From IMG/VR virus record IMGVR_UViG_3300046169_000105, positions 1 to 36,047 of that record: a stretch of 36,047 bases of DNA, one strand, 5' to 3'. The notes under the pieces are model-generated. The model searched no databases. It saw nothing but the letters and a program-made list of their open reading frames with translations, and had not been told where the DNA came from. Numbering within the stretch: position 1 is the stretch's first letter; each line of letters starts with the position of its first letter. Below are positions 1-36,047 of this stretch, in pieces. This DNA comes from a virus. Position numbers and translations under genes: made by a program.

Positions 1-276
1 AAAGTTAGGATCATCTCCTAGTGCTGCCGCGAGTTCGTTGAGAGTGTTGAGTGTTTCTGGAGCAGAATCTACAACATTAGCAACAGAAGTATCAATATCT
101 GATTGTGTTAATAGTAGATTAGTCGTGTCTGTCAAATCAGAAATATCACTTGGCACAACAGCTGCTGTGGGAGCAACTCTATTCCAAGCGCCATCGCTTG
201 CACTATATACATATTTTTTAGTTCCAGATGTGAGCGTTTGTCCATCTGAAGGTGAGTTTGGAAAATTTACTGGCAT
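1..276 (-). CDS. Tail fibre-like protein, N-terminal 92 residues (cut by window edge)
   Basis: The gene starts at the ATG at 276 and stays open to base 1, so its C-terminus lies outside the window. A good ribosome site (AAAGGA) sits about 8 nt before the start. The N-terminus (MPVNFPNSPSDGQT, then YVYSASDGAW) is the same anchor module seen in the genes starting at 8294, 12355 and 23393. It is followed by a DLTDTTNLL linker and by the module SAPETLNTLNELAAALGDD, which also occurs in the 3121-aa and 916-aa proteins. The shared modules and its position as last gene of the operon suggest another receptor-binding or tail-fibre protein. The exact role is unknown because most of the protein is missing. 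Confidence 0.85.
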   Translation of the reverse strand, partial: MPVNFPNSPSDGQTLTSGTKKYVYSASDGAWNRVAPTAAVVPSDISDLTDTTNLLLTQSDIDTSVANVVDSAPETLNTLNELAAALGDDPNF

Positions 277-280
277 TTAA

Positions 281-475
281 TCAATCCTTTTGTACTGCGA
301 ATGCTGGATTTGATTCAGTTAATGTCCACTGTCCATTCGTAAAGAGACACCATTTTCCTTCTGGAATCTCTGGGGGTGCTTTTCTTGTAAATCCAACTGG
401 AATTCCTATCGTTTCATCCGAAACCTCAAAAACTCCGCCAAAATATTTATTTCCTTTTATTTTATAAATCTTCAT
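281..475 (-). CDS. Small fibre-associated protein, 64 aa
   Basis: This short gene lies between two fibre genes. Its ATG overlaps the stop of the 1525-aa ORF (TAATG at 473-477), and it ends 4 nt before the next start. An AAAGGT ribosome site is 8-9 nt upstream. The protein has a beta-rich look. Its C-terminal half contains PEIPEGKWCLFTNGQWTL, a pattern of the type P-x-IPEGK-x-x-x-F-x-G-x-W that I associate with small tail-fibre-linked or fibre-assembly proteins of marine phages. No enzyme motif, membrane segment or signal peptide is visible. A role as fibre chaperone or fibre tip is inference from position and this pattern. Confidence 0.75.
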   Translation of the reverse strand: MKIYKIKGNKYFGGVFEVSDETIGIPVGFTRKAPPEIPEGKWCLFTNGQWTLTESNPAFAVQKD

Positions 476-3400
476 TAGTGTTTTACCTTTACAAAAATTT
501 TATTTTTAATTAATGAACCAGAATTTACATCCTTTGGATCTCCAAAAGTTCTTTTGCTAACAGTAGGATTCTTTAATCTGACAAACGCTTCTGAGTTTGT
601 ACCAGAAATAAATTTATTGGGTTGGGGGCTGGGCAATCCGTGAGATATATTTGTAACTGATGATGGGCCCGCAAGAGACATGTCTACTGGTTCTATATTA
701 TCTGATACTGGGCCCCTACCTAGAGGATCCCACACCTCTACAACAAATGGCCAATCGTCATTTCCAGTCGTTAGATGGTCACCAGCAGATTCCCGATAAC
801 ACCACACCGCGCCGCCGTCTGCCAAAAATCCGCCCATTTGCATATATGTACTGCCCGAATGATCTTCATAACGCCTTAGCACAGTATTTCCCGCGTTGTT
901 TCCATAGTGTAATAAATCTTGGTATCTATCTCCATTGTTCCAACAAAGATGAGTAGAAGTAAACGAAGGTGTATATCCAGAATATCTATTCATAACCGGC
1001 CTATGTCTTGTGCCCATTTCAATATCGTCATCCGCTGGGGAAATAAATATTTTATCGCCGCCGGAGCTTGGAGCATTGCTTTGTCCTAAATTACTACCAT
1101 TCATTATCGACTCGACTGATCCCCAATATGAATTATTTGTTGGGTCGCTTTCAAACGATGGATTCTCATTAAATCTGTATACTCTGTAGCCATATGTAAA
1201 GTTTCCTGTTACATGAATTTGATAGTTTCCAGAAGGATGCCATTCAACATCATGTGCCGCAAATCCAGAAGAGTCTGTTAATTTTGTAAATGGAACTGTG
1301 AATTTCCTAAGAGAAACATTATCCCAATTTCCATCATAATACCAAATTTCAATTCCATTATTCCCTGCTACACAAAAATGAGCACCATCTTGATGGAATT
1401 TCATTGAATATATGTTGCTATGATTTGGGCAGTTAATATAAGATGAATTATATGGAAATCCTAAATTAATGTCAAATTCCGCATATGTTATTTGACCATA
1501 ACGCTGTGAGCTCTCAGAAATCATATATCTTCCATCTGGAGTCCAATGGGTGCTTTTTAATGAAGAACCTGTATTATCTCGCCAATAGCTGGTGCTACTA
1601 ATATAACTATTCAACCAATCTCCATAACCATTTTCTAAATCAAATCTCTTGGCAGACAAATATCCATATCCAGAAAATGCTACAATGTTGTGAATTGGAT
1701 GAATTAGAGAAATCTGGGGCTCCGAGCTATGAACAGCATATGGATCAGCAGTATTTGGTAGCATTTCATATACACCATCCACATCATCTATTTTATAAAG
1801 TCTCCATATATCATAGTTATAGTTGTTTTCATTGGCGTTTTGTTGAGATGGGTGTCTGTTTTTCATCCCAACACTTAACAACTGAAATCTACTTTTTGTT
1901 TCAGTAGTTGTAGAAGCGTTGGTTTCCACTAATTCTGGAATCATAAACTCCGTTGTTGCGTCATATAGATCAGAATATTCTGTTCCTTGAACATCCGTTG
2001 AAGTGAATATAGCACCGCCGGTGCCGCCCACTGCCAACAGATTTGCATCTGAACTCATTTCTTCGAAGTGAGATGTAACGCCGGTGTCTGCCTTTGTCCA
2101 ATTAGTTAAATTCGTGCTGTGAAATAAATTTCCATCATTTCCTGCTACATACCACTTGGCTCCATCAAATGTCACTGCATTTAAATCGCCATTGAACTCT
2201 GCAAGAGTAACTGTTGACCAAGACGATCCACCATTTGTAGAATAGTAAATTTTTCCACTACCCCCAACCGCAACAAATGTATCTGTTCCAGCATCATATT
2301 CTACTCTGGTAATTGCACCGCCAACATTACCTCTATCTGATGCATTTGTTTTGAAATTCGCGCTTGCTCTATCTGTAATTTTCCAAAACTTTCCAGCATC
2401 GTTGAAGCAGTAAAACTTTGAGTCCGCTGGGCGAAAGGCAACATCTCCCATATTTGAATATGGTGTCGTAATTCCTCTCCAAGTATTTCCCTGATCGTGA
2501 GAAATATATCCATGCGATGTACCAATGGCAAGCCAGTTTCCTCCAGATGTAAGGAAATTTCTTATACTTAAAGTGTCTCCGCCAACATCTGGTGTATGTT
2601 CAGTCCAAGTTGATAGATCGGCAGAAGTCCAAATAGCATTATTTCCCTGTAGAAGATATACATTGTTTACTGAATCCCATTGTACATCGTAGAGATTTTT
2701 TCCTGTTCCCATTGTTTCAGAATGGTCTGTCCAAGTAACTCCATCATCAGTGCTGCTATATAATTTGCTACTATTTCTACCTACGAATAATTTATTGTTT
2801 TGATATGTTATGAAATATAAGCTTGCCCCAGTTGGGTCTGGAGTTCCCGCTGATGAAAAAGATTCTCCAGCATCTGTTGATACATGAACTTGTGTCAAAT
2901 TTGTATTTGAGCTATGAGGAACAAGTGCAAAAAACTTTCCATTGTTGTTACTACACATTGATCGTGCGTTTTGGCCATGTAGATATGTAATAGAAAATGG
3001 AGAAGCACCATTATTTACCATTGACATGGATATGAATTTATCTGTACTTTTCCAGACTTTCCCATTTTCACTTGTGGATATTAACCAAGTATCTGTACTT
3101 GAATCGTATGCAGCTGCCTCCATACTGACATAATTTGATGAATCTTGGTTGTTTAGTGTATATTGGCTACCTTTTCCATTATCGCCAACATTTACCAAAT
3201 CAACAGTGGCGGTGCTCTGATCAAAGTTGTTATTATCATCAAATTTTTGAATACGAGTTGTTCTATTATAACTACCAGATGATCTAGAAACCACAACTCC
3301 ACCACCACTAAACATTTGTCCATAATGGGAAGATTTGTTAGTATATTTCATAGTTCCGTCTGATGGATCAATAATCGCGCCACTTATGCTTACTCTAAAG

Positions 3401-5052
3401 TTTCCATCTGGGGTCAACATATGTATAAACGGATTGGGCCTTGACCAAGTAGAGGGCCGCGTGATCACTTTTCCATGAGTATAAAAATTCCAATCATCAT
3501 CCCAAGGATCTTTTGTAAATTCCATTAATGTGCCGGTGCTACATGCAAGAACCCATGTTGAATAATCTGCATTGGCAGTGATATCCATAATGCTCATGTT
3601 AATGGGCATAAATCTTTTTTTCCAATTTATCAAATCATCGGAAACTAAGAGGGGTACGCTGCCACTGGAGCAGGCATAATATTTATTGTTTATTTTTCTG
3701 ATTCTATTGTAGCCATCTGCTGAAATATTTGTAGTTGCTCCAACATGATAGTCGAGTCTTCCCATTTTTGTCCAGTCGTTTGATTTTACTACTGTGGCAT
3801 AACTATAATTTCCAACTAAGCAAACTTCTCCATTGTCTAATGGTAAACAATTGTACATCGTATAGTCATTACTCCAAGCATATTCGAAAATTTGTGCAAA
3901 TTCATCTGATTTTTGATAAGACCAAGACTTCAAGTCTGGTGAGGTCATTACCCAGCCTTCAGCAGGAAGTCCGACATATAAATTTTGTGTAGAATCCCAC
4001 CATATATACCTTGGGTAATATCTGGCATTCCATTTTCCTTGGCCATAACCAACTTTCCATGTCAATCCATCATCTGACCATGATATACCAAATACAGCGG
4101 AATTTGTTGAGGTTAAGATAAATTTTCCATTCTCATATGTAAATGTTCTATCGCCGCCCATGCTGCCGCGCAGCGTATTTGGAGATGATAATAATTCCCA
4201 TTCTTCTAAATCTGCGGATAGCATAGGTACTTTATCATACCTATCGTAATTGCCTCTTGCATCCCAATATACCCATTTAGCTAAATCAGGTTCCCATTTA
4301 ATTCTTGGATAATCTGAGTTCAATCTTTGATTTTTACTAGTAAACGAAGTGCAATCTGTTGTTTCCCAAAATTGTGAATTATGGGTACTAACAAATACAA
4401 ATTTATTTCCATCTGACGCAATATCAACAAAATTTCGTCTATATATGTTTATTGTATCCCAATTATTATTACCACCATCTTGGGGATAATAAACTTTATT
4501 GGCATCCATATTTGGCGCCCATACAAGAGCGGAAGATTGTGCTAGTTTTTTCTTATTTCCGTTTGCGTCTAGCATCAACGCATCTCGCTCGTTTTGGTTT
4601 TGAACATGTATTATATCTTGATTGTATGGTATATATTTCTGGTCAATATAATTAGCGCCAAAATCAGAACCATCCTTTGCTGGTGGCATTTCTTTTGTTG
4701 TCCAGTTAGTTCCATCTGATGACCATGCAACCCATTGATTCGTTCCAACAACCATCCACAAACCAGCACCAGCATTCCATGCTGCTGCATACCAGCTCGT
4801 CGTACTGCTTCCGACTAAAAGAGGGGTCAAGTCTATTGAAGTCCAAGTTGTTCCATCAATACTGTGGGCAATATATCCACTCTCTAGGGGTAGCATATAT
4901 TTTGGTTGGCCTGCACCGGCCGCCGCATTGAATGCAATTCCACCCAATTTCTTGCTTGCTGGAAGACCATTTGCACCCATGGCAATTGATGTTTTAGTTG
5001 CCCAATGGTCATTAGACCATGACATTCCGCCTGGACTTACTACCAACGGCAT
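475..5052 (-). CDS. Giant Asp-box/BNR repeat tail fibre, C-terminal 1525 aa (probably continuous with the gene at 5132-6319)
   Basis: The long ORF is built of repeats with Asp-box signatures (S-x-D-x-G-x-x-W), for example SSDGTNW, SDDGLTW, STDDGVTW, SHDQGNTW and STNGGSSW. These resemble BNR/sialidase and Ycf48-type beta-propellers. After about residue 1090 the pattern changes to WD-like blades such as WTPDGRYMIS and WHPSGNY. The section YDATTEFMI...VETN resembles the C-terminal region of the 465-aa paralogue (FDTSTQFYI...VETN). The listed ATG at 5052 has no ribosome site. The same frame stays open upstream to a TAA at 5170-5172 and adds about 39 plausible residues that continue the upstream ORF after a +1 shift. 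The real product is therefore probably one protein of about 1950 aa. Host-surface glycan binding is inferred. Confidence 0.85.
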   Translation of the reverse strand: MPLVVSPGGMSWSNDHWATKTSIAMGANGLPASKKLGGIAFNAAAGAGQPKYMLPLESGYIAHSIDGTTWTSIDLTPLLVGSSTTSWYAAAWNAGAGLWMVVGTNQWVAWSSDGTNWTTKEMPPAKDGSDFGANYIDQKYIPYNQDIIHVQNQNERDALMLDANGNKKKLAQSSALVWAPNMDANKVYYPQDGGNNNWDTINIYRRNFVDIASDGNKFVFVSTHNSQFWETTDCTSFTSKNQRLNSDYPRIKWEPDLAKWVYWDARGNYDRYDKVPMLSADLEEWELLSSPNTLRGSMGGDRTFTYENGKFILTSTNSAVFGISWSDDGLTWKVGYGQGKWNARYYPRYIWWDSTQNLYVGLPAEGWVMTSPDLKSWSYQKSDEFAQIFEYAWSNDYTMYNCLPLDNGEVCLVGNYSYATVVKSNDWTKMGRLDYHVGATTNISADGYNRIRKINNKYYACSSGSVPLLVSDDLINWKKRFMPINMSIMDITANADYSTWVLACSTGTLMEFTKDPWDDDWNFYTHGKVITRPSTWSRPNPFIHMLTPDGNFRVSISGAIIDPSDGTMKYTNKSSHYGQMFSGGGVVVSRSSGSYNRTTRIQKFDDNNNFDQSTATVDLVNVGDNGKGSQYTLNNQDSSNYVSMEAAAYDSSTDTWLISTSENGKVWKSTDKFISMSMVNNGASPFSITYLHGQNARSMCSNNNGKFFALVPHSSNTNLTQVHVSTDAGESFSSAGTPDPTGASLYFITYQNNKLFVGRNSSKLYSSTDDGVTWTDHSETMGTGKNLYDVQWDSVNNVYLLQGNNAIWTSADLSTWTEHTPDVGGDTLSIRNFLTSGGNWLAIGTSHGYISHDQGNTWRGITTPYSNMGDVAFRPADSKFYCFNDAGKFWKITDRASANFKTNASDRGNVGGAITRVEYDAGTDTFVAVGGSGKIYYSTNGGSSWSTVTLAEFNGDLNAVTFDGAKWYVAGNDGNLFHSTNLTNWTKADTGVTSHFEEMSSDANLLAVGGTGGAIFTSTDVQGTEYSDLYDATTEFMIPELVETNASTTTETKSRFQLLSVGMKNRHPSQQNANENNYNYDIWRLYKIDDVDGVYEMLPNTADPYAVHSSEPQISLIHPIHNIVAFSGYGYLSAKRFDLENGYGDWLNSYISSTSYWRDNTGSSLKSTHWTPDGRYMISESSQRYGQITYAEFDINLGFPYNSSYINCPNHSNIYSMKFHQDGAHFCVAGNNGIEIWYYDGNWDNVSLRKFTVPFTKLTDSSGFAAHDVEWHPSGNYQIHVTGNFTYGYRVYRFNENPSFESDPTNNSYWGSVESIMNGSNLGQSNAPSSGGDKIFISPADDDIEMGTRHRPVMNRYSGYTPSFTSTHLCWNNGDRYQDLLHYGNNAGNTVLRRYEDHSGSTYMQMGGFLADGGAVWCYRESAGDHLTTGNDDWPFVVEVWDPLGRGPVSDNIEPVDMSLAGPSSVTNISHGLPSPQPNKFISGTNSEAFVRLKNPTVSKRTFGDPKDVNSGSLIKNKIFVKVKH

Positions 5053-5131
5053 ATTTTGGATTGGATCTATATAAAATCTTGCCTGTCTGCTACTTACATT
5101 ATCTGTATCGTATATTGTAACCTTGCCGGTG

Positions 5132-6319
5132 TTAGTGAATGTCGGGGCAGCTGCAGTAGGGGTCTGCGCTTACATATGTATTACTTCCTTCCCATAAATA
5201 ATAATGGGAATTCCAATATCCAACTAAAGTGACTTTACTAGGTATTCCTGAAGTATCTTGTGTTGGATTCAAGTAAGCAAAGGATTTGTGAATGCCGCCT
5301 GGTGGTATAATATTTCCATAATCGTATCCGCCCCACATATGCCCTGTGTTTGGATGATAAAAATACTCTACTCCAAACCAACCGCTCAGCGATGAGCCGC
5401 TTATCTGGCCATATTTTTGCGAACTTTTTGTCCAAGTCACTCCATCATCAGTACTTCTAAACACTATTCCTTTATGTATAACTACCCAAACGCCGCCACC
5501 ATATTTTACACCGTTACTGATGCCATAACTATTCCCAGTAATTCTATCTGCATCACTTCCAGAACCTGTGTATTTTTCTTCCCAATTGATTCCATCAGTA
5601 GATCTCATAATACAACAACGGTTTTGTGATAGTCTATCATCACCTCTGCGAGATATGATAAAAACTCCATTTCCAAAACCAACACCGTGTATAAAGCTAT
5701 AAGGATTTGGAACTGTTGCATCTGTCCAAGTTGCTCCGCCATCTGTTGAATACATTACCCCAGTTGAATGATAGTATGTCGCCACCCAAACACCATTTCC
5801 ATAGGCAATTCCTGTGAAATCATCAGCACTAGATGATTTGCTTTCGAGAAGTGTTCCAGTAAAATCACAATGCGTCCAAGTTTTTCCTTTATCTGTGGAG
5901 TACTTTGCGTTTTTGTTGGGCCCGACTGCTACAATACCATTAGAACCATCCCACCCAATAACATGAAATTCTCCAGTGCTACCATGGTCGCCGTTTGCAA
6001 AAGTAGTTCCGCCATCAGTCGAGACAATTCTATCTCCACTTGCCATCACCATCACTTTTTGCCCATCGACAATTATATTAGTGTAAGTGTCTGTGGTTGG
6101 AGCTGTTTGGGATGTAAATGGAGTTGCACCAATATCTCCCAAGTAATTAGAAAACTCTGGATATTGCGATTTAGAATATATTTTATTTGCTTCCAACCAA
6201 GTGCCTTCTTTATCTGTTATAGATGCAGAAATGTTTCCTAATCCTTCGGGGCCAGGAGACTTTTTCCTAATAGTTCCTATTGGTAGTTTTGATTGGTTGA
6301 TATTAGAGAGTTTTGCCAT
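5132..6319 (-). CDS. Asp-box repeat tail fibre, N-terminal part (395 aa as read)
   Basis: The start at 6319 has an AAAGGC ribosome site, and the MAKL start resembles the MARL start of the neighbouring paralogue. About 75 N-terminal residues form an anchor-like region (GTWLEANKIYSKSQYPEFSNYLGDIG in outline) that matches a similar stretch in the 465-aa protein (NRADFPELFSKIG). Asp-box blades follow: STDGGTTF, STDKGKTW, STDGGATW, STDGINW and STDDGVTW. The last residues look unlike the rest of the protein, and a one-base shift restores a normal continuation into the 1525-aa ORF. I read this as the 5' part of one long fibre gene whose frame is broken or programmed near 5160. Confidence 0.8.
   Translation of the reverse strand: MAKLSNINQSKLPIGTIRKKSPGPEGLGNISASITDKEGTWLEANKIYSKSQYPEFSNYLGDIGATPFTSQTAPTTDTYTNIIVDGQKVMVMASGDRIVSTDGGTTFANGDHGSTGEFHVIGWDGSNGIVAVGPNKNAKYSTDKGKTWTHCDFTGTLLESKSSSADDFTGIAYGNGVWVATYYHSTGVMYSTDGGATWTDATVPNPYSFIHGVGFGNGVFIISRRGDDRLSQNRCCIMRSTDGINWEEKYTGSGSDADRITGNSYGISNGVKYGGGVWVVIHKGIVFRSTDDGVTWTKSSQKYGQISGSSLSGWFGVEYFYHPNTGHMWGGYDYGNIIPPGGIHKSFAYLNPTQDTSGIPSKVTLVGYWNSHYYLWEGSNTYVSADPYCSCPDIH
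5158..5164 (-). other. +1 frameshift site joining two halves of a fibre gene
   Basis: On the minus strand the sequence reads GCA GAC CCC TAC in the frame of the upstream 395-aa ORF, which then ends after 12 atypical, Cys-rich residues (PYCSCPDIH and stop). Skipping the T after CCC moves into the downstream frame and gives SADPTAAAPTFTNTGKV, typical fibre-linker sequence running without a stop into the 1525-aa ORF. CCC-T is a recognised type of +1 slippery sequence. Equally possible are a natural one-base insertion or an assembly error in the four-base G run on the plus strand. Confidence 0.7.
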
Positions 6320-6321
6320 TT

Positions 6322-7719
6322 TTAGCTTGCCTTTACATAAGATTTAATATGTGCTTTAGATGTTCCTGTTGGAATTCCATTAATTGTGAAGTTTGTTTCT
6401 ACTGAACTTGCAATATAAAACTGTGTACTGGTGTCGAAATCATCAGAAAAAACTTGCGTATTATCTGTAAAACTATTAACAGCCAAAAGTTTTCCGCCGC
6501 GATTGCCTGTTAAAAATAGCCAACGACTTCCAATGCTGTCATATACAATATCTTTAATAGGTTCTGGTTGGTTCATTGCAACTGGGGCCCAAGAGATTCC
6601 ATCATTCAAAGAAACTGAGACCCTACCTTTCCTTGTCAAATATATCCATACTCCATTCAAATATCTTAATTTTGTTATATCATCATTGGTTCCGCTTTCT
6701 AATTGTGTCCATGACTGCGTATCTGTAGAATATGCTAAAACCCCTCTTGTTCCAGCATACATAAATCTGCCATTCCCATAATCAATTGTTACTGGATACG
6801 ATGAACCATGATTGTTAGTTTGATAAAATGGATTTGATGTTACATTAGACCACCCACCAAAGTTGCCAGAGGCTCCTCGAGCTCCTATATATCCATGACT
6901 TGTTGCGGTATTACGCTTTTCTAACCCGACGGCTACAGAATACCAAGTTCCGTTGGACGCCAGACCAGAAGCAATATCTAATATTTGAGTCACGTTATCT
7001 CCCAAACTATTCAAGCCTGAATACCCTGTGAATGCACCATTACTATACCACATAGAACTGCTATTATATACGTGCCAAAGAAAATACCCGCCGTCCTCTG
7101 TGGCGGTTAGTTTCACCCATCGAAAGCAATTTACGATATCATTACTCATTCCTAAAGTTACAGTTGTCCATGTAACTCCATCTGTTGAATATTTTGCAAT
7201 ATAATCTCTTGGATTAATTCCCCCGTCAAAATCGCTATTAATCCGATACATCGCAACAAAATAATAATTGTCATCGAATTCAGACTGTCCATAAGATACA
7301 CCGACACACCGGGCCCGAAGTTTATTATAGTTTGCGTCACTAGTTTCAACATTTTGGTGTAATGTCCATGTTGGATTTGCCACAGTAATATCTGTGGATG
7401 TTGCTGTTGATGCATTCACTCCGTCTAGGCCAATTACCCAAGTTCCAGCCCCATCTGTTGCAATATGAGATGGACGATATTTACTTTTTACTAGGGGAGA
7501 ATCTACCAATTGTGATTTGGTCACTTTATTATGGCCAATTTTTGAAAATAACTCTGGAAAATCTGCTCTATTTTTTGTTTGATTTGGAGTAATATATCCA
7601 TTTTTTTCTTCGCCAATTGCTCCTGCTCCACCGACACCTGCTTCGGTGTCTAAAATATCACTTTCAAATGTTCCGATATCAGCCCCAGAACTTCCTAAAA
7701 ATTTTCTTAATCTGGCCAT
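6322..7719 (-). CDS. Asp-box repeat tail fibre paralogue, 465 aa
   Basis: I place the start at the ATG at 7719 (MARLRKFLGSSG). It overlaps the stop of the upstream gene as TAATG and has GGAG about 8-12 nt before it. An in-frame ATG at 7734 would add only MENNL and leave the GGAG inside the gene. The protein has an N-terminal anchor region (residues 1-75) like that of the next gene, then widely spaced Asp-box blades (STDGVTW, STDTQSW, SLNDGISW). A C-terminal module FDTSTQFYIASSVETN is shared with the 1525-aa ORF. It looks like a shorter paralogue of its downstream neighbour, so this locus may have grown by duplication. Receptor binding is inferred. Confidence 0.85.
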   Translation of the reverse strand: MARLRKFLGSSGADIGTFESDILDTEAGVGGAGAIGEEKNGYITPNQTKNRADFPELFSKIGHNKVTKSQLVDSPLVKSKYRPSHIATDGAGTWVIGLDGVNASTATSTDITVANPTWTLHQNVETSDANYNKLRARCVGVSYGQSEFDDNYYFVAMYRINSDFDGGINPRDYIAKYSTDGVTWTTVTLGMSNDIVNCFRWVKLTATEDGGYFLWHVYNSSSMWYSNGAFTGYSGLNSLGDNVTQILDIASGLASNGTWYSVAVGLEKRNTATSHGYIGARGASGNFGGWSNVTSNPFYQTNNHGSSYPVTIDYGNGRFMYAGTRGVLAYSTDTQSWTQLESGTNDDITKLRYLNGVWIYLTRKGRVSVSLNDGISWAPVAMNQPEPIKDIVYDSIGSRWLFLTGNRGGKLLAVNSFTDNTQVFSDDFDTSTQFYIASSVETNFTINGIPTGTSKAHIKSYVKAS

Positions 7720-8294
7720 TAGATTGTTCTCCATCCTAGTGTCGAGTCTACATAAATTAGTTCAACAGCAACATCAGCAACATCGAGAGTTAAATCTTCA
7801 TCCAACCCCATGATTTTATGGCCATTTCTTGCAACCACATTTGTAAGCAAGTCATTAGCGACAACAATGCCAATATTATCTCCAAGACTTGCTGATGATG
7901 GTAATGTTACTGTAGTTGTTGCGACATTTGTTAATATGTATTGATTTCCAGATACTGCTGTCTGAGTTGTTCCAGTTACTATTGATGCAGAAAGGCCACC
8001 GCCCCCGCCTCCGCCGCCACCGAGCAATCCACCAGTATCTGTTAGATCTCCAACATCTGCTGGGATAGTGGGTTTGTTTGTTAAGACACTTCCAGTGTAA
8101 TTAATATTTCCTGTTAATTCAGAATAATTATCAACCAATAAGTTTGTACTGTCGGTTAGGTCAGAAACATCAGTGACTGTAGTTGCTGGAGTGACAATTT
8201 TCCATGCACCTTTTGTTGCATTGTATTTATATACCCGGCCGCTAGATGAGAAGGTTTGATTGTCGCTCGGCGAGTTTGGAAAGTTTACTGGCAT
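7719..8294 (-). CDS. Poly-Gly linker tail fibre protein, 191 aa
   Basis: First gene of the third late unit, 27 nt after a TATAAATA box and with an AGAGGA ribosome site. Residues 1-35 are the shared anchor module (MPVNFPNSPSDNQT, YKYNATKGAW). Two DLTD-x-x-x-LL linkers and a run of nine glycines follow. The C-terminal 90 residues (from SASIVTGTTQTAVSG to TLGWRTI) form a compact, probably beta-rich domain (TVTLPSSASLGDNIGIVVAN) of a kind found at the ends of phage fibres. No enzyme motif is visible. A short fibre or fibre-tip protein is most likely. Confidence 0.8.
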   Translation of the reverse strand: MPVNFPNSPSDNQTFSSSGRVYKYNATKGAWKIVTPATTVTDVSDLTDSTNLLVDNYSELTGNINYTGSVLTNKPTIPADVGDLTDTGGLLGGGGGGGGGLSASIVTGTTQTAVSGNQYILTNVATTTVTLPSSASLGDNIGIVVANDLLTNVVARNGHKIMGLDEDLTLDVADVAVELIYVDSTLGWRTI

Positions 8295-8321
8295 TTTATG
8301 CTTCCTCTAATTTATTTCTAC

Positions 8322-8329
8322 TATTTATA
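8322..8329 (-). promoter_or_regulatory. T4-type late promoter box TATAAATA
   Basis: The minus strand reads TATAAATA exactly, the T4 late-promoter -10 consensus. It lies in the short gap between the 1341-aa gene and the 191-aa gene, 27 nt before the latter's ATG. The same box with similar spacing precedes the genes at 21730, 26155 and 31772. Confidence 0.75.
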
Positions 8330-11300
8330 TTATATTATTCTTATTTTTAAGTTTTGTGCTGCAAGAGATTTGATCTTTACTTTGTTTGTTGTTGGAAACT
8401 CTGCTTCATAATCAGTACCATTGATTGCTTGTTTTATCAATGCATCTGCCTGATATCCAATAGTAACACCATCCGATAGTGGAGATGTACCAGATGCCGC
8501 ATATGGCGCAATCATTAAGTCTAATGTGTCTCCAAGAACATAGTGGTTTGGATCTGTGACTGCTTGGAGTTGTGCCTTGTCCATTCTGTTGAATGACTGA
8601 GCGCCAAGAGCTTCTTGGAGTGTTGCGTGTTCGTTGTTGTTTGTACCATCTACCCAAGTTTCTGATGTATCATACACAATTTGGGTTCCGCTAGTAGTGT
8701 ATTGATATATCACCCCACCAGTCAAATTACTGATATACATTTTTGAACCATCATTATTAAAGTTTAAACTTCTAGGATTGGAGATGGTTCCTGATACGCT
8801 AAAACTAATACTATCATAAGAAATTGTACTTAAATCATATGCGGTTGAAAGGCTATATTGATGAACTGAATCAGTAACTGTACCTATAATAAATAGTTTA
8901 GTTCCATCGCTGTTAAATTTGGTGTCGGTTGGAAAATCGCCCGTGGCAACAACAACATTTATAGAGTCATAACTAGCAGTTGATATATCGTAAGCAGTTG
9001 ATAGGCTATATTGCTCAATCCTCTCTTGGTTCGTGATATACATTTTTGTACCATCATTATTAAATATCATTCCATTCAAACTGACGCTCGCTGTGCCAGG
9101 AGAATTATTAGTAATAGTGAATGTCTTGCTTGTATCTCTAGACACTGATGCCCCGGCAAGATCGAATCCACTACTGAGACTGTATTGATATATGGTATTA
9201 TTAACAACTCCACCAAGATACATTTTAGTTCCTGCTGGATTAAAAGTGATAAATCGCGCATTGGTTTCTTGTATATCTGCTGAATAATTATAACCTATAG
9301 AACTAGCAGTAGATATGTCAAATGCCGTTGAGAGTTCGTGTTGCCACGGGACCCCTGTAACAGCAGAGTACAATTTTGTGCCGTCTGAATTAAATGTATA
9401 AGCCATTACAGAACTAAACGTTGGATTGCTTGGCGTATAACTTACACTTTCATCTACGGCGTTGGCTATATCATAAGACATATTAACAGAAGTTCCGGCA
9501 TCATTGTTATACTGCCAAGTTCCAGAGTTATTTCGTGCAATCTTTCTTACACCATCTCCATTCTTGATAACACCCCAAGACGTTCTGTCATCTGTAGAAA
9601 CTGCATAGAAAACATCACCATCATTCTTGGTTTCATCTGCAACCATAGAATCGAGATCAACCCAAGAAGATGAATTAATTTGGCCAGTAGAACCAGTTAG
9701 GACTGGAGAATATATTGGCCAAGATTTGGCAGTTGAGCCAAGATCTCTGTAAATAGAAACGTTTGAACTATCATCCCCAGTTAAATACGTTTGTTGGTCA
9801 AGACTGATATAATTTAAAGTACCGTCATAAATATTTGTAGTTGTTGGCGTAACAGTTAGAGCGCTTGTAGAATTATATGGGGTTGGAAAATTTTGATATA
9901 GTTTCCTATTTGTGAGAAATTGAGTTCCGTCATTTGAAAAGGCAAACATCCTATCTCCAATTTGACTATTGGCAGCATAATTTACTTGTGATGAAGTATC
10001 TACTGTAGACAAATCCCAAGCGGTGCTAATATCCCAAGAATACATCTTGTCATACCAACTCTCACCGATAAATAATTTTGTTCCTGCTTCATTTATCCAA
10101 AACCACCATTGAGCATTAGCCTGTTTATCTGATATCAATGCGCCATAGTGAAATGTTCTTGAGCCAGTGGATTGATATGCCGCATTACTTCTATCGGCAC
10201 CTGAATAATTACCATTAACTGCTGTTTGCCAGCAAAGTGTATGATATGTTGTATTATTTCTAATAAATTGATTTCCATCTGGGCTAAACATCATTTGTTT
10301 TGTATTGTTAAAATAAACCCACGGGTAATTTGCAATATATGACATAGTTGAAAGATCATAAGGTGTAGTCAATTCCCATTTATAAACTATATTAGTGAGC
10401 TGTGACCCCTGTGTAAACATGTAATAATAGTCACCATTCGGACTTAAACAATGTCTTTGGTAATCTCCAACAGTGTTGCTTTGCCCCCAGCCTGGAAAAC
10501 TTCCATTCCTTGAACTGGATGGAGTAGTCTTATCATGACCCAACCAATCAAAAGAAGTTTCATAACCTGTTAATTCGATTCCAGAACCATCAGCCTTACC
10601 TTGTGAAGATGTGAGTGTCCAAGAAGAAATTGTAGAAGTATCCGCAAAAGCAGTAACTGATTTATAGGTTCCAGAAATTGCTGAGATAATAGCAGATCCT
10701 GAATTGCCGGTAACTACTTTACCTACATCTGTAGATGAAAATACTTCACTATAACCAGTATCTTGTTCATATATTTTAGTTCCATCTGCCATATATAATT
10801 TAGTACCACTCTTGGAAAAGTTAATAGACTGAGGTGTTGAATTTGTTAATGCAGGGTTTGTAAATGTAGTTCCTGTAGTATTAATTGTGCTGATATCCCA
10901 CGCTGTACCTAGACTAAAATATTTCAGAGTTCCACTACCAAACACATCTGTTATAAACATAGTCAGACCATCTGACGAAAAGGTCATATCAGTTCCACGT
11001 TGCCCCGTTATACTTTTAGTTTTATTGTTATAACTGAGTGTGGTGATATCCCAAGCGGTTGACATAACCCATTCTTCGATTATAGCCTGGTTGCCAGTAA
11101 CATCGTCTTTCATTATAAAGACAGTAGTACTATCTTTTACATACATACCATTTTGTGTTTGGTTCGATCCACTGTTATTCATACCAGTTACTTCACCAGA
11201 GAACGAAACATCTGAACCGCCGTTTCCAAGAGAATATGGCACCGATAATGTGAATTGGTCAATTTTATTATTTTGCCAATCCGCCATGTATAATTTACTA

Positions 11301-12355
11301 CCACTATCTCCTAATTCAAGAAATCCATATCCACCCCAAGTAGAAGGATTATATGCATCATAATCATATCTTTGCGTCCAAGATGCACTAGTTATGTCAT
11401 ATGCAGTACTCATTGTAAATTCGTGCATACGTTGTGCTGACACAATTATAATCTTTGTGCCATCTGGACTTATAACAAAATCTGCAAGTGTATATCCATT
11501 TGGAGGTGGACTAGGTACTTGTGACACTGGTGTGGCTGTTTCATAGTCTCCTACACTTGATATTCCTGATATATCATAACCAACTACTGTAGGATTACTA
11601 CTCGTAAAAGTACCATCGCCTGTCGCACTTGGTGTTAATGTTGTACTAGTGTAAGAAATTGGTTTCTCATCAAAAAACTCATAATTGGTTGCGTTTGCGT
11701 TAACATCCCAATTTCCTTTGGATGTCAATCCACCTTGCGGCACTTCTTTGAACACACTTACATTTGGCACTGGAGAGATAGTCTCTGAGAGTGTTATTTC
11801 GGCTTCTTCATTCTGTGTAAATGTTTTTGTAAGTGTACCTAATGCACCAGCAGTAGATGATGTGGGAGCCCCAGTAAGACTTGAATATTGACCATCAAAG
11901 AGAAGATTTGTTGTATCTGTTAAATCAGAAACATCGGATATACCGTCAGTATTTTCTGAGTTCATCTGTACCCATTGACTAGTATTTCCATCATTATAGT
12001 AAATATACAGATTCAATTCAGATGTATCAAACCACATATCACCGGCATTAGGAGAAGTCGGTGCCGTATCTGATGATGTGGCAGATAATTGTTGTGCCTC
12101 TTCTGCATCAGTTCCTACTTGTAACCATTGAGAAGAATCTCCATCTGCGTAATATGCATATAAATTTAATGATGCACTGTTAAACCATAGATCTCCATTC
12201 GCTGGAGAACTTGGGGCAGTATCTGAAACCGCAAATGCTCCAATATTAGATGCCTGAATCTGCCATGTTCCAGTTGTTGAATTGTACTCTAAAGTTTTAT
12301 TTCCAACTGAGACTGTTGCGCCATTTGCTGGAGAATTGGGAAAATTAACTGCCAT
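8330..12355 (-). CDS. Beta-propeller repeat tail fibre protein, 1341 aa
   Basis: The start at 12355 follows an AGGA ribosome site and lies 9 nt after the giant fibre gene. Residues 1-35 are the shared anchor module (MAVNFPNSPANGAT, LEYNSTTGTW). Two copies of a SPANGDLWF...YYADGDSSQWLQ module follow. The body consists of repeats about 45 residues long of the form F-N-x-D-G-T-K-x-Y-x...I-x-Q-Y-x-L-S-T-A-Y-D-I-S-T-A. They are clearest between residues 1000 and 1230, with more divergent copies earlier. The spacing and the DGTK turn suggest propeller blades. The end (YEAEFPTTNKVKIKSLAAQN) is a short C-terminal cap. Function as an adhesin or fibre is inferred; no catalytic motif is seen. Confidence 0.85.
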   Translation of the reverse strand: MAVNFPNSPANGATVSVGNKTLEYNSTTGTWQIQASNIGAFAVSDTAPSSPANGDLWFNSASLNLYAYYADGDSSQWLQVGTDAEEAQQLSATSSDTAPTSPNAGDMWFDTSELNLYIYYNDGNTSQWVQMNSENTDGISDVSDLTDTTNLLFDGQYSSLTGAPTSSTAGALGTLTKTFTQNEEAEITLSETISPVPNVSVFKEVPQGGLTSKGNWDVNANATNYEFFDEKPISYTSTTLTPSATGDGTFTSSNPTVVGYDISGISSVGDYETATPVSQVPSPPPNGYTLADFVISPDGTKIIIVSAQRMHEFTMSTAYDITSASWTQRYDYDAYNPSTWGGYGFLELGDSGSKLYMADWQNNKIDQFTLSVPYSLGNGGSDVSFSGEVTGMNNSGSNQTQNGMYVKDSTTVFIMKDDVTGNQAIIEEWVMSTAWDITTLSYNNKTKSITGQRGTDMTFSSDGLTMFITDVFGSGTLKYFSLGTAWDISTINTTGTTFTNPALTNSTPQSINFSKSGTKLYMADGTKIYEQDTGYSEVFSSTDVGKVVTGNSGSAIISAISGTYKSVTAFADTSTISSWTLTSSQGKADGSGIELTGYETSFDWLGHDKTTPSSSRNGSFPGWGQSNTVGDYQRHCLSPNGDYYYMFTQGSQLTNIVYKWELTTPYDLSTMSYIANYPWVYFNNTKQMMFSPDGNQFIRNNTTYHTLCWQTAVNGNYSGADRSNAAYQSTGSRTFHYGALISDKQANAQWWFWINEAGTKLFIGESWYDKMYSWDISTAWDLSTVDTSSQVNYAANSQIGDRMFAFSNDGTQFLTNRKLYQNFPTPYNSTSALTVTPTTTNIYDGTLNYISLDQQTYLTGDDSSNVSIYRDLGSTAKSWPIYSPVLTGSTGQINSSSWVDLDSMVADETKNDGDVFYAVSTDDRTSWGVIKNGDGVRKIARNNSGTWQYNNDAGTSVNMSYDIANAVDESVSYTPSNPTFSSVMAYTFNSDGTKLYSAVTGVPWQHELSTAFDISTASSIGYNYSADIQETNARFITFNPAGTKMYLGGVVNNTIYQYSLSSGFDLAGASVSRDTSKTFTITNNSPGTASVSLNGMIFNNDGTKMYITNQERIEQYSLSTAYDISTASYDSINVVVATGDFPTDTKFNSDGTKLFIIGTVTDSVHQYSLSTAYDLSTISYDSISFSVSGTISNPRSLNFNNDGSKMYISNLTGGVIYQYTTSGTQIVYDTSETWVDGTNNNEHATLQEALGAQSFNRMDKAQLQAVTDPNHYVLGDTLDLMIAPYAASGTSPLSDGVTIGYQADALIKQAINGTDYEAEFPTTNKVKIKSLAAQNLKIRII

Positions 12356-12364
12356 CTATCTGTC

Positions 12365-15300
12365 CTACCAATCTTTCTCTATTTGGGTTCTGATCCACTC
12401 ATTAGTATTTATGCATACATACATATAGTTTCCTACGATCCTGACATCACCTTTCTTACCTTCGTCGGTACTTGATGAAGGAGCCGATTGATCTGTATAT
12501 ACTTCCATACTTCTATCAATATTATCTTCGCTAAATGAAGTATCGCCAACAAACATTGTATTAGAATCTAGGAATAGATATCTCACTTTCTTTTCAGCAC
12601 TACCAATGTCAAATGATGCGTTGGTGTGCGGTAATATATGTCCATTGCTAGTAATTTCCCATCTTGCTGTTCCATTTGTAGTGAAATCAATATGACCATC
12701 AGTTCCAGTATCCGTAGTCGTAACAGAGGTATTTGCCGTTTCTATTAAGGATTGAACACTACTTCCCCCGCCAGAACCACTGGTTTGACTGTTAGCAGCT
12801 CCACCAACTTGAACCCATTGATTTGAATCTCCATCTGCATAATATACATATAGATCCAACAATGTTGTGTTAAACCACAAGTCTCCACTTGATGGGCCTG
12901 AGGGTGCTGTATCTGATGCATGAATTGTCGCTGCAGCTGCAGTGACACTATTTGCCTCAATCCATTGAGATGAATCGCCGTCTGTATACCAAACATACAT
13001 TACTAGATCATCTTCATCAAACCATAAATCACCTTCAGATGGCGATGATGGTGCTGTTGCTGAAACTGATACTGAAGAACCGCCACCTGCTGCAGCATCT
13101 ATCCATGCATAATCAGTTCCATTCCAAGACAAAATTTGTCCTGTGGTTGCTCCAGATATATTTAGATGAGTATCTACTGCACTATCTGTATATAAAGAAG
13201 GTGTTCCAGTTAGACTTGAAAATTGTCCATCGAATAATGTCGGCAAATTAGTTAGGTCATTGTAGTTTCCAGAGAAATTACCAACAACACTTCCAGCACC
13301 CATTCCGCTATGATTTACACAATAGTAATATAATGTAGGTGTTGCATTTGTGATTGCGATCTGGACATATGCACCGGCAGAACCAGCAGTGCCATTAGTA
13401 GTCACTCCAGTTGTATATTCAGAGCCACCACCATGGGTTCCATCAGAATTTGTAGAGAATCTTAGAGGATGAGAACCGTTTGAAGAATCTGCCTGATCAA
13501 ATCTATATGTTCTGCCAGGCTCAAATGATAGAGTTACTTGCTGTACCCCATCGATATAGAAGTTGCCACCCGAAGCAGTTACAGTTGCAATACTATATGC
13601 ATCTGCCTTTGCCGCGATTTGGTTGGTGATTGTTGTACTGAAGTTTGCATCATCGCCTAATGCTGCTGCCAATTCATTGAGAGTGTCAAGAGTTGCCGGA
13701 GCAGAATCTACAAGGTTTGATACCTGTGTATTAACATAAGTCTCTGTTGCATAGCCTGAGAGAGATGCCGCTGTGATAAATCCAGCACCATTTGTTAACT
13801 GATTGTTGTTTGTTGGAATAGTTGGTTTATTTGTCAGATCATTATAGCTGCCCGAGAATGTCTGTGTTGCAACATAAGATTTGGTTGCATATGTACCTAA
13901 ATCTGCACTTGTAAGTTCGTCATTAAAATCTAGTGCAAGAGATGTACTTGTTATTGCAAGGCCGACTTTAGCATCATTTATATCTGGAGTTAATGAAATA
14001 CTTCCATCTTCTAATACATAATACTTTGACCCAACTGTTAGGCCAGAAAGTCCAGTGTGAATACCATTCTCTACAGTGACATCGATTGTTGTACCAGAAG
14101 TTGCTGCGATACCATGAACTTTAGATGCATCCAAATTACTTGTAGTAATTTTTCCCTTAAAGAATCTTAATGAAGAATTAGAAGAATCTTGGTAATACAC
14201 AGAACCATGAGCACTATTTGTATTATAATCAAAGGAATGACTCATCCAGGCGCTAGATGATGCGTTTTGTACTATCCCTATGGCACCAGAAGTGAAAATA
14301 CTGTTTCCCGTCACAGTAGAATCCCAAATTCTAGATTCTTTTACGGTAGTATATGTCATTTGATTTCTATAAACAGTCACATAGCTATCACTATTAGGCA
14401 AGAAATCTAGACTTACAACCTGATATTTTTCATTAGTCATGGCAGCTGCCCAAATCCAATTTGAAGAATCTGTAGTTATAGAAGTTCCTGTAAAAGTATA
14501 AGTTTGCCATCTTGCGCGTTTACTGCCATTATAAGATTGATTTGACCCATAATGAGAATATATTTGATTTGGTACTTTTGGATTCCAATCTGCTGCATGG
14601 TCATAATAAGAAGAGTCTATATCTGTGTTTTGATATGATGCTTTTAGTGTACTTGTTCCATTTGCATAATCGATATCATAAACTCTAATTCTACCCAACA
14701 TGTCATGCACTAATAATCTTCCTAAATTATTAGAATCTAGTTTAAACTTGGCTGGATCCCAATCAAATCCAGACTGATTTCCTACTCTAATTGGTGTAGA
14801 GAATGTTGGTGCATTTTGTCCATCCCATTCAACTCTAATTACATATGGATCTGCTGCACCTGTCACTGCTTGAAAAAAGATATTAAAGAAATAACTACCA
14901 CTTGAACTATTTCCATAATCATATATTATATTTGCATCATTTGTTAAGCTTGAGGTTGCTGACCATGTCGATCCGTTTGAATCTGTCAAAGTTTGCATTC
15001 CTGGCACAATATCATGGGTTGTACTGGTAACTGTTATATTGTTAACATCCGTGACATCAAATATATGCCCAGTAAATGTCTGTACACCAACAGTTCCCAT
15101 GTGGTCTTTACTAATCCAAAGAACTTTACTCTCATCAACTGGACTGACAAATGGATAACTTTCTTGTTCACCAGCACCACCACCGTAAGAGCCAGAAAAC
15201 TGATACCATGTGTAATTGCTTACGGTATCCTCTAATATTTGCGCTCTCCATGTGGTGTTAGATCTATAAACTTGTAAAACTTTTAAGGGGTCTGATGGAA

Positions 15301-18300
15301 AATGACCAGCAAATGCTTTATTAAAATTATTCCCCGCCCCTCCAGCTGGATTTAATGTAGCGACAGTACCGTTTGCGTTGGTGGTTGTTACTTCAACTGG
15401 AGTTACAGTACCATCAGAATTCAACATTACAACATCGTCTACAGATGCAGAAGATGTTGATGTATATTCTACAACATTGGCGTTTATCACATCTGCTGCT
15501 GTGATAAATCCAGCACCATTTGTTAACTGATTGTTGTTTGTTGGAATGGTTGGTGTATTAGATAAGTCGTTATAAGAACCAGATGTTGCAACTGTTGCAA
15601 AACTGTTTAGTGCAGTTTCTACGCTGGCTCCAACTGTATAAACCCATGGCATTTGTTCATATACAGACGATGAATTTGAATTGCCAGATATTATAAGTTT
15701 TTCCCCATTTGGAGAAAATCTAACGCCAGCGAAATTGAATGAATGGCCACCGATGTTGGAGATGAATGAAGACCTATCTGTATATTGTGACTGACTTGGG
15801 AAAGAATCAAAATCCCATGCAGTAGCCAAAGTATATTCAAACATTCTATGGGTGTTGGATGCATTCGCGGCCCCCTCGCCGATCAAAATAGTTTTTCCGT
15901 CTTTTGCTATATCTATTGAATTGGAGTTACCCATAACATTGTTACCAATAGAGTAGGAATTTTGAAATGTCAATGTATTGACATCATATGGAGTACTTAA
16001 AGTATATCTATAAACTTTATCGTTTGATTTCCCCAACACTAACAACTGATCTCCATCATCATCAAAAATAAAATCCATAGGATCATTGTCTTGGGATGAA
16101 ATGCCTGGGCCGCCAAAACCACTAGTTATTGTCGAAACATCATATGCAGTTGCTACATTAAATCCATAAAAAGTACGGTTCGAAAAAGAAATATATGTGA
16201 CTTTTGTTCCATCACCATTCCATCTCCACCCAAATCCATACCCTGTTCCGATAGGAATAGTAACTTGTGTTGGGTTTGTATTTGTTGATACATCATATGC
16301 AGTTGTCAAATCCCACTGATAGAATAATTGACCATTAGCAACTCCAGTGTGAGCTCCCATCGCCCACAATCTTTTGCCATCTTCACTGATTGTATAATAT
16401 CGGGGTTGTGGAGAGCTTGGTAGACTAATTGTTGTTGTGTTATCAAATGCACCATATGCATCAATATCTGGCCCAATAATTCTATCTTGTTTTCCAGAAA
16501 TATCTACAGGGTTAGGTATTGTCGGCGTATTCGACAAGTCGTTATATGAACCAGATGTTGCTACCGTTGCAAGAGATGATGTATCCGCCTTATTTGCCAA
16601 TGAGTTAGTGACTGTAGTGGAGAAGTTTGCATCATCACCTAATGCCGCAGCTAACTCATTAAGAGTATCAAGAGTTGCTGGGGCAGAATCTACTAGATTT
16701 GCAACTTGAGTTGTAACATATGATTTTGTTGCGTATGTTGCAAGACTTGCATCAGTTAATTCATCAGTAAAATCTAGTGCAAGAGATGTGCTTGTAATAG
16801 CAAGACCAACTTTTGCGTTATTAGAGTCAGGAGATGTGCTAAGAGTTCCGTTTTCTAAAACATAGTATTTGGAACCTACAGTAAGTCCGCTAAGGCCTGT
16901 ATGTATTCCATTTTCTATTGTAACATCAATGGTTGTACCAGAAGATGTAGCTAAACCATGAATTTTTGAAACATCTAGATTTGACTCTGAATATGGAAAG
17001 TCTAATAGTCTTAGTTGACTTATTGGATTGTAGCTATTAAATTTAAGAGAATAAAATCCTACCAATCCTTTTTGTGACATACTGTTAGACCATTCACTTG
17101 CTGCCAAGAATCTATATGATGTATTCGCTTGGCCTGTTGGATGGAAGGAATACATTTGACCTACATTGGGATTGGGAGTTGATATAAAAGTTATTGTACC
17201 ATTTGAGGCCACAGTACCCAAAATTGCTTTGTTATCTGAGCTCGATGGATTTTGGCGATCAGACCCATACCAACTATAACCAAAACTCTCCCCGCCTGAC
17301 GCAAACATTATGTCATGAGGCCTTGGAGTGCCGGAGTTGTATCTATTATCTATTGCGTCTGATGTATGTAATAAAGTACATGCATATGTAGATGAATCGA
17401 TAGAGAAGGTAGATATTTTTGTCGCATTACCGTCATAGAATGCGTAAGCAATTTTTCCACTTTCTGAAACTGCATATGCTTGGTTCCCGTTATCAGTTAC
17501 CGTTAAAGGCGCTCCTTCAGATACAGTACCACCTACCCAATTGACTTTACCCGCTCTTAATGAAGTACCAGAAATCATTGCAAATAGACCGTCTTGTCCT
17601 AAAGAAAATCTATGATATCCATTATTTGTGGTAGCAATTGGAGTTCCAGCAGTAATATTTGTACCATCCCAAGTTAATTGAGTGACAAAGCCAGGAACAG
17701 AACATATAATTTTAACATCTCCAGAAGTACTGTTAACCATGTCAACTTCGAAGTGTTTGTTTGATGTAGAACCTAGTTGTCCTAAATCTATCTCTGCATT
17801 GATAGATATTGAACCATTTGCAGCAGTATCCACAATTTGGCATCTTGCATTATTTGACCTTGTGTATAAAAGAAGAACTTTTGTATCGTCAAAAGGATCA
17901 AAAAATGGATACAATTTCATATTTTGACTTGTATTTGAAACTGTTGCAGTAGAACTTATTGAGAAGCTCCCACCACTGGCAGTAAATGATGATATAGTAT
18001 GATTTTCGTTGTTTTGATCTCTGTAAACTACCACACCAGAATTTCGATCAGTTGGCTTATGTGCAATCATGCCAAGTCCATGATGTGGACTGTTATCTCC
18101 ATGAGCACTTCCAATAGTAGAAAGAGCTATTTGCGAGTTTACAGGATAACTTGTTGGTTCAACTGGAGTTACAGTACCATCAGAATTCAACATTACAACA
18201 TCGTCTACAGATGCAGAAGATGTTGATGTATATTCTACGGTATTAGCATTTGGTACATCTGCCGCGGTGATATAGTTTGCACCATTTGTCAATTGATTAT

Positions 18301-21300
18301 TATTTGTTGGTTGTGCTACCCATTCATAATCTGTACCATTCCAGCTTAAAACTTCATTTGATGTCGCTGTATTTTGATTTAGGTGTATATCTACACTTGC
18401 ATCGCTATAGCTACCTGCCGCGGTGATTTGTTGCCCGACATACGCTTTTGTTGCATATGTACCCAAATCTGCACTCGTAAGTTCATCAGTGAAATCTAGT
18501 GCAAGTGATGTTGCATTGATAGCAGTACCAAGTTTTGCAGAACCACTAGTAGAAATGCCACCCGAATCTGTAACAAAATACTTTGTTCCTGTAGTGAGAC
18601 CAGAGAGTCCTGTATGAATTCCGTGTTCAAGAGTTACATCAATAGTTGTTCCGGCAGATGCCGCAACACCATGCAATTTAGTCGCATCAAAATTGGATTC
18701 TCCATATGGGCCCTGCGTCATAATTACTTGGGGATATTGACTATTTACTGTATCTGGTGAATATGATGCTGTGTCGCCATCGTTGAAAGGACTTGAATAT
18801 GTCCACATACTTCCCAAATCAAATGTATTACTATCAGTTGTTTGTGTGATATAATTTCCAGAATTATCGTATTGAATATATTTAGTCTGTGGACTAGAAC
18901 CAGTTTGATTGGATATAATTGGTGTAATCAATATCGGCGCGTTTGGTGTGCTTCCTGTATTACTACCTTTAGTCCATGCAATATTACCTCTTACTGTACC
19001 AACTTTGACATTGGCCCCATTCATAAGAGTTAAGTTTCCACTTACATTAGTAATACTAAGATTTGCATCTGCGCTATATAGAGCAACTTTTAATCTGTAC
19101 GGCGCATCTCCACCACCATCAGGTGGAGATGTTGTAACTGCTGCAAGCAACCCATTAGTTGGATGGAATGCTTGTTTGTTTTGAATTTCCCATGCATCTA
19201 CATTGTGACTCCCACTTCTTGTAAATAAATCTGCTGAAGGGCCTATATTAATAGTTCCAGCATCCCAATCTACATCAGCAAATTTAATTATGCCTCTGCG
19301 AGTAGAAGTCACTCCCTCTTGTCTATATAAAGCAATTCTAGTTGGAGTTGAGGGGTCAATTGCAGTGTGTTCCCATTCAAATGTTTCTGATGAAGAGGTT
19401 TCTATCTCTGGAAAACTGTGATCTAAATTCTGATTTTCAAAATCATAAGTGAATTTTCTTACTGCAGCTTTATTATTTGAATTCTCGAATTTTACATAAA
19501 AAGTTAAAACTGTTCCATTAAATCCGCCATGGTCAACAGCCATTCTTCCGTTTAAACCAATGTTTAACTGTCCATTATTAGTTGTATTACTATATGCAGC
19601 CGAACTATCTGTGCCAGTTGTGTTTACAGTAGTTCCTGTAATATTTCCAGTACCTACATTTATATTACCGCCACTTGTAGCTGCTCCAATATATAAAAAT
19701 TTGTCTTCGTGTGTGCCCGCCGGACCAAAGAATGCGTGTTGGTCTCTAAAGTTATTGATAGGTTCTCCCGAAGAAAATGCCGTTCCTTTTGATATGCCCG
19801 ACCCATTTCTTGAAAATACAACTAACATTGTACGGTCATTATGTCCAGTGCCGCCAGGGAAAATTAACATTCCTTTTTCTCTGGTGGAATGGTGGGCTAT
19901 CATACCTCTATAGTTTGAATCCCCAATATATCCACTAGTCATTTGAGAATCTATAGCAGTCTGTTGATCGAATGGATAATTTGTAGGCTCAACTACAGTA
20001 ACAGTACCGTCAGAATTCAACATCACAATATCATTTGTTGCTGCAGTATTTGTTGATGTATATTCTACAACATTACCGCCGCCAGGACTATTATTTGCAA
20101 CATAGTTCTGGACAAATGCTTCTGTTGCAAGTCCTGTTAGGTCTGCATTGGCAACTGTTTCAATCCAACCAGTGGCCTTGTAAATGTATAGTTTCTGTGT
20201 ATCTTCTACGAATGCAATGTCACCGACAGTATTTCCTACAGCTGGTAAATATGTTGCATCACTATAGATATTAACAGATGCAACCAAAGATGTGCCATCT
20301 GGTGCAATCAGAGTTGCAGTACCAGCAACCTCTTTAATCTTATTCTCGAATGCTGGAGTATTTTCTACATATGTCGATAAGTCTTGTGGAACGAATTTGT
20401 TTGTTGACGAATCGTATACAAGACACATCTGAGATGTGAGTGTAGGAATAGGACGCAATTCGATAGTTTGTGCATGACTTTCTTGTGTATGCTGTCCATA
20501 AATCAAGTAGTTACCATTTGCATTGGTTTCTACTGCAAGATCTTTAACACGAATTGTGCCTCGCATTGCACCATGGACGCCGCACTGATAATACAATACA
20601 TCAGGTGCTCCAGCAGGAACTGTGAATGTAATTGTACCATTATCAGTGCGAGAACCAGTCACGCCATTCGTATATTCTCCGAAATATGTATTAGATGCAA
20701 AGTTTGTTCCATTATCTGTTGTGAAGTAGAATGGGTGTCCAGACGCATTGATATTGATTGTATATGTGCCGCCTCTATAGAATGGGCCAATTTCTGGATT
20801 GTTGCCCATCGCAGTTCCAGAGAATACATATGCACCTGTTGTAGAACCAACAGTATATGTGACAGCCGGCGCTGTGAGAGTTGGTGGTGTGATTGTAGAC
20901 GGAACATTTACTACTAGTCTCTCAACGCTTGTTGAATTTCCACCATTGATATCTGGATGACTGTGGTTTACTGTAGTTGTAGTTGCCCATGAAACTAGGT
21001 TGTCGTTTCCAGCACCTTCAATCCACTTCAATTTAAATGAATGGGTTTGTGTCATTGACCCATATTGAGTATTAGCAAAGTTGTTAATTTGATATGTACC
21101 CTGCATATACAAAGGTACGACATTCAGTGGTGTTTCAGTAATGGCTGTACGTGCATATGGAAGTGCAGATTGTGTCCATGTCCAATCCCAATGTGTTCCA
21201 TGGCCTGCTTCATCTGCCGATACTTGAATTTCTAATGTTTCTGGTTGTACTGAGAGATCGAAGTTGAGAATGTCATCTGATGTAAATTGAGTAGTACCAA

Positions 21301-21730
21301 AGTATAGAGTGTTGTTGTCTAGATATAAGTCTCTAAATTTATTTGTAGGAGAGCCCAAGTCATGTGTAGCATCTGTTGCCGGAATAATTGCAGAACCCAA
21401 TGCCTGCAAATTAGCATCAGACATGAATTTATTTGTGGTTCCTTCAACAATATCATCTGAGGTTGCAGAGGGAGATAGGGCAGATTGGGAAGAGTTTCTT
21501 ACTTGTTTGATAGCATTTGATAATTTTACCATCTCTTCTGTAGTTGCACCAGAAGAAAGTGCATTTACTCTAGAATTTACTGCATTTTCAATATCACTAT
21601 CTTCTGTTAATCCTACAGATTTTGCTGCTCTGGAAAGAGAAAGTAGTTGGTCTACTGTCGCAGTTGTAATATCGTTAAGGATTTTCGTGCGAATAGCTTG
21701 TATTGAAGTTGTGAGATTTGTATCTGACAT
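12365..21730 (-). CDS. Giant modular tail fibre protein with two cupredoxin-like modules, 3121 aa
   Basis: One uninterrupted ORF of 9.4 kb follows two tandem late-promoter boxes. Residues 1-100 are Ala/Ser-rich and helical. A DLGSPTNKFRDLYLDNNTLY motif follows, with a related copy near the C-terminus (DIGSAEKKVRYLFLDSNT). Residues about 295-400 form a cupredoxin-like module (GHPFYF, then YYQCGVHGAM), and a second lies at about 2715-2815 (SHPLRF, then YYYCVNHSGM). Three long segments each begin with VEYTSTSSASVDDVVMLNSD and end with HG-(I/V/L)-A...GTTIDVT, GIHTGLSGL and LALDFTDELT. In between they carry divergent propeller-like sequence. The SAPATLDTLNELAAALGDDA module occurs twice. Three DLWF...YYADGDS-QW modules lie near the C-terminus. 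The C-terminal end (YMYVCINTNEWIRTQIEKDW) is fibre-like. The size suggests a very long fibre, such as a distal or side fibre. Confidence 0.88.
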   Translation of the reverse strand: MSDTNLTTSIQAIRTKILNDITTATVDQLLSLSRAAKSVGLTEDSDIENAVNSRVNALSSGATTEEMVKLSNAIKQVRNSSQSALSPSATSDDIVEGTTNKFMSDANLQALGSAIIPATDATHDLGSPTNKFRDLYLDNNTLYFGTTQFTSDDILNFDLSVQPETLEIQVSADEAGHGTHWDWTWTQSALPYARTAITETPLNVVPLYMQGTYQINNFANTQYGSMTQTHSFKLKWIEGAGNDNLVSWATTTTVNHSHPDINGGNSTSVERLVVNVPSTITPPTLTAPAVTYTVGSTTGAYVFSGTAMGNNPEIGPFYRGGTYTININASGHPFYFTTDNGTNFASNTYFGEYTNGVTGSRTDNGTITFTVPAGAPDVLYYQCGVHGAMRGTIRVKDLAVETNANGNYLIYGQHTQESHAQTIELRPIPTLTSQMCLVYDSSTNKFVPQDLSTYVENTPAFENKIKEVAGTATLIAPDGTSLVASVNIYSDATYLPAVGNTVGDIAFVEDTQKLYIYKATGWIETVANADLTGLATEAFVQNYVANNSPGGGNVVEYTSTNTAATNDIVMLNSDGTVTVVEPTNYPFDQQTAIDSQMTSGYIGDSNYRGMIAHHSTREKGMLIFPGGTGHNDRTMLVVFSRNGSGISKGTAFSSGEPINNFRDQHAFFGPAGTHEDKFLYIGAATSGGNINVGTGNITGTTVNTTGTDSSAAYSNTTNNGQLNIGLNGRMAVDHGGFNGTVLTFYVKFENSNNKAAVRKFTYDFENQNLDHSFPEIETSSSETFEWEHTAIDPSTPTRIALYRQEGVTSTRRGIIKFADVDWDAGTINIGPSADLFTRSGSHNVDAWEIQNKQAFHPTNGLLAAVTTSPPDGGGDAPYRLKVALYSADANLSITNVSGNLTLMNGANVKVGTVRGNIAWTKGSNTGSTPNAPILITPIISNQTGSSPQTKYIQYDNSGNYITQTTDSNTFDLGSMWTYSSPFNDGDTASYSPDTVNSQYPQVIMTQGPYGESNFDATKLHGVAASAGTTIDVTLEHGIHTGLSGLTTGTKYFVTDSGGISTSGSAKLGTAINATSLALDFTDELTSADLGTYATKAYVGQQITAAGSYSDASVDIHLNQNTATSNEVLSWNGTDYEWVAQPTNNNQLTNGANYITAADVPNANTVEYTSTSSASVDDVVMLNSDGTVTPVEPTSYPVNSQIALSTIGSAHGDNSPHHGLGMIAHKPTDRNSGVVVYRDQNNENHTISSFTASGGSFSISSTATVSNTSQNMKLYPFFDPFDDTKVLLLYTRSNNARCQIVDTAANGSISINAEIDLGQLGSTSNKHFEVDMVNSTSGDVKIICSVPGFVTQLTWDGTNITAGTPIATTNNGYHRFSLGQDGLFAMISGTSLRAGKVNWVGGTVSEGAPLTVTDNGNQAYAVSESGKIAYAFYDGNATKISTFSIDSSTYACTLLHTSDAIDNRYNSGTPRPHDIMFASGGESFGYSWYGSDRQNPSSSDNKAILGTVASNGTITFISTPNPNVGQMYSFHPTGQANTSYRFLAASEWSNSMSQKGLVGFYSLKFNSYNPISQLRLLDFPYSESNLDVSKIHGLATSSGTTIDVTIENGIHTGLSGLTVGSKYYVLENGTLSTSPDSNNAKVGLAITSTSLALDFTDELTDASLATYATKSYVTTQVANLVDSAPATLDTLNELAAALGDDANFSTTVTNSLANKADTSSLATVATSGSYNDLSNTPTIPNPVDISGKQDRIIGPDIDAYGAFDNTTTISLPSSPQPRYYTISEDGKRLWAMGAHTGVANGQLFYQWDLTTAYDVSTNTNPTQVTIPIGTGYGFGWRWNGDGTKVTYISFSNRTFYGFNVATAYDVSTITSGFGGPGISSQDNDPMDFIFDDDGDQLLVLGKSNDKVYRYTLSTPYDVNTLTFQNSYSIGNNVMGNSNSIDIAKDGKTILIGEGAANASNTHRMFEYTLATAWDFDSFPSQSQYTDRSSFISNIGGHSFNFAGVRFSPNGEKLIISGNSNSSSVYEQMPWVYTVGASVETALNSFATVATSGSYNDLSNTPTIPTNNNQLTNGAGFITAADVINANVVEYTSTSSASVDDVVMLNSDGTVTPVEVTTTNANGTVATLNPAGGAGNNFNKAFAGHFPSDPLKVLQVYRSNTTWRAQILEDTVSNYTWYQFSGSYGGGAGEQESYPFVSPVDESKVLWISKDHMGTVGVQTFTGHIFDVTDVNNITVTSTTHDIVPGMQTLTDSNGSTWSATSSLTNDANIIYDYGNSSSGSYFFNIFFQAVTGAADPYVIRVEWDGQNAPTFSTPIRVGNQSGFDWDPAKFKLDSNNLGRLLVHDMLGRIRVYDIDYANGTSTLKASYQNTDIDSSYYDHAADWNPKVPNQIYSHYGSNQSYNGSKRARWQTYTFTGTSITTDSSNWIWAAAMTNEKYQVVSLDFLPNSDSYVTVYRNQMTYTTVKESRIWDSTVTGNSIFTSGAIGIVQNASSSAWMSHSFDYNTNSAHGSVYYQDSSNSSLRFFKGKITTSNLDASKVHGIAATSGTTIDVTVENGIHTGLSGLTVGSKYYVLEDGSISLTPDINDAKVGLAITSTSLALDFNDELTSADLGTYATKSYVATQTFSGSYNDLTNKPTIPTNNNQLTNGAGFITAASLSGYATETYVNTQVSNLVDSAPATLDTLNELAAALGDDANFSTTITNQIAAKADAYSIATVTASGGNFYIDGVQQVTLSFEPGRTYRFDQADSSNGSHPLRFSTNSDGTHGGGSEYTTGVTTNGTAGSAGAYVQIAITNATPTLYYYCVNHSGMGAGSVVGNFSGNYNDLTNLPTLFDGQFSSLTGTPSLYTDSAVDTHLNISGATTGQILSWNGTDYAWIDAAAGGGSSVSVSATAPSSPSEGDLWFDEDDLVMYVWYTDGDSSQWIEANSVTAAAATIHASDTAPSGPSSGDLWFNTTLLDLYVYYADGDSNQWVQVGGAANSQTSGSGGGSSVQSLIETANTSVTTTDTGTDGHIDFTTNGTARWEITSNGHILPHTNASFDIGSAEKKVRYLFLDSNTMFVGDTSFSEDNIDRSMEVYTDQSAPSSSTDEGKKGDVRIVGNYMYVCINTNEWIRTQIEKDW
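13770..13819. repeat. 50-bp perfect direct repeat, partner 15498-15547
   Basis: The 50 bases here recur at 15498-15547 within the same giant fibre gene. They encode IPTNNNQLTNGAGFITAA. The distance between copies is 1728 bp, a multiple of three, so exchange would preserve the frame. Confidence 0.9.
15392..15472. repeat. 81-bp perfect direct repeat, copy 1 (partner 18158-18238)
   Basis: The 81 bases here are identical to 18158-18238, both inside the 3121-aa gene. They encode the start of the VEYTSTSSASVDDVVMLNSD module. A more diverged third copy lies near 19995-20075. Perfect identity at DNA level, in a gene whose other repeats are diverged, suggests recent copying or gene conversion. Confidence 0.9.
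18158..18238. repeat. 81-bp perfect direct repeat, copy 2 (partner 15392-15472)
   Basis: Second copy of the 81-bp repeat. Recombination between the two copies would remove exactly 2766 bp (922 codons) and keep the reading frame. Confidence 0.9.
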
Positions 21731-21763
21731 TCTATGAACCTTTTATAATTCTGATTTTCTTTA

Positions 21764-21786
21764 TATTTATACTTTTTCTATTTATA
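21764..21786 (-). promoter_or_regulatory. Tandem T4-type late promoter boxes (21764-21771 and 21779-21786)
   Basis: Two exact TATAAATA boxes on the minus strand, 15 bp apart start to start, stand 34 and 49 nt before the giant fibre ATG. The more distant box overlaps the last codons and stop of the 187-aa gene. Doubling would suit strong late expression of the 12 kb fibre unit. Assignment rests on the T4 consensus only. Confidence 0.75.
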
Positions 21787-22345
21787 TTTTGATAAAAACT
21801 CTAACATATGATTGCTTTTTCTTATCTTTTTTGAAAACACAATATTCTATTAGATTTTTTTGACAAATTTCTATTATTTCTTTGGGGCCCTGCCATTCTT
21901 CATCAGTTGCAACTGATTCCGGCTCATTTGCAGAGATTTTTTTGATTTTATTCCATCTATCCACTTCTGCTCCAAATGTAGGAGTGCCTTTATATATTTT
22001 TGTTGTCCAAATTTGATCTTTATTGTTTATGTAATACCCACGGCCGCCGATGTTCAGGTTGGAAAGTCTATAATCTTCAGGATCTATAGAATCTGTTTGA
22101 TTTGTATAGAATCTCTTCTTGTTTGTAAACAAACTCTCCACATCCACCGCATATTTTAGTTCTTCGCTAGGATCATTCTTGAAGACACTAGGTATGTTAT
22201 TAATACCTATTGCTTTTACTAAATTCTGATACCCATGTACAACTAAGCATGTAGAAAACTCACCATCACGATACGAGAATATCAAATCAGTTGCATCTGA
22301 ATAGTCAAAATCCATCATTAAATGATCTTCAAATAAATGTATCAT
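21782..22345 (-). CDS. Unknown protein following the Gly-rich adhesin, 187 aa
   Basis: The ATG overlaps the end of the adhesin gene by 4 nt and has GGAG 6-7 nt upstream, so the two are probably translationally coupled. The protein is mixed alpha/beta with no repeat, signal peptide or membrane segment. The N-terminus (MIHLFEDHLMMDFDYSDATDLIFSYRDG) is acidic and the C-terminus (KKDKKKQSYVRVFIKI) is basic. I do not recognise a family. Its place directly after a gp38-like adhesin is where some T4-like phages carry fibre assembly factors, so a chaperone or accessory role is possible but unproven. Confidence 0.75.
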   Translation of the reverse strand: MIHLFEDHLMMDFDYSDATDLIFSYRDGEFSTCLVVHGYQNLVKAIGINNIPSVFKNDPSEELKYAVDVESLFTNKKRFYTNQTDSIDPEDYRLSNLNIGGRGYYINNKDQIWTTKIYKGTPTFGAEVDRWNKIKKISANEPESVATDEEWQGPKEIIEICQKNLIEYCVFKKDKKKQSYVRVFIKI

Positions 22346-23148
22346 AATGTCTCCGTATGTGTTCCAACTACTGTATATTCGTATTCTGTACCATCAATAT
22401 TTATTTTTACATATCCACCAGCGCCATTTCCGCCGTCTGTGCCACCATCTGATGCGCCAGCGCCACCATTCCCAATAGTAACAGTCATTGTAGTTCCGAA
22501 AGGAACTTCCAACAGATAGTTTGCAGGGTTTTCTTGTTTTACGCTCGCCTGCCCGCCTTCGCCCGCTGGGTCTGTGTTGTATATTCCGCCAAATTTATTG
22601 ACATCAACATGGCCACCGCCACCGCCACCACCTGCACCATAACTTGTTGCGGCCGCATCACCGCCTGGCATGTCTTTTCCACCGGGCCCGCCGCCATCTC
22701 CATAATCTGATGCGTCACCAGTTCTTTCTGGTATATCATTAAGTCTATGTAGTCCTGCCTCTGCACTATCTCTACCACCAGCGGCACCAGAAGAGGTTAT
22801 AGAGAAATATGAAACTCCATCTACCGACATGTCTATAGTAGTATCCCCACCGTCATCTCCATCTGTTATTCCAACTCCATTGCCATTATTGCGTCCAGCT
22901 CCGCCACCACCACCGCCACCAATCAATTCATAAGATACGGGAATTTGGGCAGAAGTTCCATAAAAATCATCAAAGCTTATCTCTTCACCTGTTACTGTTG
23001 GAACATTAGAGTTCTCTGGGCGTTCTAGTACATGTCCTGTAGCTCTAGTGAATTCGCCAAAAACAACCCTCTGCCACGTTGGAGAGGATGAATTGTGTTG
23101 TATCTGTATATCCCTAAGTGAAATCGGGCCAGTTGTCTGCAGTGGCAT
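22342..23148 (-). CDS. Glycine-rich gp38-like receptor-binding adhesin, 268 aa
   Basis: Residues 1-65 form an N-terminal attachment module (MPLQTTGPISLRDIQIQH, ending ISFDDFYGTS) of a type common in marine phage fibres. The rest is dominated by glycine runs (YELIGGGGGGGAG, GDGGGPGG, YGAGGGGGGGH, GNGGAGASDGG) separated by short beta-like segments. In the gp38 adhesins of T4-like phages such runs fold into poly-glycine type II helices whose loops bind the receptor. The final segment (VPFGTTMTVTIGNGGAG, YVKINIDGTEYEY) matches the closing strand of Gly-rich fibre domains. The start overlaps the upstream stop as TAATG. Probably a host-range determinant at a fibre tip, though no binding target can be read. 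Confidence 0.85.
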   Translation of the reverse strand: MPLQTTGPISLRDIQIQHNSSSPTWQRVVFGEFTRATGHVLERPENSNVPTVTGEEISFDDFYGTSAQIPVSYELIGGGGGGGAGRNNGNGVGITDGDDGGDTTIDMSVDGVSYFSITSSGAAGGRDSAEAGLHRLNDIPERTGDASDYGDGGGPGGKDMPGGDAAATSYGAGGGGGGGHVDVNKFGGIYNTDPAGEGGQASVKQENPANYLLEVPFGTTMTVTIGNGGAGASDGGTDGGNGAGGYVKINIDGTEYEYTVVGTHTETL

Positions 23149-23393
23149 TATGTCATATCCGAAAATGCAGTTATATTACCTCTAGTTTCTATATCTCCAG
23201 TAGTTGATAATCGCATCATTAATGTTCCGTTATGAGAAAATAATAATCTATCTGATGCATCTTGAGATATAGTCCAGTCATCCAAACCGAATAAATCAAT
23301 ACTCCACTTGTCTGTGGTTGCATTATATTCCCAAGTTTTTGCTCCAATTGTATGTTTATCGCCATTTGCTGGGTTTGCTGGAAATTCTGCCAT
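23148..23393 (-). CDS. Small fibre-associated protein with shared anchor module, 81 aa
   Basis: An excellent ribosome site (AAAGGAG) precedes the ATG at 23393. Residues 1-32 (MAEFPANPANGDKHT, WEYNATTDKW) are the same anchor module found at the N-termini of several larger fibre proteins here. Only about 45 residues follow (WTISQDASDRLLFSHNG, MMRLSTTGDIETRGNI). The last part resembles the FRVEENGDI and DITAGGII stretch of the 916-aa protein next door. It may be a minimal fibre subunit or a remnant of a longer fibre; the clean start and coupling to the adhesin gene argue that it is expressed. Confidence 0.75.
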   Translation of the reverse strand: MAEFPANPANGDKHTIGAKTWEYNATTDKWSIDLFGLDDWTISQDASDRLLFSHNGTLMMRLSTTGDIETRGNITAFSDMT

Positions 23394-23404
23394 TTATTTC
23401 TCCT

Positions 23405-26155
23405 TTAAATTACTGCTTGCCAATACCAAGTTTCTGGATCACTAGACGATCCATGAACAACATCAATTTCACCACTTGAATTTGCGGTAAGTGTTTGCGA
23501 GTTATGAAAGTTAAACCCATTAATAAGTACGTGTGTACCGGCAATATTAGAACCAAGGGAAACCGTTGTAGTTCCAGATGATGCTGGAGTTTGAAATGTG
23601 CCCCCTACAATTTGCCCGGCCGCCTGTGTAGATGCATCTGCACCAAAATGCATTGCAACAACTCGCACTGATGAACCTGTCGATGTAGCAGTTGCATATA
23701 CGTGAACGCTGACTGTGCTTCCTGTATTATTAACCCATCTTACTGAATTTGTTCCAGTTGTCAATACTGAACTGCTTGGATTTGCACCACCATAACCGCT
23801 TTGATCGTATACAGTCATTGTCTCATTATTATTGTTTTGTTGATATCCAGCAATCCATGCAACTAAAACTTCACCATTTGCGATATTAGTTATAGAAGTA
23901 AGTGAACCAGTAAGCCCTGCGCGAATCTGCTTGGGCGCTGCGGCAACACTACCACCACCACTGCCCAATAGTCCATCAACATCTGATAATTCATTGATAT
24001 CCGTATTTAATAGTCCATTAGCATCTGACAATTCGCTAATATCTGTATTTAATAGTCCATCAGCGTCTGTCAAGTCATTAATATCAGATGGTATGGTAAC
24101 TCCACCTGTTAGAGTTGCGATAGAATCATCCACATATGTTTCTGTCGCATATCCAGTTAAATCGGTTATGACTGCTGGATTAAATGTAAACTGTCCATTA
24201 TTATACGATAGAGAACCGCCACCAGACGCCGCGCCTGTCTGTACCGTAATATCTCCCGCTTCTATAAAGTTTTGAATTGCCGTGTTCATGGCAGTTGTTG
24301 TTACATATGCTGATAAATCAACAGCCCCACCACCCCCAGACGCTGGAGTTCCGACAACACCAGTCAACTGAATCCAACTTCCACCATCCCACATTAATAG
24401 TTCTCCGGCGGTTGCAGTATCAAACCATAGCTCTCCTGGCTGTGGGTCGTTTGGAGCAGTGTCTCCATATGTGGTAACTGTCAAGTTTGCAATTGTGTCA
24501 ATAAGTGTTTGATATACCCCTGCGTCATCATTTATAGATGCGGCCAATTCATTTAGAGTATCCAAGGCGGCAGGAGCACCATCAATTAAATTTGATATTG
24601 CAGTGTCTACATAGATTTGAGTTGCAACTCTATTTGCAACCGCACCATTTTCTTTGGTATATATGATTCCCCCTGCAGTAATGTCACCATTGACTTCAAA
24701 TGCGCCATCCAGTGAGAGTCCGCCATCAGAATAAATATCACCATTCTCTTCTACCCTAAATACCGCACTCTCTTTAGATAGTGCAGTCGTAGTTTCGTCT
24801 TCATTATTGAACAGTCCAAAGTAATTTCCATCTTCTGAATTATTTCTATCTAAGAACATTGCAATTGACTGCAATGAGCTAACTGCAACACTATTACTCC
24901 TATCGGAAAGAAGATCATAGTCCATATGAATTTTATTAGATGTAGTTCCATTTGTGAAAGAATCTCTCGCCCTCTGATCCAAAAAGTAAAGGTTGTTATT
25001 ACCCTCTACTGTTGTATCAGTGTTGAGATACTTTGTTCTATATACGCCATCAGTATCATATTGTAAAACGTGATTTAATTCTGCATCTAGTGCATCTACA
25101 TCTGTTATTTGATTAATTCCAATTCTCACGAAATCGCTCCCTACTTGTAGTCTTACTGGAACTGCTCTTGCGTCAATTCCATAGTTGACTTTTAAATCTC
25201 TTATTTCTAATCTTGCCGCATCCATATTTGGAACAACTCTCAAATGAGAATTGTCTAAATCAAGCGCAGAAAAATTATAATTTCCTTGTCTCTTTGCAAC
25301 ATGTCGCTGTAGTATGTGATGGGGCATAACCAGCACTAAATTTGCATCCATGTTTTCTGTTTCTAGCTGTGTTTGTCCTAATACTTGATAGAACTTATAT
25401 CTGGTGTTTTCTCTTACTGTTACCTGATTTGATGTAGTTGTAGTAACATCTGGTGCTTTTTTTCTAACTTCATATGCTGTGGCTCCATTTATTGTATATT
25501 TTTCTCGCCATCTGGTGTATAGAGTTCCATCGGCGTCAATAAATTGTGGATTTCCATCTGCATCAGTTCCACTATATTGTAGAGTTGTCTGTAAACCTGC
25601 TTTTATTTGTCCATTATAAACAATTCCCCATGTTACTCCATCAGTTAAGTGATCCCATGTGTCGCTGCCCCCAGAATATGTTCCATCATTATTACCTTCC
25701 ACCCATGCTGTAGTTGGATTTGTTCCACTACCAACTAAAGTTCCTGGCAGAGTTGCTCCGATTGCTGTGCTGGTGGTGGTTATTGTGTTTAAGCTTTCTT
25801 TAGTATATACTACATCTTCAATCTCAACTCCTAAATCATATGATGAACCATCTAATCTTTGATATATGGGCGTTGCGGAATACACTCTATTTGAAAAAAT
25901 TACAACACCACCCACAACAAGAGTCCACGATCCAACAGACACCCCATTAGCTGCTCCAAATTCATACGAAATATTCTGTAGTACTGACGGAACTTCTGGA
26001 TTGTTTGTTGCATTGATGTCAGAATCGGATGGAGATTTGGTGCCCGAAATAGTATTGCCCGAGGAATCTGTATAATCTTCCTTAGCTGGGGTGTGAAAAA
26101 TCCAAACGGTTTCAAAATTCAATGGGTCGGTATAGTCTGTAATATTTGTAGCCAT
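23405..26155 (-). CDS. Tail fibre protein, 916 aa
   Basis: First gene of the leftward block, just after a late-promoter box. Residues 1-270 hold an unusual N-terminal region (FETVWIFHTPAKEDYTD, SFTNG in later parts) with several predicted beta segments. Residues about 270-420 (MPHHILQRHVAKRQGNYNFS, LEIRDLKVNYGIDARAVP) look like a globular domain. DLSLDGAFEVNGDITAGGII and the SAP/GAPAALDTLNELAASINDDA modules follow. A LWFDTATAGELLMWDGGSW module and three tandem 14-residue DINELSDVDGLL repeats come next. A C-terminal domain (about 780-916, SLTSITNIANGEVLVAWIAG to DPETWYWQAVI) closes the protein. It may be the fibre that carries the Gly-rich adhesin encoded two genes downstream. Role inferred from modules and order. 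Confidence 0.85.
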   Translation of the reverse strand: MATNITDYTDPLNFETVWIFHTPAKEDYTDSSGNTISGTKSPSDSDINATNNPEVPSVLQNISYEFGAANGVSVGSWTLVVGGVVIFSNRVYSATPIYQRLDGSSYDLGVEIEDVVYTKESLNTITTTSTAIGATLPGTLVGSGTNPTTAWVEGNNDGTYSGGSDTWDHLTDGVTWGIVYNGQIKAGLQTTLQYSGTDADGNPQFIDADGTLYTRWREKYTINGATAYEVRKKAPDVTTTTSNQVTVRENTRYKFYQVLGQTQLETENMDANLVLVMPHHILQRHVAKRQGNYNFSALDLDNSHLRVVPNMDAARLEIRDLKVNYGIDARAVPVRLQVGSDFVRIGINQITDVDALDAELNHVLQYDTDGVYRTKYLNTDTTVEGNNNLYFLDQRARDSFTNGTTSNKIHMDYDLLSDRSNSVAVSSLQSIAMFLDRNNSEDGNYFGLFNNEDETTTALSKESAVFRVEENGDIYSDGGLSLDGAFEVNGDITAGGIIYTKENGAVANRVATQIYVDTAISNLIDGAPAALDTLNELAASINDDAGVYQTLIDTIANLTVTTYGDTAPNDPQPGELWFDTATAGELLMWDGGSWIQLTGVVGTPASGGGGAVDLSAYVTTTAMNTAIQNFIEAGDITVQTGAASGGGSLSYNNGQFTFNPAVITDLTGYATETYVDDSIATLTGGVTIPSDINDLTDADGLLNTDISELSDANGLLNTDINELSDVDGLLGSGGGSVAAAPKQIRAGLTGSLTSITNIANGEVLVAWIAGYQQNNNNETMTVYDQSGYGGANPSSSVLTTGTNSVRWVNNTGSTVSVHVYATATSTGSSVRVVAMHFGADASTQAAGQIVGGTFQTPASSGTTTVSLGSNIAGTHVLINGFNFHNSQTLTANSSGEIDVVHGSSSDPETWYWQAVI
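23967..24092. repeat. Three tandem 42-bp repeats in the 916-aa fibre gene
   Basis: Units at 23967-24008, 24009-24050 and 24051-24092 are similar but not identical and encode three 14-residue units of the form D-I-x-E-L-S-D-x-x-G-L-L-N-T. Related single DLTD...LL units occur in at least four other fibre genes of the window, so this is a local expansion of a widely used linker. Confidence 0.85.
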
Positions 26156-26170
26156 TTAAAAAATATCCAT
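26156..26170 (-). other. Four-codon leader ORF abutting the 916-aa start
   Basis: On the minus strand an AAAGGA ribosome site lies 6 nt before ATG GAT ATT TTT TAA, and the TAA is followed directly by the ATG of the 916-aa gene. The only good ribosome site therefore fits the leader better than the gene, whose ATG is about 21 nt from it. Reinitiation or coupling is a plausible mode of translation. This is inference. Confidence 0.5.
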
Positions 26171-26182
26171 TATTTGTCCTTT

Positions 26183-26190
26183 TATTTATA
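26183..26190 (-). promoter_or_regulatory. T4-type late promoter box for the leftward fibre operon
   Basis: Exact TATAAATA on the minus strand, 28 nt before the 916-aa ATG. Only 7 bp separate it from the -35 box of the rightward sigma70-type promoter at 26198, so early and late transcription diverge from a very compact site. Confidence 0.75.
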
Positions 26191-26197
26191 ATGCTTC

Positions 26198-26226
26198 TTG
26201 ACAAGTGATTTCTAATGTAGTATATT
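26198..26226 (+). promoter_or_regulatory. Sigma70-type promoter TTGACA-N17-TATATT
   Basis: TTGACA at 26198-26203, a 17-nt spacer and TATATT at 26221-26226 form a near-perfect host-type promoter for the rightward genes starting with the MazG-like gene at 26258. The same boxes recur exactly at 35131-35159. Confidence 0.88.
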
Positions 26227-26257
26227 GGTACTAATGATTTAAGAAAAGAGATTCTAG

Positions 26258-26539
26258 ATGAAGAACAGTCCTATAAACAAATTGCAACAACTTATGGTTA
26301 TTACTGCAGAAGAATGTGGCGAGTTGACGCAAAGATGTAGTAAAATTATTCGTAAATATAATGATATTTCTGAAATCGAAGAAGATCAACGTGTAAAACT
26401 TCTTGAAGAACTTGGAGATGTGCAATGTATGATAGAACTAATGGTTGATCACAATATCATAACATATAAAGAATTGGCAGTAAGATCGTGTCATAAGAGA
26501 GAAAAGTTGAAAAAATGGAGTCAGTTGGTAGATGGTTAG
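26258..26539 (+). CDS. MazG-like nucleotide pyrophosphohydrolase, 93 aa
   Basis: The small all-helical protein has the metal-binding pattern of the all-alpha NTP pyrophosphatase superfamily: E18-E19-x-x-E22 in ITAEECGELTQ and E50-E51-x-x-D54 in LLEELGDVQ. Such enzymes hydrolyse nucleoside triphosphates, and in some phages possibly alarmone-like nucleotides, to monophosphates. At 93 aa it is a single-domain version, shorter than cellular MazG. It is the first gene behind a strong promoter, which suits early nucleotide-pool or stress-signal control. The substrate cannot be read. The last 8 nt overlap the next gene. Confidence 0.85.
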   Translation: MKNSPINKLQQLMVITAEECGELTQRCSKIIRKYNDISEIEEDQRVKLLEELGDVQCMIELMVDHNIITYKELAVRSCHKREKLKKWSQLVDG

Positions 26540-26693
26540 GTTAGGAAACTTTAAAACATTAGAAGTTATAGACGATGAGTCCGCCCAGCTTTGGGATGAT
26601 GTGCAGACTGTCTTTCTATCTATTGATGGAGATACGGTAAAGATAATAATAAACCCAGACGAATCTGAGTTCACAGAAGAAATTATAGAATAG
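26532..26693 (+). CDS. Small acidic protein, 53 aa
   Basis: The start ATG at 26532 overlaps the end of the MazG-like gene by 8 nt, and the stop TAG at 26691 forms part of the next gene's ribosome site (TAGGAG). The product begins MVRLGNFKTLEVIDDE and ends FTEEIIE. It is acidic, with probable beta strands (VFLSIDGDTVKIIINPDE). The tight packing and clean overlap support a real gene. I do not recognise the family. Coupling to the pyrophosphohydrolase is likely. Confidence 0.6.
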   Translation: MVRLGNFKTLEVIDDESAQLWDDVQTVFLSIDGDTVKIIINPDESEFTEEIIE

Positions 26694-26702
26694 GAGAAAG
26701 AT

Positions 26703-27284
26703 ATGGCAAATAATGTATACTCAATAGTAAGTCTTCACAGCGGAAATGAAGACGTACACACATGGTTTAAAGAATTGGTTGAAAATCTCAGATATCCAGA
26801 GGATGAACGACCTCAAGAATACGAGCACTACAAACCACTCCACACTACATTCTGGCCAGATGAAGAGGATACAGACACTAGAGGTTGGTACATCGATAAT
26901 ATTGGTGTAAAGTGGTGTCATATACAAGATGCGTATGAAACAGAAATCAATACATGTTCAGCGTGGGGAATTCCACATGACTTTTATGAGAAATTGTCAG
27001 AGGAAGCATCGAAGATAGATGAGAATGTGGTGTTCACCGTCACATATGAAGATGAGATGCCAAACTTCTTCGGCAGTTCAGTATATTACCAAGGAGAACA
27101 GTTTGATTCGTGTGAATGGGATTCGGATGAATATGAAGGCCAGGGCCTCTGTTTTTATTGGGATGAAGATGAAATGGGTGAAGAAGAACCAGAAGATTGG
27201 GAAGCTTCATGGGAAGATATGCACCTTTTGCAACATGAAAATTTACAACAAATGCTTGATGGATTGATTATCGATGAGAATTGA
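26703..27284 (+). CDS. Acidic Api92-like (DUF1281-type) protein, 193 aa
   Basis: GGAG lies 6-9 nt before the ATG. The protein is very acidic, with about 60 Asp or Glu residues. The layout of an N-terminal strand ([12 protein letters not shown]), conserved tryptophans ([11 protein letters not shown]), a central [14 protein letters not shown] and a C-terminal Y-x-G-x-x-F-x-x-C section resembles the ferredoxin-like Api92/DUF1281 family. That family is common in phages and conjugative plasmids and has no firmly known role. The match is by pattern only, so the family name is tentative. The high acidity could mean DNA mimicry, but nothing further supports that. The gene overlaps guaC by 11 nt. Confidence 0.75.
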
Positions 27285-28395
27285 ACCTGATATCAAATTA
27301 GACTATAAGAATGTGTTAATCAGACCTAAACGCTCTACTCTCACTAGTAGAAAAGAGGTTTCTCTTGTGAGACAGTTTAATTACAGAAATTATAACGCAG
27401 AAAACATCTGCCCGCCAGATTTTGAGGGTGTACCTATTATTGCGGCAAACATGGATGGCGTGGGCACATTTGAAATGGCAGATAAACTCGCTGAAGGTGA
27501 GATAATGACATGTCTCAAAAAAACATACACATCATCGGAACTCATTAGTTACTTTGATAGTAAAATGTGGGAGAGAAGAGAATATGTTGCAATGTCTATT
27601 GGTATTTCTGACTCAGATTTAAATAAGTTTAAAACTGTCTATGATAATGTCGGAAAAGAACTTAAATATGTTTGTATTGATGTTGCTAATGGATATACTG
27701 AAAGATTTGTAAACTTTATTCAAGAGTTTAGACTTCTTTATACAGATATTGTAATCATTGCAGGGAATGTTGTTACTGCAGATCAAACACAGGAGTTAAT
27801 TTTAAATGGAGCCGATATTGTTAAAGTGGGTATTGGGCCTGGCAGTGTTTGTACTACTCGTATCAAAACTGGAGTCGGTTATCCCCAACTCTCGGCAGTT
27901 ATTGAATGCGCTGATGCTGCCCATGGTCTTGGTGGGCATATCATTGCTGATGGTGGGTGTACATGCTCTGGTGATGTAGCGAAGGCATTCGCTGGTGGCG
28001 CAGACTTTGTAATGTTGGGTGGTATGCTTGCCGGACATGATGAAGGTGGTGGTGAAGTAATAACTAAAACATATGAATTGAATGAACTCCTTGATGAAGG
28101 AGATGGATGGTATGCTCCAGTTTATGATAAAAAACAGTTTGTGCAGTTCTATGGTATGAGCAGTAAGGCTGCAAATGATAAACACTTTGGTGGACTTAAA
28201 GAATATCGTTCATCGGAAGGTAGAGAAGTCTTAGTACCATATCGTGGAGAGGTGGCAAAGACAATCCAAGATATTCTAGGGGGCATTAGAAGTACTTGTA
28301 CTTACGTGGGCGCAGATGAGTTAAAAAGACTAAATAAATGTACAACATTTGTCATGTGTCATGACACTCACAACAGGATCTATGAAGGGAGTTAA
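27274..28395 (+). CDS. guaC: GMP reductase
   Basis: The protein aligns along its length with the GuaC family (E. coli enzyme 347 aa, here 373 aa), which converts GMP to IMP with NADPH, releasing ammonia. Visible are the N-terminal [17 protein letters not shown], the catalytic loop [11 protein letters not shown] with Cys193, the DGGC and [14 protein letters not shown] phosphate-binding section, the mobile flap FYGMSS and EYRSSEG with the conserved Glu315. An insertion at about residues 263-288 and a short one near residue 45 explain the extra length. Residue 62 is Gly where E. coli has Thr in the ANMDTVGTF motif. All catalytic residues are kept, so it is probably active. In a phage this is an auxiliary metabolic gene for recycling host guanine nucleotides into adenine precursors. 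It overlaps the upstream gene by 11 nt. Confidence 0.96.
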
Positions 28396-28397
28396 AA

Positions 28398-29126
28398 TTG
28401 AACGAGAAACAATTATCCGCAAGACTCGCAAAGATGTCTGCCATCGCATATGACCAACCAAACATTGCCACTGAGAAATATAAGGCATTGGGATATGCAC
28501 AGGTAAAATATATAGACTATCGGGGAGCACAATGTTATGTTGTTTGGAGTACTTCTACTATTGTAGTATGTTTTAGAGGAACAGAACCTTCTCAGTGGAA
28601 TGACGTTAAGGCAGATTTACGAGCTTGGCCAGAGAAAGAAGAAACTGGAAGAGTTCATAAAGGATTTAACACCGAAGTGTCAAAAATTATTGACAGAGTT
28701 GAAATAACCCTACAACAAATGAGGGGCGCAAAAGCTTTGTATGTAACTGGGCATTCTCTTGGTGGTGCAATGGCAACCATCGCGGCAGGAAAATTAGAAC
28801 ATGTAAACTTTCTCTGCACATTTGGTTCTCCTAGAACTGGTTGGGGTCAATATGTAAAGAATATCACATGCCGCCATGTGAGATTTGTAAATAATAATGA
28901 TATCGTTCCATCAGTTCCACCATCATTCTTGATGTATAAACATCATGGAGAATTAATGTATATAAACTATTATGGTAATATTAGAAAGATGTCTTTTTGG
29001 CAGAGAATGAAAGATCAATGGCGAGGCCGTATGATGGCAGTCAAGAAAAAAGCACCATTTGATGGTGTATACGATCATGATATGAAATATTACATCAGAT
29101 ATACAGAAAGAAACGCAAATGATTGA
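28398..29126 (+). CDS. Class 3 lipase (alpha/beta hydrolase), 242 aa
   Basis: The start codon is TTG at 28398, with AGGGAG 8 nt upstream and only 2 nt after the guaC stop. An ATG at 28434 lacks such a site. The protein follows the lipase class 3 plan: VVCFRGTEPSQWNDVKADL (oxyanion region), the elbow TGHSLGGAMA with nucleophile Ser120, FGSPRTG, the acid NNNDIVPSVPP with Asp168 and a final Asp-His-Asp with His227. There is no signal peptide, so it acts in the cytoplasm or leaves only at lysis. Phospholipid or neutral lipid hydrolysis is expected from the family. A role in envelope breakdown or lipid scavenging is inferred; the next gene encodes a membrane protein. Confidence 0.92.
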   Translation: MNEKQLSARLAKMSAIAYDQPNIATEKYKALGYAQVKYIDYRGAQCYVVWSTSTIVVCFRGTEPSQWNDVKADLRAWPEKEETGRVHKGFNTEVSKIIDRVEITLQQMRGAKALYVTGHSLGGAMATIAAGKLEHVNFLCTFGSPRTGWGQYVKNITCRHVRFVNNNDIVPSVPPSFLMYKHHGELMYINYYGNIRKMSFWQRMKDQWRGRMMAVKKKAPFDGVYDHDMKYYIRYTERNAND

Positions 29127-29445
29127 GATGATTTATCAAATGGCATCAGACAGACTATGGATTTATACTGCAATAGTGGGTGCCTTATTTGGTGCAGCAT
29201 TTCTTGCATATTTTCGCTCGACCCATGCCGGTATTTACTTGTACATGAAATTTGATGAATATCTTGATAAAATTAGAGATTATTTTGGATGGACTTGGTT
29301 TAATCAACCAGAGGATGCTTGGAGAAAACAATATCCAAAAATTACTAATAAGATTGATGAACTAGAGAGGCGAATAGCTGAACTGGAAAATCCCAAACCA
29401 CAATGGGATAAACGTCCAAATGAAGCAATAAATGAAAAAGGCTAA
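29119..29445 (+). CDS. Single-pass membrane protein with coiled coil, 108 aa
   Basis: The ATG overlaps the lipase stop by 8 nt. One hydrophobic helix at about residues 13-31 (LWIYTAIVGALFGAAFLAYF) is followed by an amphipathic stretch and a short coiled coil (ITNKIDELERRIAELEN, about 75-91). The size, single helix and coupling to a lipase would suit a spanin- or holin-like lysis helper, or a membrane anchor for the lipase. No family signature proves either. Confidence 0.75.
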   Translation: MIEMIYQMASDRLWIYTAIVGALFGAAFLAYFRSTHAGIYLYMKFDEYLDKIRDYFGWTWFNQPEDAWRKQYPKITNKIDELERRIAELENPKPQWDKRPNEAINEKG

Positions 29446-29450
29446 AATAA

Positions 29451-29477
29451 GGGTTGACAAAAGATTGTCAGCCCTTT
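29451..29477 (+). terminator. Rho-independent terminator overlapping a promoter
   Basis: GGGTTGACA (29451-29459) pairs with TGTCAGCCC (29466-29474) through a 6-nt loop, with one G-U pair in RNA, and TTTATACTTT follows. The hairpin starts 6 nt after the stop of the membrane-protein gene. The 5' arm contains the -35 box of the next promoter, and the U-rich tail leads into its -10 box. Confidence 0.75.
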
Positions 29478-29482
29478 ATACT
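29454..29482 (+). promoter_or_regulatory. Sigma70-type promoter TTGACA-N17-TATACT
   Basis: TTGACA at 29454-29459, a 17-nt spacer and TATACT at 29477-29482. The predicted start lies near 29489, which leaves a short leader before the ATG at 29513 and excludes the upstream in-frame ATGs as starts for this transcript. The spacer is part of the terminator hairpin at 29451. Confidence 0.85.
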
Positions 29483-29512
29483 TTAAGGGTAATGAAAAAG
29501 GAAACGAATCAA

Positions 29513-29734
29513 ATGAAATCAGATGATACCACATTTATTGTGGATGAACATGCCCGAATCAATCCAACAACCTTTCAATCTCAGCATTCCTCTATGGTGC
29601 AGTCTGATATGAAAGCATATGCTTTAAAGGCAGGCTTGTGGCCAAATTCGGATTATAAACGCATTATTCGTAGACATGCAGAAGCGCGTGGTTGGACGCA
29701 AAGGGGATTCACTGGTATGGAGATTATTTATTAA
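29513..29734 (+). CDS. Small unknown protein, 73 aa
   Basis: I choose the ATG at 29513 because AAAAGGAAA lies about 7-9 nt before it and the promoter at 29454 starts transcription near 29489. Longer in-frame starts at 29432 and 29492 are upstream of or at that point. The product (MKSDDTTFIVDEHARINPTT...WTQRGFTGMEIIY) has a basic middle (YKRIIRRHAEARGW) that could touch nucleic acid. No family recognised. It is the only gene between two promoters. Confidence 0.65.
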   Translation: MKSDDTTFIVDEHARINPTTFQSQHSSMVQSDMKAYALKAGLWPNSDYKRIIRRHAEARGWTQRGFTGMEIIY

Positions 29735-29742
29735 ATTAGCCC

Positions 29743-29771
29743 TTGACATTGCCCGAATCATATGTTAAAGT
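29743..29771 (+). promoter_or_regulatory. Sigma70-type promoter TTGACA with weaker -10
   Basis: TTGACA at 29743-29748 and TAAAGT at 29766-29771 with 17-nt spacing. The sequence around the -35 box (AGCCCTTGACATTG, then CCCG) recurs at 30125-30142, so these two promoters are related copies. It stands just before the 109-aa gene, whose ribosome site is AAGGAG. Confidence 0.7.
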
Positions 29772-29794
29772 GAAGTGTAAAAAGGAGATATATA

Positions 29795-30124
29795 ATGACA
29801 CAAGTTGCAGTAATTCACGCCGCCTTTGGCCAGACCCCTCAGACAGTTGCATTAGTTGAAGTTGATGATACCATGTCAGTTGAAGAACAACTGGAGTATG
29901 CATATCGTTGGACAAATAACGTGATGGGTTCTTGGAGTATCCAATCAGAGTTTTTGTCTAGTGGTAAAAACGGTGACTATAATGAGAACGTAACTGTTAT
30001 GGCACCCCTACCAGTTGATGACCGTGGACAGGCATGGGGTCTCCGTTCTACATCCATGGGAGATCAAATGTTAATTGGTAACACCAAGTATGAGGTTGCA
30101 ATGTGTGGGTTTGAAAAAATTTAA
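29795..30124 (+). CDS. Unknown phage protein, 109 aa
   Basis: Strong start: AAAAAGGAGATATATAATG. The protein (MTQVAVIHAAFGQTPQTVAL...YEVAMCGFEKI) looks alpha/beta with a helix MSVEEQLEYAYRWTNN. It has no signal peptide, membrane segment or known motif. It has its own promoter at 29743 and is followed by another, so it is a single-gene unit and probably well expressed early. I do not recognise the family. Confidence 0.75.
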   Translation: MTQVAVIHAAFGQTPQTVALVEVDDTMSVEEQLEYAYRWTNNVMGSWSIQSEFLSSGKNGDYNENVTVMAPLPVDDRGQAWGLRSTSMGDQMLIGNTKYEVAMCGFEKI

Positions 30125-30128
30125 GCCC

Positions 30129-30157
30129 TTGACATTGACCCGTAGATATGCAATAAT
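30129..30157 (+). promoter_or_regulatory. Sigma70-type promoter TTGACA-N17-AATAAT
   Basis: TTGACA at 30129-30134 and AATAAT at 30152-30157. The -35 surroundings duplicate those at 29737-29755. It would drive the three-gene group 30186-31033. Confidence 0.7.
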
Positions 30158-30185
30158 GAATATGTAATGAGAAAGGTGATTCGAC

Positions 30186-30386
30186 ATGATTGACACAATG
30201 CAAGAGATTGAAATTCTAGAAAATGTTATCATTGCACTACAAGAGGGTGCGTCTGATGAGAAACGGATGGCGATAACAGATTTAGAACGCATGATGCAGC
30301 GTAAACAAGTAGAAGTTGCCGAATATGACGCTTGGGTTGATGAACAGGCGGCAATACAGGCATGGATGGAAGGAACCCAGATATAA
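30186..30386 (+). CDS. Small helical protein, 66 aa
   Basis: GAAAGGTG lies about 8 nt before the ATG. The product is almost wholly helical and acidic (IEILENVIIALQEG, ITDLERMMQRKQVEVAEYD) and may form a coiled coil. The stop overlaps the next ATG as TAATG. No family recognised. Confidence 0.7.
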   Translation: MIDTMQEIEILENVIIALQEGASDEKRMAITDLERMMQRKQVEVAEYDAWVDEQAAIQAWMEGTQI

Positions 30387-30790
30387 TGTTTACTTACTCA
30401 GATGATTGTTTTTCAGACCTCCATAAAGATGTTTATGGATTTCGTCCACGGGGCACTCTTATGGAAGAGTGGCATGAACGCACTCCAAGGCAAAAACAGG
30501 AGTTGTGGAATGCTCTTTGTGACGAACTTGAAGAGAACACGAAACGCGAAAAGATCGTAGAGCAAGAGTGCGTCGATGAGTTTGAAGCTCGGGTTCAAGA
30601 TGTAATTGAATTGGGTGCTGAAAATCGTGAGACTGCACTTCGCTGGATTGTTGGTTCTGAAACCTTTTACCACAGTCAGGATGTAGAACATTTTGTTTGG
30701 GAGCAGGGTATCCTATTTACCGACTACGGTAAGCAGTTAGTCAAAGACCTGTGTTCTATTGTTGAATACAAATCTTGGGAGGCAGCCTGA
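30386..30790 (+). CDS. Unknown helical protein, 134 aa
   Basis: The start at 30386 (MFTYSDDCFSDLHKDVYGF) overlaps the previous stop and has GGAAGGAA 9-12 nt upstream; an in-frame ATG at 30362 lies inside the previous gene and is less likely. The protein is acidic and helical (RQKQELWNALCDELEENTKR, VDEFEARVQDVIELG), with an ETALRWIVGSETF section in the middle. No membrane segment or catalytic motif is visible. Function unknown; coupled to its neighbours on both sides. Confidence 0.72.
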   Translation: MFTYSDDCFSDLHKDVYGFRPRGTLMEEWHERTPRQKQELWNALCDELEENTKREKIVEQECVDEFEARVQDVIELGAENRETALRWIVGSETFYHSQDVEHFVWEQGILFTDYGKQLVKDLCSIVEYKSWEAA

Positions 30791-31033
30791 TTGTTCACAA
30801 ATGAATTTGAGTTCGATGCGACTATAACAACAGTAATGGACGAAACGGCTGAACATGAAGATGTTCAGCTCATTATATCTGAGGATGTTGTATACATCAG
30901 ACAGTTTAACGACGAAAAGCGTCAAACTACATATGATTTAATCGCAATGACTCCTAAGATGTTTAAGGATATGGTTACTGCATTGAACCAGACTGAAGGC
31001 GTTTTTTCAACTCAATATAAGAAGGCAACCTAG
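30791..31033 (+). CDS. Unknown protein with TTG start, 80 aa
   Basis: The start is TTG at 30791, directly after the TGA of the previous gene and behind TTGGGAGG. The product (MFTNEFEFDATITTV...FSTQYKKAT) looks beta-rich in its first half (DVQLIISEDVVYIRQFND), with a C-terminal helix (TPKMFKDMVTALNQ). Its first residues MFTNEF echo MFTYSD of the previous protein. The 3' end overlaps the convergent protease-like gene by 59 nt. No family recognised. Confidence 0.7.
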   Translation: MFTNEFEFDATITTVMDETAEHEDVQLIISEDVVYIRQFNDEKRQTTYDLIAMTPKMFKDMVTALNQTEGVFSTQYKKAT

Positions 31034-31772
31034 CCCCACTTCCTTGATAATTAAATTCGCCCATATTCCTTAGAACTTCTAAGGTTTTCCTTTGCATGAT
31101 AGCTTGTATTAGCTCTCCATTCCCCTGCATAACTGTGGGGGGAACTGCTTTTTGTTCTAGATATTCAGTATATGTTCTTTCTGGTTTCATAAGAAAGTAT
31201 TCTAAATCCCAAGTATTCACGAACATAATAAATGTGTCTCTATTTGTGTATTGCGCGATCATTTGATATAGTTGTGCTCTGAATCCATTGGCAGCAAAAT
31301 AATATGATTGCCATGCGCCTGTGCTTTGTCCTTGCGAATATATGTCTTGCAATTTCATTTCTCCATCATATTGTGGTAGCCACGGAGCATGAAATGCGAG
31401 AAGTCCACTCACATGATATTCTACGCCACCCAGAAATGCGAGCGCACATGCGGATATACATGCTGCATTCCTCGGCACCCATACATCCACATTCCAGTTA
31501 GAGAATACTGTTCCAACCTTATATGCCTCTGATAACAGGCCGCCTGGCGAATTCATAGATATAATTTTAGTATCTGGATGAGCTGCTAATGCATTGATAA
31601 ATGCTTCAGATAATCCTGCTACAAAAGATCCTTTAAATTGTAACATTGGGCCCCATGGGGTATCTTGTTCATATCTAATATCATATGGATGATTTTCGTG
31701 TGCTGATGTGTTTGTTGTCGTTAGTAGTATTGTTAACGCAAACAAGATAGGAATAATTCTAATTAGTTTCAT
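30975..31772 (-). CDS. Secreted ClpP-fold (COG3904-type) periplasmic serine protease-like protein, 265 aa
   Basis: The start is placed at 31772 (MKLIRIIPILFAL) because AAGGAAAT lies before it and a late-promoter box is 21 nt upstream. The longer ORF from 31832 would begin upstream of that promoter box. Residues 1-24 are a signal peptide ending TNTSA. The mature part has the ClpP/crotonase-fold hallmarks of COG3904-like periplasmic proteins: ISMNSPGGLLSEA (residues 71-83), CISACALAFLGG with candidate nucleophile Ser107, and AFHAP with His128. The partner acid is not evident. It is the only leftward gene in this block and lies divergent to the ExbB-like gene. Cleavage of periplasmic or membrane substrates is inferred; it could also be a non-catalytic fold. 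Confidence 0.87.
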   Translation of the reverse strand: MKLIRIIPILFALTILLTTTNTSAHENHPYDIRYEQDTPWGPMLQFKGSFVAGLSEAFINALAAHPDTKIISMNSPGGLLSEAYKVGTVFSNWNVDVWVPRNAACISACALAFLGGVEYHVSGLLAFHAPWLPQYDGEMKLQDIYSQGQSTGAWQSYYFAANGFRAQLYQMIAQYTNRDTFIMFVNTWDLEYFLMKPERTYTEYLEQKAVPPTVMQGNGELIQAIMQRKTLEVLRNMGEFNYQGSGARLPSYIELKKRLQSGSMQ

Positions 31773-31792
31773 TATATTTCCTTCCAAAGAAA

Positions 31793-31800
31793 TATTTATA
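31793..31800 (-). promoter_or_regulatory. T4-type late promoter box for the periplasmic protease-like gene
   Basis: Exact TATAAATA on the minus strand, 21 nt before the ATG at 31772. It suggests that the secreted protein is made late, with the structural genes, although its neighbours read the other way. Confidence 0.7.
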
Positions 31801-31850
31801 ATAATTATATAAACTAAATAAAAGACACACAAATAGAATTGGAGTATAAT

Positions 31851-32318
31851 ATGACTTTTTGGAAATGGTGGACTACTGTTGTGATAGTTGCGGTTCTTTG
31901 TACAATCGCCGAATACTATATCAACATTTCGAATTATCTTTTAGTGCAAGATGGTACTAAAATAAGTTTATTAATATTGACTATCCTCATGGCTTGCAGC
32001 ATCAGTGTTGGGAGACATGCATACAATTTACAGTTTAAAGAAAGCCCTCCCAAGAAAAGTTCAATCGAACCTCTTTGGTATTTTTCTGATGCTGTATTAT
32101 CTATTGGTATGGTCGGAACATTAGTGGGTTTCTTAATTGTTCTTACATCAACATTCACTAGCATTGAGGGATATACTCCAGAAGAACTTAAAACTGTCAT
32201 TGGAGAATTGGCGTCTGGAATGGGTATTGCTTTAATAACATCATTAACTGGACTATTATCTTCAATCATTCTTAAATTTCAACTAGTACTGTTGGATAGC
32301 GATGGTGGCAATGTGTAA
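31851..32318 (+). CDS. ExbB/TolQ/MotA-like proton-channel protein, 155 aa
   Basis: GGAG at 31841 is 6 nt before the ATG at 31851, so the earlier in-frame TTG at 31839 is not needed. Four hydrophobic segments lie at about residues 7-25, 38-56, 82-101 and 121-145. The last two match the MotA/TolQ/ExbB core: SIGMVGTLVGFLIVL, a soluble gap, then GELASGMGIALITSLTGLLSSI, with the small-residue and Thr pattern that lines the channel. At 155 aa it is shorter than cellular ExbB (about 240 aa) because the large cytoplasmic loop is nearly absent. The stop overlaps the ATG of the ExbD-like gene (TAATG). Together they should form a proton-driven inner-membrane complex. Confidence 0.85.
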   Translation: MTFWKWWTTVVIVAVLCTIAEYYINISNYLLVQDGTKISLLILTILMACSISVGRHAYNLQFKESPPKKSSIEPLWYFSDAVLSIGMVGTLVGFLIVLTSTFTSIEGYTPEELKTVIGELASGMGIALITSLTGLLSSIILKFQLVLLDSDGGNV

Positions 32319-33028
32319 TGAGAAAATACAGTACAAACTTAGGGTTTGTTGATCTATTATTTAATCTGCTAGTCGGATTTGTTAGTTTATTATTGATAGC
32401 ATTCTTGCTGATCAATCCAATTGCAGACGATGGCAAAATAGATCCAGTAACCGAATTTATAATAAACGTCCAATGGCCAGACAATTCCAGCATCGATATC
32501 GATTTATGGGTACAGGGCCCAGAAGGAACTATTGTCAGCTTCAAACAAAAAGATGGTAATTATATGGTATTGGAAAGAGATGACCTTGGTATCAGTAACG
32601 ATTTTGTAATGATAAATGGAGAACCAAAAATCATTCGCAGAAACATTGAAACCCTGATGATAAATACAATACTGGAAGGTGAGTATTTTATCAATGTTCA
32701 TAATTATAATCACAACAAACCTTTAAAGGATGGAGAAGACTATCCAGTTCCAGTAGAGGTAACTTTAATCAAAATGACACCATTTAGTAATATATTTACT
32801 CTTAAAACCACACTATCATTTAGACAAGAAACTACTATAGCATCATTCTTGGTGAATCGTAATGGGGTTGTAAACGATATTAGGACAGACGTTCAGATAC
32901 CTCTGTATTATAAAGGTATTGCAGAACACACACCAGAGCCAGTATCACCTACATTTATGAATATATCACCAGCGAACAGAATAAATGAACAGGTGTGGGA
33001 TGGTGTTCAATGGGGGTTCGGGCCATGA
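32318..33028 (+). CDS. ExbD/TolR-like protein with periplasmic domain, 236 aa
   Basis: A short N-terminus is followed by one membrane helix (about 13-33) beginning GFVDLLFNLLVGFVSLLLIA. Asp12 sits where ExbD and TolR carry the essential proton-binding Asp (FIDVMLVLL in E. coli ExbD). The periplasmic part differs from classical ExbD. Residues about 50-135 (VQWPDNSSIDIDLWVQGPEG, LERDDLG, EGEYFINVHNYN) resemble a DUF2135-like beta domain with DIDLWV. A second region ends in NRINEQVWDGVQWGFGP. There is no OmpA-type peptidoglycan-binding motif, so a MotB or ZorB stator role is unlikely. The periplasmic domain presumably transmits proton-driven motion to an unknown partner. Confidence 0.83.
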   Translation: MRKYSTNLGFVDLLFNLLVGFVSLLLIAFLLINPIADDGKIDPVTEFIINVQWPDNSSIDIDLWVQGPEGTIVSFKQKDGNYMVLERDDLGISNDFVMINGEPKIIRRNIETLMINTILEGEYFINVHNYNHNKPLKDGEDYPVPVEVTLIKMTPFSNIFTLKTTLSFRQETTIASFLVNRNGVVNDIRTDVQIPLYYKGIAEHTPEPVSPTFMNISPANRINEQVWDGVQWGFGP

Positions 33029-33480
33029 TATTTCAGGCAGTAATAGCATTTTGTATCATATTGTGTATTATAATCGCAATATTGATATACTACTCTGAAT
33101 TAGACTTTACACTGAAACTGGTTTCTCTACCATTTTCCGTATTCTTTTTGTCTGCATTTATCTATTGGGTATCAGATAATTTAGGAACGCCGGTAGAAGG
33201 AACGCCTATCGGAGAATTTAAGTACATACATCACACAATGAAAGGAAATGAAACGATATATTTGTGGATTTATCAGAAAGAAGAACAGAAACATAGATTA
33301 TATCAGTTTCCATATACAAGGGATGCGGCAAAGAAGCTGGCAGAAGCTGGAGAGGACGCAAAGAAGGGCGTTGAGATTTCTGGCGAGATGGCCGAGGGCC
33401 CGTCTGGTTCTGGACAACAAATACGAATTGAACTATATCCAACCAGACCAAATATGATAGTGGGGCCCGTTAAAAATTAG
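33025..33480 (+). CDS. Two-helix membrane protein of the ExbB/D-like cluster, 151 aa
   Basis: The ATG at 33025 overlaps the upstream stop (ATGA). Two adjoining hydrophobic helices (about 4-23 and 29-50) are followed by a soluble domain of about 100 residues (EFKYIHHTMKGNETIYLWIY, HRLYQFPYTRDAAKKLAEAG). I do not recognise a family. Strict coupling to the ExbB- and ExbD-like genes suggests a third subunit or cytoplasmic adaptor of the same complex. Both termini may face the cytoplasm, given the short turn between helices. Function unproven. Confidence 0.8.
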   Translation: MIFQAVIAFCIILCIIIAILIYYSELDFTLKLVSLPFSVFFLSAFIYWVSDNLGTPVEGTPIGEFKYIHHTMKGNETIYLWIYQKEEQKHRLYQFPYTRDAAKKLAEAGEDAKKGVEISGEMAEGPSGSGQQIRIELYPTRPNMIVGPVKN

Positions 33481-33494
33481 AAAAGGGAAATATA

Positions 33495-34466
33495 ATGTTT
33501 AGATTTTATACTGAAAAGAAGTGGTTATTATGGAGTTGGATTGGTTCTGCAATAATCTTATCATCACTTTGGGTACAAGTACAAATTGATGTAAAAATAA
33601 ATGAATGGTTTGGGCAGTTTTACGACATGATCCAAAAAGCATTGGGAGAACCTAATGCAATCACAATCACAGAATATTGGGCTAGTTTAGGTAGTTTTAT
33701 ATACCTTGCCGCAATATATGTTGCAATCGCAGTTGCAATTAGTTTTTTCACCGCACATTTTCTATTCAGATGGCGAACTGCCATGGTAGAATGGTATCAC
33801 TCTGTATACGACAAGGCACGTACAATTGAAGGTGCAGCCCAGAGGGTACAAGAAGACACAATCAAATTCAGTCGAATTATGGAAAGTCTTGGAACTAGTT
33901 TCATAGAATCGATTATGGTTTTAGTGCAGTTTGTGCCTATTCTACTTGGACTGAGCATAGGCATTCCTGTCTTCTTCTTCGGAGATTGGCAGTATGGCCT
34001 TGTGACAGGTGCATTGGTTTGGAGCATTGGCGGCACATTATTTTTAGTTGGATTGGGTTGGTTGTTGCGTCTAGTAGGAGTAGAGTATGACCTACAAAAG
34101 AAAGAAGCAGCATATCGCAAGATATTAGTTATCGCAGAAGATGATGAAACTGTCAGGCCCAAGACAATCAATGAGTTGTTTCAAGATGTCAGAGGCATCC
34201 ATTTTAAATCATATATAAGATACCTATACTTTAATGTAGGCAGAGTAGCATATCTTCAGGCAAATGTATTGAGTGCATATGTATTTCTTGCTCCTGCGAT
34301 AGTTGCCGGTGCAGTCACACTAGGAGTGATGCAACAAATTATTCGCGCATTTGGTAGAGTAGAAGGTTCTATGCAATATCTATTAAAGGCTTGGCCAACT
34401 ATTATTGAATTGGCAAGTGTATACAAACGTCTAAGAGAATTCGAGAGACAAATTAAAGAGAAATAA
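33495..34466 (+). CDS. SbmA/BacA-like peptide transporter, 323 aa
   Basis: The sequence follows E. coli SbmA closely from its second membrane region onward: WFGQFYDMIQKAL, FLFRWRTAMVEWYH, IEGAAQRVQEDTIKFSR, KKEAAYRKILVIAEDDE, YLYFNVGRVAYLQ, IVAGAVTLGVMQQI and SVYKRLREFE. Members are homodimeric, proton-driven importers of peptides and peptide-like antibiotics in the inner membrane; they look like ABC membrane domains without an ATPase. The phage protein lacks about 80 N-terminal residues of the 406-aa E. coli protein (the first helix region) but keeps the conserved acidic cluster. AAGGGAAA precedes the ATG. Placed between a proton-channel-like pair and ClpP, it may import peptides for amino acid supply or alter the host's peptide sensitivity; this is inference. 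Confidence 0.93.
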   Translation: MFRFYTEKKWLLWSWIGSAIILSSLWVQVQIDVKINEWFGQFYDMIQKALGEPNAITITEYWASLGSFIYLAAIYVAIAVAISFFTAHFLFRWRTAMVEWYHSVYDKARTIEGAAQRVQEDTIKFSRIMESLGTSFIESIMVLVQFVPILLGLSIGIPVFFFGDWQYGLVTGALVWSIGGTLFLVGLGWLLRLVGVEYDLQKKEAAYRKILVIAEDDETVRPKTINELFQDVRGIHFKSYIRYLYFNVGRVAYLQANVLSAYVFLAPAIVAGAVTLGVMQQIIRAFGRVEGSMQYLLKAWPTIIELASVYKRLREFERQIKEK

Positions 34467-34468
34467 TA

Positions 34469-35134
34469 ATGGCTAAAAAGAATAAAAAAGTAAAAGAAGA
34501 AGAAGTCGAAGTCAAAACTATACTAATTCCAGACACAATCACACAGGTTCCCCCACAGGAACCTGTGCCACGTGATATGACGTTTGAGAAGCCTCCAGGC
34601 ACTGTTCTAAAAGAGAATGGTATTATCTTTATGGATAAGGAGTTCAATCAGGAAAACTGTATGCCCTTGGTGAAAATGATTATGGAGTATAATTTAATGC
34701 CTGCACCAAAGGCACCACCAATTATACACCTATACATAAATTCGCCTGGCGGCCAAGTTGCGTCTGCATTTCACTTAATTGATGTAATCAAACAGTCCAA
34801 GATACCAGTATATACATATGGTATGGGCTCAATTGCATCATGTGGGGTGTTGTTGATGATGAGTGGCGAAAAAGGTCATAGATATTTAACCCAAAACACA
34901 AGTATCATGTCGCATCAGTATAGTTGGGGTTCTGGCGGTAAAGAACATGAACTGTATGCAAAAATCAAACAGTTCGAAATTTCATCAGAGAAACTTATAG
35001 AACACTATAAGAAATGTACTGGTAAGAAGAAAGACTATATTAGAAAACACCTTTTACCAGAATCTGACATGTGGATGACGCCAGAAGAAGCAATTAAACA
35101 CGGTATTGCCGATAAAGTCATAGAAACTTATTGA
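34469..35134 (+). CDS. clpP: ClpP-like ATP-dependent protease subunit, 221 aa
   Basis: The ClpP fold is clear: INSPGGQVASAFHLID (residues 90-105), catalytic Ser124 in GMGSIASCGVLLMMSG, His149 in SIMSHQYSWG and Asp200 in ESDMWMTPEEAIKHGIAD. All three catalytic residues are present, so it is probably active. A charged N-terminal extension of about 45 residues (KKNKKVKEEEVEVKT, then PPQEPVPRD) replaces the usual short propeptide. No phage ClpX or ClpA is visible here, so it may join host unfoldases or process phage proteins. The gene starts 2 nt after the SbmA-like stop, and its own stop overlaps the next promoter. Confidence 0.94.
   Translation: MAKKNKKVKEEEVEVKTILIPDTITQVPPQEPVPRDMTFEKPPGTVLKENGIIFMDKEFNQENCMPLVKMIMEYNLMPAPKAPPIIHLYINSPGGQVASAFHLIDVIKQSKIPVYTYGMGSIASCGVLLMMSGEKGHRYLTQNTSIMSHQYSWGSGGKEHELYAKIKQFEISSEKLIEHYKKCTGKKKDYIRKHLLPESDMWMTPEEAIKHGIADKVIETY
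34542..34567 (+). repeat. Perfect 10-bp inverted repeat inside clpP
   Basis: CACAGGTTCC and GGAACCTGTG flank a 6-nt loop (CCCACA). It falls in codons 25-33, in the proline-rich N-terminal extension (VPPQEPVP). No T run follows, so it is not an intrinsic terminator. It may slow translation or protect the mRNA end. Confidence 0.8.
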
Positions 35135-35159
35135 CAAAACAGAATCATTAGTGTATATT
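35131..35159 (+). promoter_or_regulatory. Sigma70-type promoter TTGACA-N17-TATATT
   Basis: TTGACA at 35131-35136 overlaps the clpP stop codon, and TATATT lies at 35154-35159. Boxes and spacing equal those at 26198-26226. It would transcribe the coiled-coil gene, tRNA-Tyr, the AbrB-like gene and the SleB-type hydrolase. Confidence 0.88.
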
Positions 35160-35175
35160 AAGAAAGTAAATTGAA

Positions 35176-35343
35176 ATGGCACAGGAGTTAACAGAAAAAT
35201 TATCAGTAATTCTAGCTGAATTGAAACAGGTTATGGAAGAGCGAAAGATGCGAGTTGATGATCTCAGAAGAGAAATTGACGAAATAGAACAGCAAAACGT
35301 CGACCTAGAGAAACAAGTTTCGAGTCTGTTAGATTCATTCTAA
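35176..35343 (+). CDS. Small coiled-coil protein, 55 aa
   Basis: The ATG at 35176 follows the promoter by 16 nt, so the leader is very short. The product (MAQELTEKLSVILAELKQVM...LLDSF) is one continuous amphipathic helix with heptads (LRREIDEIEQQNVDLEKQVSSLL), so a dimeric coiled coil is expected. It ends 5 nt before the tRNA. No family recognised. The regular heptads and good codon structure support a real gene. Confidence 0.72.
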   Translation: MAQELTEKLSVILAELKQVMEERKMRVDDLRREIDEIEQQNVDLEKQVSSLLDSF

Positions 35344-35348
35344 TAAAA

Positions 35349-35432
35349 GGGTCGGATGCTACAAGGTGTGGCAGCGGACTGTAACTCCGCCGAGGAAACT
35401 CACGCATGGTTCGATTCCATGCCGGCCCACCA
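35349..35432 (+). tRNA. tRNA-Tyr (GTA), class II with encoded CCA
   Basis: The acceptor stem GGGTCGG pairs with CCGGCCC, with A as discriminator and CCA encoded at the end. The D stem is GCTA/TGGC and the anticodon stem GCGGA/TCCGC. The loop CTGTAAC has anticodon GTA at 35381-35383. The long variable arm is GAG-GAAA-CTC, and the T arm CATGG-TTCGATT-CCATG. The long variable arm is normal for bacterial tRNA-Tyr. It reads TAC and TAT, and Tyr is frequent in the fibre proteins of this window. Confidence 0.96.
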
Positions 35433-35447
35433 TAAAATGAGGTAGTA

Positions 35448-35720
35448 ATGAAAGAACCAGTATATGAAAAAGGTTATCCTTCCTTTGAGGCAGTCAATGG
35501 AGATGAACCACAAGAACGATATCACGAATACATGAAACGGCGTATGCGTGAAGAAGACGATAAGGCAAAATTTACGCTTACTGTAGAAAAAGATGGAGAG
35601 GAATTAGTTTTGCCCTTTCCTGTTGAGCTTCTCAATCAAATGGGTTGGGATATTGGTGATACATTGTTATGGGAGAGTACACAAGATGGTTATGTTAGCG
35701 TCCGTAAAAAAGAAGACTAA
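35448..35720 (+). CDS. AbrB/MazE-like small protein, 90 aa
   Basis: GAGGT lies 7 nt before the ATG. The N-terminal half is charged and helical (ERYHEYMKRRMREEDDKAKF). The C-terminal half (TLTVEKDGEELVLPFPVELL, then MGWDIGDTLLWESTQDGYVSV) follows the swapped-hairpin pattern of AbrB/MazE-type DNA-binding proteins, where a Gly-Trp-x-x-Gly-Asp turn is typical. Similar small proteins are common in marine T4-like phages. DNA binding is possible but unproven. Its 3' end overlaps the hydrolase gene by 35 nt in another frame. Confidence 0.75.
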   Translation: MKEPVYEKGYPSFEAVNGDEPQERYHEYMKRRMREEDDKAKFTLTVEKDGEELVLPFPVELLNQMGWDIGDTLLWESTQDGYVSVRKKED

Positions 35721-36047
35721 GATTGCTATTGCACTTGCATTGAATATTGGTATTGTTGCGAGCATAGGGGCGACATACTCTCAGGCATCTGAACCGTTTG
35801 CACACGAAAACGCTAGAGAACTAGAATGTGTTGCACTGAACATCTACTACGAAACCAGAGGCGTGTCTCTAGCAGACGCTATGGCAGTCTCAGACGTTGT
35901 TTTAAATAGAGTTTTGAGTACGAAGTATCCTAATACAATGTGTGAAGTAGTGAGACAAGGACATAAGAATTCTGATGGTTCTATGAAGAGAAACAAATGT
36001 CAATTCTCTTGGTATTGTGATGGCAAATCTGATGTACCAAAAGACAT
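35686..36047 (+). CDS. SleB-type cell-wall hydrolase with signal peptide (cut by window edge)
   Basis: The gene starts at the ATG at 35686 with GGGAGAG about 9 nt upstream (another ATG follows at 35692) and runs off the window after 120 codons. Residues 1-38 carry a basic N-terminus (VKKKTK), a hydrophobic core (IAIALALNIGIVASIG) and a cleavage-like site (TYSQA). The section LECVALNIYYETRGVSLADAM with VVLNRVLS and KCQFSWYCDG fits the SleB/hydrolase-2 family, in which the Glu of the ExR-like YYETRG motif is catalytic. It is probably the lysin, exported or tethered by its N-terminal helix. The C-terminus cannot be judged. Confidence 0.88.
   Translation, partial: MVMLASVKKKTKIAIALALNIGIVASIGATYSQASEPFAHENARELECVALNIYYETRGVSLADAMAVSDVVLNRVLSTKYPNTMCEVVRQGHKNSDGSMKRNKCQFSWYCDGKSDVPKD

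Follow-up and report, generated by a model that had tools for sequence, protein, structure and literature searches.

A terminator-like hairpin enclosing the −35 box of the following promoter: a candidate nested terminator-promoter in a T4-like marine phage

A site in a 36-kb virus contig, here called P1, combines a terminator-like hairpin with a sigma-70-type promoter whose −35 box lies in the 5′ arm of the stem. Judged by its sequence and by comparison with relatives, P1 is somewhat better read as a nested terminator-promoter, belonging to a T4-like marine phage and with both functions operating together, than as anything else. The preliminary description had one transcript ending and the next beginning at this one site; comparison strongly supports the promoter half of that proposal and leaves the terminator half plausible. 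P1 would then illustrate how far phages compress regulation, as transcription may both stop and begin within a single stretch of 32 bp.

Results

Layout of the P1 site

The window, by which we mean the whole stretch analysed (36,047 nucleotides), reads AAGGGTTGACAA-AAGA-TTGTCAGCCCTT at 29449–29476, followed by TATACTTTAAGGGTAATGAAAAAGGAAACGAATCAAATG (Table 1). The hairpin with TTGACA in its 5′ arm, the tail leading into TATACT and the spacer of exactly 17 nt between these boxes are present as the preliminary description gave them. Because one pair of the stem is G-U, the dyad is 11/12 symmetric in DNA while the stem of the + strand RNA is complete. The hairpin comes directly after a + strand gene, and the gap between this gene and the next, which encodes a 73-aa protein, is 67 nt, a distance that fits the saving of space proposed earlier.

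Upstream, the + strand genes at 26258–29445 include a MazG-like gene, a GMP reductase and a lipase-like gene. Two further promoters, P2 and P3, precede the next small genes, and a weak hairpin (30107–30128) abuts the −35 box of P3. A longer frame running from 29432 through the hairpin was rejected because the relatives L002, L003 and L020 align from 29513. Further along the window, a + strand frame (30791–31033) and a − strand frame (30975–31832) share 59 bp in a tail-to-tail overlap (30975–31033); the − strand frame has a signal-peptide-like start.

Since a relative of 204 kb (G001) carries the T4-type capsid and portal families (gp23 family, 1.6e-139; T4 portal family, 7.4e-177), we regard the phage group as T4-like; neither family lies within the window fragment. 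No near-identical sequence to the 26.2–36.0 kb interval turned up in the phage collection.

Table 1. Features of P1 and its surroundings, in window coordinates.
Feature	Position	Strand	Basis
Terminator-like hairpin, 12-bp stem and 4-nt loop (core 29451–29474)	29449–29476	+	sequence, scans, folding, terminator score
P1 −35 box TTGACA, within the 5′ arm of the hairpin	29454–29459	+	sequence, promoter scan; invariant in relatives
P1 −10 box TATACT	29477–29482	+	sequence, promoter scan, alignment of relatives
U-rich tail TTTATACTTT, common to the spacer end and the −10 box	29475–29484	+	sequence, terminator score
Predicted transcription start, G of the conserved GTAA	29489	+	family spacing pattern
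Upstream gene, 108 aa, without family match	29119–29445	+	5 nt between its stop codon and the stem core
Downstream gene, 73 aa, unknown function, presumed P1-driven	29513–29734	+	start conserved in L002, L003 and L020
Candidate promoter of the operon 26258–29445, TTGACA-17-TATATT	26198–26226	+	kept in L019
Promoter P2, TTGACA-17-TAAAGT, without strong hairpin	29743–29771	+	promoter scan, family pattern
Promoter P3, TTGACA (30129–30134) and AATAAT (30152–30157), with the weak hairpin at 30107–30128	30107–30157	+	promoter scan

The P1 promoter and its conservation

A promoter scan of 27–32 kb placed P1 joint first, with a score of 11/12. The same region contains 21 promoter-like sites against 18.7 (sd 4.9) in shuffled sequences, so the consensus match by itself proves little. 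Two related contigs, L003 and L020, encode the downstream protein with 62% and 53% identity, respectively, and their alignment with the window keeps TTGACA, the 17-nt spacer, a −10 box of the TATANT type, GTAA 6 nt further on and the AAAGGA ribosome site. The arrangement TTGACA-17-TANNNT-6-GTAA is kept in relatives ahead of the same 73-aa gene and recurs across the phage family. When we searched with a 39-bp composite pattern, TTGACA-N16-18-NANNNT-N5-7-GTAA, each of six family contigs yielded 3–7 copies, compared with 0–1 for the reversed pattern used as control. The family spacing of 6 nt from the −10 box to GTAA places the predicted start at G29489, in agreement with the preliminary description, which had expected a start near that nucleotide. 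With its −35 and −10 boxes, 17-nt spacer and start region conserved across relatives, P1 is very likely a genuine sigma-70-type promoter.

The same-species contig L002/L047 carries an identical hairpin. L003 lacks it, although the promoter is present there, and L020 retains a weak 6-bp remnant, TTGACA...TGTCAG, that has no U tail, again with the promoter kept. The retention of the promoter where the hairpin is lost or degraded suggests that the promoter is the constrained part and that the strong stem is particular to the P1 lineage. The P1 hairpin is single-copy; promoter cassettes are repeated near-identically in the relatives G006 and G001.

Two variations were observed within the family. 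In L003 the −35 box of the following promoter, TTGACA, contains the TGA with which the upstream gene stops (L003:3972-3974). Another family promoter (L233:1494-1520) has a hairpin over its −35 box (AGCCCTTGACAAAAGGGCT) that lacks a U tail.

The hairpin as a terminator

Folded as + strand RNA, the 12-bp hairpin alone gives −16.6 kcal/mol and the 61 nt around P1 give −17.6 kcal/mol (z = −4.2), a value equalled by 0/200 shuffles. The core (−14.1 kcal/mol) is followed directly 3′ by the U-rich tract UUUAUACUUU, the stem-plus-tract form of an intrinsic terminator. P1 ranked first in a terminator scan, which found 10 terminator-like sites where shuffled sequences gave 2.7 (sd 1.4). By a d'Aubenton-Carafa-type score, computed for all hairpins with a U-rich tail on either strand of the whole window, P1 reached 15.0 and was the top candidate, with the runner-up at 3.8. 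Three RB49 terminators that lie ahead of early promoters score 24–55 by the same measure, which makes the P1 hairpin moderate, not strong, and its tail is interrupted and weaker than those of classical terminators.

A gap of 5 nt separates the stop codon of the upstream gene (29443–29445) from the GGG of the stem core. The efficiency of an E. coli terminator positioned 5 bp after a stop codon fell from ~90% to <10%, because the ribosome prevents folding (PMC4824070). With the hairpin unconserved and the stop codon this close, we consider that the P1 hairpin probably terminates transcription, but leakily. By analogy with the E. coli case, termination is likely to be translation-dependent and would act mainly when upstream translation is weak or uncoupled. 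The earlier label of a good intrinsic terminator survives as regards rank within the window, and must be softened in view of the moderate score, the interrupted U tail, the loss or decay of the hairpin in relatives and the nearby stop codon. An Rfam search gave no match, making a catalogued riboregulator unlikely.

The same stop codon, broken tail and lack of conservation would also suit a real promoter accompanied by a hairpin that does not terminate and serves at most as an end or stability element of the upstream mRNA, or is neutral. We think this unlikely, as P1 has the top terminator score of the window and the nested form recurs in other phages with perfect U4–U6 tails (see below).

Relation to promoter-early stem-loops

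Composite promoter-terminator motifs of T4-like phages, called PeSLs, were reportedly described by Arbiol et al. in 2010 and by Comeau et al. in 2014. As far as these promoter-early stem-loops can be judged from their citation in PMC4503421, P1 resembles them: it too comes from a T4-like phage, as the close relative contig G001 indicates, and pairs an early-type sigma-70 promoter with a terminator-like stem-loop in the short space that separates small genes. The terminators found in RB49, in contrast, end 13–17 nt before the early −35 box, whereas the P1 stem includes the −35 box and its tail runs into the −10 box. In L017 a terminator lies 22–40 nt before the −35 box of an early promoter. These cases form a series of overlap, from RB49 and L017 (before the −35 box) through P3 (abutting it) to P1 (including it), and on this basis P1 looks like a maximal-overlap variant of the PeSL motifs.

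RB49 (L290) also has early promoters, near 42355, 39130, 36985, 3201 and 2832, whose −10 box forms the centre of an inverted repeat (for example, GGGAGTATGCTATAATACTCCC).

Recurrence in other phages and bacteria

We searched 2.9 million viral contigs with the stem pattern GGGTTGACAN{3,8}TGTCARCCC, using a scrambled stem of equal composition as the control. The pattern matched 36 loci against 7 for the scrambled stem, a count inflated by multi-copy genomes and operator-like perfect palindromes. In this U-independent set, a −10-like hexamer (at least 4/6 matches) stood 16–18 nt downstream at 13/27 non-redundant sites, where the average at other spacings predicts 2.4; the scrambled stem gave 0/9. 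A second pattern, GGGGTTGACAN{0,4}TCAACCCCTTTT, included the U tail and left out the −10 box. It yielded GGGGTTGACA..TCAACCCC-TTTT hairpins at 10 viral loci, all ten with a −10-like hexamer at 16–18 nt; removal of near-duplicates left 5/5 against 0.7 expected, these recurrence counts being small and deduplicated by similarity only. An initial scan of the collection, with the −10 box within the pattern, was dominated by cyanophage gp55 promoters and was set aside for enrichment because such a pattern presupposes a promoter. Such nesting is clearly more than an isolated accident.

Eight of the U-tailed viral hairpins were measured; they have terminator scores of 24–48 and lie 5–22 nt after an open frame. 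The leader of one U-tailed case, L350, is like that of the window family. Nested hairpin promoters of unrelated phages (L295, L299, L307, L342-L350; Bp8p-C, Bobb, phiAGATE) share two features with P1, a GGG-led stem whose 5′ arm contains TTGACA and, 16–18 nt downstream, a −10-like box; several have perfect U4–U6 tails, making them better terminators than P1.

Among bacterial chromosomes, intrinsic terminators with TTGACA in the stem have a P1-like stem sequence and a U tail but, unlike P1, mostly lack a −10 box at the right distance, which was found for 8/39 non-redundant hairpins against 3.9 expected. As similar bacterial hairpins are mostly plain terminators, the fusion is, in this sample, mainly a phage feature. 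A few Eubacterium/Lachnospiraceae contigs, such as L360, L414 and L390, are clear exceptions and have nested terminator-promoters much like that of the window, for example GGGTTGACATAATTGTGTCAACCCTTTATAAT.

Two groups of phages showed dyads of another kind. Cyanophage relatives of T4 (L029-L075, for example L050:8106-8134) have a conserved palindrome, TTGACA-N4-TGTCAAGCC, within a TATAAT promoter that seems to lie immediately before the gp55 late-sigma gene (compare NC_021559 near 25.2–25.3 kb). With its fixed 16-bp dyad and no U tail, this palindrome resembles an operator. Bacillus pumilus phages Bp8p-C, Bobb and phiAGATE (L291, L300, L308, L315, L316) have hairpins of the (GGG)TTGACANNNNTGTCAGCCC type, most of them followed by TTAYACT at promoter distance. 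They differ from P1 in being present in 3–6 copies per genome and in their U-poor tails, which suggest operators.

A dyad over the −35 box is a classical repressor position, and P1 could likewise be a real promoter at which a dimeric repressor binds the inverted repeat TTGACA-N6-TGTCAG in double-stranded DNA and blocks the −35 box, leaving the RNA fold as a by-product. The similar dyads of the cyanophage gp55 and B. pumilus phage promoters, conserved or repeated without good U tails, point this way, as does the survival of TTGACA...TGTCAG in L020. In the close relatives, however, the dyad occurs once or never per contig and is missing from L003; it is neither found at several promoters nor conserved with a fixed half-site spacing, which is N6 at P1 and N7 in L020. 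Symmetry is broken in the DNA where the RNA still pairs through G-U, and a repressor site would leave the U-rich tail and the gene-end position unexplained. We consider an operator at P1 decidedly unlikely, and a regulon operator in this phage family was rejected on account of its copy number (one or none per genome) and spacing. That the P1 promoter match arose by chance and the site is only a terminator would suit the shuffle-level count of promoter-like matches in the region, but is highly improbable given that the promoter and start region follow a family-wide pattern and persist in L003 and L020 despite a missing or decayed hairpin.

Proposed mechanism

Under the favoured reading of P1 as a nested terminator-promoter, a host sigma-70-type polymerase would use TTGACA-17-TATACT, start at G29489 and express the 73-aa gene at 29513. 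A polymerase arriving from the 26258–29445 operon would make the RNA hairpin, with the transcribed −35 box as its 5′ arm, then meet the U-rich stretch formed by the spacer end and the −10 box and be released at ~29480–29482. If the behaviour of the E. coli terminator carries over, a ribosome at the stop codon would often block the hairpin, so that termination would be incomplete, reaching its maximum when translation of the upstream gene is poor. The design would thereby pack two signals into the intergenic gap.

A broader proposal, which we offer tentatively, is that nested terminator-promoters, with the −35 box as the terminator 5′ arm and the U tract as spacer or −10 box, are a recurrent, independently evolved phage device and act as translation-dependent valves. 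The valve reading derives from the close stop codon: a well-translated upstream gene would allow read-through, and otherwise the transcript would end and the next promoter take over. Through their recurrence in unrelated phages, such sites provide natural parts in which one site lends itself to the study of termination, initiation, promoter occlusion and ribosome coupling. They may also offer compact insulators for synthetic operons.

A separate motif, CGAATCA/TGATTCG (a GANTC site), recurs in the window at 29505–29511, 29754–29760 and 30177–30183, and also in L232-L259. It lies in the spacers of family promoters or just ahead of start codons and may be a regulator or methylation site.
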